Assembly (NCBI RefSeq): GCF_011038795.1
Contig: NZ_JAAKDU010000009.1
Location: forward strand, 1-64,000
From: Streptococcus tangpeifui
GTDB taxonomy: Bacteria; Bacillota; Bacilli; Lactobacillales; Streptococcaceae
DNA length: 64,000 bases
Direction of reading: 5' to 3'
Shown here one piece after another: positions 1-64,000 of the stretch (position 1 is the first letter of the stretch; each line of letters opens with the position of its first letter). A program made the position numbers and the translations under genes. The notes beneath the pieces are model-generated. The model did no database searches, was not told the origin of the DNA, and saw only the letters and a program-made list of their open reading frames with translations.

Positions 1-1092
1 AATCAGACTTCCGATGGTTTTGATGTCCTGATTACCAATGTGTCGAACAGCAACGGTATTGTAGCGGTCAAGGTTCCTGTTTGGACCAGCAATCGTGACC
101 AAGATGATATTATCTGGTATGATGCTAGTAAACAGGCCGATAATAGCTATAAAGTGACTGTGAAATTGTCTGAGCATCAGTATGAGACGGGTACCTATAT
201 GGTTCATCTATACTATGTTGACAACAATAATCAGTTGGTTGGTGTCACGGGAACAACTTATGAGGTGCCAGCTAATGAGAATAGAGAGCAGGTAACGGTA
301 ACCACTACCTATAAGGGAACTGGAAACTACCTGATCACGGCTCATAATGTTCCCAGTAATGGTGATATTCTAGTGGCTGTTTGGTCGGACACTCATGATC
401 AGGATGATATCATTTGGTATGAGATGAACCGTTCCAACCTAGAGGCTTCCCTGCAAGTCAATACTCAAAACCACAATGGTACTGGAACCTATCATGCCCA
501 TGTTTATCAACGACTTGGAGATAAGATGACTGCTTTGGCCGGTTATGATTTCCAAGTTAATAAGTCCAACTATGACACACCTTATTACAATCAAAGAGAT
601 GGCCGCTGGTCTGGTCTGAAATATGGCCGCGGATATCTTGGCCCAACAGGCTGCGTACCAACTGATTTAGCAATGGTTATCAGCTCACTCAAGGGCCAAG
701 AAGTTACCCCGAACCAAGTGGCCGATTACCTTTACAACAATACTAATGAATTCAACAAGAACTTTGACGGAACCAGTGGTCAAGGGATCCTACAAGCTGC
801 TAGTCATTGGGGTCTGGTTGCGACACCTCTGGGAAGCTTAGGTCAGGTTCAAACAGCCCTATTGCAAGGCTATCATGTTCTGGCCGCTGTGCAGAATAGT
901 GTCTTTGTCAGCAATGGCAGTCATGAATTGGTTCTCAAGGGCTACAACAATGGCAGTACCCATGTATCCGATCCTTATACTTCTGGACTCTCTGGCTGGT
1001 ATTCAGTGAGTCAGCTTTGGAATGACCAAAGTCATGACCCGATTGATACCAGTGGTATCGGTGCTCCGTTTATCAAGATTACAGATGCCTAG
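1..1092 (+). CDS. Surface protein with Bsp-like repeats and C39-like peptidase domain (5' partial)
   Basis: The reading frame is open from base 1 to TAG at 1090-1092, so the true start lies upstream of the window; GTG at 40 is not needed as a start. Two Bsp-like repeats are visible, each containing the motif DQDDIIWY (about 32-41 and 137-144 in the partial protein). They are followed by a C-terminal C39-like cysteine peptidase domain: Cys in GPTGCVPTDLAM, His in SNGSHELVL and Asp in HVSDPY form a plausible catalytic triad. Proteins of this build are secreted or wall-associated in streptococci and often act on peptidoglycan or peptides. The N-terminal signal is out of view, and substrate and exact role cannot be read from the sequence. 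Confidence 0.85.
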   Translation, partial: NQTSDGFDVLITNVSNSNGIVAVKVPVWTSNRDQDDIIWYDASKQADNSYKVTVKLSEHQYETGTYMVHLYYVDNNNQLVGVTGTTYEVPANENREQVTVTTTYKGTGNYLITAHNVPSNGDILVAVWSDTHDQDDIIWYEMNRSNLEASLQVNTQNHNGTGTYHAHVYQRLGDKMTALAGYDFQVNKSNYDTPYYNQRDGRWSGLKYGRGYLGPTGCVPTDLAMVISSLKGQEVTPNQVADYLYNNTNEFNKNFDGTSGQGILQAASHWGLVATPLGSLGQVQTALLQGYHVLAAVQNSVFVSNGSHELVLKGYNNGSTHVSDPYTSGLSGWYSVSQLWNDQSHDPIDTSGIGAPFIKITDA

Positions 1093-1114
1093 CCTGACGA
1101 GATTTATCAATAAC

Positions 1115-1163
1115 AGGCCCTGCTGCCTAGTGTTTTAGGAGACACTAGGGACAGGGCCTTTTG
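1115..1163 (+). terminator. Rho-independent terminator after the surface protein
   Basis: Long interrupted inverted repeat: AGGCCCTG pairs with CAGGGCCT and CCTAGTG with CACTAGG, closing on a short loop, followed by TTTT. It begins 22 bases after the stop codon. Confidence 0.85.
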
Positions 1164-1179
1164 ATAATTGCGATATAAG

Positions 1180-1216
1180 AAATGCTCGCCTTATGAAAAA
1201 GATACGAGCATTTTTA
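1180..1216 (+). terminator. Second terminator-like hairpin
   Basis: AAATGCTCG and CGAGCATTT enclose a loop of about 16 bases and are followed by T residues. It stands in series with the hairpin just upstream. Confidence 0.6.
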
Positions 1217-1237
1217 TTATAGTTGCAAGTCAGAATA

Positions 1238-1268
1238 AAGCCTGAAAAGCTGGTTCTCAGGCTTTTCT
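1238..1268 (+). terminator. Third hairpin before the cshB promoter
   Basis: AAGCCTGA pairs with TCAGGCTT and is followed by TTCTTC. It lies directly upstream of an extended -10 (TGGTATAAT, 1271-1279), so it may insulate the next gene or belong to the promoter region. Confidence 0.45.
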
Positions 1269-1270
1269 TC

Positions 1271-1279
1271 TGGTATAAT
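1271..1279 (+). promoter_or_regulatory. Extended -10 promoter of cshB
   Basis: TGGTATAAT is a full extended -10 about 62 bases before the cshB start. No good -35 box is seen, which is usual for extended -10 promoters. Confidence 0.5.
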
Positions 1280-1340
1280 GGGTTAAGTCAATAAGCAGAA
1301 TAAGGTATAAAAGAGCTCAGGCAGAGTTAATGAGGGACGT

Positions 1341-2684
1341 ATGACTTTTAAAGATTATAATTTCAAGGCTTATATTAATCAGGCTTTGGATCAGATGAAT
1401 TTTAAGGAACCCACTCCGGTTCAGGCCAAATTGATTCCAGTAGTCCGTTCTGGCCGTGACTTAGTTGGTGAATCTAAGACGGGATCGGGCAAGACCCACA
1501 CCTTTTTATTGCCAATTTTTGAAAAAATAGACGAAGGGGTCAAGCAGGTTCAGGCAGTTATTACGGCTCCTAGTCGGGAACTGGCTACTCAAATTTATGA
1601 AGCAGCTAAACAGATAGCTGACCAAGCTGATAGTGAGATTCGCCTTGTCAATTATGTCGGGGGAACGGATAAGCAGCGGCAGGTAGACAAGTTGAAGGCT
1701 GGGCAGCCTCAGATTGTCATTGGAACGCCCGGTCGGATCTATGATTTGATAAGATCAGGTCATTTGGATATTCACAAGGCTTCCACTTTTGTTGTCGATG
1801 AAGCTGATATGACCATGGACATGGGCTTCTTGGACACAGTTGATAAGATTGCTGCCAGTCTGCCTAAGAATGTGCAATTCCTAGTCTTCTCGGCTACCAT
1901 TCCACAAAAGCTCCAGCCCTTTCTGAAGAAGTATCTGACAGATCCTATTATTGAAAAAATTAAAACTCAGACGGTGATTGCTGATACCATTGATAATTGG
2001 CTGATTTCGACTAAGGGCCGCGATAAGAATAGTCAGCTTCTGGAAATTTTGACCCATCTTCATCCCTATTTGGCTATGATTTTTGTCAATACTAAGGAGC
2101 GGGCGGATGAACTTCATAACTTTTTGCTAAGCAATGGTCTCAAAGTAGCTAAGATTCACGGTGGTGTTCCGCCAAGGGAGCGTAAGCGACTCATGAACCA
2201 AATTAAACGTTTGGATTTTGAGTATATCGTAGCGACTGATCTCGCGGCTCGGGGGATTGATATTGAAGGGGTCAGCCATGTCATCAATGATGCCATTCCG
2301 CAGGATTTGTCCTTCTTTGTTCATCGGGTCGGCCGTACGGGACGTAATGGTCTGTCTGGTACAGCTATTACGCTCTACCAACCTAGTGATGACACTGATA
2401 TTCGTGAACTGGAAAAGATGGGGATTGGTTTTATACCTAAGGTCTTTAAAAATGGGGAATTCCAAGATACCTATGATCGTGACCGTCGGGCTAATCGTGA
2501 AAAATCTTACCAGAAACTGGACACGGAAATGATTGGTTTGGTTAAGAAGAAAAAGAAAAAAATTAAACCGGGCTACAAGAAGAAAATTCAGTGGAAGGTT
2601 GACGAAAAACGTAAGCGAGAAAGACGAGCACAAGTCAGAGCCAAGGGCCGTGCTAGTCGCAAAGCTAAAAAACAGAGTTTTTAA
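1341..2684 (+). CDS. cshB: DEAD-box ATP-dependent RNA helicase, CshB type
   Basis: 447 residues. Q-motif region with PTPVQ (24-28), Walker A SKTGSGKT (45-52), motif II VVDEAD (about 150-155), motif III FSAT and motif VI HRVGRTGRNG are all present, giving the two RecA-like domains. The C-terminus is very Lys/Arg-rich (runs of KKKKK), as expected for an RNA-binding tail. CshB-type helicases act in cold adaptation, mRNA turnover and ribosome assembly. The start follows a GAGGGA ribosome site. The gene appears monocistronic: terminators precede it and a hairpin follows. The assignment to CshB rather than CshA rests on length and the short N-terminus. Confidence 0.93.
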   Translation: MTFKDYNFKAYINQALDQMNFKEPTPVQAKLIPVVRSGRDLVGESKTGSGKTHTFLLPIFEKIDEGVKQVQAVITAPSRELATQIYEAAKQIADQADSEIRLVNYVGGTDKQRQVDKLKAGQPQIVIGTPGRIYDLIRSGHLDIHKASTFVVDEADMTMDMGFLDTVDKIAASLPKNVQFLVFSATIPQKLQPFLKKYLTDPIIEKIKTQTVIADTIDNWLISTKGRDKNSQLLEILTHLHPYLAMIFVNTKERADELHNFLLSNGLKVAKIHGGVPPRERKRLMNQIKRLDFEYIVATDLAARGIDIEGVSHVINDAIPQDLSFFVHRVGRTGRNGLSGTAITLYQPSDDTDIRELEKMGIGFIPKVFKNGEFQDTYDRDRRANREKSYQKLDTEMIGLVKKKKKKIKPGYKKKIQWKVDEKRKRERRAQVRAKGRASRKAKKQSF

Positions 2685-2700
2685 ATTTAATATATTGGTT

Positions 2701-2733
2701 AAAGGCTGGGGTTAGGTTTCCGGCCTTTTATCT
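2701..2733 (+). terminator. Terminator of cshB
   Basis: AAAGGCTGG and CCGGCCTTT pair with one G-U wobble around a short loop, ending in TTTTA, 17 bases after the cshB stop. Confidence 0.7.
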
Positions 2734-2902
2734 GCTGTTTCGGCTGATTTTGCCCTTCGAATAGTTTCTTAACTATTCATCTAAAAGTTCTTTTTAATTT
2801 TTTGATAGTATCTATTTATCACTTGATAGAAATTCCCTATTATTCAAAATATTCATGACATGTTAAACTAGTGTCACGATGAAGACTTTAAGGAGACTGT
2901 CT

Positions 2903-3733
2903 ATGAAATTAAAGAATGTTTTTCTAGTTGGCTTGGTACTTGGTTTAGCTGTTTTAACTTTAACGGCTTGTTCGTCTAAAACGGATGAGTCAGCCAAGCA
3001 GGATATCATTGTTGCAACAGATTCTGATACGGCTCCCTTCACTTTTACTGGCAAGAATAATAAGCAAACTGGCTATGATATTGAAGTCATGAAGGCTATT
3101 TTTAAAGGTTCAAAGAAGTATCATCTCAAATTTGAGACAGCCGAATTTGAGTCTATTTTGCCGGGCATTGATTCAGATCGCTATCAAATTGCAGCTAATG
3201 ACTTCAATTACAATGCTGATCGGGCTAAGAAGTATCTCTTTTCTGATCCAATCTCAGTCTCTAACTATGCTATTGTGACCAAATCTGGCACCAAGTATGA
3301 CAAGCTGGAGCAGCTCTCTGGGAAATCTACTGAAGCTTTGGCAGGTTCCAACTATGCTCAGACCCTAGAGGATTGGAATAAGCAGCATCCTGATAAAGAG
3401 CCAATCAAGGTCAATTATGTTTCTGGTCAAACAGGCTTCACTTCACGTCTTCAAGATTTGGATCAGGGTAAGATTGACTTTATCTTTTACGACCAAATTT
3501 CTTCCAGCTATGCGGCCAAGGACCAAGGTTTTGACTTCACGGTCAGCAAGTTACAAGATAAAGTCGGTTCTAACAAGGATGGTAAGGAATACCTCCTCTT
3601 TGGAAAGACAGATCAGGGTAAAGAGCTGCAAGCCTTTGTTAACCGGCGGATTAAGGCCCTTCAAAAAGATGGTACATTGAAGAAATTAAGTCAAAAGTAT
3701 TTTGGTGGAGACTACGTTTCCAGTCTTAAGTAA
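2903..3733 (+). CDS. Polar amino-acid ABC transporter, substrate-binding lipoprotein
   Basis: Start placed at ATG 2903, seven bases after AAGGAG (2890-2895), not at the in-frame ATG 2879, which would lengthen the signal peptide and lacks a site. The 276-residue protein begins with a lipoprotein signal ending LTLTAC, so Cys about 23 would be lipidated. The rest is a family 3 solute-binding fold (DTAPFTF, GYDIEVMKAIF, DFIFYDQI, LKKLSQKYFGGDY). It should deliver an amino acid, possibly cystine or another polar one, to the permease/ATPase pair downstream. An unusual 570-base non-coding stretch separates it from that permease. Substrate is not determinable here. Confidence 0.9.
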   Translation: MKLKNVFLVGLVLGLAVLTLTACSSKTDESAKQDIIVATDSDTAPFTFTGKNNKQTGYDIEVMKAIFKGSKKYHLKFETAEFESILPGIDSDRYQIAANDFNYNADRAKKYLFSDPISVSNYAIVTKSGTKYDKLEQLSGKSTEALAGSNYAQTLEDWNKQHPDKEPIKVNYVSGQTGFTSRLQDLDQGKIDFIFYDQISSSYAAKDQGFDFTVSKLQDKVGSNKDGKEYLLFGKTDQGKELQAFVNRRIKALQKDGTLKKLSQKYFGGDYVSSLK

Positions 3734-4305
3734 TAGAAAAATCGGCTGGGATAAAAGGCCTGCCTCGTGTTAATTATTGTTAGATGGAACAGTTTGATAC
3801 GGTAGCTGGGACCTGCTGTCTTGAGCAATTGGGTCTTGTTTCTGCCTAAGCTATTCGATGTTCGATCACCAATGAGCCGAGTCGCTGTTGATTGGAAGTT
3901 CTTATTTAGGGCGTGTATTCTTATTTTCAGGCTGCTTTCAACAATCTAGTGGTTTTTTAATGACCATGCAAGAGTATGGCAACATGCTGAAGGTTAGGAG
4001 TAGAGCAAGCAAAGCTGCCGCGCCTTGAAACAAGAGAGTGACAGAAGAGGCCTGAGCCTTAACATAAGAGAGTGAGGAAAATCGGAATCGCTATTTCTGG
4101 TGATTTATCGATTTTTTATACGTCATTTTCAGATATTGCGATATTCATGGGTTAGGGCAGAGCCATCATGGCTGTTGTCCTACCTGTTTCATGCTGTTTT
4201 CCTATCTAGTTCTAGTCTTAGAAATCAACTATTTTACAGCTGCTGCTTAGGATGATACAATGAACTGATAGTATAACTTGATAAAAATAAAAATTAGGAG
4301 ATTCT
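3734..4305. other. Non-coding stretch between binding protein and permease
   Basis: No supported gene in 572 bases. It contains a pair of short direct repeats sharing AAGAGAGTGA (about 4031-4040 and 4062-4071) and, near its end, an AT-rich promoter-like region before the permease site TTAGGAGAT. A fragment with GTTGATTGG (about 3888) resembles the ends of a repeat module seen at 62.2 and 62.5 kb, but too little is shared to call a copy. Confidence 0.5.
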
Positions 4306-5214
4306 ATGTCAGAAACGAATAACTCACAAGAAGGGCTGAGTAAGTTCTTTAAAACAACTAGAGGAAAAATGGCTGGTTTCTTTATCGGCTTAATCCTTGT
4401 TATCCTGATTTTGATGCAGGTATGGGGTTATCTTATAAAAACAGGTCTCTATGACAAGTTTGTTAATACCTTGCCTGATGGAATGCTTTTTAGCGTACGC
4501 GCTGTTTTTGGTGCTATTCCTGATATTTTAAAGCATTTACCAATGACTTTGGGGCTGACGGTTTGGGGCTCTATCTTTGGCTTGATTTTGGCCTTGCTTT
4601 TTGCCATTGTCAAAATTAATCGAGTGCCTGTTCTCTACCAAATTCAGGCTTTCTTTGTCAGTTTTTTGCGGGGAACACCTATCTTGGTTCAGCTTATGTT
4701 GACCTATTACGGGATTCCGCTTTTATTGCGCTATATTAATATGAAGACCCATTCGGGTTGGAATATCAATAATGTCTCTCCACTGGTCTTTGCGGTTGTA
4801 GCCTTTGCTTTCAATGAAGCGGCTTATACCAGTGAGACTATTCGAGCAGCGATTCAGGCGGTTGATTCAGGTGAAATTGAGGCGGCCAAGAGTTTGGGAA
4901 TGACCAATGTTCAAATCTACCGTCGGGTTATTATTCCAAATGCAGCTGTTATCGCAACCCCAACCCTCATCAATACCTTGATTAGTCTGACCAAGGGAAC
5001 TTCTCTGGCCTTCAGTGCTGGTATTATTGAAATGTTTGCCCAAGCGAAGATTATCGGTGGCCGAGACTATCGCTATTTTGAACGTTACATTTCAGTTGCC
5101 CTGATTTATTGGATTGTCAGCATTATCATTGAAAATATTGGCCGTTATATTGAAAAGAGTATGGAAATTAAATCACCAGAAAATATTTCCGGAGAAGAAG
5201 GAGGCTTACGCTAA
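4306..5214 (+). CDS. Polar amino-acid ABC transporter permease
   Basis: 302 residues, HisM-type. A first membrane segment (about 22-44) is followed by a loop and the transport domain of about five segments with the EAA loop (FNEAAYTSETIRAAIQAVDSGEIEAAKSLGM, about 170-200), which contacts the ATPase. FLRGTPILVQLML is the conserved start of the domain. Ribosome site AGGAGAT precedes ATG. The stop overlaps the next start (TAATG), so permease and ATPase are translationally coupled. Amino-acid specificity is shared with the binding protein upstream and cannot be refined. Confidence 0.93.
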   Translation: MSETNNSQEGLSKFFKTTRGKMAGFFIGLILVILILMQVWGYLIKTGLYDKFVNTLPDGMLFSVRAVFGAIPDILKHLPMTLGLTVWGSIFGLILALLFAIVKINRVPVLYQIQAFFVSFLRGTPILVQLMLTYYGIPLLLRYINMKTHSGWNINNVSPLVFAVVAFAFNEAAYTSETIRAAIQAVDSGEIEAAKSLGMTNVQIYRRVIIPNAAVIATPTLINTLISLTKGTSLAFSAGIIEMFAQAKIIGGRDYRYFERYISVALIYWIVSIIIENIGRYIEKSMEIKSPENISGEEGGLR

Positions 5215-5957
5215 TGATCAAGATTAGAAATTTGACCAAAACCTTTTCCGGTCAAAAGGTCTTGGATGGCCTTGATCTGGAAATTGAAAAGGGACAGGTT
5301 ATCGCTCTCGTTGGTGCCTCTGGTGCTGGGAAATCGACCTTCTTACGCAGTATGAATTACTTGGAAGAAGCGGATTCTGGCACGATTGAGATTGATGATT
5401 TCAGGGTAGATTTTGAAACCATTACTAGGGAAGAAATCCTGACTCTGCGCCGCAAACTGGCCATGGTTTTTCAACAGTTCAACCTCTTTGAACGGCGGAC
5501 AGCTCTGGATAATGTCAAAGAAGGACTCAAGATTGTCCAAAAGATGCCCGATAAGGAAGCAACAGCTCTTGCAAAAGAGGAATTGCGGAAGGTCGGACTA
5601 GCTGATCGAGAAAATCATTACCCACGCCACCTCTCCGGCGGACAGAAGCAACGGGTGGCCTTGGCAAGGGCCCTGGCGATGAAGCCAGATGTTCTTCTTT
5701 TGGATGAACCGACTTCGGCTCTAGACCCTGAATTGGTAGGCGAAGTGGAAAAATCTATTGCTGATGCTGCTAAGACTGGCCAAACCATGGTTTTGGTCAG
5801 TCATGATATGAATTTTGTTGCTCAGGTAGCTGATAAAGTTCTTTTCTTAGAAAAGGGAAAAATTCTCGAGCAGGGAACGCCAGACCAGCTCTTCAACCAT
5901 CCAAAAGAGGAAAGAACTAAAGAATTTTTTGCTAGTTACAAAAAATCTTATGTTTGA
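5214..5957 (+). CDS. Polar amino-acid ABC transporter ATP-binding protein
   Basis: 247 residues, GlnQ/TcyC type. Walker A GASGAGKST (about 33-41), Q-loop FQQFNLF, signature LSGGQKQR (about 141-148), Walker B VLLLDEPTSALDP and switch His in VLVSHDMNF are complete, so the ATPase should be active. It shares its first base with the last base of the permease stop codon. It powers uptake with the permease and the lipoprotein encoded upstream. Confidence 0.95.
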   Translation: MIKIRNLTKTFSGQKVLDGLDLEIEKGQVIALVGASGAGKSTFLRSMNYLEEADSGTIEIDDFRVDFETITREEILTLRRKLAMVFQQFNLFERRTALDNVKEGLKIVQKMPDKEATALAKEELRKVGLADRENHYPRHLSGGQKQRVALARALAMKPDVLLLDEPTSALDPELVGEVEKSIADAAKTGQTMVLVSHDMNFVAQVADKVLFLEKGKILEQGTPDQLFNHPKEERTKEFFASYKKSYV

Positions 5958-6101
5958 TATAATAGGAATAAGTTTGAAGCTCGTTTGGCCAGTCAAGCGG
6001 GTTTTCTTGTGGATTCGGTCTCAATTGCTTGGAGAGCTGGGGCGTCTTTTACCTTGGTCAGTTCAAGTGGTTAGATTCTATTAAAGTGCCTAAGGTTTTT
6101 T

Positions 6102-6326
6102 ATGTTAGTAGATATTTTTAAATTTTATTTGCAAGGTCTATTTATGGCTATTGCCTTTGTTATTTTTGCCGTGATTGTCTGGCTGTCTTATCGGGCTCTC
6201 AAGTTAAAAGATAAGACGATCAAGGAGCGGCAAAATGCCCTTTATGATGGCATTATGATGGCTTTGATTTCTATTCCCATCCTATCCTTCGCTTTTATGG
6301 CTATTGTTTTGATGGTAAAGTCATAA
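6102..6326 (+). CDS. DUF4059 small membrane protein
   Basis: 74 residues with two hydrophobic segments (about 11-28 and 52-70) separated by a basic loop (RALKLKDKTIKERQ). It matches the streptococcal DUF4059 family, which is commonly found immediately upstream of trxB, as here (66-base gap). A weak AAGG site lies before the start. The function is not known. The orientation and spacing suggest transcription together with trxB. Confidence 0.75.
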   Translation: MLVDIFKFYLQGLFMAIAFVIFAVIVWLSYRALKLKDKTIKERQNALYDGIMMALISIPILSFAFMAIVLMVKS

Positions 6327-6391
6327 TAGTTGACCCTGTTGCACTTCTGGAGTAAACTAGGTCTACTAAAGATATCCTAAGGAGGAAAGAT

Positions 6392-7309
6392 ATGATTTAT
6401 GATACATTGGTGATTGGCTCTGGTCCTGGTGGTATGACCGCTGCTCTCTATGCTGGTCGTTCTAATCTCAAGGTTGGCTTGATTGAGCAAGGAGCACCTG
6501 GTGGTCAAATGAATAATACTTCAGATATTGAGAATTATCCAGGTTTTGAGACTATTTCTGGTCCAGACTTGTCTATGAAAATGTATGAGCCCTTGGAAAA
6601 ATTTGGTGTCGAAAATATTTATGGCATTGTTGAAAGGGTTGAAGATCACGGTGATTTCAAGCGGGTAATTGCAGGCGAAGATCACTATGATGCCAAAACC
6701 ATTATTTTAGCAACAGGTGCCAAACACCGTTTGGTTGGTGTTCCCGGTGAGCAGGAGTACAATAGCCGTGGGGTTTCTTACTGTGCGGTCTGTGATGGGG
6801 CTTTTTTCCGCAATCAAGATCTCTTGGTCATCGGTGGTGGCGACTCAGCGGTTGAAGAAGGAATCTACTTGACCCAGTTTGCTGATAAGGTGACTATTGT
6901 TCACCGCCGTGATGAATTGCGAGCGCAAAAAATTTTGCAGGATCGAGCTTTTGCTAATGATAAGATTGACTTCATCTGGGATTCTGTGGTTGAGGAAATC
7001 AAGGGTGATGATGTTAAGGTTCGCTCGGTTGACATCAAGAATGTTAAGACTGGGGAAGTGACTAACCATGAATTTGGCGGTGTTTTTGTTTATGTTGGTC
7101 TAGATCCAGTGTCCAGCATGATCAGTGATCTTGGGATTACCGATCAAGCAGGCTGGGTTATTACCGATGAGAAAATGAGGACTAACCGCTCAGGTATTTT
7201 TGCGATTGGTGATATTCGCCAGAAGGACCTGCGGCAGATTGCAACAGCTGTTGGCGATGGTGCTATTGCCGGTCAAGAAGTCTATAATTATATTACTGAG
7301 CAGGCTTAG
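6392..7309 (+). CDS. trxB: Thioredoxin-disulfide reductase
   Basis: 305 residues, typical for TrxB. N-terminal FAD site GSGPGGMTAALYAGR (about 8-22), second dinucleotide site VIGGGDSAVEEG (about 148-159) for NADPH, and the redox-active CAVC in VSYCAVCDGAFF (about 132-137) are all present. C-terminal FAD motif GIFAIGDIR is intact. It reduces thioredoxin with NADPH in the cytosol and is the main thiol-redox enzyme of streptococci. Strong site AAGGAGG precedes the ATG. Confidence 0.97.
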   Translation: MIYDTLVIGSGPGGMTAALYAGRSNLKVGLIEQGAPGGQMNNTSDIENYPGFETISGPDLSMKMYEPLEKFGVENIYGIVERVEDHGDFKRVIAGEDHYDAKTIILATGAKHRLVGVPGEQEYNSRGVSYCAVCDGAFFRNQDLLVIGGGDSAVEEGIYLTQFADKVTIVHRRDELRAQKILQDRAFANDKIDFIWDSVVEEIKGDDVKVRSVDIKNVKTGEVTNHEFGGVFVYVGLDPVSSMISDLGITDQAGWVITDEKMRTNRSGIFAIGDIRQKDLRQIATAVGDGAIAGQEVYNYITEQA

Positions 7310-7363
7310 GCATTACCCCAAAAGACTGGGGAACCGCTATTTGACAAGTATAATAGTAAAAGA

Positions 7364-7550
7364 TTAGGCAATGGCCTTGTTCCTCAGTTCAAGAGGAGCA
7401 AGGCCATTGTGCTTTTCTTGATAACGATAGTTAGTGTAAAAATGGATATAGGTATCAATATAAGTGACTAATTCCTCAAAAGTCTTGTAAGTGTTGAGTT
7501 GAGGGGTGTAGCACTCTTGAAGTGGTCGAAAAAGCTTCCAATCGATGTTT
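7364..7550 (-). pseudogene. C-terminal remnant of an IS3-family transposase (orfB)
   Basis: On the minus strand the end of an IS3/IS150-type integrase can be read: SFFDHFKS near 7540-7520, then, after one frameshift near 7510, a stretch ending NYRYQEKHNGLAPLELRNKAIA and TAA (7364-7366). HNGLAPLE-R-KA at the C-terminus is characteristic of streptococcal IS3-family transposases. The last codons coincide with a perfect inverted repeat (7369-7409). The rest of the element, including orfA and the terminal repeats, is not recognisable. Confidence 0.75.
7369..7409. terminator. Perfect hairpin at the transposase end, probable terminator
   Basis: CAATGGCCTTG and CAAGGCCATTG are perfectly complementary, with TCCT/AGGA extending the stem. 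On the plus strand it is followed by TGCTTTTCTT, so it could end the trxB transcript. Confidence 0.55.
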
Positions 7551-7684
7551 CTTCTTTGTACATATAGATGCTTGGTAAGAGACCAGTTTACATCCTAATC
7601 TTACTTGTTGTTTCGCTTTTGAGCCTTATCTAACCTTTTAGAGTAGGCCATTCTTTATTTATTATTGAAGACACTACTTTTCAA

Positions 7685-8143
7685 ATGTACAGCTCTAATC
7701 GGGAGAAACAAATAAAATTTACTAAAAGTAAATTAAAATCTGATGGTATAATAGGTTTTATAGAAAAGTTTTCTAATACAGACGCTAATGAATTTTTTAA
7801 ACGTGAACAAATTAAAGATATCTATTTTAAAAGACGTTTTTTCTCAGAAGAAGATATTTTCTTAAAGAAGAAAAATGTTTTATCTGATATGAATAACGGC
7901 CTTGTTACACTTGAACAATTTATAGATGCTTTATCGAAGTTTTTTGCCTATGCCGTGATTAACTGGAACTCTGGGAATTTCTATACACTTTATGCCTCTA
8001 ACAATAAAAACAATTTATTAAATTTTTTATCATATATGCCTTCCTCGTTAATACCTGATAAATATGTTCACATTGAACTTCCAACAGCATTATTAACTTT
8101 GAATAAAAGTGAAATAAAATATAGAACAATAAAGGAAAATTAA
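7685..8143 (+). CDS. Unrecognised AT-rich protein, possibly N-terminally truncated
   Basis: 152 residues by the first ATG. I do not recognise the family. The sequence is Lys-, Asn- and Phe-rich, predicted soluble, and clearly more AT-rich than the flanking genes, suggesting transfer. No ribosome site precedes the ATG. The frame stays open upstream to 7634 without a start codon, right after the transposase remnant, so the 5' end may have been lost when the IS inserted. The stop is one base before the ATG of a LysE-type exporter, so the two probably form an operon. Confidence 0.55.
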   Translation: MYSSNREKQIKFTKSKLKSDGIIGFIEKFSNTDANEFFKREQIKDIYFKRRFFSEEDIFLKKKNVLSDMNNGLVTLEQFIDALSKFFAYAVINWNSGNFYTLYASNNKNNLLNFLSYMPSSLIPDKYVHIELPTALLTLNKSEIKYRTIKEN

Positions 8144-8144
8144 A

Positions 8145-8765
8145 ATGGCAATATCAATCTGGGTTTCTTATGTTATAGCCTGTATTTTACTTATTTCTCC
8201 ACCAGGTCCAACTGTAACATACTTAATAACAACCAGTATGGTTCATGGGAAAAAAACTGCTTACGAAGTGGTATGGGGGAGTTTTTTTGGGGGATTAGTA
8301 TGTTTAGTCTTATCTTTTATTGGTATTGGAACTATACTCAATACATCGATTATCCTATATAGTCTTTTCAGAATTTTAGGGATAAGTTATTTATTATATT
8401 TAGGGATAAGAAGTTTATTAGAAATAATCAAAGACTCTAGTGTTGCGAGTCAGGAAATAGTTCCCCCCAAAAAAGGAGAAGGATTTAAAAATGGTTTTCT
8501 GCTTATCTTTTTAAATCCTAAGAATATTATTTTTTTTGCTTCTTTCTTACCACAATTTATTGATGAACAAAGTTCTCTCTATGCCCAAGTAATTATTTTG
8601 AGCGTAACTTATTTAGTAATTGGGCTGGTCAATGATTTTCTATACAGTTTTTTTGCTTCTCATATCGGCAAATTACTAGGGCAACATTCAGAAAAATGGA
8701 TAAACGGTATAGGAGGTTTAGCAATGGTACTATCAGCTATTATTGTGATCTTCCAAAATTTTTAA
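8145..8765 (+). CDS. LysE/RhtB-family amino-acid exporter
   Basis: 206 residues with about six membrane segments. N-terminal SPPGPTVTYLITTSMVHGKK (about 18-37) is the LysE/RhtB signature (PGP near the first helix). GFKNGFLLIFLNPKNIIFFASFLPQFI (about 109-135) is the second conserved block. Members export amino acids or derivatives such as homoserine, threonine or leucine. The substrate is unknown. Base composition is AT-rich like the partner gene upstream, consistent with joint acquisition. Confidence 0.88.
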   Translation: MAISIWVSYVIACILLISPPGPTVTYLITTSMVHGKKTAYEVVWGSFFGGLVCLVLSFIGIGTILNTSIILYSLFRILGISYLLYLGIRSLLEIIKDSSVASQEIVPPKKGEGFKNGFLLIFLNPKNIIFFASFLPQFIDEQSSLYAQVIILSVTYLVIGLVNDFLYSFFASHIGKLLGQHSEKWINGIGGLAMVLSAIIVIFQNF

Positions 8766-9222
8766 GTTCTCACTATATATTAGATAACTATATAAAGATA
8801 GAATATAAGGTGAAGAAGGTATTCAATCTAAGAAAACTATCTGGAGCTCTCTTCTAAGATTCATTATCATTGGAAAGTTACCCTGATTTGATAATTCAAA
8901 AACTTCGGTAAGTATTACAAAAGTGCTGTTATCACACTGGTTTACTGTGAAGAAAAATTTTCCAGCTGGTAGTCCACTTCTAATCAAAATGATATTGATA
9001 TTTTCTTTGTTGGCTCCTAGTTAACGGGGGCTAATGGATACTCTAATGGGTTATTGAGACGAGGGCTCCTAAGCATATGAACTTTAATAGTACTTCTCAA
9101 AAATGATTATAAGCTATAGCTGATAAGAGAAATAGAATTCCAAGATATTATTTCACTGCCCACTATGGGGGAGTATATCAATTCATTCCGTCTGGAGTGC
9201 TTTTTTCTTATTGTTCGAATTG
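8766..9222. other. Gene-free stretch before the amino-acid permease
   Basis: About 450 bases with stop codons in all frames and no product I can recognise. It may be decayed coding sequence associated with the accessory segment upstream. Confidence 0.4.
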
Positions 9223-9271
9223 TGCTATAATATTACCTATACTTCAAAAGGAGGAAATTCTTTGAACCTCC
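9223..9271 (+). promoter_or_regulatory. Extended -10 promoter and structured leader of the amino-acid permease
   Basis: TGCTATAAT (9223-9231) is an extended -10. The leader then carries a strong site AAAAGGAGG (9246-9254) that fits a TTG at 9262, not the permease ATG at 9308. GGAGG (9250-9254) is complementary to CCTCC (9267-9271), and a second small hairpin CCAGC/GCTGG follows. The layout could let translation of a short frame or an RNA switch control the permease, which has no site of its own. Confidence 0.5.
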
Positions 9272-9307
9272 AGCCTCTAAGCTGGCAGGTAAAGATGACA
9301 AGCTCAA

Positions 9308-10696
9308 ATGTCAGAACAACGTACAAACGGGGCAGATGTCGAAACGACGAAAAATGGTATGGATCGGGGATTGACCAACCGTCATGTCCAGATTATCGCC
9401 ATTGCCGGAACCATTGGGACAGGGCTCTTTCTGGGAGCTGGGAAGTCCATTCACCTGACGGGGCCTTCCATTGTCTTGGTTTATATCATCACAGGAATTT
9501 TTATGTACCTGATGATGCGAGGAATTGGGGAGATGCTTTTCCAAGATCCCGACCAACATACCTTTATTAACTTTATTACCAAGTACTTGGGACAGGGCTG
9601 GGGCTATTTCGCTGGCTGGTCCTACTGGATATCCTTGGTACTCTTAGGGATGGCAGAGTTGACTGCCATTGCTAAATATGTTCAATACTTCATTCCCAGC
9701 GCTCCCAGTTGGCTGATTCAGTTGGTCTTTCTCTTGATCCTCTGCGGTGTCAATGTCGTCGCCGTAGCTGTCTTTGGCGAAGTAGAGTTCTGGTTTGGGA
9801 TGATTAAGATCATTGCTATTCTAGCCTTGATTGTGACAGCTATTTTTATGGTTCTGACAGGTTTTCAGACTCCGGTTGGTCATGCCAGTCTAACCAATAT
9901 CTTCCATGGTTTTAATTTCTTTCCTTTGGGGATTGATCATTTCTTTATGGCTTTCCAAATGGTCTTCTTTGCCTATCAGGCTATTGAGTTTGTCGGGATT
10001 ACAACATCTGAAACTAAGAATCCTAGAGAGGTTCTGCCTAAGGCCATTCATGCTATTCCAAGTCGAATTATGTTCTTCTATGTAGGAGCCTTGATTGCTA
10101 TTATGTCAATCTTCCCTTGGAGGCAGCTGCCTGATGACCAGTCCCCTTTTGTTATGGTATTTAAGTTAGCCGGTGTCAACTGGGCAGCTGCTCTTATCAA
10201 CTTTGTGGTTTTGACAGCAGCAGCCTCCTCCCTCAATTCTATGCTCTATTCCAGCGGCCGTCATCTCTACCAATTGGCCAGAGAAACGCCTGCCTTGGAT
10301 CGCTACAAACTTAACCGTTTGTCTCGGACCAATGTTCCGCAAAATGCTATTTTTACCTCAGCTGGATTTATGGTTATTGCGGCTATTCTCAGCGTAGTTC
10401 CATGGATTTCCGATAGTTTTACCGTTATCACCTCATCTTCTTCAGGGGTTTACATTGCTATCTATGCCCTTACTATGCTGGCCCATCTACGCTATCGCAA
10501 ATCGCAAGACTTTATGGCGAATGGCTTTCTCATGCCAGCCTATAAGGTGCTTAATCCCTTGACTATTGCCTTCTTTGGCTTTATCTATTTGTCACTCTTT
10601 CTGCAACAGTCAACCTTTATTGGAGCAGTCGGCTCGACCCTTTGGATTTTGGTCATGGGAACCATTTGTCAAATGGTTACGCGTAAGAATGATTAA
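9308..10696 (+). CDS. Amino-acid permease, APC superfamily
   Basis: 462 residues with about twelve membrane segments. N-terminal GLTNRHVQIIAIAGTIGTGLFLGAG is the AAT-family signature (CycA, AnsP, ProY, RocE relatives). A hydrophilic N-terminus of about 25 residues precedes it. ISLVLLGMAELTAIAKYVQY and QAIEFVGITTSETKNPREVLPKAI are further conserved blocks. It should import an amino acid such as Ala/Ser/Gly by proton symport; the exact substrate is not determinable. The assigned ATG lacks a ribosome site, and ATG 9359 (MDRGLTNRH) is a possible alternative start. A good terminator follows at 10847. Confidence 0.88.
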   Translation: MSEQRTNGADVETTKNGMDRGLTNRHVQIIAIAGTIGTGLFLGAGKSIHLTGPSIVLVYIITGIFMYLMMRGIGEMLFQDPDQHTFINFITKYLGQGWGYFAGWSYWISLVLLGMAELTAIAKYVQYFIPSAPSWLIQLVFLLILCGVNVVAVAVFGEVEFWFGMIKIIAILALIVTAIFMVLTGFQTPVGHASLTNIFHGFNFFPLGIDHFFMAFQMVFFAYQAIEFVGITTSETKNPREVLPKAIHAIPSRIMFFYVGALIAIMSIFPWRQLPDDQSPFVMVFKLAGVNWAAALINFVVLTAAASSLNSMLYSSGRHLYQLARETPALDRYKLNRLSRTNVPQNAIFTSAGFMVIAAILSVVPWISDSFTVITSSSSGVYIAIYALTMLAHLRYRKSQDFMANGFLMPAYKVLNPLTIAFFGFIYLSLFLQQSTFIGAVGSTLWILVMGTICQMVTRKND

Positions 10697-10846
10697 TTAA
10701 TGCTATAGTCCTCATGTAGTGAAAAATAAAATCACTAGAAACTATATGCTGGATTTTCGTGTGTCTAAAGAAATCTAAAGCCAATATAAGAAATATTAAA
10801 GATTGTTTAATCAGCTTTAACTCTTGCAAAATCAATATATAAATAG

Positions 10847-10878
10847 TCCTAGAAGAGTTTCTCTTCTAGGATTTTTTT
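10847..10878 (+). terminator. Terminator of the amino-acid permease
   Basis: TCCTAGAAGAG and CTCTTCTAGGA form a perfect 11-base stem with a three-base loop, followed by seven T. It lies about 150 bases beyond the stop. Confidence 0.9.
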
Positions 10879-10926
10879 AGGATAGTAAAACCTTAGCACG
10901 AGCTCAAAGTTTTTTAATTATGAGGA

Positions 10927-11145
10927 TTAATTATTATTTTCATCATCTTGATAGCAAATTTTTTTATTGTTAGTATCAATCGGTATTTGATGAATGTCAT
11001 AGGTATTAGGAATGATAAATGAACTTTTCATAAATTTGATGGTCATTGATGGGAATTTGGAATATTTCAATGTATTAGCAAGCCAATAATTTTCAGTTAG
11101 AGCCAGTACATTTAGTTCAAAAAAATGTAAATCGCTTATCTTCAT
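10927..11145 (-). CDS. Small hypothetical protein (uncertain)
   Basis: A 72-residue frame on the minus strand starting MKISDLHFFELNVLAL and ending with an Asp/Asn-rich tail. I do not recognise it. The composition is natural-looking and AT-rich, but the start lacks a good ribosome site (only a distant GGGA). It may be a fragment of a larger lost gene. The surrounding 10.9-11.2 kb stretch holds no other gene. Confidence 0.3.
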   Translation of the reverse strand: MKISDLHFFELNVLALTENYWLANTLKYSKFPSMTIKFMKSSFIIPNTYDIHQIPIDTNNKKICYQDDENNN

Positions 11146-11247
11146 ATAAAAAGTTTATATCCCAAACTTAAAATAATAGCCTTTCAACTTGAGGAAAAAG
11201 TAATGGTGTTATTGATGCTGTTGTTTTTGCATTAATGAGGCAATATT

Positions 11248-11290
11248 AAAAACCAGAGGATCACATCTTCGTGCCCCTCTGGTTTTAGTT
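11248..11290. terminator. Bidirectional terminator downstream of the TetR gene
   Basis: AAAACCAGAGG and CCTCTGGTTTT enclose a loop of about 17 bases. It lies 34 bases past the TetR stop on the minus strand, with T runs on both sides. Confidence 0.8.
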
Positions 11291-11323
11291 AGTCGAAAAA
11301 TCTTTTTGCCTAAGATTCTTTAA

Positions 11324-11863
11324 TTACCAAAAGATATTCTCTATTTTCATAATAATATCAGTGATTTCTGAAGGTTTTTCTCTTAAATCATTTTTTATCC
11401 AAGATGAAATGACGGTTTCAAAAGAAGCACAAAAAACCTGAATAATAATATCATTAGAGATTCCAGTGTGAGTTTTCATTTTATTTTTTAAAGTAGGGTT
11501 ATTATTTATAATATTTCTTATTAACTCTTGAACTTTTTGGGAAAATTCCATGTGAGAGGCTTGAGAGATAGCTTTAAAGTGTTTAAAATCCAATTGAATC
11601 TCTTCTAGGGTTTCCACTATTTTTTCTCTTTTGGACAAATTACCTTTGGAAAGGATATTCCAGAATCTTTCCAATGTTTCTTCACCAATAGTATAGGCTA
11701 AATCATCTTTATCCAGAAAATGTTGATAAAAGGTGCCTCGACTGACATTTGCCCGTTTTGCAATTTCACCAATCGAAATTTTGAAGTAATCTTTCTCTAA
11801 TAGTAAATCGATTAAGGCGTTTTTGAGATGTTTTACACTTTGTGTCTGTCTTATTTGACTCAT
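11324..11863 (-). CDS. TetR/AcrR-family transcriptional regulator
   Basis: 179 residues. The N-terminal helix-turn-helix is typical: KISIGEIAKRANVSRGTFYQHFLDKDDL (about 28-55). The C-terminal ligand domain is divergent. It is transcribed away from a DHA2-type multidrug transporter with 181 bases between the starts, the classic arrangement for a drug-responsive repressor controlling its own efflux pump. Both genes are more AT-rich than the housekeeping genes around them, so the pair may have been acquired together. I could not fix the operator by eye. Confidence 0.92.
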   Translation of the reverse strand: MSQIRQTQSVKHLKNALIDLLLEKDYFKISIGEIAKRANVSRGTFYQHFLDKDDLAYTIGEETLERFWNILSKGNLSKREKIVETLEEIQLDFKHFKAISQASHMEFSQKVQELIRNIINNNPTLKNKMKTHTGISNDIIIQVFCASFETVISSWIKNDLREKPSEITDIIMKIENIFW

Positions 11864-12044
11864 TTTTTTTCTTAATTTAACAACTTGTTCAATTTTGTCA
11901 TGGCTATTTTTTACGTACTATTATATTCTTTTTTTATAAATTATCAATAAATTCCGGCATCCTTCTTGGAAATGCTTGTCTAGTATTTTATTGCGTAGTT
12001 TATTATTTTACATTTATTCTTTATTCAGAAAGGAGACATATTAA

Positions 12045-13814
12045 ATGTCGAATATAAGAAAAATTATCGGTTTTATCGGTCTTATTCTGGCAATGTTTAT
12101 GGGAGCTTTAGATGCTACGATTGTCAACATTGCCCTTCCTGATATCATGGACAATTTACACACAGGGCTGACTGATACTAGCTGGGTTGCTACAATTTAT
12201 GTTTTAGCTATGTCAGCTTTTATTATTACAGCATCTAAACTGGCGGATATTTACGGTCGAAAGTTAGTCATGCTCATTGGGGTGATTGTATTTGGAGGCT
12301 TTTCATTTGCTTGTATGACCGCAAGCTCACTTTTCCCTCTTATTATTTATCGCTTTTTTCAAGGACTTGGAGGAGCGATTCTTACTCCTATTGTTTTGCC
12401 TATGGGGATTGAACTGTTTGGAAAAAAGAAAACAAGTCGCATTACTGCAGTTATAGGGGCTTTTGGAGCTATTGCAGCGGCAGGAGGACCTGTCATAGGA
12501 GGGATAATTATAAATTGGACCAGTTATCACTGGATTTTTGGTATTAATGTTCCGATAGCTGTCTTAGCCTTACTTTTTATTTTAATGGGAACACAGGAAT
12601 CATACGACTCAAGTATAACTAAGAATATTGATTGGCTAGGCGTGATTTTTCTAACGCTTGCACTAGGAGGATTGATTTTTGGTCTGTTAGAAGGCCGAGA
12701 ATACGGTTGGACTTCTCAGGCAATCGTATCAAGTTTCATGCTGAGCTTGGTAGGATTAGTTCTTCTTATTCTTACTGAGAGAAAAGTCCAATCACCAATT
12801 ATAGAGCTCTCCTTATTTCGAGAAAAAACATTTACGGCTTCCAGTATTGTCTATATGGTCTTTGGATTTGCCATTATCGTGCCTTCATTTGTAGTGAATT
12901 ATTTTTTGCAAAATGTCCGCAACTACTCAGCATTGCACTCAGCTTATTTAATCGTTCCGGCTTCTCTAGCTATAGCAATAGGTATGCCCTTGGCAACAAA
13001 GATGTATCAAAAACTCAGTGCTAAGCTGTTAATTGGTATTGGAATAGCAGTTACGGCTGGCGGCTTATTCATGTTGGGATTTGTTGAACAAAATACTTCA
13101 AAAGGTATTATCGTTTGCTGTAATATTATTATTGGCCTTGGCCTTGGTTTTATGGCGATGGCGCTTACTTCCTCAGTAAAATATCTGCCAGTTACCAAAA
13201 CAGGGATCGGCTCAGGTATTGTCAACGCTTCAAGGTATATTGGACAGGCTTTAGGTATAGCTTTGCTTGTTACTATTTTAAACGGAAATATTAATACAGC
13301 AAAAGCTAATATTAAAGAAGAAGCTTATCATCAAATTGATCATCGTGTTCTATCAACAAAAGTAAAGAAAGTCGCACGTGAAGAAATAAGAAATACTTTT
13401 AAAACATCTAAAAATAGTACTAATACATCAAAGAAACAAAACACAATGGTTAAAAGAATCAAGCAAGCAGCGCAGGATAAAAGTAAATTGCCTAAGCCTA
13501 AAAAGGGTAGTGATTATCGTAAGCTTTATGATGCTAATGAGCTGATGGTTGCTGGTTCTGAAAAAATTGCTGGGGCTGTTCCGCTTCCACAGTTGAAATC
13601 AAGCTTGTCCAGCCTGTCAATGGGTCAAAAGGAGATGAGTACGGCTATCCAATTATTAGCACAAAAGGAAGAGTTAACGGATTCTCTAAAAAATATTGTA
13701 AAATCTAAAAATGATGAATTAAGTCAAGCATTCGACCAAGTATTTAATATTGGCGGTATCATCGTTCTAGTATGCTTACCCCTTGCCTATATGACAGATA
13801 AGAAAAATCAATGA
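12045..13814 (+). CDS. DHA2-family MFS drug exporter (EmrB/QacA type)
   Basis: 589 residues, larger than the usual 450-520 for the family. Motif D1 LDATIVNIALPDI (about 22-34), motif A ASKLADIYGRK (about 63-75) and motif C GPVIGGIIINW (about 147-159) identify a 14-helix DHA2 antiporter. The extra length is a hydrophilic, Lys-rich insertion of roughly 140 residues (about 420-565) between the last two membrane segments. It should export cationic or lipophilic compounds in exchange for protons and is probably repressed by the divergent TetR protein. Good site AAAGGAG precedes ATG. Confidence 0.93.
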   Translation: MSNIRKIIGFIGLILAMFMGALDATIVNIALPDIMDNLHTGLTDTSWVATIYVLAMSAFIITASKLADIYGRKLVMLIGVIVFGGFSFACMTASSLFPLIIYRFFQGLGGAILTPIVLPMGIELFGKKKTSRITAVIGAFGAIAAAGGPVIGGIIINWTSYHWIFGINVPIAVLALLFILMGTQESYDSSITKNIDWLGVIFLTLALGGLIFGLLEGREYGWTSQAIVSSFMLSLVGLVLLILTERKVQSPIIELSLFREKTFTASSIVYMVFGFAIIVPSFVVNYFLQNVRNYSALHSAYLIVPASLAIAIGMPLATKMYQKLSAKLLIGIGIAVTAGGLFMLGFVEQNTSKGIIVCCNIIIGLGLGFMAMALTSSVKYLPVTKTGIGSGIVNASRYIGQALGIALLVTILNGNINTAKANIKEEAYHQIDHRVLSTKVKKVAREEIRNTFKTSKNSTNTSKKQNTMVKRIKQAAQDKSKLPKPKKGSDYRKLYDANELMVAGSEKIAGAVPLPQLKSSLSSLSMGQKEMSTAIQLLAQKEELTDSLKNIVKSKNDELSQAFDQVFNIGGIIVLVCLPLAYMTDKKNQ

Positions 13815-13959
13815 TTATATAAATACGATTTTATTTCATTCAAATTTAAATTAATATTCCTCTAAGGAATAATGTATTTTCTGGTTCAACTTTATACCTA
13901 ATATCCTTAATTGTATAGATTTTAAGCGGGTACATTATTTACTTCTTCTTTCGAATACT

Positions 13960-14325
13960 TGAGGCTGGGCAGGAACTCATCCAGTATTCCTGCTTTGGAA
14001 TAAACTTTTGGCGTAGTGGTTGGGAGTAAGACTTATTAGCTATGCCAAAAAGTCTTACTCCTGCACAGTTCATGAGGTGCTTTAGCACCAATGAACCACT
14101 GCTGGTTGGTTTTCCTTTTGCCATAAGGCCAAAGCGGAAAAACTAAACGAATGTATCTTATTTCCAATCTCAAAAGATCCCAGACCTTTTGCTTGCAAAG
14201 TAAGTGTCAAAAACGCTCTGGCAAGAGACCCTTTCAGGTCACCACCTTGAAACTAGGGAGTAGTGAGAACCAAAATTTTTAATATTGGGGTTGACCCCAC
14301 TCCCAAATTCTCTAAAATACGACTG
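13960..14325. repeat. Mosaic intergenic repeat, family 1, copy 1
   Basis: Starts with GAGGCTGGGCAGGAACTC and contains a core with nested inverted repeats: GGAGTAAGACTT/AAGTCTTACTCC (about 14023-14063), GTTCATGAGGTGC/CACCAATGAAC (about 14068-14096) and outer GTAGTGGTT/AACCACTGC. The remaining part (about 14190-14325) is reverse-complementary to the 50.84-50.95 kb stretch, and the core to 50.98-51.13 kb. A third copy of the core lies at 61.50-61.62 kb. No protein is encoded. The whole 13815-14549 gap holds nothing else except the pncB promoter. Confidence 0.75.
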
Positions 14326-14512
14326 ATATTAATTAAGAAAATATCTAATGGTTTGAGAATGGCCTGGTTAAGGTATTTAATAGCTCTGTATCTTTTGAAA
14401 TTGAACAGGAGCTGAAAGACTGATAATTTAGACTGCCGTCCTAATAAATCGACATTTTTGTCTGTCCTCTAAAATTCTTCATTTTTCTTACTGCCCTTAG
14501 TATTTTCTATTA

Positions 14513-14521
14513 TGTTATAAT
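14513..14521 (+). promoter_or_regulatory. Extended -10 promoter of pncB
   Basis: TGTTATAAT is an extended -10 that ends 28 bases before the pncB start, with site AAAGGAG between. Confidence 0.6.
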
Positions 14522-14549
14522 AGTCACAAACTCAAAGGAGAACAGGCAG

Positions 14550-16007
14550 ATGTATGCAGACAACAGTTTAACTTTACATACTGATTTATATCAACTTAAT
14601 ATGATGCAGGTCTATTTTAATCAAGGGATTCACAATAAAAGATCTGTTTTTGAGGTTTTTTTCCGCAAAGAGCCTTTTGCTAATGGTTATGCGATTTTTG
14701 CCGGTTTAGAGCGAATTATCGACTATCTCAATCATCTGACCTTTTCACAAACAGATTTGGCTTATTTGAAAGATTTGGGTTATCCTAAGAATTTCTTAGA
14801 TTACTTGGAAAATCTTGAGATGACCTTGAGCGTTCGTTCGGCTAAGGAGGGGGATTTGGTCTTTGCTAATGAGCCTATCGTGCAAATCGAAGGTCCTTTA
14901 GCACAATGTCAGTTGGTAGAGACGGCTATCCTTAATATTGTCAACTACCAAACCTTGATTGCGACCAAGGCTGCTCGGATTCGATCGGTTATTGATGATG
15001 AACCCTTGATGGAATTTGGAACCCGTCGGGCTCAAGAACTGGATGCAGCGATCTGGGGGACTAGAGCTGCAGTCATAGGCGGTGCTAATGCTACTTCCAA
15101 TGTTCGGGCTGGTAAGCTGTTTGGTATCCCAGTTTCCGGAACCCATGCTCATGCTCTAGTTCAGGCCTATGGTAATGACTATGATGCTTTTATGGCTTAC
15201 GCAGGGACCCATAAAGATTGTGTTTTCTTGGTGGATACCTACGATACTTTGAGATTGGGCGTACCAGCAGCTATCAAGGCGGCTAAAGAGCTAGGTGATA
15301 AGATTAATTTTCTGGGTGTTCGCTTGGATTCGGGGGATTTGGCTTACTTGTCGAAAAAAGTCCGCAAGCAGCTGGATGAAGCTGGCTTCCCAAATGCTCA
15401 TATCTATGCTTCCAATGACCTTGATGAAAATACGATTCTCAACCTTAAGATGCAAAAAGCTAAGATTGATGTCTGGGGTGTCGGTACCAAGTTGATTACA
15501 GCCTATGATCAACCAGCTCTAGGGGCTGTTTACAAGATGGTTGCTTTAGAGGATGACGAGGGCATCATGCAAAATACCATTAAGCTGTCCAACAATGCTG
15601 AAAAGGTTTCAACGCCTGGTAAAAAGCAGGTTTGGCGGATTACTAGCCGCGAGAAGGGCAAATCTGAAGGTGATTACATCACCTATGATGGCGTTGATGT
15701 CAATGAGGTTAAGGAATTGAACATGTTCCATCCAACCTATACTTATATTAATAAGACTGTTAAGAACTTTGATGCTGTTCCCCTTCTGCAGGACATCTTT
15801 AAGGAGGGAAGTTTGGTCTACGAACGGCCGAGCTTGATGGCAATCAAGGATTACGCTAGGAAAGAGTTGGATCATCTTTGGGATGAATACAAGCGAGTCC
15901 TCAATCCGCAGGATTATCCAGTTGATTTAGCTCCTGATGTTTGGCAAGACAAGATGGACTTGATTGCCAAAATGCGGGAAAAGGCCAATCAAACTCAGGA
16001 CTTTTAA
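14550..16007 (+). CDS. pncB: Nicotinate phosphoribosyltransferase
   Basis: 485 residues, normal for the Gram-positive long form. The N-terminus LHTDLYQLNMMQVYF and the block EFGTRRAQELDAAIWGTRAAVIGGANATSNV (about 157-187), with SGTHAHALVQAYG (about 195-207), are conserved active-site regions, the His in GTHAHA being the phosphorylated residue in this family. It makes nicotinate mononucleotide from nicotinate, PRPP and ATP, the first step of NAD salvage. nadE, for the last step, follows in the same orientation, but the two are separated by 600 bases filled with a tandem repeat array. Confidence 0.96.
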   Translation: MYADNSLTLHTDLYQLNMMQVYFNQGIHNKRSVFEVFFRKEPFANGYAIFAGLERIIDYLNHLTFSQTDLAYLKDLGYPKNFLDYLENLEMTLSVRSAKEGDLVFANEPIVQIEGPLAQCQLVETAILNIVNYQTLIATKAARIRSVIDDEPLMEFGTRRAQELDAAIWGTRAAVIGGANATSNVRAGKLFGIPVSGTHAHALVQAYGNDYDAFMAYAGTHKDCVFLVDTYDTLRLGVPAAIKAAKELGDKINFLGVRLDSGDLAYLSKKVRKQLDEAGFPNAHIYASNDLDENTILNLKMQKAKIDVWGVGTKLITAYDQPALGAVYKMVALEDDEGIMQNTIKLSNNAEKVSTPGKKQVWRITSREKGKSEGDYITYDGVDVNEVKELNMFHPTYTYINKTVKNFDAVPLLQDIFKEGSLVYERPSLMAIKDYARKELDHLWDEYKRVLNPQDYPVDLAPDVWQDKMDLIAKMREKANQTQDF

Positions 16008-16217
16008 GGATAGTCCTGACTAAGGGGTTAAAGCAAGGTTTTCAATTGGCTGATAGGCTACTTTCAGGGTCTCATTTTCAAGTGTGATAGTGATGTTTAT
16101 AAATACAGGACTAATTTTTTCGGAGACAAGATGACTTCTCTTGTGTGTCAGTAGTCAGCAGCAAGTCGCTATTCTCTGGCAGTAATTTTTGCTAAAGCGA
16201 ACGTCCTTTAGTATTTT

Positions 16218-16596
16218 GTCAATTGAATACGGCTAAAAGCTCGGGATTTAGACAAGTTTCCTTGTGTGCAAGCACACAGTATCACCTTTCTAAAATCCTA
16301 ATTGCTTTTTACGCCCTTTGTATCTTAATTTAACTGAACACGCTTACGACTGAGCAGCGTTCAGTAGTCTGAGGAGAGCCTGCTGAAGCTTGCTTCCTAA
16401 AAGCTAAAAAGCAACAATTAGGCAAGCAGAAACTTCAGACTTTTTAAAATCCTTTGAGTCGCTTGATGGCTTAGTATCTTAGTAATCGAATATGACTACA
16501 CTCCTGTGAAAAAAGTCACTTTCTTTGAATCTATGTGATTCATTGTCAGGTTTCCAATTTTTCTTTGGAGTGTTTAATGGCTTAATATCTTAAATA
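16218..16596 (+). repeat. Tandem array of three family-2 repeats between pncB and nadE
   Basis: Three units of about 110-165 bases lie end to end, each ending in TATCTTA (16321, 16475, 16586) or close to it. Left ends read GAAyACG-C with a variable arm and right ends a complementary arm then GGCTTAgTATCTTA. Arms differ but stay complementary: unit 1 GGCTAAAAGC with GCTTTTTACGCC, unit 2 ACGACT with AGTCG, unit 3 ACACTCC with GGAGTGT. Related single or paired units occur at 49.6, 58.8 and 62.1-62.7 kb. No coding capacity. Confidence 0.75.
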
Positions 16597-16608
16597 GAGG
16601 AGGTAGCG

Positions 16609-17433
16609 ATGAGCTTACAGGAAGATATTATTAAAGAATTAGGGGTTCAACTACATATTGATCCCAAGCAAGAAATCAGACGCTCAGTAGATTTTCTCAA
16701 GGCTTATTTGAAAAAGCATAGCTTTTTAAAGAGTTATGTATTAGGCATCTCTGGCGGTCAGGATTCCAGCTTAGCCGGTCGTCTGGCTCAAATGGCTGTT
16801 GAGGAACTGCGTTCTGAAACAGGTGAACTCTACAAATTTATCGCTATTCGTCTACCTTACGGGGTTCAGGCCGATGAGGCTGATGCTCAAAAGGCTCTGT
16901 CCTTTATTCAACCGGATGTTTCGTTGACCATTAATATCAAGGAAGCGGTCGATGGTCAAGTAGCAGAGCTGGCGAAGGCGGGCGTTAAAGTTTCTGATTT
17001 TAACAAAGGGAATATCAAGGCCCGCCAACGGATGATTACCCAGTATGCTGTAGCTGGGGAAAATAGCGGAGCGGTTATTGGGACAGATCATGCGGCTGAA
17101 AATCTGACTGGTTTCTTTACCAAGTTTGGTGATGGGGGCGCTGATATTTTGCCTCTCTTTCGTCTTAATAAGCGTCAAGGGAAGCAGCTTCTAGCAGAAT
17201 TGGGGGCTGACCAATCTCTCTATGAAAAAATTCCGACAGCAGATTTAGAAGAAAACAAACCTGGTATTGCTGATGAAGTAGCTCTGGGTGTGACTTATCA
17301 GGATATTGATGATTATCTGGAAGGGAAGCGTGTTAGTCCTCAGGCTCAAAAGACGATTGAAACTTGGTGGTTCAAGGGTGAGCACAAGCGCCATCTGCCA
17401 ATCACTGTCTTTGATGATTTTTGGAAAGATTAA
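16609..17433 (+). CDS. nadE: NH3-dependent NAD+ synthetase
   Basis: 274 residues, the short ammonia-dependent form without a glutaminase domain. The PP-loop ATP pyrophosphatase motif is GISGGQDSS (about 45-53). [29 protein letters not shown] (about 156-184) and [17 protein letters not shown] are conserved. It converts nicotinate adenine dinucleotide to NAD+. Strong site AGAGGAGG precedes the ATG, just after the last repeat unit, so the repeats would lie in its 5' untranslated region if it is transcribed from pncB. Confidence 0.97.
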
Positions 17434-17437
17434 GTTC

Positions 17438-17463
17438 AAGTAGTCCTCTGAGGCTACTTTTTT
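17438..17463 (+). terminator. Terminator of nadE
   Basis: AAGTAG and CTACTT with CC/GG extension close a small loop, followed by TTTTTT, starting five bases after the stop. Confidence 0.8.
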
Positions 17464-17485
17464 GAATACATTTGGGGGTAATCCC

Positions 17486-17524
17486 TTGCTTGGCTTGTTT
17501 TCCTATGTTATACTACTTGTAAGT
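17486..17524 (+). promoter_or_regulatory. Promoter and possible operator of the S24-type repressor
   Basis: TTGCTT (17486-17491), 17-base spacer, TATACT (17509-17514) with TGT before it. ACTTGTAAGT (17515-17524) just downstream has ACTT/AAGT half-sites and is a possible autoregulatory operator, though the arms are short. Confidence 0.5.
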
Positions 17525-17550
17525 TATAAAACTAATGATGAGGTGAGGCT

Positions 17551-18243
17551 ATGTTTTCGGCTGAAAAATTGAAAAATCGTCGTAAGGAATTGGGAATGTC
17601 ACAGGCTGATGTTGCCAGACAATTGGGAATTTCCCGTCCCTCTTATTTTAACTGGGAAAACGGAAAAACCAAACCTAATCAAAAGAACTGGAACAAGCTC
17701 AGCAAGATTTTGCAGGTGAATCCTTCTTATTTTTTGTCAGAATATGAGATTGTTGAGACCTATGTTCAACTCAATAAGGGTAATAAAAAGAAGACTGTGG
17801 ACTTTGCCAATCATCTTTTAGCTGAACAAGGCAAAATAAGATCTGAGTCTGGACGGAAACTCTTTGCTTACAAGGTCTACGAACGCCTGTCAGCTGGTAC
17901 GGGTTATACCTACTTCAATGATGGCAACTATGATGAGGTTTTCTATGACGAGGAACTGGATCATGATTTTGCTTCTTGGGTCTTTGGAGATTCTATGGAG
18001 CCAACCTACCTTAATGGTGAAGTAGTTTTGATTAAGCAGACTGGTTTTGATTATGATGGGGCTGTTTATGCGGTTGATTGGGACGGTCAAACTTACATTA
18101 AGCGGGTTTATCGCGAACCAAATGGTCTTCGCCTAGTTTCTATCAATCAGCAGTATGCGGATAAATTCGCTCCTTACGATGAGAACCCTAGAATTGTTGG
18201 TAAAATTGTTGGCAACTTTATGCCAATCGATGCTAGTGCTTGA
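17551..18243 (+). CDS. hdiR: HdiR/LexA-like repressor: XRE DNA-binding domain plus S24 peptidase domain
   Basis: 230 residues. N-terminal XRE helix-turn-helix (LGMSQADVARQLGISRPSYFNWENGKTKPN, about 14-43). C-terminal S24 self-cleavage domain: Ala-Gly cleavage site in LSAGTGYTY (about 114-122), catalytic Ser in FGDSMEPTY (about 148-156) and Lys in TYIKRVY (about 187-193). HdiR of lactococci and streptococci is such a repressor; DNA damage and RecA trigger autoproteolysis. Streptococci lack a classic LexA regulon, so this could be the local SOS-like switch; dinB lies 11 kb away. Site GATGAGGTG precedes the start. Confidence 0.88.
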   Translation: MFSAEKLKNRRKELGMSQADVARQLGISRPSYFNWENGKTKPNQKNWNKLSKILQVNPSYFLSEYEIVETYVQLNKGNKKKTVDFANHLLAEQGKIRSESGRKLFAYKVYERLSAGTGYTYFNDGNYDEVFYDEELDHDFASWVFGDSMEPTYLNGEVVLIKQTGFDYDGAVYAVDWDGQTYIKRVYREPNGLRLVSINQQYADKFAPYDENPRIVGKIVGNFMPIDASA

Positions 18244-18256
18244 GAATAAAAAATAA

Positions 18257-18302
18257 GACTTCTGGAGAGATTCTTCTGAATCGACTCTAGGAGTCTTTTA
18301 TA
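18257..18302. terminator. Terminator between the repressor gene and pepX
   Basis: AAGACT-CT-GAGAG pairs with CTCT-GGAGTCTT, followed by TTTATAG. It can serve the convergent repressor and pepX genes. Confidence 0.65.
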
Positions 18303-18324
18303 GTTTTATTCGATGGATCTAATT

Positions 18325-20601
18325 TTAACCATAGGGGAGTAAGAGTTTAGAGTGAGCTAAATCTACAGTCAGCTGATAGTCGCTATCATCGCGAATGGTA
18401 TGCTCAAAATCAGTTGTGTAAAGAACCAGACGGAGCTGATCTCCCTTAGCTAAGCGGTAGATGCTAGGCTGCAAGTCTAACTGAATGGTCATCCATTGAT
18501 TAGCTTGGACTGTCTTAATGGACAGCAGGTCCTGACGATTTTGAAGGTTGAGCACGGCTTTGCTGATAACCCGATATGGTGTTTGTACAAAAGGAAGTTC
18601 CATACAATTTTCGCGAACATAATTGCGGCCATTGTCAATACCTCGGGCTTCCTTGGTGGTCGGGACATCTTTGTAGCGCTTCTTGGGTCCAAAATCTAGA
18701 ATTTGAGCGGACAGGATTCCCTTGTTGGCTGAGGATCTGATTTTCAGGTTCAGGCGTGGACGACCATTGAGCAGGAGGTCGTTATCCAAGGTCAAATCGA
18801 GAGTAACTTGGTTAGCCTTGCCCTCAAAGAGTTGGGCCTTGAACGTATTGAAATCCTTGGCATAACGATCAAAATCTTTTTGGTTATAGTGGTTATCAAT
18901 GACCGCTTGATCTTGGCCTAAAACAAGGGAGTGATAGTTGGTCCCGCCAAAATCTTCTAAACTTTGCCAGCCTTGTTCTTGGCTATTGTCCTGCCAGATG
19001 ATGCTTGGTAACCAAAAACCGTTGTTTAGGCCCAAGAGTTTATGAGTCAGGAGGGCGTTCATGCTTTCTCGGAAATCAATGGATTGCCAGTTATTCATGT
19101 AAACGTGCATGCCATTGTGAAAGAAAAGGTGTTTTTTAATATCAGAAGGAAGAGCTTTAAAGAATTGATAAGCATGAAGTGGCTTGACATTCCAATCCTG
19201 ACTACCGTGAGTTAGAACAACTTCAGCTTTAACTGCTTTGGCATGACTGACATAGTTTCGGTCCTGCCAAAACTGGCTATAGTCTCCCCTGTCTCTTTTG
19301 AGGTCTTGGCTCATCTGCTTGAGGAAGGCCTGATAGGCTTGGTTGCTGCGAAGGTATTCGCCGCCTAGGAGATTTCTGGAATAAGTATATTCGGTCAAAA
19401 CATCTAAGTCTTCACCAGGATACCCCCCTGGACTAGACACGAGGCCGTTTTCACGATAGTAGTCATACCAGGAGGAAATACCGGCTTCGGCAATGATGAC
19501 TTCCAAACCATCGACAGCAGTAGTAGCCAAGGCATTGGACATCGTTCCCAGATAGGAAATTCCTGTAGTAACCACTTTGCCAGAAGCCCAGTCAGCTTTG
19601 ACTTGGCTGGTTCGTTTGAGACTGGTATAGGCAACAGCCCGGCCATTGAGCCAGTCAATGACAGCCCGAAAAGCATTGACTTGCTGATAGTCTCCGCTGG
19701 TCATAAACCCTTCAGAAGCCAAAGTGCCTAAACCTGAGACATAGATATTGGCAAAACCTCGAGCTAGAAGGTAGTCGTTGAGGCTGTAGTTGGCAATATG
19801 GGTAAAAGTCTCACAGGCAGGTTCTTGAGGGGCTTGTGATTTGTTGTAGGTCACTTGAGGGATGGGCTTTTCTTCGATTTCAATCTGACCAGTAGGTTTA
19901 ACAGCTAATTCACCATCCATCTTGTGCATTTTTTTATCATTTGCCACAGGATTAGTACCTTGATGGTATGGGCTGGCGGTCATGGTTGTTGGAATAGGTT
20001 GATTGGCTTGAGGCCGCAGAATATGGACGCGAATCAAGTCGTTTTTCCCATCTTGATCGCTGTCAATACTGGTTTCAACATAGACAACTTCGCGAATAAT
20101 CTGGCTGGTATCGAAGGTTGCCAAACTTTTCCCATTGAAGTAGTGATAATGGTTGTCAGCAGGAATAAGTCCCTGACTGACCAGTTTATCAATCAGGGTC
20201 ATGCCTGTTTTTTGTCTGGTTGCCAATAATTGATAGAGATTTAAAATAAACTGATCCTCTTGGTATTGAATAGGGAAATTTGTCTGATCCAGAAAATCAG
20301 TGACCTCTTCAAAATCGACATGGGGAACAAAGTCCAGAATTTGGCAAGCTATCGTATAAAAAATTTCTTCAGTCAGATGTCTGTCAGATTGAAAGAAAGA
20401 CAGTAGATCTGTCTCAGGATCGGCTATCCAATTGCTTAAGGGAATATCAGTATCACCATAGTGGAAGAAAATTTTGCGAAGGAAACGTTCCAGATTGGCC
20501 TTGGCTGATTCTTTTAGGGAGACAGAGAAACCTAGTTCTTGTAATTCTGCTTCAGCTTCTTGGACTGAAAGGGGAATGTAGCTAAATTGATTGAAGCGCA
20601 T
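18325..20601 (-). CDS. pepX: Xaa-Pro dipeptidyl-peptidase
   Basis: 758 residues, the usual size of streptococcal/lactococcal PepX. The N-terminal helical domain starts [20 protein letters not shown]. The alpha/beta-hydrolase catalytic domain carries the active Ser in [14 protein letters not shown] (about 342-355), Asp in [12 protein letters not shown] (about 464-475) and His in [11 protein letters not shown] (about 490-501). It removes X-Pro dipeptides from peptides in the cytosol and supports growth on proline-rich proteins. The gene is divergent from glpF with 115 bases between starts, an arrangement I also associate with Streptococcus mutans. Confidence 0.97.
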
Positions 20602-20716
20602 GCTCTTACCTCACTAGTAAACGTTTTATTTTCAGTAATACCTTTACTTTATCTATTATACTTGATAAAATGGTAGCTGTCTAAATACTTGTTAAGGAGA
20701 AAGGAAGTCTAGACGA

Positions 20717-21598
20717 ATGAATGAATTTTTTAAAGAAGCCCTGACACATGAATGGCTGGTGAAGTATGCCACAGAGGTTATTGCAACTGCTCTCATGGTT
20801 TTGATTGGGAATGGTTCTGTTGCCAATGTTGAACTGAAGGGAACCAAAGGCCATAAATCAGGTTGGCTTGTTATCGGTTTTGGTTATGGCTTTGCCGTAA
20901 TGTTGCCAGCTCTTATGTTTGGTACCGTTTCTGGTAATCACATCAACCCTGCCTTTACGCTTGGTTTGGCTGTTTCAGGTCTTTTCAAATGGACCTATGT
21001 CCCAGGTTATCTGATTGCTCAAATGTTGGGAGCTATGTTGGGACAAGGTATCTTGGTAATGGGACATGCGGCCTACTATCAAAAGACAGAAGATCCAAAT
21101 GCCATCCTTGGTTCTTTCTCGACTATCTCTGCCTTGGATGATGGTACAGAAGAAAGTCGCCGTCCTTCCACTATCAATGGTTTCATCAACGAGTTTATCG
21201 GAACTTTTGTTCTGGTCTTTGGTGCTTTGGCATTGACTCATAATTACTTTGGATCTGAGGCTCTTAAAGATGCTGCTCAACAAACTGGTATGACTGTCGA
21301 TGCCTTGACACAGCAAAGTCCGCAAATTCCTTTGATGACTGGTGGGGCTCTGGGGGCTGCTCACCTTGGTCTTGGCTTCTTAGTTGCAGCCTTGGTTATT
21401 TCCCTCGGTGGACCGACCGGCCCTGCCCTTAATCCAGTGCGTGACCTTGGTCCTCGTTTGCTCCACCATCTTTTGCCTGAAACCGTTCTTGGTGAACATA
21501 AGGGTGATTCAAAATGGTGGTATGCTTGGGTGCCCGTTGTTGCACCAATCATTGCCGGTATCATTGCTGTGGCTGCCTTTAAAGCGCTGTATATGTAA
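20717..21598 (+). CDS. glpF: Aquaglyceroporin / glycerol uptake facilitator
   Basis: 293 residues, six membrane segments plus two half-helices. First NPA box in GNHINPAFTLGL (about 76-87); the second half-helix carries NPVRDLGPR (GPALNPVRDLG, about 236-246), where NPV replaces NPA. Asp after the second Arg is the glyceroporin-type marker. It allows passive entry of glycerol and small solutes, possibly water or dihydroxyacetone. The long loop after about residue 125 is a feature of lactic-acid-bacterial members. Sites AAGGAG and AGGAAG precede the start. Confidence 0.92.
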   Translation: MNEFFKEALTHEWLVKYATEVIATALMVLIGNGSVANVELKGTKGHKSGWLVIGFGYGFAVMLPALMFGTVSGNHINPAFTLGLAVSGLFKWTYVPGYLIAQMLGAMLGQGILVMGHAAYYQKTEDPNAILGSFSTISALDDGTEESRRPSTINGFINEFIGTFVLVFGALALTHNYFGSEALKDAAQQTGMTVDALTQQSPQIPLMTGGALGAAHLGLGFLVAALVISLGGPTGPALNPVRDLGPRLLHHLLPETVLGEHKGDSKWWYAWVPVVAPIIAGIIAVAAFKALYM

Positions 21599-21607
21599 TT
21601 GGTCAAA

Positions 21608-21640
21608 AGAAAGGAGCAAGTTTGTCTTGCTTCTTTTTTA
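21608..21640 (+). terminator. Terminator of glpF
   Basis: AAGGAGCAAG pairs with CTTGCTTCTT (one mismatch/wobble), loop TTTGT, followed by T6, ten bases after the stop. Confidence 0.8.
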
Positions 21641-21833
21641 TCCTTAATCATATTCTCTGAGCTTTTAATACTCTTTGAAAATCAAAATGATCCTTTGATG
21701 ATGTCCCCTACCACACTCCAGTATTACAAGCTGTTGCTTGCTTAGTCTCTAGCCAAGTTATCAGTAGCTCGTTGTCTAATCTGGTTTTAATTTTTTGACT
21801 ATCAATCATTGCCAGTTTTGCAAGTAATTTTAT

Positions 21834-21863
21834 AAAAAAATCTAGCCAAAGCTAGATTTTTTT
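21834..21863 (-). terminator. Terminator overlapping the end of the TauE/SafE gene
   Basis: AAAAAAATCTAGC and GCTAGATTTTTTT form a perfect stem around CAAA. The stop codon TAG (21852-21854) lies inside the stem. Confidence 0.85.
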
Positions 21864-22733
21864 AGTTAGGGATGAGCGGATAAGCATGGTACCAGTAAAG
21901 ATAACGATACCTACGACTAAGACTTTTAAAGTATTGAGGTCGATATTTGTAAGAAAGAATACAGCGATGAGAACACCGATAATGCCTCCCAAAACTAGGC
22001 CGGCATAACCGGTCCAGTTGACGCGGTCGGCTTTGATAAATTGAGTACTGGAGGCTGTCATAATCATAGCAGCATCCAGCATCATAACTGGCATGGCAAT
22101 GGTTGGGCTCAATCCCATCAAGGAGAAGAAAATCAACTCAGGAGCATAATTCCCTAGTCCCATGGTCATAAGCACACCGATAGCAAAGTTGAAGCCAACA
22201 CCGATAGCCAGCCAAATACCGTGTAAGCCATGGACAGATGTTGATAAATTCCCGCCGGGATTCGTTAGCATACGGTAGACCATGATCAAAGCGGCAACAA
22301 TCAGAAGTAGCCCCAAAATTCGTTGGACAAGGCGTTCATTCCAATTTTTGGTGATTCGAGTGCCAAAAAGGGCTCCAAAGAAGGAGGCGGAAGCCATTAG
22401 AATTAAGGTTAAGGGTTCAACCTTGACGACTAAAATGAAGCAGAGGGCCTGTACCATGACAGGGATAACATGAGCCGTGTTCATAGTTCCAGGCAGTTTA
22501 CTATCATCATCGTTGAGTTTGGTGATTTTAAAAAGAGTAGTCGTCGTTGCGAAAGAGCCAATCCCCAGCGTATCTAGCATATCGGTGACTAATCCAATCC
22601 AAAATCCAGTTGTAAAACGCTGGAAAATATTTATTTTTTTATGGCGAATATGAAGGGTCAGCTCAATGATAACGATAATCATAGCCAACACCAGTACTGT
22701 CTGAATCAGGTGTAAAATTAGATTTTCATTCAT
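21852..22733 (-). CDS. TauE/SafE-family membrane transporter
   Basis: 293 residues with about eight membrane segments in two halves. The first half carries TGFWIGLVTDMLDTLGIGSFATTTTLFK (about 42-69), the family's conserved Gly/Asp motif. The second half repeats a related hairpin (AIGVGFNFAIGVLMTMGLGNYAPEL, about 176-200). Relatives export sulfite, sulfoacetate or other organic anions, but substrate cannot be inferred here. It is divergent from cppA, about 113 bases between starts. Confidence 0.87.
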   Translation of the reverse strand: MNENLILHLIQTVLVLAMIIVIIELTLHIRHKKINIFQRFTTGFWIGLVTDMLDTLGIGSFATTTTLFKITKLNDDDSKLPGTMNTAHVIPVMVQALCFILVVKVEPLTLILMASASFFGALFGTRITKNWNERLVQRILGLLLIVAALIMVYRMLTNPGGNLSTSVHGLHGIWLAIGVGFNFAIGVLMTMGLGNYAPELIFFSLMGLSPTIAMPVMMLDAAMIMTASSTQFIKADRVNWTGYAGLVLGGIIGVLIAVFFLTNIDLNTLKVLVVGIVIFTGTMLIRSSLTKKI

Positions 22734-22846
22734 GTACCTAGTTTACAGAAAAAGCTAGTAATAGTAAATAGTTTTTGCTTAAAGCATATAATTATTTGTC
22801 AAATGAAAAGAATTTGACTAAAATGGAAGCAGTTAGGAGAAAAATG

Positions 22847-23599
22847 ATGTCATTATTTGAAGGAATTACTTTAGCAGCACCGTTTTTTCGTATCAATAAT
22901 CGGGAGCGTAATACGGAATTTTATCGCAAGAACTTAGGGTTTAAAGTTTTAAAAGAGGAAAATTCTGAGGTTTTTTTCAGCGGCTATGTCAATAAAAATG
23001 TCAAACTTGTTATTGAAGAATCCCCGTCCATGCGCGTGCGGGAGGTCGAAGGACCAAAGAAGCTTAATCGCTTAGAAGTTAAGACTCAAAATCCTGCTGA
23101 AATTGAGGCTCTTTTAGCTCAGGGAGTAGCTTATAAGCGACTCTTTAAGGGGGAGAGAGGCTATGCCTATGAAGTCATTTCGCCAGAAAATGATGTTGTC
23201 CTCCTTCACGCCGAGGAGAGTAGTGATTGTTTGGAAGAAATTTCTGGGATTGGTCTGACCTTCGCTGCTTTGCCAGATTTTCAAGGGCTGTCCGATTTCC
23301 AAATTGCTAATTTGGTTCTGAACGTTGCTGATTTAAAAGCTTCTCAGGGGTTTTACCAAGTCCTAGCTGGACTAGCCTTTTTACCGACTTTAAAGGCAGC
23401 TCAAGGTCCAGATCTGCAGGCAGCTGAGAACACCACTTGGGATCTTGAAATTATTGATTATCAAGTTCCAGCTGATTATGATTTTACAGCTTTGAAAGCT
23501 TATTTGGAAGCTGCAGGCCTTTCAGTATACCTCGACAAAGGGAAAACTGTACTTGTGATTTCTGATCCTAGTCAAATTGAATTATGGTTTAGCAAATGA
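22847..23599 (+). CDS. cppA: CppA-family protein (VOC/glyoxalase fold)
   Basis: 250 residues from ATG 22847, six bases after AGGAGA (22835-22840); longer readings lack a site. N-terminal half LAAPFFRINNRERNTEFYRKNLGFKVLKEEN (about 8-38) is a VOC-type domain, with a second VOC-like half from about 150. It matches streptococcal CppA, named as a C3-degrading proteinase, but the fold is that of glyoxalases and no protease motif is visible, so the enzymatic claim is doubtful. The stop overlaps the next start (ATGA), indicating an operon with the serine hydrolase and the decayed DUF1697 gene. Confidence 0.88.
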   Translation: MSLFEGITLAAPFFRINNRERNTEFYRKNLGFKVLKEENSEVFFSGYVNKNVKLVIEESPSMRVREVEGPKKLNRLEVKTQNPAEIEALLAQGVAYKRLFKGERGYAYEVISPENDVVLLHAEESSDCLEEISGIGLTFAALPDFQGLSDFQIANLVLNVADLKASQGFYQVLAGLAFLPTLKAAQGPDLQAAENTTWDLEIIDYQVPADYDFTALKAYLEAAGLSVYLDKGKTVLVISDPSQIELWFSK

Positions 23600-24516
23600 A
23601 AAAGATTTTAGACAAAATAGAGCGACAAATTGAGGCTGACATCTATCATGGTGCCAGCCTTGCCCTTTACAATGAACATTGGCAGGAATTCTACTTGGGA
23701 ACTTTAGATGGTAAGCAGCCAGTTGTGCCAGGGTTAACTTATGATTTAGCCAGTGTGTCCAAGGTGGTCGGTGTGGGGACGGTACTGATTCAGATGGTTA
23801 AGGAGGGCGTCGTCAAATTAGATTGGCCGCTTAGGGCCTATTATCCAGCTTTTGCTAATAATAGCGTGACTATCCGCCAGCTGCTGACTCATACATCGGG
23901 CATTGATCCCTATATTCCCAACCGTCACAAATTAGACGCTGAATCCTTGATTGAGGCTATCAATCATATTCAGGTAACCAGTCAGCATGAGTTTAAATAC
24001 ACGGATATCAACTTTATTTTGTTGGGGCTGATGCTGGAAACTCTGACTAGCCAAACTCTAGCTAATGTATTTAAGCAGAGGGTTTTTAAACCATTTGCCA
24101 TGAAGGAAACTAACTTTGGTCCAGTCTCAGTAGCAGTCCCGACGGTCAAAGGAGTATTACCCGGAGTGGTGCATGACCCTAAGGCCAAGGTCTTGGGAGT
24201 TCATACGGGATCGGCAGGGCTTTTTTCGACGCTGAAGGATTTGGAAAAATTTTTGAATGCCTATTTACAAAGGGATTTTGCGACTTATCTCAATCACAAT
24301 TTTGCACCTTCGGGTTCAAAAGAACGCAGTTTGGCTTGGGACAAGCAGGGTGACTGGCTCCTGCATACGGGCTACACAGGAACCTTTGTTCTCTACAACC
24401 GGAAAGCGCAGAAAGCAGCTATCTTCCTTTCCAATCGGACTTATGAAAGGGATGAACGTGCTCAGTGGATTTTGGATCGGGATCAATTAATTACAGTCAT
24501 CAAGGAGGAGCTCTGA
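23596..24516 (+). CDS. Serine hydrolase, class C beta-lactamase/PBP-like
   Basis: 306 residues. The SxxK motif is SVSK in YDLASVSKVVG (about 48-58), the Tyr motif is YTDIN (about 135-139), and HTG in LLHTGYTGTF (about 256-265) replaces KTG. This is the beta-lactamase/esterase/DD-peptidase-like family, cytosolic here because no signal peptide is seen. Activity against beta-lactams is not implied; such proteins are often esterases or peptidases. The first bases overlap the cppA stop, the last base the start of a broken DUF1697 gene. Confidence 0.9.
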   Translation: MKKILDKIERQIEADIYHGASLALYNEHWQEFYLGTLDGKQPVVPGLTYDLASVSKVVGVGTVLIQMVKEGVVKLDWPLRAYYPAFANNSVTIRQLLTHTSGIDPYIPNRHKLDAESLIEAINHIQVTSQHEFKYTDINFILLGLMLETLTSQTLANVFKQRVFKPFAMKETNFGPVSVAVPTVKGVLPGVVHDPKAKVLGVHTGSAGLFSTLKDLEKFLNAYLQRDFATYLNHNFAPSGSKERSLAWDKQGDWLLHTGYTGTFVLYNRKAQKAAIFLSNRTYERDERAQWILDRDQLITVIKEEL

Positions 24517-25064
24517 TGCGTTCTACCTTGCTTCTAAGAGGTATCAATGTAGGTGGTAAGAATAAGATTGTTATGGCTGACTTGGTTAAGTAGCTGAGTA
24601 GTAGGGAGTAGGGTTATCGTCAAGCTGCGACCTCTGTTAATTCCGGCAACCTCTTTTTTAATAGTGAAAGACTAGAAGCTGACATTATTGCGGAATTCAA
24701 AGCCTTCTTGCAGCCAACTTTCTGTGCAGACCTTCGCCCTTATAGCGTCCAAGGGTTTTGCAGCAGACGAGCTGCCGAATTGGTGACTGATGATTTAACC
24801 AGAAAGAATGTGCTTTTTACAATTGGATAGTAAGATGGTGCAAAAGCTTATTGAAACGTTGGGACTGGCTGATGAGACTGTCCATTTTGGGCATTTAGGT
24901 ATCTACTGTACTGGGGCAAATACCAGGAAAAAAGTTTCTTCAAGATGGCTTACCATAAGGTCCCTCTCAAGCAACCCTTCTATAAGGAAATGCCTATTCG
25001 CAATCATAAGAAGACCAATGCTAAGCTGGCAGATTATCTTAGGCTTTCTCATGACCATCTGTAA
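24516..25064 (+). pseudogene. Decayed DUF1697-family gene
   Basis: Starts at ATG 24516 overlapping the previous stop (TGATG) and reads MRSTLLLRGINVGGKNKIVM, the DUF1697 N-terminus, then hits TAG at codon 26 and further stops. Continuation is recognisable (ATSVNSGNLFFNSER, ADIIAEFKAFLQ, VTDDLTRKNV), changes frame near 24830, and ends FYKEMPIRNHKKTNAKL...LSHDHL with TAA at 25062. At least two stops and two frameshifts make it non-functional. Position suggests it was the third gene of the cppA operon. Confidence 0.88.
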
Positions 25065-25118
25065 TATCTGTTAAAGCCTTTTTAGAAGCTAACTGTGACT
25101 GTTTTTTAAAAGTTTCAT

Positions 25119-25152
25119 AAAATCCGCTAGGAAGTAGCCTAGCGGATTTTTC
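25119..25152. terminator. Bidirectional terminator
   Basis: AAAATCCGCTAGG and CCTAGCGGATTTT pair perfectly across a six-base loop, with T runs on both strands. It can end the cppA operon and the convergent acyltransferase gene. Confidence 0.9.
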
Positions 25153-25207
25153 TAAAGCTCAAAAATTGCCACAGACTTTGAAAAGGCCCATGGCAAATCT
25201 AGCTTAT

Positions 25208-26359
25208 TTATGTTATTTTCTTTTCAGATCTCAACAACAACCATTTGTTTCGTCTCAAAATAAAGTGCAATAGTACATATAAGATATAAGCAAACACACC
25301 GGTCGCAAAGGTATAGATAGTCCATTTTATCAACTGGATGATAAAGATTGTTGGACTGGCTGCCAAAGTCGTTACCCAGTCTCTGAGATTCCAAAGTTCG
25401 TAATAGAAGCGATTATCATGGATAAGGTAGACCATAAAGGTCGACCGTCCCAAAAAGGCCATTAGTCTACTATCTGGTAGTGACAGGCGTCGGAAGAGTT
25501 CAAAAATACAGATAGCAACGATAATAACGACTAAACTACTATTATTAAAGTTAGGAATACGCTGGAGAAAGATTTCTGTAGAGTCACTTTTTATGTAGGT
25601 TTGAATCCTAGTTACGACAGTATTATAACCAGAAATCAAAACCAAGACATAAACTAGCATGGGAAGGAGGAATAAAACATAGGTCCGTACTCTGGAAAGG
25701 ACGTCAAACCTCCTAACAAATCCTGCAAAGGAATAGAGAAAGACTCCTGTCAAGAAGACCTCTAACCCTGTCGCAAAAGATCTCATAATATGATTGGTCC
25801 AAGAAAAAGTTATCAGAGCTAAAAAGACAAGAAGAAAACTAGCATACTGCTTATATTCCAGTTGTTTGAGAAACTTATTTAAGAACAGTTTTCCAAAAAG
25901 AATCACAACAAAATAATAACCGACAAACCAAAATCGCTCATTGATCCGCATAAATCGCTGGAGACCTGAAAATATATCTGGCCGTAGGTGATGCAGCCAA
26001 GGAGAAAGGCAGGTTAATAAGATAGCCGCAAATAAAAGTTGATAGAGCAGCTTCTTAGAAATCTTTCCGATCTGAATAGTATCAGGTTCTCTATTGGCCA
26101 TAAAATATCCAGAAACCAGAATAAATAAGGCATTGCCAATACTACCAAAGGTCATAATAACATTCAAAATTAGCAGACGAGGGTAGAAGACAGGCTGATT
26201 AAAGACTTCTACTGCCTCTCTCCCCAAGTCTTCGGGAGAGACTAGCTGGACTCTGATACAGTGTCTGACAATGTGGTACATAATAATCATAAACAGAGCT
26301 ACAATACGTAATAACTCGATATTTGCACGTCTTATTTTCTTTTTTGTTTCCATCTTCAT
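25208..26359 (-). CDS. Acyltransferase 3 family membrane protein
   Basis: 383 residues with about ten membrane segments. The N-terminal RRANIELLRIVALFMIIMYHIVRH (about 9-32) is the typical acyltransferase-3 start with the presumed catalytic His in MYH. IDHNR-like YLIHDNRF is seen near 307. Members O-acylate surface polysaccharides, peptidoglycan or lipids, or serve in glycopolymer export. It stands alone, with no neighbouring polysaccharide genes, so the acceptor is unknown. Confidence 0.88.
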   Translation of the reverse strand: MKMETKKKIRRANIELLRIVALFMIIMYHIVRHCIRVQLVSPEDLGREAVEVFNQPVFYPRLLILNVIMTFGSIGNALFILVSGYFMANREPDTIQIGKISKKLLYQLLFAAILLTCLSPWLHHLRPDIFSGLQRFMRINERFWFVGYYFVVILFGKLFLNKFLKQLEYKQYASFLLVFLALITFSWTNHIMRSFATGLEVFLTGVFLYSFAGFVRRFDVLSRVRTYVLFLLPMLVYVLVLISGYNTVVTRIQTYIKSDSTEIFLQRIPNFNNSSLVVIIVAICIFELFRRLSLPDSRLMAFLGRSTFMVYLIHDNRFYYELWNLRDWVTTLAASPTIFIIQLIKWTIYTFATGVFAYILYVLLHFILRRNKWLLLRSEKKIT

Positions 26360-27017
26360 TTCTTAATTTACTATTACACCCTCTGCTAAATCATCCCCAG
26401 TAAGCAAAACTGGTTATGGATACACAGGGAAAGCCTTGACGAATTAACTTATAGCTGTAAAACTATCAAGTTTCAGTTTTCAGTTTATCAATAATCTGGC
26501 TTGACGTCCATTATTAGGTTAAAATCGTTAAAAATGCAGTTGGTAGATTGTAGGTTTGAACTATATTAGATGAGTCCGGAAACTGATTTATTTCGTCATT
26601 GATGGTAGCGTTCGTCATTGATAGTAACGCCAAATAACTCAAACTCAGCTTTTGGTTTAAATCTTTTTCCCAATTGTAATAAGGTTGAGCCACGATCTGA
26701 AAAGTCTTGAACCTCGCATTATAATCAATCATCCATTGGCGGCCACGAAAAGTGCTTGAGCACTAATCAGCGGGCTAGCCCAAACAGCCTAAACTGATGT
26801 TACTTTGTTCAGATGATGCTTGGCACTTAACTTGACTGACAATTCAAACCTAGAAATAATCAAAAAAGGGGAGAATTTTATATACTTTAAAAATCGAAAT
26901 CATACGTCGGTGTATTGTGTACTTATAATGAAGGGATGAGAGAAATCAGTAATTCAAAGGATTGATTCTCTCTCCCCACCTTTGCCATCTTGTAGACTTG
27001 TTGTATTATAAGTAAAG
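26360..27017. other. Gene-free stretch between acyltransferase and pflB
   Basis: About 650 bases without a supported gene. Short inverted repeats (GTGCTTGAGCAC at about 26750) and an isolated TATAAT-like box near 26926 are visible, but no convincing reading frame or promoter-gene pair. Confidence 0.45.
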
Positions 27018-27046
27018 TAAAAGACTCTGCCAAAATGGCAAAGCCT
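27018..27046 (-). terminator. Terminator of pflB
   Basis: In the minus-strand transcript GGCTTTGCCA pairs along its whole length with TGGCAGAGTC (two G-U pairs) across a three-base loop, followed by TTTT. It lies 18 bases beyond the pflB stop. Confidence 0.75.
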
Positions 27047-27063
27047 TTTTTTATTAATGGATT

Positions 27064-29397
27064 TTATTTAGCTTGGCCTGAGAGAGCTTCAGCAGCATCA
27101 TCCATTGAAAGAACTTCATGGAAGACACGTTGTGTCAATTCAGTCTTTTGTTCCTTAGTCAGGTACTTAGTGTTGACACAGTATCCAGAGATACGAACGA
27201 TAACATCTTCCCCGCTCATAATCTTGTCGTAGACATCTTTGAGATCCATGACATTGAGGTTGACGTGTTGGCCACCGTTTTCAAAGTAACCATCGAGGAT
27301 AGTAACCAAGTTATCAACTTGTTCTTCACGAGTCTTACCAAGAGCACGTGGTGAAACTTGGGTTGTCAATGAGATACCATCAGCTGCATAAGCAAAGTCA
27401 AGGCTAGCAAGAGAGTTAAGATTTTGCAACCAGCCACCTTTAGCCTTGTTTGATGGGTTGGCACCTGGTGAGAAGAATTCCAACTTAGATAGGTTGACAG
27501 TGCCATCTTCGTTGAGGTAAACACCCTTGTGGACTGGTGAGTTACCTGTTTGTTTAGAGTAAGCTACATTAGATGTAATGGTCAAGAGTGATACAGTTGC
27601 TTCGGCATTCTTGTAGAGCTTGTGGCTACGAAGACGAGTTGTGTAAGCTTCGATCAACCATTCAGCCAATTCATTAGAACGAGGGTCATCTTCACCCCAA
27701 CGTGGATAGTCACCAATTGTTTCGTAATCGTAGATGTAGCCATCTTCGTCGCGGATTGGTTTAACAGTAGCATACTTGATGGCAGCCAAAGTATCAACAG
27801 TATTGGCAAAACCACAGATACCAAATCCCATGTTAGCCCGTTGATGAGTTGGCAGGAATGCCATTTGAACAGCTTCGTAGTTATATTTATCAGTCATGTA
27901 GTGAATGATATTGAGGGCATCTACATAAGTATCAGTCAACCAATCAAGAGATTTTTCGAAATTAGCTTTAACGGTGTCAAAGTCAAGTACGTCGTCACGA
28001 ATAGGTTCGATATCGAAGACCTTGTAGTCCTTATGAACATCATCATAACCACCATTAAGGCCGGTCAAGAGAGCTTTCAGCACGTTGACACGAGCACCGA
28101 AGTATTGGATGTTGTGACGTTGTTCTTCATTTTCTGGGTCGAGCGGTGATACACAGCATGAGATACATGACATTTCACCATACCCATCTTTAGCCATCGT
28201 TGTTACACCTTCATATTGGATAGAAGAGTGCTTGTGGCTCATGTGCATACAGTAGTGACGGAAAGCGTATGGTAATTTGTCAGTCCAAAGAACGGTCAAG
28301 TTTGGTTCTGGAGCATTGCCGATGTTATCCAAGGTGTTAAGGAAACGATAGTCCATCTTAGTAACACGGTGGCGACCATCTGCTCCCATACCTGCCATAG
28401 AGGTTGTGATGAAGGTTGGATCACCTGAGTAGAGCTCATCGTAAGCTTTGGTCCGAGCAAACTTAACAGTACGCAATTTCAGAACGAAATCATCAACAAA
28501 TTCTTGGATTTCGCTTTCAGTATAAGTGCCGCGAGCCAAGTCACGTTCAGCGTAGATATCAAGAACGATTGGCACACGTCCGAGAGAAGTAGCAGCACCA
28601 TTGATGACACGGCAGACAGCCATGAAGGCGATATTGGTCCATTGGATAGCTTCCTTAGTATCCATTGCAGGACGACGAACGTCAACACCGTAGAGATCAC
28701 CTAATTTAACAACATCTTGCAGGGCTTGATATTGCAAGTTAACTTCTTCACGCAGACGAATGGTTTCTTCGTCAATTTCAGTCAAGGCGTTCCAGTCATT
28801 AACTTTTTCTTGCATGAGGTAGTCAGCACCATAGAGAGCCAAACGTGCGTAAACCCCAATAATACGACCGCGTGAATAAGCATCTGGCAAACCAGTTACA
28901 GTGTGAGCGTGACGGGCACGACGGATGTTGGAAGTATAAGCACGGAAAATACCATCATTGACAGTTGTTGCATATTTGGTAAAGATTTCATGCACTGTTG
29001 GATCTGGTTCATATCCATGTTCCTTTAAAGCAGTTTCAGCCATACGGATACCACCCTTTGGCATGAAATTAAGCTTAAAGAGTTCATCATTTTGGATACC
29101 GTAGATCAACTCTTGGTCTTTGTCAATATAACCTGCATCAATATCAGCAATTGATGTTGGACGCGTATCCATCGGGAAACGGCCAGTTTCTTCATAGCCA
29201 GCTTTCGTATCTTCTACAATTTTTTTGACATGAAGCGTCCGTTCAGTTGGACCAGCTAAGAAGCTTTCGTCACCATCATAAGGGGTGTAGTTATCTTGAA
29301 CGAAACGAGCAATACTTGCTTTTTCCTTCCAATCAGTTCCTTTAAACCCTTCCCAAGCTTTTTCAAAGACATCAGCATTTGTTTTAACAGTTGCCAT
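27064..29397 (-). CDS. pflB: Formate C-acetyltransferase (pyruvate formate-lyase)
   Basis: 777 residues from ATG 29397, about ten bases after AGGAGA; the ten-residue upstream extension is unlikely. Active-site Cys pair in [10 protein letters not shown] (about 406-415) and the C-terminal glycyl-radical loop [10 protein letters not shown] (about 743-752) are intact; Gly is the radical site, with Cys instead of the common Ala after Tyr. It cleaves pyruvate to acetyl-CoA and formate under anaerobiosis and requires a radical-SAM activase, which is not in this window. A cre-like site overlaps its promoter. It is divergent from dinB. Confidence 0.97.
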
Positions 29398-29461
29398 AAG
29401 ACTAAATTCTCCTATTTCTAGTAACATGGTGGCTCTACCACCTGTTACAATTTACAGTATA

Positions 29462-29490
29462 ATAGTAACACAGGGTAACCGTTTTCACAA
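29462..29490 (-). promoter_or_regulatory. pflB promoter with overlapping cre-like site
   Basis: On the minus strand TTGTGA (29490-29485), 17-base spacer and TACTAT (29467-29462). GTGAAAACGGTTACCC (29488-29473) matches the core of the CcpA cre consensus (TGNNARCGNWWWC) and fills the spacer, suggesting catabolite control. Confidence 0.6.
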
Positions 29491-29568
29491 GGAAAAACGG
29501 GAGAATATCCACTTTCTTTTATAATACAGATAGAATTTTTTGCTGAACTGTATTATAAATTTTTCTGC

Positions 29569-29597
29569 TTGGCTCTTTTGCATGAAAGTTGTATAAT
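29569..29597 (+). promoter_or_regulatory. dinB promoter
   Basis: TTGGCT, 17-base spacer, TATAAT, ending 33 bases before the dinB ATG. No obvious LexA/HdiR-type palindrome was seen in it. Confidence 0.6.
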
Positions 29598-29630
29598 AAA
29601 CTAACTGAGTTGTAGTCAGAAAGGAAACGT

Positions 29631-30728
29631 ATGTTAATTTTTCCCCTCCTTAACGATACCAGTCGAAAAATCATCCATATTGATATGGATGCCTTTTTTG
29701 CCTCGGTTGAAGAGCGGGATAATCCTGACCTAGTTGGTAAGCCCGTTATTATCGGGGCTGATCCTAGAAAAACAGGTGGTAGAGGTGTCGTGTCTACCTG
29801 TAACTATGAGGCTAGAAAATTTGGTGTACATTCGGCCATGAATTCCAAGGAGGCTTTGGAACGTTGCCCTGAGGCTATTTTCATATCAGGTGACTATCAG
29901 AAGTATCGTCAGGTTGGACAGCAGATCCGAGAGATTTTTAAACGCTACACGGATTTGTTCGAACCCATGTCTATAGATGAGGCTTATCTGGATGTCACCG
30001 AAAATAAATTAGGGATTAAATCGGCTGTCAAGTTGGCTAAGATGATTCAGTTTGATATCTGGCAGGAAGTCCAGCTGACTTGTTCGGCTGGGGTTTCTTA
30101 TAATAAGTTTCTGGCTAAATTGGCTAGTGACTATGACAAGCCCCATGGCTTGACCCTGATTTTACCTGATAAGGCTGAGGATTTTTTGAAGGGTCTTCCC
30201 ATTGAAAAATTTTATGGGGTAGGCAAGCAGTCGGTCAAACGCTTGCATGAGCTAGGGGTTTATACGGGGCAGGATCTCTTGGAGATTCCTGAGATGACCC
30301 TGATTGATCACTTTGGACGCTTTGGTTATGACCTTTATCGCAAGGCTAGAGGTATTTCCAACAGTCCCGTTAAACCCAATCGCGTGCGCAAATCCATCGG
30401 CAGCGAGCGAACTTACGGAAAGTTACTCCGAAATGATGAAGACATTAAGGCTGAAATTTCCAAACATGTCAAGAGAGTCGCTGATACCTTAGAGCGACAC
30501 AGTAAGCAGGGCAAGGTTATTGTTCTAAAAGTCCGCTATTCAGATTTTTCTACCCTAACAAAACGTCACAGTCTGGAGCTAGCCACACAGAATAGGGAAC
30601 AAATCGAAAAGGAAGCTTATGCTATCTTTGCGGAACTGGAAGAAGAATCCAGTCTGGGTATCCGTCTCCTCGGTGTTACCGTAACAGATTTAGAGGATAC
30701 AGGAGCCAGTGAAATGACTTTGTTTTAG
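29631..30728 (+). CDS. dinB: DNA polymerase IV (Y family)
   Basis: 365 residues, full length. Catalytic motifs [18 protein letters not shown] (about 15-32) and [11 protein letters not shown] (about 112-122) supply the acidic residues, and [20 protein letters not shown] is the conserved palm/thumb stretch. A little-finger domain follows ([10 protein letters not shown], about 249-258). A beta-clamp-binding end is suggested by MTLF at the C-terminus. It performs translesion synthesis. Site AAAGGAA precedes ATG. The next-door pflB/dinB pair also occurs in S. mutans, as far as I recall. Confidence 0.96.
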
Positions 30729-30747
30729 CTGTTATTGCCTAACGAAG

Positions 30748-30793
30748 TGAAAAACTGCTTGTCTCAATTGTGTGAGACAAGCAGTTTTTTATG
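30748..30793 (+). terminator. Terminator of dinB
   Basis: AAAAACTGCTTGTCTCA and TGAGACAAGCAGTTTTT form a perfect 17-base stem with a six-base loop. Confidence 0.92.
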
Positions 30794-30893
30794 GAACTTT
30801 CCTTGTAAAGGGATGATTAAAATTCTGGTAATAAGTAATACAAAGATTAGAAAATCACTGTTATCAGAAAGCTAGTAAAGTCTAAATTAGAGA

Positions 30894-30936
30894 AAGGGAA
30901 CAAACCAAATTAATAAGAGGTTTGTTCCCTTAACTT
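30894..30936. terminator. Second hairpin downstream of dinB
   Basis: AAGGGAACAAACC and GGTTTGTTCCCTT pair perfectly around a 12-base loop, followed by AACTTTT. It may terminate whatever reads in from either side. Confidence 0.6.
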
Positions 30937-30939
30937 TTC

Positions 30940-31336
30940 TCGTAGGTGATTCTAGCTCTCAATCAGGAAGCTTAATAATAGAATAGGCTGGAATGATTAG
31001 CCCTTTTGAACCTTGAGCGGATTTTTGAGAAAAGTATCGAACTTATACTCTCTTAATCAAGCAGCGCAATCAATAGTTTAGTGACGATGGCAAAACTGCT
31101 AATCCAATAAAAGTCAACGCTATTGCGAGCAATATTAAGAGGTTGGCTAGGGAGAGTAGATTGCCTTTGTCAGTGATAATAATAAATTCTGTTAAGCAGA
31201 CGGCAGCAATTATGCAGAGAAATAATGTTAGATATCAATTGAAGAAAGGAAGGCGTCAAGGGAGATGAACTGAAAGGATCATTATTATTTTGACACCAAA
31301 GTTTATGATGTTTTGAAAGAATCTGTGAACCAAGAC
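30940..31336. other. Gene-free stretch with a possible membrane-protein relic
   Basis: No intact gene. On the minus strand 31240-31070 reads about 55 hydrophobic residues (including LLSLANLLILLAIALTFIGL) ending in TGA, but with a stop directly upstream and no start codon. It may be the relic of a small membrane protein. Confidence 0.35.
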
Positions 31337-31804
31337 TTAGTTTAAGGCATTGAGCAGTTTGGCTGAGCGACGGCTATTGATATAAAGTGGCAGATAGAAG
31401 AGTTGCAAGACCATGTTGAGATTGAGTCCGACAGCCATGAGGTCGGCAAAAATATTGATGAAAAAGAGGCTGTACCCCAGCATATAAGGAAGTTCTGAAA
31501 GGTTGTCCTTCCGTTTGAAGCGAATGTGATTTCTAAAGGCCAAGCTCATGATAGCAATGTTAAAAATAATATTGACACAATGATTGAACTGAACGCTGGT
31601 CGTGACCGAATGCAATATCTCTTTAATATAAGCTAAATCGGCCTGACTCAGTCCGCTATCCTGATAGATGCCTGACTTGAGTCCAAAGTGCAACATTAGC
31701 AGTCCCAGCAGGGCCAGAATATTTAGTACTAAATTAATTAAGTGGAGGATGGCTACGGTACGGTTGGATTCCCTAAAGATCGTTTGTATGTCTTTGATGG
31801 GCAT
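31337..31804 (-). CDS. Hypothetical four-segment membrane protein
   Basis: 155 residues; I do not recognise the family. Hydrophobic segments lie at about 18-42, 68-90, 103-125 and 128-143, with a basic stretch FRNHIRFKRKDN in the middle and a basic C-terminus. AGGAGA precedes the ATG. It begins 16 bases after the recD2 stop, so it is probably the last gene of that transcript. The context gives no function. Confidence 0.7.
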   Translation of the reverse strand: MPIKDIQTIFRESNRTVAILHLINLVLNILALLGLLMLHFGLKSGIYQDSGLSQADLAYIKEILHSVTTSVQFNHCVNIIFNIAIMSLAFRNHIRFKRKDNLSELPYMLGYSLFFINIFADLMAVGLNLNMVLQLFYLPLYINSRRSAKLLNALN

Positions 31805-31819
31805 ATTAGTCTCCTGAGT

Positions 31820-34312
31820 TTATGAATGGTTCTTAAAAAAGTTGGCAATATCGGCTTGGCTGATGCCGATCATGGGGGCAATGGTGAGCAGATTGTCCTC
31901 GGTTAAACGATAGATTTCTGGAGCAGTTTTTATGTTTTCTTCTGACAGCAGTCCGGTACCTGTAGTCCCATTAAACTCTGCTCTTCCCATATCTGAAGTT
32001 GAAGCAGAACCAGTTTTCTTTGGCTTGTTATCAAGATCCTGCGATAGTGGAGCTTCGGCTTGAACTTTTGTCTGGGAAATTTTCTCATTGCGGTCAGTTG
32101 GGTTAAAACGTTGGACAAGATAGGTTTTGCGCTGAGTTCCCTGATTTTTAACAGCATAATCAAAAGCAGACATCTCTCCCAACATGATCAGCTTACTCTT
32201 GGAACGGGTGATAGCTGTGTAGATGAGATTGCGCTGGAGCATACGACCGCTCTGGCGCGTGAGAGGCAGAATAACTACCTGAAACTCACTTCCTTGGGAT
32301 TTATGGATAGACATAGCATAGGCTAGGGTGATTTTGTGCCATTCATTGCGGGGATAAACCACTTGGCTGCCATCAAAATCTAGCCAGATTTCATCCTGTT
32401 TACTCTCGGTATATTTTCCGGGAATCAAGTCAGTAATATAGCCGATATCACCGTTGAAGACATTGAGCTCAGCATCGTTAATCAGGTGGAGGACCTTGTC
32501 ATTTTTTCTGAACTTTAGGTCGTTAAAGAGAAACTGACTGTTTCCGTCTTTTAAGGGATTGAGTAGTTCCTGCATAAGAGTGTTAAGATTAGTAATTCCC
32601 GCTTGACCGCGGTACATAGGAGCCAGAATTTGGATTTCCTGAGCTTTGATGCCGCTGCGGATAGCAGAGCTAACAATCTGTTGGACCATACTAGGAATAT
32701 GATTAGCTTGAGATTCAAAATAGGAGCGATCGGCTTTTTTAGCTGTAAAGTCATCCGGCAGCTGTCCTTGACGAATCTGACTGGCTAGGGTGACGATAGT
32801 GGAATCTTCTGACTGACGAAAAATTTTTGTCAAAGTTACTTGGGGCAAACCAGCAATTTTTAAGAGATCTGCCAAAACTTGTCCAGGGCCAACAGAAGGC
32901 AACTGATCACTATCGCCAACGATAATGATTTGAGTATTACTTGAGATAGCGGTAAACAATTGATTGGCTAACCAAGTATCCACCATGGAAAATTCATCAA
33001 TAATAATTAGATCGCAGTCCAGATAGTCATCTAAAGCCTGAAAATTGCTGTCATCAGTGGTCAAGCCTAGATGGCGGTGGATAGTAGCTGCTGGCAGACC
33101 AGTCAGTTCACTCATCCGTCGGCTGGCTCGACCGGTAGGAGCAGCCAGTATGATAGGAATATCTCCCTTATGGAGGTCAATTTGATTGAGCTCGGCATAG
33201 GTCTTAATTAGTCCCTTGATGACAGTAGTTTTACCAGTACCAGGACCCCCTGTCAAGAGAAAAATCTTACTGGTCAGAGCTTTGACAATGGCTTGCTTTT
33301 GACTGTCATCGTAATGGACCCCCAGTTCGGTTTGAACAGTCATCAGTTCTTCTTCAATTTGCTGAGCTTGATAGTCTTGCTTGAGGGGAAAGTCGAGAAT
33401 CCGCCGGAGGTTGTTTTTGATTCCTTCTTCGGCGTAGAAAAGAGTGTTATCAAAAATGCGGGTTTCTATATTTTGTACCTTGTCTTCGGCAATTAAATTG
33501 GTTAATTCATTAGCGACTAGAGCTGGATTTAGTTCTATCTGACGGGCCTCTTCTAGTAGATTGACGGCATTTTCTAGTAAGTCACGCGCCTCGACATAGG
33601 TGTCTCCTCTTTCCAGCGAAGTTTCGGTTAGGCTGTGGACAAGGGCGGCTCGGAAACGTTGAGGAGAGTCGCTCTCGATGCCCAGCTGTTCAGCGAGGTT
33701 ATCCGCAATTTTAAAACCAATCCCTTTGATATCTTCAACCAGCTGGTAGGGATTTTCTTGAATGATATCCAGAGTTTCTTCTTTATAACTGTCATAGATG
33801 TCCAGCGCCTGACGGTTGCTGAGGCCAAACTCAGCTAGCTTTGAGAGAATTTGTTCTGTTCCATAATTGGCTCTCAATCTGGCTAGAAAGTTGGCTCGAT
33901 TGGCCTTAGAGAAACCTGCAATAGCTTCTAATTTTTCAGGCTGGGCCAGAATTTTGTCAATGGTATTGTCATCACCATAAGTCTCGACAATCCTTTGGGC
34001 GGTTTTTTTCCCAATACCTTTAAAGTTATCGCTAGAAAAATATTTGATGAGACCGGCCGAGGTTAACTGGGCTCGCTCATAGCGACTGGCTTTGAGCTGT
34101 TCTCCGTACTTGGGGTGCTGGGTCAGCTGGCCCCAAAAGGTATAATCTTCGCCTTCTATGATATCTGCCATAGTACCCGTTATGATGATTTCAAAGTCAT
34201 CATAATCGGAAGCATTAGTTTCTTCGATTTCGAGCAGGAGAATTTTAAAGAAGTTACTGGCATTTTCAAAGATGATGCGATCAACAGTTCCTGAAAAGTA
34301 GAGTTCCGTCAT
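31820..34312 (-). CDS. recD2: ATP-dependent RecD2-type DNA helicase
   Basis: 830 residues, typical of RecD2. An OB-like N-terminal domain and a tandem helix-hairpin-helix region (GIGKKTAQRIVETYG, about 100-114) precede the SF1B motor: Walker A LTGGPGTGKTTV (about 354-365), Walker B LIIIDEFSMVD (about 435-445), and C-terminal motif TLAYAMSIHKSQGSEF (about 692-707). It unwinds DNA 5'-3' and acts in repair without RecBC. The C-terminal tail beyond 760 is variable and Lys/Ser-rich. A downstream membrane protein follows within 16 bases. Confidence 0.95.
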   Translation of the reverse strand: MTELYFSGTVDRIIFENASNFFKILLLEIEETNASDYDDFEIIITGTMADIIEGEDYTFWGQLTQHPKYGEQLKASRYERAQLTSAGLIKYFSSDNFKGIGKKTAQRIVETYGDDNTIDKILAQPEKLEAIAGFSKANRANFLARLRANYGTEQILSKLAEFGLSNRQALDIYDSYKEETLDIIQENPYQLVEDIKGIGFKIADNLAEQLGIESDSPQRFRAALVHSLTETSLERGDTYVEARDLLENAVNLLEEARQIELNPALVANELTNLIAEDKVQNIETRIFDNTLFYAEEGIKNNLRRILDFPLKQDYQAQQIEEELMTVQTELGVHYDDSQKQAIVKALTSKIFLLTGGPGTGKTTVIKGLIKTYAELNQIDLHKGDIPIILAAPTGRASRRMSELTGLPAATIHRHLGLTTDDSNFQALDDYLDCDLIIIDEFSMVDTWLANQLFTAISSNTQIIIVGDSDQLPSVGPGQVLADLLKIAGLPQVTLTKIFRQSEDSTIVTLASQIRQGQLPDDFTAKKADRSYFESQANHIPSMVQQIVSSAIRSGIKAQEIQILAPMYRGQAGITNLNTLMQELLNPLKDGNSQFLFNDLKFRKNDKVLHLINDAELNVFNGDIGYITDLIPGKYTESKQDEIWLDFDGSQVVYPRNEWHKITLAYAMSIHKSQGSEFQVVILPLTRQSGRMLQRNLIYTAITRSKSKLIMLGEMSAFDYAVKNQGTQRKTYLVQRFNPTDRNEKISQTKVQAEAPLSQDLDNKPKKTGSASTSDMGRAEFNGTTGTGLLSEENIKTAPEIYRLTEDNLLTIAPMIGISQADIANFFKNHS

Positions 34313-34426
34313 GATTGTTTTCCTTGCTTGTTTGCCTAATTCAGGGGTTGTTTTCTTCTGGGTTAGTTTTATAAATTTTCTTGAACTTTGAGAGATAGTT
34401 TAGATTATTATAGCGGCTGCCTTAGC

Positions 34427-34481
34427 AAAAAAGAGGGGGCGGGGAGACGCAGCTGGGCGCCGTCTCCCCGCCCCCTCTTAT
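34427..34481 (-). terminator. Exceptionally GC-rich terminator of the rnhC-lepB transcript
   Basis: AAGAGGGGGCGGGGAGACG is perfectly complementary to CGTCTCCCCGCCCCCTCTT across an 11-base loop, 19 pairs of mostly G-C in a 40 percent G+C neighbourhood. On the minus strand it ends in TTTTTT, so it follows lepB. Confidence 0.92.
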
Positions 34482-34484
34482 CAT

Positions 34485-35129
34485 TTATTCTGGATTACCA
34501 ATTTCGGTCAGAGGCCAGAAACGGAATTTCACTTCCCCGATGATGCTGTCTTCTTTAAAGGTTCCAACTGCTCGGCTATCTTTGGAAACGATGCGATCAT
34601 CGCCTAAGAGTAAGTAGGATCCCTTAGGCACCTTGACCGTGAAGCTGGCGTTGCCTTCTTTGTCAACAGTAAAGGCCTGAGCTGACCGAGCTAATTGTTG
34701 AAAGTAGCTATTGTAGCTGTAGGTTGACTGCAACTTATCCTGAGCAAATTTTGTTTGGTAGCTCTTGAGATAAGCTTCCTTGACTGTCTTACCATTAACG
34801 GTTAATTTGTCATGATCGTAGGTGATGGTATCGCCAGGCATCCCAATGACGCGCTTGACAATTTGCTTAGATCTGCCGCTTTCTGTTTCTTTGGCAACGA
34901 CAATGTCAAAGCGGTCAATTTTGGCAGTCCTAGCGACGAAAAGCCTTTGGTGGCCGGCTAGGGTTGGGTCCATAGAATGACCATCAACAGTTACGAGAGT
35001 CCAGAGAAAGATACGACTGAGGAGGATAGCGATTATAATGATGAGAAGGACTCCCCACTCCTTCATAAAGTAGAGAAAAGGGGAATCAAAGTAACTAATT
35101 GTTTTTTTCTTAGATGTAATAGCAGACAT
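34485..35129 (-). CDS. lepB: Signal peptidase I
   Basis: 214 residues, one N-terminal membrane anchor (about 27-50), catalytic domain outside. Ser in GHSMDPTL (about 73-80), Lys in IVKRVIGMPGD (about 112-122) and box E GDDRIVSKDSRAVG (about 177-190) are all present. It removes signal peptides of secreted proteins. AAAGGA precedes the ATG at a slightly long spacing. It starts 16 bases after the rnhC stop, the usual streptococcal rnhC-lepB order, and ends just before a very strong terminator. Confidence 0.96.
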   Translation of the reverse strand: MSAITSKKKTISYFDSPFLYFMKEWGVLLIIIIAILLSRIFLWTLVTVDGHSMDPTLAGHQRLFVARTAKIDRFDIVVAKETESGRSKQIVKRVIGMPGDTITYDHDKLTVNGKTVKEAYLKSYQTKFAQDKLQSTYSYNSYFQQLARSAQAFTVDKEGNASFTVKVPKGSYLLLGDDRIVSKDSRAVGTFKEDSIIGEVKFRFWPLTEIGNPE

Positions 35130-35144
35130 GCGGTGTGAAATCCT

Positions 35145-36071
35145 TTAGTTATTATTCAATAATTTTTGTGCTTTTTTCGTATTGGCAAAATGGAGCTTGG
35201 CACAGTGCTCCAATCCTTGCATACCATAAGCAGCCAGTATCTGACTGGCTACCTTGTCCGACTTAGAACCTGCTCCACTGGGTAACGAGTAGCCCAGGTC
35301 GTCTCCTAGTTTTTTAAGACTTTCGAGGAAGAGGTTGCGGGCGATAATAGAGCTGACAGCAACGGCCAGATATTTTCTTTCGGCTTTTTCTTCAAGGGTG
35401 AGTGGATTGTTGAACTGATTGCGCTCATTTTTTAGGTATTTATTGTAGTTATCCTGACTAGTGAAGGCGTCGATGACAATCTTATCAGGCTTAGGAACTT
35501 CCTGCAGGAGGAGGTAGATCGCTTGATTATGTAAGGCCACCTTGACTGATACAGCGTTGTGAGGCTTTCCGGGACCTACCACTTCATTGTACTTAGCTGG
35601 AGATAGAAGCAAGGCCTTGTGCGGAATTTTTTCCTCCAAGATAGGAGCAATTGTTTGAATTTTTTGGTCGGTTAAAATCTTGGAATCCGCTACGCCTAAA
35701 TTTTTAAGCAGAGAATGGTCAGCTGGTTTGACCAGACTGGCTACAACGGCCAGACCTCCAAAATAAGAGCCGTTGCCAACCTCGTCAGAACCAATCAGAG
35801 ACAAATTTTGTTGGTTTTGATTGATTCCCTTTGTTTGACTGGCTTTGATTGGAGACCTGTCATCTTCTTGATAACCAAATGCTTGAGCAAGGCTCAAAGC
35901 CTCCTTACCTTGAAAGACGATCTTGCCAGAAGTGTAGACAAGGACGGTCGTATTCTTGTGTTTAGCTGCAAAGCTGACGTAAGGATTCTTGTTAGCGATT
36001 TGGTAGTCAGCCAGCTCAGTCGTAAGACTATTTATCGACCTTTGGTCCATTTTCATGACAAGTGTATCCAT
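35145..36071 (-). CDS. rnhC: Ribonuclease HIII
   Basis: 308 residues from ATG 36071 ([14 protein letters not shown]), which matches the family N-terminus; a longer in-frame reading to 36182 adds 37 residues not expected in the family. An N-terminal TBP-like substrate-binding domain precedes the RNase H fold, with the catalytic Asp-Glu pair in [13 protein letters not shown] (about 101-113) and Asp in [10 protein letters not shown]. It removes RNA from RNA-DNA hybrids. An extended -10 box ends only seven bases before the ATG and there is no ribosome site, so the mRNA may be leaderless. Operon with lepB. Confidence 0.92.
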
Positions 36072-36078
36072 GAGGACT

Positions 36079-36087
36079 ATTTTATCA
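36079..36087 (-). promoter_or_regulatory. Extended -10 box abutting the rnhC start
   Basis: TGATAAAAT on the minus strand; seven bases separate it from ATG 36071, so transcription would begin at or next to the A of the start codon. Confidence 0.45.
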
Positions 36088-36392
36088 CAAATGCCCCAGT
36101 CGTGATAGCTAGAAGTAGGAAAATTTAGAAAAGATTGACGTGTTATTATTTTCATGATTGGCTTATGCATGAAGTTTATCAATTTAAAAAATTCAATGAC
36201 TTAGAAGCTGCCGACTAAAATTTTTTCACCAACAGGCCATAGTCTTCTTAATAGAATGAATGGTCGGTCAGGGCTCTCAAACTGGTCTGATTTTTAGAAA
36301 AACAGTTAGCTTAGATAAGGAGTGAAGGTCTATTGTTTAGCCATTGTCTAAAGGCTAAAATTACGGTATAATGACAGGCAAAGAGGTGCTCT

Positions 36393-36701
36393 ATGACAAA
36401 GACAAAAAATCGCTATAAATTTACATTTGGACAAAAACCTTTGACCTTGACCACAGATAAAGATAATCTGTTCATGGAAGAAGTTGAACGAGTGGCGCGT
36501 GAAAAGTATGACAGTATCAAGGAAGCCTTGCCAACAGCTGATGATGAGACGATTGCTATTTTAATGGCTATCAATTCTCTGTCAACTCAGCTCAGCCGCG
36601 AGATTGAGTTCGACAAAAAAGAAGCAGAACTGGATGCTCTACGTAAGAAGACTTTGACTAATATCAAGGGACGTAAGGCCAACAAGACTCATGGAGAATA
36701 A
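36393..36701 (+). CDS. zapA: Cell division protein ZapA
   Basis: 102 residues. KNRYKFTFGQKPLTLTTDKDNLFMEEVERVAREKYDSI at the N-terminus is the ZapA beta/alpha head, followed by a long coiled-coil helix (about 45-95) with Asp/Glu/Lys heptads. ZapA stabilises FtsZ bundles at the division site. A TATAAT box (about 36370) and AGAGG site precede the start. Three bases separate its stop from the ATG of cvpA, so the two are co-transcribed, the common streptococcal arrangement upstream of mutS2. Confidence 0.9.
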   Translation: MTKTKNRYKFTFGQKPLTLTTDKDNLFMEEVERVAREKYDSIKEALPTADDETIAILMAINSLSTQLSREIEFDKKEAELDALRKKTLTNIKGRKANKTHGE

Positions 36702-36704
36702 TTG

Positions 36705-37223
36705 ATGGTTTCACTGGTGATTCTCCTTATTTTGGCATGGAATTTTTACCTTGGCTATAGTCGAGGTCTTTTCTTGCAGGCTTTTTATTTTTTGGCTAGT
36801 TTGGTCGCTATTATTGTAGCGAGTATTTTTAAGACTAAGTTAGCCCAGGCACTCTATCTCTGGGTTCCCTATGCGAACCCAACACAGGGAGGTCAGATGA
36901 GCTTTTTTACCTCTGAGAATGTTTTCGAACTCAATCGACTTTATTATGCAGGGGTAGCCTTTCTCATCATTTACTTGGCTGTTTATTTAATATTTCGCTT
37001 TTTTGGGATTTTTGCTCATGCTTTTGAATATTCACGTTTGGAGGAGTTAGCCTACCAGCGGTCAATTGCAGGTGGGCTGGCTGTTCTGATTACCGCCTTT
37101 GGTCTAGCAACATTTTTCACCATTCTAGCCACTGTGCCTATGACGAATCTGCAAAATTTCTTAGCCGATAATTGGCTGCTTAAGTTACTGATTATGATAT
37201 TCCCCAAGGCTTTATTTAGATAA
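36705..37223 (+). CDS. cvpA: CvpA-family membrane protein
   Basis: 172 residues from ATG 36705 (TTG 36702 is adjacent). Four membrane segments (about 2-20, 25-43, 79-100, 123-147); the N-terminus VILLILAWNFYLGYSRGLFLQAFYFLAS is the CvpA signature with the conserved G-x-RG turn. CvpA proteins were named for colicin V production in E. coli; in Firmicutes their job is unknown but linked to envelope integrity. Overlap-like spacing with zapA and following mutS2 support the identification. Confidence 0.88.
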   Translation: MVSLVILLILAWNFYLGYSRGLFLQAFYFLASLVAIIVASIFKTKLAQALYLWVPYANPTQGGQMSFFTSENVFELNRLYYAGVAFLIIYLAVYLIFRFFGIFAHAFEYSRLEELAYQRSIAGGLAVLITAFGLATFFTILATVPMTNLQNFLADNWLLKLLIMIFPKALFR

Positions 37224-37531
37224 GAAGGTCAAGCTACTAATTTCAAAAATCATAATCATCTGTTTAGACGAGAGATTATGATTTTTTAACACTTTTTGAA
37301 TTTCTTAGGGGGATTAATAAGAAAGTCAGATTTTATAGGGGCTGTAGTGAATCTGTAAGCTTATGGTAGCTATTGTGCGGAAGCTAATAAAATTTCAAGG
37401 TTGGGACAAAAGTCCTGCTTTTTTTATGCGCAATCTTCAGAGATTACAATATTTTGTGGAGGATGACTAAACCATTATGACTGTTTGTCTCATTCTCAAT
37501 ATTTCGTTGGTTCTGATTTTCTTAGGGAATT
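37224..37531. other. Intergenic stretch with a GGGAC hairpin
   Basis: About 300 bases. TTGGGACAAAAGTCCTGC (about 37401-37418) followed by T7 is a small terminator-like hairpin of the GGGACA type also seen at 49.3 and 61.3 kb. An earlier repeat of GATTATGATT flanks GAGAGATTATG near 37250-37280. No gene. Confidence 0.5.
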
Positions 37532-37540
37532 TGTTATAAT
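37532..37540 (+). promoter_or_regulatory. Extended -10 promoter of mutS2 next to its start codon
   Basis: TGTTATAAT ends at 37540 and the ATG is at 37547, six bases later. Transcription would start at about the A of ATG, giving a leaderless mRNA. No ribosome site is present. Confidence 0.6.
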
Positions 37541-37546
37541 AACCGT

Positions 37547-39889
37547 ATGAACACAAAAATTTTAGAGGCCTTGGAATTTGCTAAGGTTAAAAATCAATTT
37601 GAACCCTACTTACAGACAGAAGTCGCTCAAGAGGAGTTGCGTGCTTTACTGCCTGAAACCAATCGGGAAAAGATTGAGCGCTCCTTTGCAGAAATTGCTG
37701 ATATGCAAGCCATTTTTGTGGAATATCATAGCTTTTCAATTGGTGCTATCAGGAGTTTGGCTGAGCCCTTAAGACGTTTAGAGCTGGAGGCAGACCTTAA
37801 TGTTGATGAACTTTTGGCTGTTAAGCGAGTCTTAGAGGTATCTTCAGAAATCGGTCGTTTTTATGAAAATCTGGAAAATGTTGAACTTTCCGCTCTCAGC
37901 CGTCTTTTTGAGAATCTGGAGGCTTTTCCTAGATTGCAGGGAAATTTACAGGCTGTTAATGATGGTGGTTTTATTGAAGATTTTGCCAGTTCAAGTTTGA
38001 GCCAGATTCGCCGCCGCATTCATCGAGGAGAGAGTCAGGTTCGGCAAATCTTACAAGACTTGGTCAAGTCCAAGTCGGATATGTTGGCAGAAAATCTGAT
38101 TGCCAGCCGTAACGGTCGGTCTGTCTTGCCTGTTCGCAACACCTATCGCAATAAGATAGCTGGAGTTGTCCATGATATTTCAGCTTCGGGAACGACAGTT
38201 TATATCGAGCCTCGGGCTGTGGTGCAACTTAATGAAGATATCACTCAAGCCAGAGCAGATGAGCGGCATGAATTGCATCGGATTTTGCGGGAATTGTCAG
38301 ACTTGCTTCGCCCTCATACCCATACTATTCGTAACAATGCTTGGCTGATTGGGCATTTGGATTTCGTGCGTGCTAAATATCTCTACATGCAGGAGCATCA
38401 GGCTAGCCTGCCCAGTCTGTCAGAGGATAAGACGGTCAACTTACTCAATGTCCGTCATCCTTTGCTGGTCAATCCTGTTGCCAATGACCTTCACTTTTCT
38501 AAAAATCTCTCTGTCATTGTTATTACCGGTCCCAATACAGGTGGTAAGACGATCATGCTTAAGACCTTGGGGTTGTGTCAAATTATGGCTCAGTCCGGTT
38601 TACCAATTCTAGCGGATCCAGGCAGCAAGGTAGCCCTCTTCAAGGAAATCTTTGCAGATATCGGTGATGAGCAGTCGATTGAGCAAAGCCTGTCAACCTT
38701 CTCTAGTCACATGGGACATATTGTTGATATTTTGAATCGGGCTGATCATCAGAGTCTTGTCCTGCTCGATGAATTGGGAGCAGGAACCGATCCTCAGGAA
38801 GGTGCCAGTTTAGCTATGGCTATTTTAGAGCACTTGCGTCTCAGCGATATCAAAACCATGGCCACGACCCATTATCCTGAGCTTAAGGCTTACGGAATTG
38901 AAACTGCTCATGTCCAAAATGCCAGTATGGCGTTCGATATAGACAGCCTCAGACCAACTTACCATTTTATGCAGGGGGTTCCGGGACGTTCCAATGCCTT
39001 TGAGATTGCTAGACGTCTGGGGTTGTCTAAGGTCATCGTAGATGATGCTGAACAGATGACTAACCGAGACAGTGATACCAATGCTATTATTGAGCAGCTG
39101 GAGACCCAAACAGCTGAAAGCCGTAAGCGTTTGGATCATATTAGAGAAGTTGAACAAGAAAATCTTAAATTTAATCGGGTAGTCAAAAAGCTTTACAATG
39201 AATTTTCGCATGCTTATGATAAGGAATTGAAGAAGGCTCAAGATGAGATTCGTCGGTTGGTAGCTAGAGCGACGGACGAGAGCAACCAAATTCTTAAAAA
39301 TCTTAGCGACCGTTCGCAGCTTAAACCGCATGAGGTGATTGAAGCTAAGGGCAAACTTAAGAAATTGGCACCAAGTGAAGATCTTTCTAAAAATAAGGTT
39401 TTACGTAAGGCTAAGAAACAAAAGGCAGCGCGTGCGCCTAAAGTGGGAGATGATATCATCGTTATCGCTTATGGTCAGCGTGGAACTCTTATCAATCAGC
39501 TCAAGGATGGTCGTTGGGAGGCTCAAGTTGGCTTGATTAAAATGACCCTAAGGGAAGCTGAGTTCAATCTAGTGAAACATCAGGAAAGTCAGAAAGCCCG
39601 TAAGAAAAAACAAGTTAATGTTGTCAAGAGGTCTGCTAGTAAAGGACCACATGCCCGTTTGGATCTCCGTGGCAAGCGCTATGAAGAGGCTATGCAGGAG
39701 CTGGATGACTTTATTGATCAGGCTCTTCTCAACAATATGGCTCAAGTTGATATTATTCATGGCATCGGTACCGGTGTCATCCGTGAAGGTGTGACCAAGT
39801 ACCTGCGTAGCCATCGTCATGTCAAGAGTTTTGGCTATGCGCCTCAAAATGCAGGTGGTTCGGGCTGTACTATTGCTAACTTAGGTTAA
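37547..39889 (+). CDS. mutS2: Endonuclease/ribosome-rescue ATPase MutS2
   Basis: 780 residues, full length. Core and clamp domains precede the ATPase: Walker [19 protein letters not shown] (about 326-343), Walker [19 protein letters not shown] (about 402-419), and [12 protein letters not shown] coiled-coil linker (about 515-600) leads to a KOW-like segment and the C-terminal Smr nuclease domain with [12 protein letters not shown] (about 705-716) and [12 protein letters not shown]. MutS2 suppresses recombination and, in Bacillus, splits collided ribosomes. The mRNA looks leaderless. Confidence 0.96.
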
Positions 39890-39903
39890 ACAATGGTAAA
39901 TAA

Positions 39904-39938
39904 AATGACAGCTGGCTTAGGCAGCGCCAGCTGTCATG
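39904..39938 (+). terminator. Perfect hairpin between mutS2 and the thioesterase gene
   Basis: ATGACAGCTGGC and GCCAGCTGTCAT pair perfectly over an eight-to-nine-base loop. No T run follows, so termination is uncertain. Confidence 0.5.
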
Positions 39939-39958
39939 CTAACTAGAGAGGAAAAGTG

Positions 39959-40372
39959 ATGAAAGGTTTTACTCATAAGGTTCAATACTATGAGACCGAT
40001 CGGATGGGCATTACGCACCATTCCAACTATGTCCGTTGGATGGAGGAGGCGCGTGTCTATTTTTTGGATGAAGTAGGTCTCCCCTATGATAAACTAGAGG
40101 CTAACGGTATTATTTCGCCGGTTACTGCAGTAGATTGTCACTATAAGGCAACGTCAACATTTGCAGATGTTATCGCTATTGACATCAGTGTCAGTACACT
40201 TAAGGGAGCCAAATTGGGATTTGATTATGTGATGACGAATCAAAACGGGCAACTGGTTTGTCAGGCGCATTCGGAACATAGCTTTTTAGATAAGACTGGA
40301 CGGTTTGTTGCGCTCAAGAAGGTTTATCCTGACTTTTATATAAAGGTCCAAGAAATGATCAAGCAAGGTTAA
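39959..40372 (+). CDS. YbgC/FadM-family acyl-CoA thioesterase
   Basis: 137 residues from ATG 39959, with site GAGAGG upstream; the overlapping GTG 39956 is less likely. Hotdog fold: YYETDRMGITHHSNYVRWMEEARVYFL (about 9-35) contains the Asp and His of the 4-hydroxybenzoyl-CoA thioesterase family. It should hydrolyse an acyl-CoA or acyl-ACP in the cytosol. The substrate is unknown. The next gene, a HAD phosphatase, follows by 54 bases and may be co-transcribed. Confidence 0.9.
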   Translation: MKGFTHKVQYYETDRMGITHHSNYVRWMEEARVYFLDEVGLPYDKLEANGIISPVTAVDCHYKATSTFADVIAIDISVSTLKGAKLGFDYVMTNQNGQLVCQAHSEHSFLDKTGRFVALKKVYPDFYIKVQEMIKQG

Positions 40373-40426
40373 CGGACACTTGTCACGGAAAATCAGTCTC
40401 CTCATGAAAATTAGAAAGAAATTAAG

Positions 40427-41242
40427 ATGATTAAACTTATTGCTGTTGATATGGATGGCACTCTTTTAAACAGTCAAAAACAACTGCCTCCGGAAAACAT
40501 TGAGGCTCTTCAGAAAGCTAGTCAAGCCGGTTACGATGTTGTCCTTTGTACAGGTCGCTGCCAATCTGGCGTTGAACCCTATGCGAGGGAGCTAGGATTG
40601 GGAGAAGACAAAGAATTTGCGATTTTGAACAATGGCTGCTCAACCTTTGCGCTCAAGGATTGGGGCTTGGTTGATTATGTGACGCTGAGTGATCAGGAGG
40701 TAAAGGAGCTATTAGATAGGGTCGCTGATTATGATAATATCTATTTAACCTTGACAGAGCAGGAACGCTTTTTGGTCTTTGCGGATCAGGTGCCCGAGAT
40801 TGTCGCCTATGATGCTAGTTTAATTTTCACTCAGGCTCAGGCTATCTCCTGGTCAGACTTTCAAGCAGGGCACGGCCGTATTTTTCAAGCGATGATTATG
40901 GGCGATCGTGATGCTTTAGACCGTTTTCACGACGAAAATCGCCCCTATTTTGATCAATATTTTTCTCATGTCCGCAGTCAGCACTATATTATTGAAGCAC
41001 TTCCTAAAGGTACAAGCAAGGCTTCTGGTCTCAAAGCATTAGCCCAGCAACTGGGAATCGATCGCTCTGAAATAATGGCTTTGGGCGATGCTGCTAACGA
41101 TTTAGAAATGCTGAAATTTGCCGGCCACAGTGTGGCTATGGGCAATGCGGCAGACAGCGTAAAAGCAGTTTGTAACTACCAGACAGCCAGCAATGACCAA
41201 GCTGGTGTGGCTAAAGCTATTTATGAGTATGTGTTAGATTAA
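40427..41242 (+). CDS. Cof-type HAD-superfamily sugar phosphatase
   Basis: 271 residues, YidA-like. HAD motif I VDMDGTLLNSQ (about 7-17), motif II CTGR (about 45-48), motif III Lys in LPKGTSKASGLKAL (about 197-210) and motif IV ALGDAANDLEML (about 222-233) are all present, with a C2B cap. Family members dephosphorylate sugar phosphates and similar metabolites in the cytosol; YidA prefers erythrose-4-phosphate and others. Site AGAAAG precedes the start. Confidence 0.93.
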   Translation: MIKLIAVDMDGTLLNSQKQLPPENIEALQKASQAGYDVVLCTGRCQSGVEPYARELGLGEDKEFAILNNGCSTFALKDWGLVDYVTLSDQEVKELLDRVADYDNIYLTLTEQERFLVFADQVPEIVAYDASLIFTQAQAISWSDFQAGHGRIFQAMIMGDRDALDRFHDENRPYFDQYFSHVRSQHYIIEALPKGTSKASGLKALAQQLGIDRSEIMALGDAANDLEMLKFAGHSVAMGNAADSVKAVCNYQTASNDQAGVAKAIYEYVLD

Positions 41243-41360
41243 GGTACAAAGAAGTTTCTTACTTAACGAAAGTTTCTAACAGAAAGTGGGGGAGCTAAGC
41301 TAGAGTCTTTAAAAGACTTATGAAATGACAGTTATACTCCAAATTCAATTAAAAAAGATA

Positions 41361-41402
41361 TGAAGCCTTGAATGTAGTAGTTATTTTTAAGGCTTTTTTA
41401 TT
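41361..41402 (+). terminator. Terminator downstream of the HAD gene
   Basis: AAGCCTT and AAGGCTT flank a loop of about 19 bases, followed by T5-A-T4, about 120 bases after the HAD stop. Confidence 0.6.
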
Positions 41403-41441
41403 TTAAGTTAAGAAATTTAAATGAAATCTTTTTGTAATCTA

Positions 41442-41468
41442 TTGACAAATTATATATATATATATAAT
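41442..41468 (+). promoter_or_regulatory. Promoter whose spacer is a (TA)8 tract
   Basis: Consensus TTGACA (41442-41447) and TATAAT (41463-41468) are 15 bases apart. Most of the spacer is an alternating TA tract (41451-41466). Gain of one TA unit would give the optimal 17-base spacing, so the promoter looks able to switch strength by slippage. It drives the DUF4352 gene 32 bases downstream. Confidence 0.65.
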
Positions 41469-41499
41469 ATTTCTATCAATTAGATGGGAGTTCTAAGAT

Positions 41500-42090
41500 A
41501 TGAAGAAATTAAAAGGTTGCTTAAGTGTTATTGTATTGCTAATGGTAATTGGTGCTATTGGTAGTACATTTGGGAAAGATGGTGAGAGTAGTGCGAACAC
41601 TAGCAGTGATTCTAAGGTACAAAAAGAAGTTACTAATACGATTAAATCTACTAAAAAGAAGGCCAGTCAGAAAAAGGCTCGCAAGACATACGGAGTTGGT
41701 GATGTTGTTAAAGTTGGAGATGTAGAATATACGGTCAATTCGTTATCACAAGCAACTAGCGTAGGCTCTGAATATTTTGGAGAGACTGCCCAAGGTGTTT
41801 ATCTATTGGTAAATATTACTGTGAAAAATAATGGTAAAGAGTCTTTAAGTGTTTCAGATGATTTCTTTAAAATTTACAAGGGAGATACTGAATATAAATC
41901 TGATTCTGAGGCTTCTTTGTACGCTAATGATAATACTGGGTTTTTCTTGGAAGAAATTAATCCAGGAAATTCCGTAACAAGTACAGTAGCCATTGATGTT
42001 CCCCAAGATGTCGCAAATGCTAAAGGCCTGCAATTACAAGTTCAAACAGGTGTATGGGGAACTGAAAAAGCAAGAATTAATATCCAGTAA
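41500..42090 (+). CDS. Secreted or membrane-anchored DUF4352 protein
   Basis: 196 residues. An N-terminal hydrophobic segment (about 7-24, KGCLSVIVLLMVIGAIGSTF) could be a signal anchor. A Ser/Lys-rich linker (about 30-62) is followed by a DUF4352 immunoglobulin-like domain starting GVGDVVKVGDVEYTVNSL (about 66-83), with QGVYLLVNITVKNNGKE. Such domains are on surface proteins or lipoproteins, often in mobile or phage-related contexts. A Cys at residue 7 is too close to the N-terminus for a normal lipobox. Its promoter contains a (TA)8 repeat. Confidence 0.8.
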   Translation: MKKLKGCLSVIVLLMVIGAIGSTFGKDGESSANTSSDSKVQKEVTNTIKSTKKKASQKKARKTYGVGDVVKVGDVEYTVNSLSQATSVGSEYFGETAQGVYLLVNITVKNNGKESLSVSDDFFKIYKGDTEYKSDSEASLYANDNTGFFLEEINPGNSVTSTVAIDVPQDVANAKGLQLQVQTGVWGTEKARINIQ

Positions 42091-42116
42091 TTCTATCTAT
42101 GAACACGTATTAGATT

Positions 42117-42147
42117 AAAAGGTTTGGTTGTGTTCCAAGCCTTTTAA
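42117..42147 (+). terminator. Terminator of the DUF4352 gene
   Basis: AAAAGGTTTGG and CCAAGCCTTTT pair (one G-U) around a seven-base loop, 27 bases after the stop. Confidence 0.75.
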
Positions 42148-42373
42148 TATTAGATTTGTTCGATAACCAAAACTGATATGCTAAACTCATGAAAACCGTA
42201 TACGAAAGGCCCTAAAACTTTACTCAGAACATTTAAAATGATTAAGCTGAGTTGATTTGTGGCATTAGCAATTATGAAATGCCTTAGTTTTCGATCAAAT
42301 CTATTATTTGAATAACAATGTCAATGTTAGGTTGTTGATTGGACACGCCTATGCTTTTAGTGCTTTTGAATAT

Positions 42374-42407
42374 TAAAAAGAGAGAAGATGAATTTCGTCT
42401 CCTCTCG
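42374..42407 (-). terminator. Terminator at the end of the bacteriocin region
   Basis: On the minus strand GAGAG-AGA and TCT-CTCTC flank CGAAATTCA and are followed by TTTTTA. Confidence 0.6.
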
Positions 42408-42411
42408 TGCT

Positions 42412-42600
42412 TTATTTATAAATTCCACACTGCAATTGGCAAAAAGTCGAAAATTTTGAAATAAACGGTTCAGTCATTTCAGTCGGATAGTTGTTATCTA
42501 TTTTTGATATTGCCTTCGTCAGCTCTTTTATCTGAATAAATCCATACATACCTAATCTCGCAACTGATTTAAGTATTTTTCAGATTTGTTCATAACTCAT
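42412..42600 (-). pseudogene. Broken small gene at the end of the bacteriocin region
   Basis: Minus-strand frame MSYEQI, stop (TGA at codon 7), then KILKSVARLGMYGFIQIKEL and about 40 more residues to TAA at 42412. One internal stop disrupts it. The family is not recognised; the position suggests an accessory or immunity gene. Confidence 0.5.
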
Positions 42601-42610
42601 TAGCCTAGGA

Positions 42611-42763
42611 CTAAAACAGTTCATAGAGAGCCAACAAGACTGTTATCAACAAGACAGATGTGGAAGATAAGGCTTTTAATTTCTTGTTTTTAGAAAACTT
42701 GATAAAAATGGTATCTAGAACAACCAAAATTATCCAAAGGATAAAAATAATCACATATTTCAT
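42611..42763 (-). CDS. Small two-segment membrane protein (possible immunity protein)
   Basis: 50 residues: an N-terminal hydrophobic segment (MKYVIIFILWIILVVLDTIF), a basic turn (KFSKNKKLK) and a second segment (SVLLITVLLALYELF). The two-helix, basic-turn plan fits small bacteriocin immunity proteins, which is inference. A truncated paralogue with a one-base deletion in its T run is at 44413-44449. AGGAGA lies about 20 bases upstream within the preceding bacteriocin relic, too far for a normal site. Confidence 0.5.
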   Translation of the reverse strand: MKYVIIFILWIILVVLDTIFIKFSKNKKLKALSSTSVLLITVLLALYELF

Positions 42764-42784
42764 AACACTAATTAGTCAAACAAT

Positions 42785-42868
42785 CTCCTGCTCTATAACT
42801 TAAAACTGAGAGCCATATTACCTTCAAACGATCCAGCTCCTGAAGGCCCTGAATCATTATCAAAAAAT
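42785..42868 (-). pseudogene. C-terminal relic of a bacteriocin gene
   Basis: Minus strand reads SGAGSFEGNMAL, then after a shift VLSYRAGD, close to the 44457-44560 relic ending VLGYRTGDLFD. Leader and start are missing. It lies between a terminator and a small membrane-protein gene. Confidence 0.45.
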
Positions 42869-42895
42869 CCCCGACACCAATACGGAGGCGGGGAA
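42866..42895 (-). terminator. Terminator of the second bacteriocin unit
   Basis: On the minus strand CCCCG and CGGGG enclose CCTCCGTATTGGTGT (itself weakly paired), followed by ATTTTTT. A related terminator with nearly the same loop is at 45148-45177. Confidence 0.7.
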
Positions 42896-42935
42896 GGTGA
42901 GGGAGATATTAGATATGCAGCTTAATATTTCCCAG

Positions 42936-43286
42936 TTATTTTTTTAAAAACAAATAAATGTTGATTAGCATTAGTAAAATGAAAAATACAACCGATAAAC
43001 TCTTTGATATAGGCCACAAAACATAGGTTAGCGATACTGTACAAATTATCAAAGCAATTGCAGTAGCAATTTTTTCGTCATAGTTCTTTTTTTCCATAAA
43101 ATCATTACTTTGCTTTTCAATAGTTTTATCCGAAAAAAATTGCAAAAGATTAACAGCTGTGATAGCAATAAATGCTGTTACTGCAATAATCTTTTGGTCT
43201 GACCAAAAACCTATGAGAAAGGAAAAAGCGACTAAAATCCAAGCTAATAGATCTACTATCCTTCTCAGTTTCCTATCTTTTATCAT
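42936..43286 (-). CDS. Four-segment membrane protein, putative bacteriocin immunity
   Basis: 116 residues. Hydrophobic stretches at about 13-28, 31-48, 74-91 and 95-112; basic N-terminus MIKDRKLRRI. It starts 17 bases after the stop of a double-glycine peptide gene, with GGAG upstream, and is followed by a terminator, so the pair forms a peptide-immunity unit. A decayed paralogue (AWLMMAIASTIVLWSDHK against AWILVAFSFLIGFWSDQK) is at 44785-44945. No named family is recognised. Confidence 0.7.
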   Translation of the reverse strand: MIKDRKLRRIVDLLAWILVAFSFLIGFWSDQKIIAVTAFIAITAVNLLQFFSDKTIEKQSNDFMEKKNYDEKIATAIALIICTVSLTYVLWPISKSLSVVFFILLMLINIYLFLKK

Positions 43287-43303
43287 TCTCTATAACTCCA
43301 CTA

Positions 43304-43537
43304 TCAATGTCTGCTATAATAAATAGCAGCAGCACCTGCACAAGCTTCTGCACCAATATATAGAGCTGCACCAACCGAATTAGTATATGCTATCCTTGCT
43401 GCTGCATAAGGGATCATTGCAAGAATAGAAGTTACAACTCCCTCTCCATTAAATCCGCCCTCTAAATTTGCTAGTGTATCCATATCCGCTACTTCAAATT
43501 TATCAAAAGCTGTTGTGTCTAGGAATACAATGTTCAT
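43304..43537 (-). CDS. Double-glycine bacteriocin precursor
   Basis: 77 residues. Leader of 28 residues ending LANLEGG, with the spaced hydrophobic pattern typical of ComC/bacteriocin leaders. Mature part of 49 residues is hydrophobic, Ala/Gly-rich (GAALYIGAEACAGAAAIYY), with GxxxA-type helix motifs as in class II peptides. The leader plan matches that of 46064-46333 (MN..LD..AF..F..AD...L....GG). Export would need a C39-peptidase ABC transporter, not present in the window. The likely immunity gene is next. Confidence 0.82.
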   Translation of the reverse strand: MNIVFLDTTAFDKFEVADMDTLANLEGGFNGEGVVTSILAMIPYAAARIAYTNSVGAALYIGAEACAGAAAIYYSRH

Positions 43538-43645
43538 TATAGTTTCTACTTGCGATAGATATTGGTAACTTTCAAAAGCTCAAGTTACTAATTACTGATT
43601 ATTAATTCAAAGTTTTGCTTGAAATTTTTTCTCACACTTGAATCT

Positions 43646-43665
43646 TCAGGAATCCTCTGTAATAT
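43646..43665 (-). promoter_or_regulatory. Shared upstream motif of bacteriocin unit 2
   Basis: On the minus strand ATATTACA, seven bases, CCTGA. The same arrangement with the same spacing occurs at 46400-46419 upstream of unit 1. It could be the binding site of a common activator. Confidence 0.4.
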
Positions 43666-43677
43666 ACAGGCAAAAGT

Positions 43678-43845
43678 TTATTTTCTTTTTTGCTTATATA
43701 TTATATAAAAAATCGTAGCATATCCTACAAGGATAATAAATGTTACAGTAGAAATGAGTTCGGAGTGAGCCCAATTTAAGTAAAATCCCACCCCACAAAG
43801 TATTAAATAAGACACATAGCAAAGTAAAGGAATTAACTTTTTCAT
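43678..43845 (-). CDS. Small two-segment membrane protein, putative immunity (paralogue of 45622-45792)
   Basis: 55 residues from ATG 43845 (another ATG at 43854). Sequence MKKLIPLLCYVSYLILCGVG... is clearly related to the 56-residue protein at 45622-45792 (both LLCYVSYLILCG, YLNW and IGY/VGYxT). Two membrane segments and a basic end. No good ribosome site is visible. Its partner peptide gene upstream (43978-44110) is broken. Confidence 0.6.
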   Translation of the reverse strand: MKKLIPLLCYVSYLILCGVGFYLNWAHSELISTVTFIILVGYATIFYIIYKQKRK

Positions 43846-43878
43846 GGTAATCATAAATTCAAGTAGCTTACAATCTAG

Positions 43879-43962
43879 TTATTTAAACTTTATTATACCT
43901 AATTTATATAAAATAACAGATGCTGCAATTGCAACTAAAACACCAATAATAAAATACTTCAT
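43879..43962 (-). CDS. Very small single-segment membrane peptide (uncertain)
   Basis: 27 residues, MKYFIIGVLVAIAASVILYK followed by LGIIKFK. One hydrophobic segment and basic ends. Located between a broken bacteriocin gene and a small membrane-protein gene. It could be an immunity or toxin-like peptide, or chance. Confidence 0.3.
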   Translation of the reverse strand: MKYFIIGVLVAIAASVILYKLGIIKFK

Positions 43963-43977
43963 ATTAATAACTCATCA

Positions 43978-44110
43978 TCAATCCCAACAAGTAGCACCAG
44001 CAGCTGCAGTTAAGCACTCCTGCTTGTATGACCTCCTTCTGAAAAAGAGGCGATAAAGTCTGTATCTACAGCTTTAAAGTTATTAGGAACTATGTTGCTG
44101 TGTTCAGCAT
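43978..44110 (-). pseudogene. Frameshifted double-glycine bacteriocin gene
   Basis: AGGAAAG precedes ATG 44110 (MLNTAT then stop); in another frame the leader VPNNFKAVDTDFIASFSEGG follows, and in a third the C-terminus ECLTAAAGATCWD. Two shifts disrupt a recognisable double-glycine precursor. Confidence 0.6.
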
Positions 44111-44153
44111 AAATCTTTCCTATTCTAATTAATATCTTTTATCAATATGTAGT

Positions 44154-44195
44154 TATTAAAGAGAGATGATTTAAGTTTTAGAGGCTCTCTTTATT
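44154..44195 (-). terminator. Terminator after the 58-residue membrane-protein gene
   Basis: On the minus strand AAAGAGAG and CTCTCTTT enclose about 20 bases. The stop of the 58-residue gene (44178) lies within the loop. Confidence 0.5.
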
Positions 44196-44354
44196 TGTTG
44201 TAGAAAAAAGATAGTAAATTATTACTAAGGCAGAAGCAGATATATTTACAAAAAAAGCAGTTATTTTAGCTATTTTTGTACCAAACTTTTTTGAAAATTT
44301 ACTAGCAGTACTAATAGAAAAAAGCCAAAAAAGAGCAATTATTAGTTCTTTCAT
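44178..44354 (-). CDS. Small two-segment membrane protein in the bacteriocin region
   Basis: 58 residues, MKELIIALFWLFSISTASKF, basic turn SKKFGTKIAK, then a second hydrophobic segment ending YYLFSTTNKESL. Helix-basic turn-helix plan as in the other small proteins here, but without clear sequence similarity to them. A weak AGGT site lies upstream. Function unknown; immunity is inferred from context only. Confidence 0.5.
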   Translation of the reverse strand: MKELIIALFWLFSISTASKFSKKFGTKIAKITAFFVNISASALVIIYYLFSTTNKESL

Positions 44355-44412
44355 TTAAAAGTTACCTGTTTTTAGTTAATCCGTCTCATTAAAATAACTT
44401 ATCTCCTTGTTT

Positions 44413-44590
44413 TAAAGTTATCCAAAGGATAAAATAATCACATATTTCATAACTAATTAGTCAAATAAATCTCCTGTTCTGTATCCTAAAACTGTACCAC
44501 TCACTCCCTCTGTAACACTACCAGCAATGGCTCCGAAAGTATATACCTTCGCTATTTCAATAACTCTATGATAAGACAATAGCCTTAATA
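44413..44590 (-). pseudogene. Bacteriocin C-terminal relic with truncated downstream small gene
   Basis: 44560-44457 reads VIEIAKVYTFGAIAGSVTEG then VSGTVLGYRTGDLFD and TAA: a Gly-rich class II peptide end without leader. It is followed by ATG 44449 (MKYVIILSFG, stop), identical in layout to the intact 42611-42763 gene but one T short, which causes the early stop. Confidence 0.6.
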
Positions 44591-44647
44591 TGACCACTGT
44601 CTTCACAATATTTTTAGCCTAAAGCCTTGATAGGCTTGACAAATGGT

Positions 44648-44682
44648 AAAAAAGAGAGAACTACGATCCTCTCTCACCAGTG
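44648..44682 (-). terminator. Terminator within the bacteriocin region
   Basis: Minus strand GAGAGAG and CTCTCTT around GATCGTAGTT, followed by TTTTT. A further stem AGTGTTTAGTT/AACTAAACACT lies just upstream of it (about 44680-44732). Confidence 0.6.
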
Positions 44683-44784
44683 TTTAGTTATAAGTCGGCA
44701 TCCACCAGAGCTGACAACTAAACACTTAGATCAAATAAGAATAAGAAATTATCTGATTTGGTTACTAGGTATTTTAACCTTTTT

Positions 44785-44945
44785 TACTTACAAAAAATTA
44801 CAAAAGATTAATAGCTGTAATTGCAGTAAATACCACAATCGCCATCATTTTATGATCTGACCATAAAACTATTGTACTTGCTATCGCCATCATTAACCAA
44901 GCTATTAATACTACTACTCTTCTTACTTAATCTGTTATTTTATCT
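44785..44945 (-). pseudogene. Decayed paralogue of the 116-residue putative immunity protein
   Basis: Minus strand reads RRVVVLIAWLMMAIASTIVL then WSDHKMMAIVVFTAITAINLL before a stop; it aligns with RRIVDLLAWILVAF, FWSDQKIIAVTAFIAITAVNLL of 42936-43286. The start and last half are lost. Confidence 0.7.
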
Positions 44946-44971
44946 ACTCCTAATTTAGTCCTGTATTACCT

Positions 44972-45112
44972 CTAATTAAAAATAACATAAGTACATACAC
45001 CGAGAAATAGCAAAAAACTAATAAATGAGACAATTATATTTTTACTATAGTAAGAAATAACAGCCAATACACAGAGAATGAGCATCAGTGAAATTCCTGG
45101 GAATTTTTCCAT
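44972..45112 (-). CDS. Small two-segment membrane protein
   Basis: 46 residues: MEKFPGISLMLILCVLAVIS, YYSKN, then a second hydrophobic stretch to CTYVIFN. AGGAG lies eight bases before the ATG. It starts 36 bases beyond a terminator and precedes the decayed immunity paralogue on the same strand. No homology recognised. Confidence 0.5.
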   Translation of the reverse strand: MEKFPGISLMLILCVLAVISYYSKNIIVSFISFLLFLGVCTYVIFN

Positions 45113-45147
45113 AAATCCAGCTCCTAACGACCCTAAATCATTATAAA

Positions 45148-45178
45148 AAGGCCCCTGACACCATGATGGAGGCAGGGA
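45148..45178 (-). terminator. Terminator of bacteriocin unit 1
   Basis: On the minus strand CCCTG and CAGGG around CCTCCATCATGGTGT, followed by GCCTTTTTAT. Related in sequence to 42866-42895; the flanks also match, so the two ends are duplicated segments. Confidence 0.7.
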
Positions 45179-45192
45179 AATCCAAGTGTGGA

Positions 45193-45372
45193 CTACTTTT
45201 TTCTAAAAAGTTGAAAAAACCTTATTGAGTAAATGATTATTATACTTAAAACCGCTAATGCCAGTAAGATAAACACAAACTTTCCAAAATGCTTGTTTGG
45301 CGAACAAACAGCAACAAGGGCTAATAAAACGATTAAATAGATCAGGAAATTTTCTTTTAAAAAATTTTTCAT
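45193..45372 (-). CDS. Small two-segment membrane protein, putative immunity
   Basis: 59 residues: MKNFLKENFLIYLIVLLALV, short turn SPNKHFGKF, then VFILLALAVLSIIIIYSIRF and a basic end. It follows the broken peptide gene by eight bases, so it probably is, or was, its immunity gene. No ribosome site beyond the coupled end of the preceding gene is seen. A longer frame on the same strand overlapping it is out of register and spurious. Confidence 0.6.
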   Translation of the reverse strand: MKNFLKENFLIYLIVLLALVAVCSPNKHFGKFVFILLALAVLSIIIIYSIRFFQLFRKK

Positions 45373-45380
45373 AACAATAA

Positions 45381-45619
45381 TTAAAGCTGTGAACCAGCAA
45401 TACCACAGGTAGTTCCTACTACCATTCCCTCACCAACACCGCCAAGAACAGCACCTACAACACTTCCAGCTCCTGGTTCTACAGCTGTACCGGCTATTAA
45501 ACCTTTACCCGCACTGTCAATTACTCCACCTGCAAAGCCTATCGCAGCTCTCAAGCATTAAATTCACCGCCAATTTCTACAAGATTTTCTTCAAAATCAC
45601 TAAATGCGATAGAATTCAT
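45381..45619 (-). pseudogene. Frameshifted double-glycine bacteriocin gene
   Basis: GGAGGT precedes ATG 45619. The leader MNSIAFSDFEENLVEIGG is intact, then the frame ends at TGA after GEFNA. In the next frame the mature part continues: AAIGFAGGVIDSAGKGLIAG, then GAGSVVGAVLGGVGEGMVVG and TAA 45381, with several GxxxG helix motifs. One single-base change would restore an approximately 79-residue class II precursor. Confidence 0.75.
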
Positions 45620-45621
45620 GT

Positions 45622-45792
45622 CTACCTCCAATTTTGCTTACGGAAGATTATATATAGAACTGTACCATATCCTATAAATATAATAAACTCTATGATAGAC
45701 CTCAGTTTAGAATACTCCCAATTTAGGTATAAAAATATCCCACAGAGTATCAAATAGCTTACATAACAAAGCAGGAGAACTAAATTACGCAT
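45622..45792 (-). CDS. Small two-segment membrane protein, putative immunity
   Basis: 56 residues, MRNLVLLLCYVSYLILCGIF, YLNWEYSKLR, then IIEFIIFIGYGTVLYIIF and a basic end. Three bases separate its ATG from the stop of the peptide gene upstream, suggesting translational coupling. Its end overlaps the ribosome site of the next peptide gene. A paralogue is at 43678-43845. Immunity for the two-peptide unit upstream is the simplest inference. Confidence 0.68.
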   Translation of the reverse strand: MRNLVLLLCYVSYLILCGIFLYLNWEYSKLRSIIEFIIFIGYGTVLYIIFRKQNWR

Positions 45793-45795
45793 AAG

Positions 45796-46053
45796 CTAAT
45801 TACCCGATAAATATTGATATCCATCATAAATAAAATTAGCAGTTGTCAATACAGCAGTTGGAACTGTAAATAAAGCTGTTGGAGGAGCAGTGACCCCAGA
45901 TACAGCAACAGCAAAATCAGCGGCCACGACATCCCACAAGTCATTTTGAAGGGTTTTTATGCTAGTTCCTCCTCTCAATTCAGCAAGGTAATCACACGGA
46001 GCTACCTGAAAATAATTACTGGCACTCGCATTTAATCCATTTGTATCTCTCAT
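45796..46053 (-). CDS. Double-glycine bacteriocin precursor, second peptide
   Basis: 85 residues. A leader of 29 residues ends CDYLAELRGG. The mature part of 56 residues is hydrophobic (VVAADFAVAVSGVTAPPTAL) and ends YDGYQYLSGN. Site GAGGT precedes the ATG. It begins ten bases after the first peptide gene, the standard layout of two-peptide class IIb bacteriocins. The leader N-terminus (MRDTNGLNASAS) is unusual, so the start may have drifted. Confidence 0.72.
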   Translation of the reverse strand: MRDTNGLNASASNYFQVAPCDYLAELRGGTSIKTLQNDLWDVVAADFAVAVSGVTAPPTALFTVPTAVLTTANFIYDGYQYLSGN

Positions 46054-46063
46054 AACTTTACCT

Positions 46064-46333
46064 CTAATTAATTAATTTTTTAATATTGTTATTCGTGTCT
46101 AGTTCATTCCATTCATTATAAGTATAGTAGGCCCCAATCGCAACGCCCACCAAAGCTAACGGTGGGCAAGCAGCTGCAACAGCATATGCGCCACCGTATA
46201 CACCTAACGCTTTAATTCCATCTGCAATACCAGAATGCCAATCAACTTCGCCACCAGTTATTTCAGAAAGAGCAGTAATATCTGCTATCCCAAAGTTTTC
46301 AAAAGCCATTGAGTCCAAAGCTAATGTGTTCAT
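46064..46333 (-). CDS. Double-glycine bacteriocin precursor, first peptide
   Basis: 89 residues. Leader of 28 residues (MNTLALDSMAFENFGIADIT...GG) and a mature part of 61 residues with GVYGGAYAVAAACPPLALVG and GVAIGAYYTYNEW; GxxxG-type spacing supports a helix-helix partner. AAAGGAG precedes ATG, and a good promoter stands 30 bases upstream. It heads the minus-strand unit. There is no transporter gene, so export must use a ComA/NlmT-like system elsewhere. Confidence 0.83.
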   Translation of the reverse strand: MNTLALDSMAFENFGIADITALSEITGGEVDWHSGIADGIKALGVYGGAYAVAAACPPLALVGVAIGAYYTYNEWNELDTNNNIKKLIN

Positions 46334-46364
46334 AACAATTCTCCTTTAAAAAAATTATGCGATT

Positions 46365-46393
46365 ATTGTAACGCTTAAAATTTACTTATGCAA
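46365..46393 (-). promoter_or_regulatory. Promoter of bacteriocin unit 1
   Basis: Minus strand TTGCAT (46393-46388), 17-base spacer, TACAAT (46370-46365), 32 bases before the first peptide ATG. Confidence 0.7.
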
Positions 46394-46399
46394 GGGGAA

Positions 46400-46419
46400 T
46401 CAGGAGGATTTTGTAATAT
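46400..46419 (-). promoter_or_regulatory. Shared upstream motif of bacteriocin unit 1
   Basis: ATATTACA, seven bases, CCTGA on the minus strand, six bases upstream of the -35 box. Same motif and spacing as 43646-43665. Confidence 0.42.
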
Positions 46420-46681
46420 CTAACATAAATAGTAATAAATGGAAAAATAAAGGCAATTTTTCTGATAGTTATCATAAAGCGAAAAATCAGTGGTTTGAGC
46501 AGTGATTTGGCTAAAACTAGCTCGTTTGCAGAGATCTAGAAATTAACTCCATAATTTCTGTAGTTAGGAACCCTACTATGAAAATCATGGAGCTTTTGAG
46601 TCCTCTATCTATACGTCAAGGCCCTGTCTATCTTTGTTTTTCCTTAGATATTAGAATTAGCAGTACAGTTTATAAGATGAC

Positions 46682-46722
46682 TGGTATATACCATTTACAA
46701 ACTATCATAAAAGCACTATAAT
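46682..46722 (+). promoter_or_regulatory. nagA promoter with NagR/GntR-type operator
   Basis: TGGTATATACCA (46682-46693) is a perfect 12-base palindrome of the kind bound by HutC/GntR regulators such as NagR. It directly abuts TTTACA (46694-46699), followed by a 17-base spacer and TATAAT (46717-46722). Repressor binding would block the -35 region. Confidence 0.75.
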
Positions 46723-46762
46723 AAAAGAAAGAAAAACTCGTTGGAAGAGAGGAATAACAATA

Positions 46763-47911
46763 ATGGCAACCTACCTTAAGGCAGATCGTTTTTATTATGC
46801 TCATGAGACTAAGCCAGCTGGCTATCTTGAGTTGGTTGATGGCCGCTTTGGCCAGTGGACAGAGAATATGCCAAGTGCTGCTCAAGTTTTAGATTATACA
46901 GGGTATCAGATTGCGCCAGGATTAGTAGATACCCATATCCACGGTTATGCCGGTCATGATGTCATGGATAATTCTGCGGATGGTCTTCGCAGTATCAGTC
47001 AGCACTTGCCAGAAGCTGGGGTGACTTCTTTTTTACCGACGACTTTGACAGCTAGCAGTCAGCAGCTGGAAGATATCTGCGCGACTATCGCTGATGTATC
47101 GGGGTCTGAGACAGGTGCTAAGATTCAAGGAATCTACTTCGAGGGCCCCTATTTCACAGAGAAATATAAGGGAGCGCAAAATCCTTCCTATATGCGCAAT
47201 CCTAGTTTTGAGGAGCTGGAGCACTGGCAAAAGGCAGCTAAGGGGCTCCTGCGTAAAATCGGCTTAGCGCCTGAACGTGAAGGAACGGTTGAGTTTATCC
47301 GCAAAGCTACAGCTTCTGGGGTCATTGTTGCTCTGGGGCATTCTGATGCCAGCTATGAGGATGCTGCACAAGCCGTGCAAGCAGGTGCTAGTGTCTGGGT
47401 GCACGCCTACAATGGCATGAGTGGGCTGAACCATCGCGAGCCCGGCATGGTGGGTGCTGTTTATAATCTTGGGAATACCTATGCTGAGCTCATCTGCGAT
47501 GGCTATCATGTGTCACCAGTGGCTTGTCAAATCCTCCTCAAGCAAAAGGGAACAGAGCACGTGGCCATGATTACCGATTGTATGTCAGCGGGAGGCCAGC
47601 CAGAAGGCGATTATATGCTAGGTGAACTCCCAGTTGTGGTTAAAGGAAAGACTGTTCGTCTTAAGGATGGGGGTAACTTGGCAGGGTCTATTCTCAAGCT
47701 TAAAGACGGACTCAAAAATGTAGTGGATTGGGGCATTGCCACTCCTGAAGAAGCAGTTCACATGGCAACTTACGTTCCAGCTAAATCCGTTGGTCTGGAA
47801 GAACGATGCGGTCAGATCAAGCTTGACCTGCCAGCTGATTTTGTCGTTCTCAAAGATGATATGAGTCTAGTGGCGACTTATATCAATGGAGAAAAGGTTT
47901 GGGGCGAATAG
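46763..47911 (+). CDS. nagA: N-acetylglucosamine-6-phosphate deacetylase
   Basis: 382 residues, amidohydrolase superfamily. Metal ligands are in APGLVDTHIHGYAGHDVMD (about 51-69), Glu in IYFEGPYF (about 126-133), His in VALGHSDASY (about 189-198) and HAYNGMSGLNHREPGMVGA (about 213-231), and catalytic Asp in MITDCMSAGG (about 272-281). It removes acetate from GlcNAc-6-P, feeding nagB. Site GAAGAGAGG precedes the start. nagB and the PTS for GlcNAc are not in the window; the NagR-like site suggests a dispersed regulon. Confidence 0.95.
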   Translation: MATYLKADRFYYAHETKPAGYLELVDGRFGQWTENMPSAAQVLDYTGYQIAPGLVDTHIHGYAGHDVMDNSADGLRSISQHLPEAGVTSFLPTTLTASSQQLEDICATIADVSGSETGAKIQGIYFEGPYFTEKYKGAQNPSYMRNPSFEELEHWQKAAKGLLRKIGLAPEREGTVEFIRKATASGVIVALGHSDASYEDAAQAVQAGASVWVHAYNGMSGLNHREPGMVGAVYNLGNTYAELICDGYHVSPVACQILLKQKGTEHVAMITDCMSAGGQPEGDYMLGELPVVVKGKTVRLKDGGNLAGSILKLKDGLKNVVDWGIATPEEAVHMATYVPAKSVGLEERCGQIKLDLPADFVVLKDDMSLVATYINGEKVWGE

Positions 47912-47952
47912 GTGGATCGACTATCTTTTAATTTTTGGCACTCACCCCATAA

Positions 47953-47986
47953 TGCTGGTAGCAGATTTTTGCACCAGCTTTTTTCT
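47953..47986 (+). terminator. Terminator of nagA
   Basis: GCTGGT and ACCAGC flank a 13-base loop and are followed by TTTTTTCTTTT. Confidence 0.75.
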
Positions 47987-48142
47987 TTTGCTAAAATATG
48001 TAGCAAGAAAGCGGTTTAGGTTAGAGCAATAGGAGCTGTATTTAAAGGAATTAATGTGGTTACTTTTGGTCCGATCCCGATACACTCTTAATGGTGCTCC
48101 CTCCACCCTTTTGGTTGTTAAATCATTTACCTAAATTGATAG

Positions 48143-49276
<1,134 letters not shown>

Positions 49277-49298
49277 GATATCACTGACTTACTCGAAC

Positions 49299-49545
49299 TG
49301 AGAGTGGGACAAAAATCAGTAAATCGTGATAAAATCACGACTTTGATTTTCTTCGCTCTCCCATTTTAAGGCTCAGGTAGAAATCCTCCACTGGAGCATT
49401 TCAATTCCACCTCCGCACAGTTGATTAGGTTGGCCGCTATCCTTTGCTACGAAAGGGATAATGACTGCCAATCAACCACTGCGTCAATCTAGTAAATCTA
49501 GAACAATGCTAACGAGTCTGGACTTTTGTCCCAGACTCATTCTCC
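49299..49545. repeat. Mosaic intergenic repeat, family 1, copy 2
   Basis: Begins GAGAGTGGGACAAAAATC, folds back on ATCACGACTTTGATTTT...GCTCTCCC (49303-49362), continues with a segment alignable to 50.88-50.99 kb, then CACCTCCGCACAGTTGATTA shared with 61.39 kb, a GGGATA/TATCCCTT-type stem, and ends in GAGTCTGG/CCCAGACTC (49517-49544). Non-coding. Confidence 0.75.
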
Positions 49546-49624
49546 TACGAGAATTTCTATGGAAATTCTCTATATCACTTACTAATCCTAAACGTTCAGT
49601 ATTATCGACTGAAAGTTTAGATGG

Positions 49625-49736
49625 TGCCAAGCCGTTAAACACTTCAAAGAAAATAGGGAGCCTGACGTAGAATCATTAAAGATTCAAGGAAGGCGAGTCT
49701 TTTTTAACAGGAGTGTAGGCGTGTTCAATTAAACCA
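49625..49736 (-). repeat. Family-2 repeat, single copy in reverse orientation
   Basis: Read on the minus strand it starts ACACGCCTACACTCCTG, passes AAAAAAGACTCGCCTTCC and ends TTTGAAGTGTTTAACGGCTT. It shares its ends and inner blocks with the 16.5 and 62.1 kb copies; ACACTCC pairs with GAAGTGT by one G-U. Confidence 0.75.
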
Positions 49737-49864
49737 AGGCTTGTTATTTAAGTGTTTTGCTCTTGATAACAAAGGCCAATAACTCTCAACTAGTGTCGCA
49801 ATGACAGACAGCAGTGCCTTAGCTAGCTAAGTGCATTCTAGTTATCAAATATTTACTTAAACCT

Positions 49865-50722
49865 ATGAAAAATCTAGAATTAATTTCAAGCAACCGTTCA
49901 TTTGGCGGTCAACATCAACGCTATACGCATTTGTCAACCAGTACCAAGACGCAGATGACCTTTGCCATCTACCTGCCACCTCAAGTAGAAGAAGGAAAAA
50001 AGGTCCCTGTTCTTTATTTCTTATCAGGTTTGACTTGTACAGATGAAAATTTCTCGACCAAGGCAGGCGCTCAGCGATGGGCCGCTAAGTATGGCCTAGT
50101 ACTCGTTATGCCAGATACTTCACCGCGCGGTGAAGGTGTAGCAGATGCAGAGAGTTATGATCTGGGGCAAGGAGCAGGCTTTTATGTCAATGCCACTCAG
50201 GAACCTTGGGCTAAGCATTATCGCATGTATGATTATGTGGTAGAGGAGTTGCCTGATTTGATCGAGGCCAATTTCCCAGTGACTGATCAGCGTTCGATTT
50301 TTGGACACAGTATGGGTGGTCATGGGGCTCTTCAGATTGGTCTCAAAAATCCTGAGCGTTATGCGGCTATATCAGCCTTTGCTCCTATCGTTAATCTTAT
50401 GGAGGTCCCTTGGGGGCAGAAGGCTTTCACCGCCTATCTCGGTAAGGATAAGAAAGCTTGGGAAGTCTATGACAGCACCCGGCTGCTGGCTCAGGTGGAT
50501 CCTGATAAGTGCTTGCCGATCTTAATTGATCAGGGACTGGCAGATGGCTTTTATTCTGAGCAGCTCCAGCCTGAGCGTTTTGAAACAGTGGCTAAGGAGC
50601 GTCAGCTTCCTGTCACTCTTAATCTGCATGCCGGTTACGACCATAGCTATTACTTTATTGCCAGCTTTGTGGAGCAGCACCTTGCTTTTCATGCCAAGCA
50701 TTTGGGGTTAATGGAGGATTAG
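49865..50722 (+). CDS. fghA: S-formylglutathione hydrolase
   Basis: 285 residues, esterase D family. Nucleophile Ser in GHSMGGHGAL (about 147-156), Asp in LIDQGLADGFY (about 220-230) and His in HAGYDHSYYF (about 254-263); VPVLYFLSGLTCTDENFSTKAGAQ is the conserved N-terminal block. It hydrolyses the S-formyl thiol formed by AdhC to formate and free thiol. No strong ribosome site is seen directly upstream (only ACCT before ATG), and the gap to adhC is filled by repeats, so expression linkage is uncertain. Confidence 0.93.
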   Translation: MKNLELISSNRSFGGQHQRYTHLSTSTKTQMTFAIYLPPQVEEGKKVPVLYFLSGLTCTDENFSTKAGAQRWAAKYGLVLVMPDTSPRGEGVADAESYDLGQGAGFYVNATQEPWAKHYRMYDYVVEELPDLIEANFPVTDQRSIFGHSMGGHGALQIGLKNPERYAAISAFAPIVNLMEVPWGQKAFTAYLGKDKKAWEVYDSTRLLAQVDPDKCLPILIDQGLADGFYSEQLQPERFETVAKERQLPVTLNLHAGYDHSYYFIASFVEQHLAFHAKHLGLMED

Positions 50723-50766
50723 TCTTTGAGCAATGAGAGATTTTAGAACAATCGTGTAATTTTTAG

Positions 50767-50791
50767 AGAGCAGTTTGGACTGCTCTTTTTT
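50767..50791 (+). terminator. Terminator of fghA
   Basis: GAGCAGT and ACTGCTC around TTGG, followed by T6, 45 bases after the stop. Confidence 0.85.
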
Positions 50792-50839
50792 GTTGCTGTC
50801 TAATAATTCTACCGTGTCAAAATATAACATGAAATGCTA

Positions 50840-51133
50840 GTTATCAAAAGGTGGGATCAACCTAAAAATTGAAGATCTTGTTTCTTATCACTCCCTAATT
50901 TTAAGGTGGTAACCTAAAACAGTCTCTCTTCCAGAACGTTTCACTCCTATCCTCGCATATTTGACTTTGCGGCCACAGGGGAGCTAGCCAGTAGTGGTTC
51001 ATTGGTGCTAAGCACCTCATAACTGTGCAGGAGCAAGACCAAGTTGGCCTAGCCAACAAGTGTTGCTTCCGATCACTGCGCTAAGGGCTTACTCCAAAAC
51101 AGGAATACTGGATGAGTTTTAGCTCAGCCTCTT
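50840..51133. repeat. Mosaic intergenic repeat, family 1, copy 3
   Basis: Reverse complement matches 13.96-14.33 kb over most of its length, including CTCATCCAGTATTCCTG, GCACAGTT-ATGAGGTGC and ACCAATGAACCACT. It carries the same nested inverted repeats and ends with GAGTTTTAGCTCAGCCTC just before the promoter of the SRPBCC gene. Its first third aligns with 49.36-49.44 kb. Confidence 0.75.
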
Positions 51134-51160
51134 GACTAATATTGTAAGTTAACTTATAAT
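51132..51160 (+). promoter_or_regulatory. Promoter with palindromic operator of the MarR operon
   Basis: TTGACT (51132-51137), 17-base spacer, TATAAT (51155-51160). The perfect palindrome TAAGTTAACTTA (51145-51156) fills the spacer and touches the -10, as expected for autoregulation by the MarR protein encoded in the operon. Confidence 0.72.
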
Positions 51161-51189
51161 ATAAAAACTTATGAAAAGGAGGAGTTTTT

Positions 51190-51606
51190 ATGAAATTTTC
51201 TTTTGAATTGGCTGTCAATGCTAAAAAAGAGGATGCTTGGGTCTACTATTCTCAAGTTGATCAGTGGTTTGTCTGGGAGGGTGATTTGGAACAGATTGCT
51301 TTGGACGGTGCTTTCACTACAGGACAAAAAGGGAAAATGAAGCTGGAAGGCATGCCTGAACTTGCGTTCACTTTGGTTGAGGTGCGTGAAAATCAGTGTT
51401 TTTCTGATGTAACAGCAACGCCTTTTGGCAACGTTCTCTTTGAGCATGAGATACTTGAAAATCCTGCTGGTGGCATTAGCCTGAGACATTCCGTTTCTTT
51501 GACAGATGGTGATATGACAGAAGACGCTTTGGCCTTTTTGAAACAGATTTTTGACGATGTGCCAGAAAGCGTTGAAAAATTGAAACAGACTTTGGAGACA
51601 GCATGA
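51190..51606 (+). CDS. SRPBCC-fold protein (polyketide cyclase/START-like)
   Basis: 138 residues. [36 protein letters not shown] and the strand-rich remainder with a long C-terminal helix (about 113-135) fit the SRPBCC/AHSA1 hydrophobic-pocket fold. Such proteins bind hydrophobic ligands. AAGGAGGAG precedes the ATG. The stop overlaps the start of a MarR gene (ATGA), so ligand binding or detoxification controlled by MarR is plausible but unproven. Confidence 0.82.
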
Positions 51607-52061
51607 CAACGGTTTTTCATTCCCAGTATGCGGACAACCACCAGGAATCGACGGGTCTTTTATTTGCTCGGGTCTACAATGCCTGGCATAGCCGAGTAAA
51701 AAAAGCTTTGCAAGAAGTTGAACTGACGCATCCACAGTTCATTATTCTGACGAGTTTAGGGGCTCTGGAGATGAAACAGGATTGGATTACTCAGGTCAAT
51801 TTAGCCGCTTTTTCGGATATGGATGTGATGACGGTCTCTCAGGTTCTCAAGCTCTTGCTAAAAAAAGGCTTAGTTGAGCGGCGGGAGCATCCGCAGGACA
51901 GCCGGGCAAAAGTTGTCTTTCTGACTGATGCAGGCAGAGAACGCATGAATCAGGCTTTGCCTCTCGTTGAGGCAATCGATCGCTCTTACTTTGGTCAGTT
52001 GGACAATCAGCTAGCGGACTTCAATCAGCTTTTAATAAAACTGGAGGAAAGAGATGGTTAA
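51603..52061 (+). CDS. MarR-family transcriptional regulator
   Basis: 152 residues with the winged helix-turn-helix: [15 protein letters not shown] (about 40-54), [43 protein letters not shown] (about 66-108), where DxRxK is the wing. N- and C-terminal helices form the dimer interface. It overlaps both neighbours and probably represses its own operon through the palindrome in the promoter. The inducer is unknown. Confidence 0.92.
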
Positions 52062-52470
52062 ATTTTGGGTCGGAGTGGTTTCGGGAAACCATGTCCAACG
52101 CGGTGTTGAAGGTGAATTTTGTCAAGTTTGTCATGGCAAAGGCGGTCCCTTGAAACGCATGAAAAAAGGAGACTATCTGCTTTATTATAGTCCCAAGGTG
52201 GCGCTGGATTCTGATCAAAAGTTGCAGGCTTTCACAGCTGTGGGTAAAATGAAGGATGACAGGGTTTATCAATTTGAAATGGCACCGGACTTTATCCCTT
52301 TCAGGCGGGATGTTGAGTATTATAGGTCTATTCGTCCCTGCCCAATTGAAGTGGCAAGGCAGCATCCAGACTGGAAAGCTTATGCCAGTCAGTTGCGCTA
52401 CGGGCATTTTGAAGTCAGTCGAGATTTCTTTATGTATATTTTTGAGTGGATGAAGGTTGATGCTACCTAG
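52054..52470 (+). CDS. EVE-domain protein
   Basis: 138 residues. FWVGVVSGNHVQRGVEGEFCQVCHGKGGPLKRMKKGDYLLYYSPK and YYRSIRPCPIEVARQHPDW identify an EVE (PUA-like) fold, which binds modified nucleobases in RNA or DNA. In streptococci it is typically a stand-alone small protein. Its first eight bases overlap the MarR gene; GGAGGAAAG is the ribosome site. The function in this operon is unknown. Confidence 0.88.
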   Translation: MVKFWVGVVSGNHVQRGVEGEFCQVCHGKGGPLKRMKKGDYLLYYSPKVALDSDQKLQAFTAVGKMKDDRVYQFEMAPDFIPFRRDVEYYRSIRPCPIEVARQHPDWKAYASQLRYGHFEVSRDFFMYIFEWMKVDAT

Positions 52471-52487
52471 ACAGTTTGATGATTTTT

Positions 52488-52690
52488 TGCTATAATACTC
52501 GTCAAGAAAGAGGGGCTTATAGGCATTTCTCAAGCGAGCTCAGGATAGTGAAAGCTGGGTGTGGTGCGATAAGCAACTGGCGCTTTCTGTAACAATCTAT
52601 ATAAAAATGAAGTAATAAATTAGGGTGGAACCGCGTTTTGACGCCCCTATGTCAGCTGACATGGGAGTGGAGAGCGTGGTTCTTTTTGTA
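52488..52690 (+). ncRNA. T-box leader (tRNA-Gly sensing) of glyQS
   Basis: TGCTATAAT (52488-52496) is the promoter. The leader has a stem I with a distal-loop stretch GAGCTCAGGATAGTGAAAGC (about 52537-52556), a candidate Gly specifier GGC at 52579-52581, the invariant T-box AGGGTGGAACCGCG (52622-52635), and a terminator in which AACCGCG pairs with CGTGGTT followed by CTTTTT (to 52687). Uncharged tRNA-Gly would stabilise the antiterminator and allow glyQS transcription. The exact specifier is inferred. Confidence 0.9.
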
Positions 52691-52730
52691 GCCTAGCTTT
52701 GCTATTTATAGAGGAAAAAGGAGGACAGCA

Positions 52731-52796
52731 ATGTCAAAAAAACTAACCTTCCGCTTCGTCAAAGGTGCTAGTGCTCCTAAAGGAGCGAGCACCTAA
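52731..52796 (+). pseudogene. Orphan copy of the glyQ start (21-codon frame)
   Basis: AAAAAGGAGG precedes ATG 52731, which reads MSKKLTF, the GlyQ N-terminus, then diverges (RFVKGASAPKGAST) and stops at 52794-52796. The real glyQ start at 52906 encodes the same MSKKLTF with different Ser, Thr and Phe codons (TCA/AGT, ACC/ACT, TTC/TTT). This looks like the old 5' end of glyQ, left behind after an insertion or recombination, and may still be translated. Confidence 0.75.
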
Positions 52797-52870
52797 CGGC
52801 AATCCCTATGAGGATTGCCTAGACGCTGCACTAGATTTTTCAAGTTAAAATATGGTTTACTTGAAAAATC
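52764..52870. repeat. Hairpin-rich insert between the two glyQ starts
   Basis: Three consecutive stems: GGTGCTAGTGCTCC/GGAGCGAGCACC (52764-52793), GGCAATCC/GGATTGCC (52798-52819), GATTTTTCAAGT/ACTTGAAAAATC (52834-52870). No coding role. CACCTAACGGC resembles the right arm of the family-2 repeats, but the match is short. Confidence 0.6.
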
Positions 52871-52905
52871 GTCGCAAAACATACTTATTAAAAAAGGGAG
52901 AACCA

Positions 52906-53823
52906 ATGAGTAAAAAACTAACTTTTCAAGAAATTATCTTGACTTTACAACAATACTGGAATGATCAGGGTTGTATGCTGATGCAGGCTTATGATAATGA
53001 GAAGGGGGCGGGGACGATGAGTCCTTACACCTTCCTGCGGGCCATCGGTCCTGAGCCATGGAATGCGGCTTATGTGGAGCCCAGTCGTCGTCCAGCTGAT
53101 GGGCGCTATGGAGAAAATCCTAATCGCCTTTACCAGCATCATCAATTCCAAGTGGTCATGAAACCATCGCCAAGCAATATTCAAGAGCTTTACCTTGAGT
53201 CTTTGGAAAAACTGGGGATCAACCCATTAGAGCACGATATTCGTTTTGTCGAAGATAACTGGGAAAATCCGTCCACGGGTTCTGCTGGACTTGGTTGGGA
53301 AGTTTGGCTGGACGGTATGGAAATCACTCAGTTTACGTATTTCCAACAAGTTGGTGGCTTGGCGACAAGTCCAGTAACGGCTGAGGTCACCTACGGTTTA
53401 GAACGCTTGGCTTCCTATATTCAAGAAGTTGATTCTGTTTACGATATTGAGTGGGCACCGGGTGTTAAGTACGGTGAAATCTTCAAACAGCCTGAGTACG
53501 AGCATTCCAAATACAGCTTTGAAATCTCAGATCAAGATATGCTCCTTGAAAACTTTGACAAGTTTGAAAAGGAAGCCGGTCGGGCTTTGGAAGAAGGTTT
53601 GGTTCACCCAGCCTACGATTACGTTCTCAAATGTTCCCATACCTTCAACTTGCTGGATGCGCGTGGTGCTGTCTCTGTTACCGAGCGTGCTGGCTATATA
53701 GCCCGTATCCGTAATCTTGCCCGCCTTGTCGCTAAGACTTTTGTAGCTGAGCGTAAAAAATTGGGTTACCCACTTTTGGACGAAGAAACACGGGCAGAAT
53801 TACTCAAAGAGGAGGCAGAGTAA
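52906..53823 (+). CDS. glyQ: Glycyl-tRNA synthetase, alpha subunit
   Basis: 305 residues from ATG 52906, with site GGGAG; a longer in-frame reading from 52852 is not needed. [25 protein letters not shown] (1-25) and ARHxx-like class II motifs [27 protein letters not shown] (about 44-70) are characteristic. It forms an alpha2beta2 enzyme with GlyS and activates glycine. The stop overlaps the glyS start (TAATG). Transcription is controlled by the T-box leader. Confidence 0.97.
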
Positions 53824-55859
53824 TGGTGAAGAATTTATTGATTGAACTGGGTCTGGAAGAACTTCCAGCCTATGTGGTAACCCCAAGTGAAAAACAATTA
53901 GGTGAAAAAATGGCGGCTTTTTTGGCAGAAAATCGTCTGTCATACGACGCTATCCAGACTTTTTCAACCCCTCGTCGTTTGGCTGTGCGTGTCATGGGAC
54001 TAGCTGATGCTCAAACGGATCTTTCAGAAGATTTCAAAGGTCCTGCTAAAAAAATTGCCCTAGACAGTGATGGTAACTTTACCAAGGCGGCTCAGGGATT
54101 TGTGCGTGGTAAAGGTTTGACCACTGATGATATCCGCTTTGAGGAAGTCAAAGGTGTTGAGTATGTTTATGTGACCAAAAATGAAGCTGGCAAACCTGCT
54201 GAAGACGTTTTGGCAGGCATCCCTGAGGTGCTTAACAGTCTTACCTTCCCAGTCAGTATGCACTGGGCTAAGAATACCTTTGAGTACATTCGTCCTGTTC
54301 ACACCTTGACCGTACTTTTAGATGACAAGGCTCTTGATATGAATTTCCTCGATATCACCTCAGGTCGTATCAGCCGTGGTCATCGTTTCTTGGGTCAAGG
54401 AACTGAAATTGCTTCTGCAGATTCTTATGAAGATGACCTTCGTAAAGAATTTGTGATTGCAGATAGCCTTGAGCGTGAGCGCATGATTGTGGAACAGATT
54501 AAGGCTATTGAAGCTAAGGAAAATGTCCAAGTTGATATCGAGCCAGACCTTCTCAATGAAGTCCTTAACTTGGTTGAATATCCGACTGCCTTCATGGGAA
54601 GTTTTGATGAAAAATATTTGGAGATTCCAGAAGAAGTCCTTGTAACTTCCATGAAGAGTCATCAACGCTACTTCGTTGTCCGTGATCAGGAAGGCAAGCT
54701 CAGACCTAACTTTATCTCGGTGCGTAATGGTAATGATGTCGCACTAGAAAACGTCATCAAAGGGAATGAAAAAGTGTTGGTGGCCCGCCTTGAAGATGGG
54801 GAATTCTTCTGGCATGAGGATCAAAAACTTCGGATTGAAGATCTTGTGGCTAAGCTGTCTCAGGTGACCTTCCACGAAAAGATCGGTTCTTTGGCTGAAC
54901 ACATGGCCCGTGCAGGTGTTATTGCGGACTATCTCAGCGTGATGGCAGGTTTATCCTCCGATGAGGCGGCAGCTGTTGCGCGTGCAGCTACAATCTATAA
55001 GTTTGATCTTTTGACTGGTATGGTCGGTGAGTTCGATGAGCTGCAAGGCATTATGGGTGAGAAGTACGCTCTTCTTGCAGGCGAAGAAGCGGCTGTTGCG
55101 ACAGCTATCCGTGAGCATTATCTGCCTGATTCGGCTGATGGTGAGCTTCCAGAAACCAAGGTCGGTGCTGTTTTGGCTCTGGCTGATAAATTGGATACCC
55201 TGTTTAGCTTCTTCTCGGTCGGCCTTATCCCAAGCGGTTCTAATGACCCTTACGCTCTTCGCCGTGCGACACAAGGGATTGTCCGCATATTGGATACCTT
55301 CGGCTGGACCATTGCGATGGATGAGTTGGTGGACGACCTCTATGGTCTTACTTTTGACAGCTTGACTTACGATAATAAGGCTGAGGTCCTTGATTTTATC
55401 CGTGCCCGTGTAGATAAGATGATGGGCAAGACACCAAAAGATATCAAGGAAGCAGTTCTCGCTGGCTCTACTTTTGTTGTATCAGACATGTTAGCTGCAG
55501 CAGATGCCCTTGTAGAAGCATCACAAAAAGACAGCTACAAACCAGCGGTTGAAAGCTTGTCTCGTGTCTTTAATTTGGCTGAAAAAGCTGATAAGAGTGT
55601 TGCTATAGATGCTAAGCTCTTTGAAAATGACCAAGAAAAAGCTCTGGCTCAAGCTGTCGCTGAGCTTGAGTTGGGTAAGGATGCAAGTGCAAATATTGAG
55701 CAACTCTTTGCCCTCAGTCCAGTTATTGATGCCTTTTTTGACAATACCATGGTTATGGCAGACGACCAAGCGGTGAAAAATAATCGTTTGGCTATCCTCT
55801 CAGACTTGGCTGATAAAGCTAGTCAAGTTGCAGCTTTTAACCAGTTGAATACCAAGTAA
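53823..55859 (+). CDS. glyS: Glycyl-tRNA synthetase, beta subunit
   Basis: 678 residues, standard length. [25 protein letters not shown] (1-25) is the family N-terminus; [11 protein letters not shown] (about 180-190) and the HD-like region with [30 protein letters not shown] (about 447-476) are conserved; an anticodon-binding domain follows. It shares one base with the glyQ stop codon. Codon use is like that of other highly expressed genes here. Confidence 0.97.
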
Positions 55860-55901
55860 ATGCTGGCGCAAGTGCTCTCGCAAAAATAATATAAGAAGGT
55901 G

Positions 55902-56165
55902 ATGACAATAGATCCTAAAAAGATTGCTCGCATTAACGAGCTTGCTAAAAAGAAAAAAACGGTTGGGTTGACTGGTGAGGAAAAGGTTGAGCAGGCTAAG
56001 CTTCGTCAGGAGTATATCGAAGGCTATCGTCGCAATCTGCGTCACCACATTGAAGGAATCAAGGTGGTTGATGAAAAAGGCAATGACGTGACCCCAGAAA
56101 AACTCCGTCAAATTCAACGTCAAAAAGGCCTGCATGGCCGCAGCCTAGACGACCCGAATAGTTGA
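55902..56165 (+). CDS. DUF896 family protein
   Basis: 87 residues from ATG 55902 (GTG 55899 adjacent). [65 protein letters not shown] is the full DUF896 (YnzC/YmcE-like) helical domain. A small, basic cytosolic protein; a B. subtilis homologue is linked to the SOS regulon, and function is unknown. AAGAAGG precedes the start. It lies 42 bases after glyS and likely shares its transcript. Confidence 0.88.
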
Positions 56166-56175
56166 TGAGATAAGC

Positions 56176-56204
56176 AAAGGTTAGCGGTTTTCGCTGACCT
56201 TTTT
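56176..56204 (+). terminator. Terminator of the glyQS-DUF896 transcript
   Basis: AAAGGTTAGCG and CGCTGACCTTT pair (one G-U) around GTTTT, followed by TTT. Confidence 0.85.
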
Positions 56205-56282
56205 GTATGTCCAAATGTAAGAGGGTTGTTGAGATTTTAAAACGCTTTTGTAAGAATGGGTATTTAAAGTGAGGATAAGAAA

Positions 56283-56312
56283 AAAATGACCGTTGCAATG
56301 GCCATTTTTTAA
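56283..56312. terminator. Additional hairpin before the PTS regulator
   Basis: AAAATGACC and GGCCATTTT flank GTTGCAAT with one mismatch, then T. May act on either strand. Confidence 0.5.
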
Positions 56313-56365
56313 TAAGCGGACTTCTTTAAGAGCTATAGAATAAAGGTATAAGTGGGGAAAGAATT

Positions 56366-57841
56366 ATGGTTGAAAGTCGGAAAAAAATTGATGAGCTTTT
56401 GTTCTTTTTGAGCCAGCAATCAGATTATATGACGGCTAGTCAATTAGCCCAGGCTCTGGGAAAATCAGAAAAGACCATTTATCGAATGATTAAGTCTCTC
56501 AATCAAGAGCATAGCGGTCAGTTGATTGTCTCTCGAAAGGGCAGGGGCTACTGGCTGAATCAAGAAAAATACCTGACCTTTACTCAACACTCCTGTCCCC
56601 TCCATGATGACTTAACGGTTGAGAATAGACAGGAACTGATCTTGGAGCGCCTTTTGCTTAGAGCCCCCAAAGGGTTGGCACTTTACGACTTGTGTCAAGA
56701 TTATTTTGTCAGCGAATCTGTCATTCAAAAGGATAAGTTGGAATTACAAAAGCTGTTGAATGATTACCAATTACGTTTGCTTAGCCGAAGACGCATTCTT
56801 TCCATTCATGGAGAAGAACAGAATATTCGCCGGGCTATTGCGGATTTGGTTCCAACGTTTAGAACAATTGATTTGGAGCAATTATCCCTTGAAAAGGATC
56901 AAACGATTGATAGGGAGGTAGCCGGCTTTATTCAGGCTGAGCTTCATTCTATTGAACAACATCTGCAAGCAGTTCTTCCCTACCCTTATGATGTTAATGT
57001 TTTTTCCCACTTATATATCATGATTATGCGTTCTAAGAATGGGAAGGTCTTCCTAGGTACACATCAGTCTCTTCAGAATTTTGAGGAAATGAACTTCTTG
57101 ATGAAAGAGAGCTGGCGGGTGATTCAGGATGTTAGAGAAAAATTAGGGATTAGTGTTGATGATAGTGAAGTCTATCATCTCTATCAATATTTGATGGCTT
57201 CCCACTTTCAGGATATTCATGACTCCGCTCCGATTTATTTTTCTCAGCGAACGTTGGCCATCACTCATTTCTATTTTGAGCAGATGTTTCCTGATAGAGG
57301 ACAGGCTATTATGGAGGATTCTCCTATCTTTGTCGACTTGGCCAATCATATTAGTCCCATGCTCAGGCGCTTGGATCACAAGATTCGAATAAAAAATGCC
57401 ATGCTGTCGGATATACGATTGACCTATCCTAAAATTTTTAATCAGGTTCGCCGTGTTTCAGAAGTAGTCAGTCAACGGTATGGTTTTCCAACTATTAATC
57501 TGGATGAAGTTGGTTTTATTACCCTCTACTTTGCTCGCTATCAAGAGACTCAGTCACCGCCGATTCCTACTTTAATTATGTGTACTTCTGGCATTGGAAC
57601 CTCAGAGTTGCTTCGCTCCAAGATTGAACAGCAATTTGGCGATTTAGCTATTTTATCGGTTCTGCCCTATCGAGATTTGGCCGATGTCAGTCGGCAATAT
57701 CCAGAGGCCCAGCTGTTAATTACAACCGTTAATGTAGCGATACCAGAGAATATGACCAAAATCCTAGTCAGTGCCTTGATGACGGAGGATGATCAGAGGC
57801 GTATTCGACGAAAGATTGAGGAGATTCGCTATGGCCACTAA
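56366..57841 (+). CDS. PRD-containing PTS transcriptional regulator (BglG/MtlR/LicR type)
   Basis: 491 residues. N-terminal helix-turn-helix: YMTASQLAQALGKSEKTIYRMIKSLNQEH (about 19-47) and a second winged region (about 88-155). Two PRD modules follow (about 165-275 and 280-385; conserved His in NVFSHLYIMIMR and VDLANHISPML). The C-terminal part has an EIIB-like fold with TLIMCTSGIGTSELLRSKIEQQF (Cys about 412). No EIIA domain is fused; one is encoded separately by the next, overlapping gene. It should sense phosphorylation by HPr/EII and activate the PTS operon downstream. Confidence 0.9.
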   Translation: MVESRKKIDELLFFLSQQSDYMTASQLAQALGKSEKTIYRMIKSLNQEHSGQLIVSRKGRGYWLNQEKYLTFTQHSCPLHDDLTVENRQELILERLLLRAPKGLALYDLCQDYFVSESVIQKDKLELQKLLNDYQLRLLSRRRILSIHGEEQNIRRAIADLVPTFRTIDLEQLSLEKDQTIDREVAGFIQAELHSIEQHLQAVLPYPYDVNVFSHLYIMIMRSKNGKVFLGTHQSLQNFEEMNFLMKESWRVIQDVREKLGISVDDSEVYHLYQYLMASHFQDIHDSAPIYFSQRTLAITHFYFEQMFPDRGQAIMEDSPIFVDLANHISPMLRRLDHKIRIKNAMLSDIRLTYPKIFNQVRRVSEVVSQRYGFPTINLDEVGFITLYFARYQETQSPPIPTLIMCTSGIGTSELLRSKIEQQFGDLAILSVLPYRDLADVSRQYPEAQLLITTVNVAIPENMTKILVSALMTEDDQRRIRRKIEEIRYGH

Positions 57842-58256
57842 TCTTTATGACATCCACTTAGATTTAGCTCTGGCTGGTCGGAAAGAGATCTATCAGTATT
57901 TAGCAACGGAGCTTGCAAAAGATTCACCCATTGATCAGTCAGCTATTTTGGAGGCTTTGGTCTGGCGGGAAAAATTGGGTAGTATTGAGATTGCACCGGG
58001 AGTAGTCTTGCCCCATGTCGAACTTCCAGGTCTAGCCAACCGCATCATTATTAGCAGACTGGCATCAGCAATCAACTGGTCTGAGACTGTTAATCGCGTC
58101 CAGCTGGTGCTTACAATTGCCTTGGACAGTCAGGCTCGGGCAACGGAGCAATTCGCTATTAAGGCCTTTGTGAGAAAGTTAGCCGATGAGCACTTTGTTC
58201 ATCAATTGAGAAAGGTAGATTTAAAACAGTTGGAAATCATGTTAGAAAATTTATGA
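57831..58256 (+). CDS. PTS EIIA-like protein (fructose/mannitol type), regulator partner
   Basis: 141 residues from ATG 57831, overlapping the regulator end by 11 bases; GAGGAG is the site. EIIA_2-like fold with the presumed phosphorylated His in GVVLPHVELPGLANRI (about 61-76). In MtlR/LicR proteins this domain is normally fused to the C-terminus of the regulator, so this is a split version. It ends next to the EIIA gene (stop 58254-58256), whose own start is at 58316. Confidence 0.78.
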   Translation: MATNLYDIHLDLALAGRKEIYQYLATELAKDSPIDQSAILEALVWREKLGSIEIAPGVVLPHVELPGLANRIIISRLASAINWSETVNRVQLVLTIALDSQARATEQFAIKAFVRKLADEHFVHQLRKVDLKQLEIMLENL

Positions 58257-58315
58257 AGCTGGTTAATAGACTGTGTCTGGTCTTTTCCCAGAAGCCCTAT
58301 CAAAAGGAGACATTT

Positions 58316-58765
58316 ATGGAAGTAACAGATGTGATTGATAAAAACTTGGTATTGACAGATCTCACTGCTAGAAGCAAGGATGAGATATTGCGGAAGCTCT
58401 GCCAGCTGCTGGAAGAGCAGGCCTATCTGGAGGATGCCGATAGTTTTTTAGAGGATGTTTATTTGCGTGAAAAAGAAGGGCAGACAGGCATCGGTAATTT
58501 TGTGGCGATTCCCCATGGTAAGAGCGAAGCGGTTAATAAAATTGGTGTGGCCATTGCCATTAACAAGTATGAAATCCCTTGGGAAAGCTTAGATGGTAAG
58601 GGGGTCAAAGTAGTGATTCTCTTTGCCGTTGGCAATGACACCGACAATGCTCAGGAACACTTAAAGCTCCTAGCACTCTTTGCTAAGAAATTGGGCAAGG
58701 ATAGAGTGGTTGAAAATCTTTTAGCGGCCCAGTCCGTTGAAGATGTTGTTGCAGCTTTTGCCTAA
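58316..58765 (+). CDS. PTS fructose-family EIIA component
   Basis: 149 residues from ATG 58316, seven bases after AAAAGGAG; the longer in-frame reading from 58253 is unlikely. EIIA_2 (fructose) domain: phosphorylated His in IGNFVAIPHGKSEAVNKIGVA (about 58-78). It accepts phosphate from HPr and passes it to the EIIB encoded next. An intergenic repeat (58832-58990) separates it from EIIB within the operon. Confidence 0.9.
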   Translation: MEVTDVIDKNLVLTDLTARSKDEILRKLCQLLEEQAYLEDADSFLEDVYLREKEGQTGIGNFVAIPHGKSEAVNKIGVAIAINKYEIPWESLDGKGVKVVILFAVGNDTDNAQEHLKLLALFAKKLGKDRVVENLLAAQSVEDVVAAFA

Positions 58766-58831
58766 AAGGAAATAATTGGAGTTGCTTGAGGTTCTTGATT
58801 GAGGCAAGCAAAATTTAGACCAGAACTGAAC

Positions 58832-58990
58832 TCGCCTACGACATTGTGCCAAAAGATATGCAACGGTTTCAGCCTTAGCTGATTACAGGTGCAGAGACCT
58901 TTAAGTATATAGACTTCCTAGATGCCGAGCCTCTGCGTCTGCTTTCCTATTTTGCTGTGTGTCGCTTAACACTTTTGTATTTTAAAGAAA
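58832..58990 (+). repeat. Family-2 repeat inside the PTS operon
   Basis: Left end GAACTCGCCTACGACA, right end TGTCGCTTAACACTTTTGTATTTTA. ACGACA pairs with TGTCG(C)T, a third arm variant. Inside, GCAGAGACC...GCCTCTGC-like stems are present. It fills the EIIA-EIIB gap but leaves the EIIB ribosome site (AAAGGAGAT) intact. Confidence 0.65.
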
Positions 58991-59001
58991 GGAGATCATT
59001 T

Positions 59002-59313
59002 ATGAAAATTGTTGGAGTTGCTGCTTGTACGGTTGGGATCGCCCACACCTACATTGCTCAGGAAAAACTTGAAAATGCTGCTAAAAATGCCGGTTACGAT
59101 ATCCATATTGAAACTCAAGGAACCATTGGAGTAGAAAATGCATTAACAGAGCAGCAAATTCAAGAAGCGGATATCGTTATTTTGGCTATTGATGTCAAAA
59201 TTTCGGGGATGGAACGATTTGAAGGGAAAAAGGTCATCAAGGTTCCAACCGAAATCGCCATCAAATCTCCCAATAAACTCTTGCAAAAGGCTGCAGAAGT
59301 AGCTCAGGGATAG
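59002..59313 (+). CDS. PTS fructose-family EIIB component
   Basis: 103 residues from ATG 59002 (MKIVGVAACTVGIAHTYIAQ), seven bases after AAAGGAG. The usual active-site loop CPTGIAHT is here CTVGIAHT, so the phosphorylated Cys (residue 9) is kept but Pro-Thr is replaced by Thr-Val. The rest of the small alpha/beta domain is normal. It phosphorylates the incoming ketose at the EIIC. Confidence 0.92.
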   Translation: MKIVGVAACTVGIAHTYIAQEKLENAAKNAGYDIHIETQGTIGVENALTEQQIQEADIVILAIDVKISGMERFEGKKVIKVPTEIAIKSPNKLLQKAAEVAQG

Positions 59314-59331
59314 AGAAGTGAGGTAAACTAG

Positions 59332-60435
59332 ATGAAAGATACATGGAAAAAATTAAACCTTAAGGGGCATCTTCTGACCGCCATTTCCTATTTAGTTCCC
59401 ATTGTATGCGGAGCTGGTTTCCTTGTCGCCATTGGCATGGCCCTTGGCGGTACCGCTCAAGATGCCTTGGTTCAGGGGAAATTCACCTTTTGGGATGCCT
59501 TGGCCACAATGGGCGGTAAGGCTTTAGGGCTGTTACCTGTTATTATTGCAACGGGGATTGCTTATTCTATCGCGGGTAAACCAGGGATTGCTCCCGGATT
59601 CGTTGTAGGCTTATCAGCTAATGCGATCAGTGCTGGCTTTCTGGGTGGTATCCTAGGCGGCTACTTTGCCGGATTTTTGGCCTTGGGGATTCTAAAAACT
59701 TTCAAAGTTCCCGAATGGGCCAAAGGGCTGATGCCAACGGTCATTGTTCCTTTATTATCCTCTCTAATTTCTGGTTTGCTGATGATTTATATTGTTGGTA
59801 TTCCGATTGCGGCTTTTACTAACTGGTTGACGACGGTTTTGCAAGGGCTAAGTTCTTCTTCCATGTTAGTATTTGGTCTTGTTGTAGGATTTTTGAGTAT
59901 TGTTGATTTCGGTGGGCCAATCAATAAAACAGTTTATGCCTTTACCTTAACCCTGCTAGCGTCAGGAGTAAAAGAACCGGTTACGGCCCTGCAATTAGTT
60001 AATACTTCAACGCCTATTGGCTTTGGTTTTGCCTATTTTATAGCTAAGTTACTCCGTAAGAATATTTATGGCAGAGAACAGATTGAAACCTTGAAATCCG
60101 CAGTACCCATGGGGGTTCTGAACATTGTTGAAGGAGTTATTCCTATTGTTATGAATGATATTGCACGTGCTATTACAGCAGCGGCGATTGGTGGTGCTGC
60201 TGGTGGTGCGGTTTCCATGGCTATGGGAGCAGATTCGACGGTTCCGTTTGGAGGTTTTCTGATGATTCCGACGATGTCACATCCCTTAGCTGGTGTTCTT
60301 GCTATTGTTGTTAATGTATTAGTGACGGGTCTTGTCTATGCTTTTATTGCCAAAAATAAAACAGCCGAGGAATTAGCGACAGTCTCAGAGGTAGAAGAAG
60401 AAGATATTAGTCTAGATGATATTGAAATTTTATAA
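59332..60435 (+). CDS. PTS fructose-family EIIC permease
   Basis: 367 residues with about nine to ten membrane segments. LKGHLLTAISYLVPIVCGAGFLVAIGMALGG (about 9-39), IAPGFVVGLSANAISAGFLGGILGGYFAGF (about 86-115) and VPFGGFLMIP (about 303-312) are typical of fructose-class EIIC. It forms the sugar channel, partner of the separate EIIB and EIIA. An acidic cytosolic tail ends the protein. The epimerase next door suggests a ketohexose such as allulose rather than plain fructose. Confidence 0.93.
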   Translation: MKDTWKKLNLKGHLLTAISYLVPIVCGAGFLVAIGMALGGTAQDALVQGKFTFWDALATMGGKALGLLPVIIATGIAYSIAGKPGIAPGFVVGLSANAISAGFLGGILGGYFAGFLALGILKTFKVPEWAKGLMPTVIVPLLSSLISGLLMIYIVGIPIAAFTNWLTTVLQGLSSSSMLVFGLVVGFLSIVDFGGPINKTVYAFTLTLLASGVKEPVTALQLVNTSTPIGFGFAYFIAKLLRKNIYGREQIETLKSAVPMGVLNIVEGVIPIVMNDIARAITAAAIGGAAGGAVSMAMGADSTVPFGGFLMIPTMSHPLAGVLAIVVNVLVTGLVYAFIAKNKTAEELATVSEVEEEDISLDDIEIL

Positions 60436-60455
60436 ATGAAAGGAAGGAACCCTAT

Positions 60456-61145
60456 ATGGCACATGTTCATTTTTCGCCGTCACTAATGTGTATGAACTTG
60501 GATAAATTTACCCAAGAAATCACCTTTTTGAATGATCATGCTCAGTCTTATCATATTGATATCATGGATGGTCATTTTGTTCCGAATATTACACTTTCGC
60601 CTTGGTTTATTGAGGAAGTAAGAAAGCTCAGTGATGTACCAATGTCAGCTCACCTGATGGTGACTGACCCTACTTTTTGGGTAGAACGGCTGATTAGTAT
60701 TAGGTGTGAGTATATCTGTATGCATGCAGAAGTTATTAACGGTCTCGCTTTTCGACTAATCGACCGTATTCATGATGCGGGACTAAAAGCTGGTGTTGTC
60801 CTGAATCCAGAGACACCGGTCAGCGCTATCTTGCCTTATATTGACTTGCTGGATAAGGTGACGATTATGACAGTCGATCCTGGTTTTGCAGGCCAACGTT
60901 TTTTGGAAAGCACACTTGATAAAATTGTCCAATTGCGTAACTTACGGAAAGAGCATAACTATCCTTATTTAATTGAAATGGATGGTTCGTCCAGTCGTAA
61001 GACTTTCAAGAGGATTGATCAGGCTGCCCCCGATATTTATGTTATCGGCCGCAGCGGTCTCTTTGCAGTTGCGGATACAATTGAAGAGTCTTGGGCAAAG
61101 ATGTGTCAGGATTATTTGGAGATGACAGGAAAGACTGTTGAATAA
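60456..61145 (+). CDS. alsE: D-allulose-6-phosphate 3-epimerase-like protein (ribulose-phosphate epimerase family)
   Basis: 229 residues, TIM barrel. FSPSLMCMNLDKFTQEITFL (about 6-25), HIDIMDGHFVPNITLSPWFIEEV (about 33-55), AHLMVTDP, MTVDPGFAGQRF (about 144-155) and VIGRSGLF are as in E. coli AlsE, whose SPSLMCM and TLSP replace the Rpe forms. It should interconvert allulose-6-P and fructose-6-P. Site AAAGGAAGG precedes ATG. Co-located with a fructose-type PTS, it suggests uptake and use of D-allulose or a related ketose. Confidence 0.88.
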   Translation: MAHVHFSPSLMCMNLDKFTQEITFLNDHAQSYHIDIMDGHFVPNITLSPWFIEEVRKLSDVPMSAHLMVTDPTFWVERLISIRCEYICMHAEVINGLAFRLIDRIHDAGLKAGVVLNPETPVSAILPYIDLLDKVTIMTVDPGFAGQRFLESTLDKIVQLRNLRKEHNYPYLIEMDGSSSRKTFKRIDQAAPDIYVIGRSGLFAVADTIEESWAKMCQDYLEMTGKTVE

Positions 61146-61283
61146 CGGAGCCCGAAATAAAAAGATACTAAGGACTTGTATTCACATTTTTTTGACAGTT
61201 AGTCTGATGTGGCAGGGACGCAAGCGACCTCCTAACGGAGTTCCATTGCTCATTTTCAAGCCTAGGGTCTTGAAAATCCCCTC

Positions 61284-61317
61284 GACGATTGACTTAAATA
61301 GGGTCAATCGTCTTTTT
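61284..61317 (+). terminator. Terminator of the PTS-epimerase operon
   Basis: GACGATTGAC and GTCAATCGTC pair perfectly around an eight-base loop, followed by TTTTT. Confidence 0.9.
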
Positions 61318-61338
61318 CCCACGGCGGCAACTGTCTGT

Positions 61339-61622
61339 TTTGAGAGTGGGACAGAAGTCGATTTTTTATATAAATTGACTTCGTTGTCCCACCTCCGCAC
61401 AGTTGATTAGGATGGCCGCTAACACTTGCGGAGTCGTTAAACAGTCCAGTGGACCATTTAAGGGGGGTGCCTGAAAATAGGAGTGCACCCCAAGATAAGG
61501 ACCTCCAATCAGCAGTGGTTCGTTGGTGCTAAAGCACCTAATGAACTGTGCAGGGGAAAGACTAAGTCGGCAGAGCCAACAAGTCTTTCTCCCAACCACT
61601 GCCCACTGCGTCAAACTGTTAT
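61339..61622. repeat. Mosaic intergenic repeat, family 1, copy 4
   Basis: Opens with GTGGGACAGAAGTC folding on GACTTCGTTGTCCCAC (61343-61392), then CACCTCCGCACAGTTGATTA shared with 49.41 kb, a GGTGCC.../GCACCCC stem, and from 61500 a core homologous to 13.97-14.11 and 50.98-51.10 kb with GGTGCTAAAGCACC and AAAGACT...AGTCTTT stems. Ends CACTGCGTCAA as at 49.48 kb. Confidence 0.78.
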
Positions 61623-61755
61623 TACTGCAAAAATAGAAGGCTGAATACTTTTTTCCCCAGGCTTTTTCCAGCTGACGCTAAGAATTTAAACTTGTGAATA
61701 CAGTTTCTAAGGTAAAGATTCTGTAAGAATTTATTCTTATGAAGCACTAATATTA

Positions 61756-61813
61756 AAAACGGATGAATAGCACATTCTCACGATTTTGAAGTGGCTATTC
61801 ATCCGTTTTTTTG
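61756..61813 (+). terminator. Strong terminator-like hairpin
   Basis: AAAACGGATGAATAGC and GGCTATTCATCCGTTTT pair over 15 bases with a loop of about 22, followed by TTT. No gene lies directly before it; it may stop read-through from the PTS operon. Confidence 0.8.
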
Positions 61814-62059
61814 ATATCCAAGTGTCAACTTGTCAACTGTCTAAGATTTTTTGTTAAGTCAAGCTTCTTATTTTTGGATTAAGGGTAAAATAAGTCAAAC
61901 GGGAGTGCAAGCCCACAGCTAATATTCTTAGTTGAAAAACCAAACTTGATTTCGTGGGTATAAAAATCAGATGTCGGTAGCAGATCTTTATTTGTGGTAT
62001 AAGGAAATTACTCTACATATATGGTTTCAGATTTCTTTCCACTTGGCAAAGAAGAAATC

Positions 62060-62068
62060 TGCTATAAT
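62060..62068 (+). promoter_or_regulatory. Extended -10 box, possible uvrA promoter
   Basis: TGCTATAAT with TTGGCA 14 bases before it. It is 618 bases upstream of uvrA, with only repeat units between, so uvrA may have a long repeat-bearing 5' leader. Confidence 0.4.
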
Positions 62069-62139
62069 AACAGGTTAGAGAGTGAATTTTAAAGTAATGT
62101 TATTCGTTGAAAGTATAGCGTCTTTTAGCAAAGAAATGA

Positions 62140-62350
62140 ACCCGCCTACACTCCTGTGAAAAAAGACTCACCTTCCTAGAATTCAAGTGATTCTTCGTCC
62201 TTTTTACAGTAATTGATTGGTAACTCTTGTTGTATGCACGACAGCGACTTGACTAATCAACCTTGTGGCGGTGCTATGACGCTACCACAGATAGCTGTAG
62301 CACTCGCTATTTTCTTTGGAGTGCTAACGGCTTGGCGACACGAAAAAACT
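62140..62350 (+). repeat. Family-2 repeat with nested module, copy before uvrA (1)
   Basis: Left end CCCGCCTACACTCCTGTG, inner GAAAAAAGACTCACCTTCCT as at 16.5 and 49.7 kb, right end CTTTGGAGTGCTAACGGCTTGG. A module bounded by ATTGATTGG and CTAATCAAC plus TTGTGGCGGTGCTA (62208-62320) sits inside and is also found in the next unit. Confidence 0.75.
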
Positions 62351-62416
62351 TCGGTCGATATTAACGAAGTTTTGAAGTTAGTAAGGGGCACAGGAAACTA
62401 CTATAGGAGTTCCCGT

Positions 62417-62453
62417 AGTAAAGCAAATGCTTTTGCATTTAGTTTTACTTTGC
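62417..62453. terminator. Hairpin between the two repeat units
   Basis: AGTAAA-GCAAATGC and GCATTT-GTTTTACT flank TTTT. A stem-loop with T-rich right arm; role unclear. Confidence 0.4.
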
Positions 62454-62473
62454 CCGTTATATCTTAGAAAGGA

Positions 62474-62683
62474 AATGACCCCGCCTACGACTCTGTGGAA
62501 TTAGATAAAATCTCCTAGGTGTCTTTTCACCTGAGTTTCTATCACAGTAGTTGATTGGTAACTCTTGTCGCAATAGCGACAGCGACCCACCTAATCAACC
62601 TTGTGGCGGTGCTACGACGCTATCATAGATAGCTGTAGCACTCGCTAAATTCCTTTGAGTCGTTTAACGGCTTGGTATCTTAG
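62474..62683 (+). repeat. Family-2 repeat with nested module, copy before uvrA (2)
   Basis: Left end CCCGCCTACGACTCTGTG, nested module GTTGATTGGTAACTCTTGTC to CTAATCAACCTTGTGGCGG (62541-62600), right end GAGTCGTTTAACGGCTTGG then TATCTTA (62677-62683). The arm ACGACTC pairs perfectly with GAGTCGT. The unit ends two bases before the uvrA ATG. Confidence 0.78.
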
Positions 62684-62685
62684 TT

Positions 62686-64000
62686 ATGCAAGATAAGTTA
62701 GTGATTCATGGGGCACGTGCCCATAATTTGAAAGATGTAGATGTAGAAATTCCACGAGATAAGCTGGTGGTAGTGACTGGTTTGTCTGGATCTGGTAAAT
62801 CCAGTCTGGCTTTTGATACCATCTACGCAGAAGGTCAGCGGCGCTATGTGGAGAGTTTGTCTGCTTATGCCCGTCAGTTTTTGGGTAATATGGAAAAGCC
62901 TGATGTAGATAGCATAGACGGTCTCAGTCCAGCTATTTCCATCGACCAAAAGACGACCAGTAAGAACCCGCGTTCAACAGTTGGTACGGCAACGGAAATC
63001 AATGATTACCTGCGTCTGCTCTATGCGCGTGTAGGAGTACCTTACTGTCCAAATGGTCATGGGGAGATTTCTGCCAGCTCGGTTGAGCAGATCGTTGATC
63101 AGGTACTGGATCTGCCGGAGCGCACCCGTATGCAGATCTTAGCACCGGTTATCCGTCGTAAGAAAGGACAGCACAAGACCCTTTTTGAAAAAATCCAAAA
63201 AGAAGGTTATGTCCGTGTGCGTGTGGATGGCGAGGTCTATGATGTGACTGAGGTGCCTGAGCTGTCCAAATCTAAGATGCATAATATCGAAGTGGTTATT
63301 GACCGTCTGATCAATAAGGAGGGCATTCGCAGCCGTCTCTTTGATTCTGTCGAAGCTGCCCTTCGGATTGCGGATGGCTATGTCATCATTGACACCATGG
63401 ACGGCAATGATTTGCTCTTTTCAGAGCATTATTCCTGCCCAGTATGTGGCTTTACAGTCCCTGAGCTGGAGCCCCGTCTCTTTTCATTCAATGCCCCCTT
63501 TGGTTCTTGTCCGACTTGTGATGGTTTGGGGATGAAGCTGGTGGTGGATATGGATCTCCTCATTCCAGATCCTAGTTTGACTCTGCGGGAAGGTGCCTTA
63601 GCTCCTTGGAATCCCATTTCTTCTAACTATTACCCAGCCATGCTGGAGCAGGCGATGGAAGCTTTCGGGGTTGATATGGATACGCCCTTTGAAGAGCTCT
63701 CGAAAGAGGATCAGGATCTGATTCTTTATGGTTCTGATGATAAAGAATTCCACTTCCACTATGTCAATGATTTCGGTGGGGTGCGTGATATTGACATTCC
63801 TTTTGAAGGCGTGGTTAATAATGTCAACCGCCGCTATCATGAAACTAACAGTGACTTTACCCGCAATGTCATGCGGGGCTATATGAACGAGTTGACTTGT
63901 ACGACCTGCCACGGCTACCGTCTCAACGATGCTGCTCTCTCTGTTAAGCTTGGGGGCGAAGATGGTCTTAATATTGGCCAGATTTCAGACTTGTCCATTC
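62686..64000 (+). CDS. uvrA: UvrABC excinuclease subunit A (3' partial)
   Basis: Open from ATG 62686 to the window end, 438 of roughly 940 residues. [66 protein letters not shown] is the UvrA N-terminus, cut here by position only: Walker [10 protein letters not shown] (about 30-38), then a Cys4 zinc-type site with SCPVCGFT and CPTCDGLG in the insertion region (about 249-285). It recognises DNA damage in nucleotide excision repair. No ribosome site is found: a repeat unit ends right before the start codon. Confidence 0.95.

Follow-up and report, generated by a model that had tools for sequence, protein, structure and literature searches.

Whether a run of small genes on a streptococcal contig encodes a working two-peptide bacteriocin together with its own protection is the question raised by this locus. 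The window, which is the whole stretch of 64,000 nucleotides that was analysed, is contig C21 of a 2.25 Mb Streptococcus genome related to the tooth bacterium S. sobrinus. Our preferred reading, which we hold with a probability of roughly two thirds, is that of a double-glycine class II bacteriocin-immunity cassette, in which an 89- and an 85-residue precursor would act jointly, a remote C39 transporter would export them and a 56-residue protein would confer immunity. Judged by comparison with related genomes, this cassette is real, probably functional and part of a mosaic bacteriocin island.

Gene order and double-glycine precursors

A sequence-only reading of this DNA had described five genes, and all of them were found where it had placed them, on the minus strand and in the order 89-residue precursor, 85-residue precursor, 56-residue protein, broken third precursor and 59-residue protein. 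The first gene (46064..46333) encodes a 28-residue double-glycine leader and a 61-residue mature part of net charge -3, and the second (45796..46053) a 29-residue double-glycine leader and a 56-residue mature part of the same net charge. The third gene (45622..45792) encodes the 56-residue two-helix membrane protein, the fourth (45381..45619) is the broken double-glycine precursor and the fifth (45193..45372) encodes the 59-residue two-helix membrane protein. The coupling of genes that had been proposed is real, since the stop codon of the 85-residue gene is separated from the start of the 56-residue gene by 3 bases and the stop codon of the latter from the start of the third precursor by 2 bases. 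A good ribosome site precedes the 89-residue precursor, and the first two ribosome sites of the operon are intact.

When we quantified the double-glycine leader pattern among the ATG open reading frames of 50-130 codons, it was present in 3 of 97 frames of the window, all within 43.3-46.3 kb, compared with 2 of 2462 frames in 30 simulated sequences of 64 kb (second-order Markov). The three frames are the 89- and 85-residue precursors and an intact 77-residue precursor of the same family (43304..43537, minus strand). At positions -15, -12, -7 and -4 the leaders carry the hydrophobic residues F/A/L/I (89 residues) and F/A/L/L (85 residues), as expected for leaders of this type. Chance open reading frames are ruled out by the rate of leaders relative to the simulation, together with the dN and dS values given below.

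The peptides had been said to resemble no bacteriocin that could be named, and this agrees with our searches of Pfam and NCBIfam, in which nothing passed the cut-offs for ten proteins of the window. GxxxG motifs had been assigned to both mature parts; that of the 89-residue precursor carries the motif three times, but that of the 85-residue precursor lacks it and has four small-xxx-small motifs (G, A or S). With one genome per species compared, the 89-residue protein matched in 7 of 147 genomes including its own, and the matches in the 6 other genomes were partial (35-47% identity). The 85-residue protein matched in 4 of 284 genomes at E<=0.01, its own included, and outside its own locus these matches were tail fragments or weak. 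Among the genomes searched, none other than this one was found to contain the intact 89/85 pair; a scan of the genome contigs with the 89-residue protein confirmed no relative, and a tblastn search of plasmids with this protein gave no match.

Most leaders of the precursor family are 28 residues long and share a conserved N-terminal block, and the family profile gave 13 matches in this genome, its own members included. When the leader was removed, the 89-residue precursor was recovered marginally (E 0.0069; best shuffled sequence 0.14) and the 85-residue precursor was not recovered (E 1.8; best shuffled sequence 0.31). Four further members of the 12 in the profile also failed, three of them unlisted at E 10 and one at E 5.8. 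Since several members fail once it is removed, the leader does most of the grouping in this family.

The two-helix proteins and the probable remains of a second cassette

The description of the 56-residue protein as two helices was borne out by hydropathy and by an AlphaFold2 model (residues 2-25 and 29-55; mean pLDDT 83, with an alignment of three window proteins). It matched nothing listed in Pfam or NCBIfam, and it shares with other small proteins encoded directly after double-glycine precursors a W-x-x-S-K-like pattern between the helices, of which W alone is invariant in nine aligned proteins. A family profile built without this protein and its paralogue recovered it at E 3.6e-5 (best shuffled sequence 0.0099); in the same test the paralogue reached E 0.0059, which is near the shuffled level. 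A member from the genome G036 that was absent from the first profile scored E 2.4e-10. The profile gave 10 matches in the present genome, its own members included, and it matched 14 of 284 genomes of the genus, four of them with one weak match each. Our literature search, from whose coverage subscription journals were mostly missing, found no paper on the W-x-x-S-K two-helix family.

In five operons (the window, contig C14 of the same genome, contig C27 of S. sobrinus, G036 and G043/G163), one gene of this family follows an adjacent pair of precursors. A pair is not obligatory, since single precursors with one immunity unit occur as well: in the window the 77-residue precursor is directly followed by a 116-residue protein that contains two copies of the unit (42936..43286, minus strand), and locus L094 has an 82-residue precursor of this kind.

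The family also lies close to exporters. Of 27 family units in 10 genomes, 12 (from 8 genomes) have a C39 exporter gene at a distance of at most 10 kb; the expected number is 0.64, and a count of 12 was attained in 0 of 20000 simulations. Left out of this test were 4 of 45 immunity rows (weak matches in G063, G150, G256 and G281, in which exporters were not searched) and 3 of 28 C39 rows (fragments). The test is partly non-independent, the profile having contained members from this genome, G036, G043 and G097 (S. sobrinus); in six genomes without profile members, 8 of 15 units were near an exporter. In the present genome family units and C39 genes are on separate contigs, and in G036 the distance exceeds 500 kb.

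Thus described, the 56-residue protein is a small membrane protein genetically linked to precursors, and judged by its position, hydropathy, model and profile match it is probably the immunity protein of the preceding pair. Comparison with its paralogue indicated purifying selection (dN 0.348, dS 1.669). The protein is identical in G036, and the two genes are separated by 3 synonymous changes in 171 bases (dN 0, dS 0.089), whereas the 59-residue gene is 83.3% identical to its G036 counterpart. This near-identity fits a recent exchange of the 56-residue segment with G036, with strong constraint as the alternative. G036 represents a sister species: a 780-residue open reading frame, which we take to be MutS2-like, is 87.6% identical in DNA.

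The third precursor is broken, as had been reported, by a frameshift and short deletions relative to the intact gene of G036; it is intact in S. sobrinus as well. At the corresponding place in G036, beside a 382-residue open reading frame that is presumably nagA-like, we found a different precursor, a tail fragment of the 85-residue gene, the identical 56-residue protein, the intact third precursor and then a relative of the 59-residue protein. S. sobrinus has an intact pair, listed with 94 and 91 residues, and directly after it a relative of the 59-residue protein. These arrangements make it probable that the broken gene was one member of another peptide pair, to whose type the 59-residue gene would belong as a probable immunity gene. 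The 59-residue protein was rejected as a partner of the 89/85 pair for the same reason, its relatives following the third-precursor type in both species. The link is not exclusive, because elsewhere in S. sobrinus a 97-residue precursor and another small protein precede a 59-residue relative. Its best database scores are below the cut-offs (NCBIfam 19.1 bits against 40; Pfam 10.9 against 24.4). Purifying selection was indicated for the third precursor between G036 and S. sobrinus (dN 0.087, dS 0.824) and for the 59-residue gene against G036 (dN 0.147, dS 0.381). A second copy of the block of 56-residue gene, broken third precursor and 59-residue gene is located on contig C14, with 675 of 681 aligned bases identical and the same lesions, so that the break either predates the duplication or was copied along.

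Downstream of the operon, the minus strand carries further pieces of this kind. They include a paralogue of the 56-residue protein (43678..43854), an orphan immunity-like gene with no intact precursor adjoining, an orphan two-helix protein (44178..44354) whose S. sobrinus relative comes after the 97-residue double-glycine precursor, a degenerate copy of the immunity unit with one internal stop (44780..44926) and an orphan immunity-like gene for a 50-residue two-helix protein (42611..42763). Between 42.6 and 45.2 kb, four small two-helix open reading frames lack an intact precursor and precursor remnants are present. Taken together, these data suggest a mosaic bacteriocin-immunity island, some parts of which look active and others decayed. 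A second bacteriocin island was observed on contig C14 (locus L018, 129000-142000 of that contig; positions 4286-9965 of the locus); it contains an intact pair of 80- and 77-residue precursors, several immunity units, the copy of the 56/59 block and a C39 transporter gene truncated after its start. Elsewhere in the window, the sRNA SpR19 (RF02447) was detected at 52523-52643 with 101.7 bits, and the genes downstream of it look like glycyl-tRNA synthetase.

Control elements, apparent cassette exchange and candidate exporters

The operon had been credited with a promoter and a terminator. The likely promoter (TTGCAT-17-TACAAT, 46365..46393, minus strand) is present slightly beyond the span originally proposed; it was absent from the output of the consensus scan, where it is below threshold, and the alignments show it to be conserved between species. 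It is part of a conserved upstream region of about 130-150 bp (46334..46480, minus strand) that is common to precursor operons of related species. A search of 284 genomes of the genus located this block at 10 sites in 8 genomes (E<=0.001), and its copies mostly lie just 5' of double-glycine precursors or their remnants. In G203, a copy is located about 0.3 kb 5' of an exporter gene; it was assigned from the sequence that follows and from a core of 11 bases with one mismatch, and this core is also present at unrelated sites. Visual inspection of the block revealed no recognisable cin-box, and nothing in the data points to induction by competence. The window's genome contains seven LytTR matches.

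For the terminator, a hairpin followed by a T run (45145..45177, minus strand) is present and plausible and is repeated after other cassettes of the island, but it was not listed by the scan and folds no better than shuffled sequences (z -0.68; 47 of 200 shuffles as good). A repeated element containing such a hairpin and T run closes several cassettes (window positions 45115-45179 and 42831-42895; loci L018, L035, L044 and L046), and it may be a site of cassette recombination.

Eight other loci gave nine DNA matches to the promoter-leader region. All of them stop at some point from 46304 to 46259, inside the 28-codon leader (46333-46250), and five of the nine also span the upstream block. Promoter and leader are shared between loci, and the mature peptides beyond them differ. 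The match of the 85- and 56-residue genes with G036 begins within the 85-residue gene, at 45888. Because the match boundaries lie there, cassettes appear to recombine inside leaders and precursors. At two loci, the beginning of a C39 gene is joined to the 3' part of the 85-residue gene (L018, about 7220-7420; L035, about 8350-8560). The junction is present in contig C14 of this genome (L018) and in G036, and we regard it as a probable shared recombination scar.

No transporter is linked to the operon, as had been stated, and C39 genes are absent from contig C21. The genome has three of them, one on contig C1 and two on contig C6, with open frames without stops. Next to that on C1 are genes for an accessory protein, a LytTR response regulator and a histidine kinase. 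The 767-residue C6 transporter shares 82-84% identity with its counterparts at the G043, G163, G203, G042 and G236 loci, which have the same leader type and the immunity family, and 69% with the C1 transporter; in a tree, it groups with transporters of related peptide loci. The 763-residue C6 transporter is in the same group and 78% identical, but has a leader of the Blp type next to it. A leader matrix favored the C6 type over the Blp/NlmT type by +15.2 bits for the 85-residue and +3.0 bits for the 89-residue precursor, although even with the better-fitting type the 85-residue leader reached a low 14.8 bits. Leave-one-out tests of the matrix were correct for 12 of 12 and 13 of 13 leaders, and these hand-picked sets contain near-identical leaders. 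The leader of the G036 third precursor was negative on both matrices in the register used. These data make the 767-residue C6 transporter the likely candidate exporter of the 89/85 peptides. A distant ComAB/NlmTE-like exporter, as first proposed, is possible, but the leaders appear to fit a C6-type C39 transporter better, that of the 89-residue precursor by no more than 3 bits. In five other species (L029, L088, L089, L090 and L091), a precursor-immunity-exporter locus adjoins the same genes, presumably of the L-ascorbate type, and an accessory protein is present at four of these loci (L088-L091).

Alternative readings and comparison with known systems

In our preferred reading, the conserved promoter would drive the 89- and 85-residue precursors and the 56-residue protein. 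The leaders would be cleaved, and the mature peptides of 61 and 56 residues exported, by a C39 peptidase ABC transporter from another part of the genome, most likely the 767-residue C6 protein. The two peptides would probably act jointly on the membrane of rival streptococci, while the 56-residue two-helix protein would guard the producer. A second peptide pair with its own immunity gene would survive only as the frameshifted third precursor and the 59-residue gene. The proposal of bacteriocin precursors, immunity genes and a remote exporter is well supported by comparison, namely by the shared immunity family, the clustering with C39 genes, the intact relative of the third precursor and purifying selection.

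Joint action of the two peptides needs a closer look. GxxxG-type motifs in both peptides are a criterion of class IIb, whose peptides are typically cationic. Here, the motif is confined to the 89-residue peptide and both peptides are anionic, as were 16 of the 20 peptides for which charge was computed, these two included. Moreover, the mature 85-residue part falls outside the family profile, and single precursors with one immunity unit exist in the window (77/116 residues) and in L094 (82 residues). Two independent one-peptide bacteriocins might therefore share one operon, with the 56-residue protein providing immunity to one or both; we consider this unlikely, since a pair with one immunity gene recurs in five distinct operons, and the two-peptide nature is likely in spite of the missing motif and the charge.

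A second way to read the locus is as a decaying, inactive island, in which the precursors are relics and the immunity genes have been retained as an orphan defence against the bacteriocins of neighbours. The broken third precursor, the precursor remnants and the four two-helix frames without an intact precursor at 42.6-45.2 kb are consistent with this, as is the reduction of the 85-residue gene to a tail beside an intact 56-residue gene in G036 and on C14. There is also a parallel in the pneumococcal blp locus, where the immunity gene pncF downstream of a truncated blpK still protects (PMC6422914). Yet both precursors, the promoter, the first two ribosome sites and the coupling are intact here and the three C39 transporter genes have open frames, so that decay appears unlikely to us. 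The possibility that the 89/85 peptides are pheromones and not killers seems very improbable. Pheromone peptides are usually shorter than mature parts of 61 and 56 residues. The interval from 42.1 to 46.7 kb has no open reading frame of at least 130 residues and hence lacks a kinase or typical regulator, and the paired two-helix protein behaves as an exchanged, orphan-retained immunity gene. Points in its favor are the anionic character of the peptides and the export of pheromones, too, by C39 transporters, as described in PMC7018657. The odds that we give to the preferred reading and to these alternatives overlap and do not add up to one.

Returning to the joint-action cassette, we propose tentatively, with a little less than even confidence, that sobrinus-like streptococci may have a dispersed, clade-restricted bacteriocin regulon made of plug-in cassettes. 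In it, a fixed promoter and leader would be joined to ever-changing peptide pairs, the unnamed two-helix W-x-x-S-K immunity family would be traded between species, and the C39 exporter would be able to stand under the same upstream element. The immunity family, with its short pattern and frequent proximity to exporters, would offer a handle on precursors missed by annotation, and the module boundaries inside leaders would make leader swapping between species directly testable. If the proposal is true, the sobrinus branch has a bacteriocin arsenal of its own, even though S. sobrinus DSM 20742 was reported without mutacin-like genes on the basis of blast searches with known mutacins, new types being beyond that method (PMC3751929). 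The S. sobrinus precursor loci described here would be such new types.

The kind of system is known, since it would belong to the double-glycine class II bacteriocins with co-transcribed immunity, and the present peptide and protector families are unnamed in Pfam and NCBIfam. The match to Bacteriocin_IIc (PF10439) is weak, with 17.5 bits (E 0.0042), 13.9 bits (E 0.054) and 12.4 bits for the 89-, 85- and 77-residue precursors, all under the curated cut-off of 27.1. In S. mutans, the mutacin operons are dispersed relative to NlmTE. Like the peptides discussed here, these mutacins are double-glycine bacteriocins whose exporter is unlinked to each operon (PMC3751929). The pneumococcal blp (pneumocin) locus, with the two-peptide bacteriocin BlpIJ and BlpU4/5 and with BlpK and PncF, has a co-acting pair, as is proposed here, together with co-transcribed immunity and variable cassettes (PMC6422914). 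In contrast to blp, the window locus has neither exporter nor regulator, and most leaders of its family have 28 residues and a conserved N-terminal block, the comparison being one by description. The pneumococcal rtg system (RtgAB) is likewise a further C39 exporter with its own co-regulated double-glycine peptides and immunity-like small genes; its leader is recognised via the N-terminal end, and the function of its peptides was not shown there (PMC7018657). In contrast to rtg, reading through the present loci turned up no Rgg gene, the two systems having been set side by side by description only.
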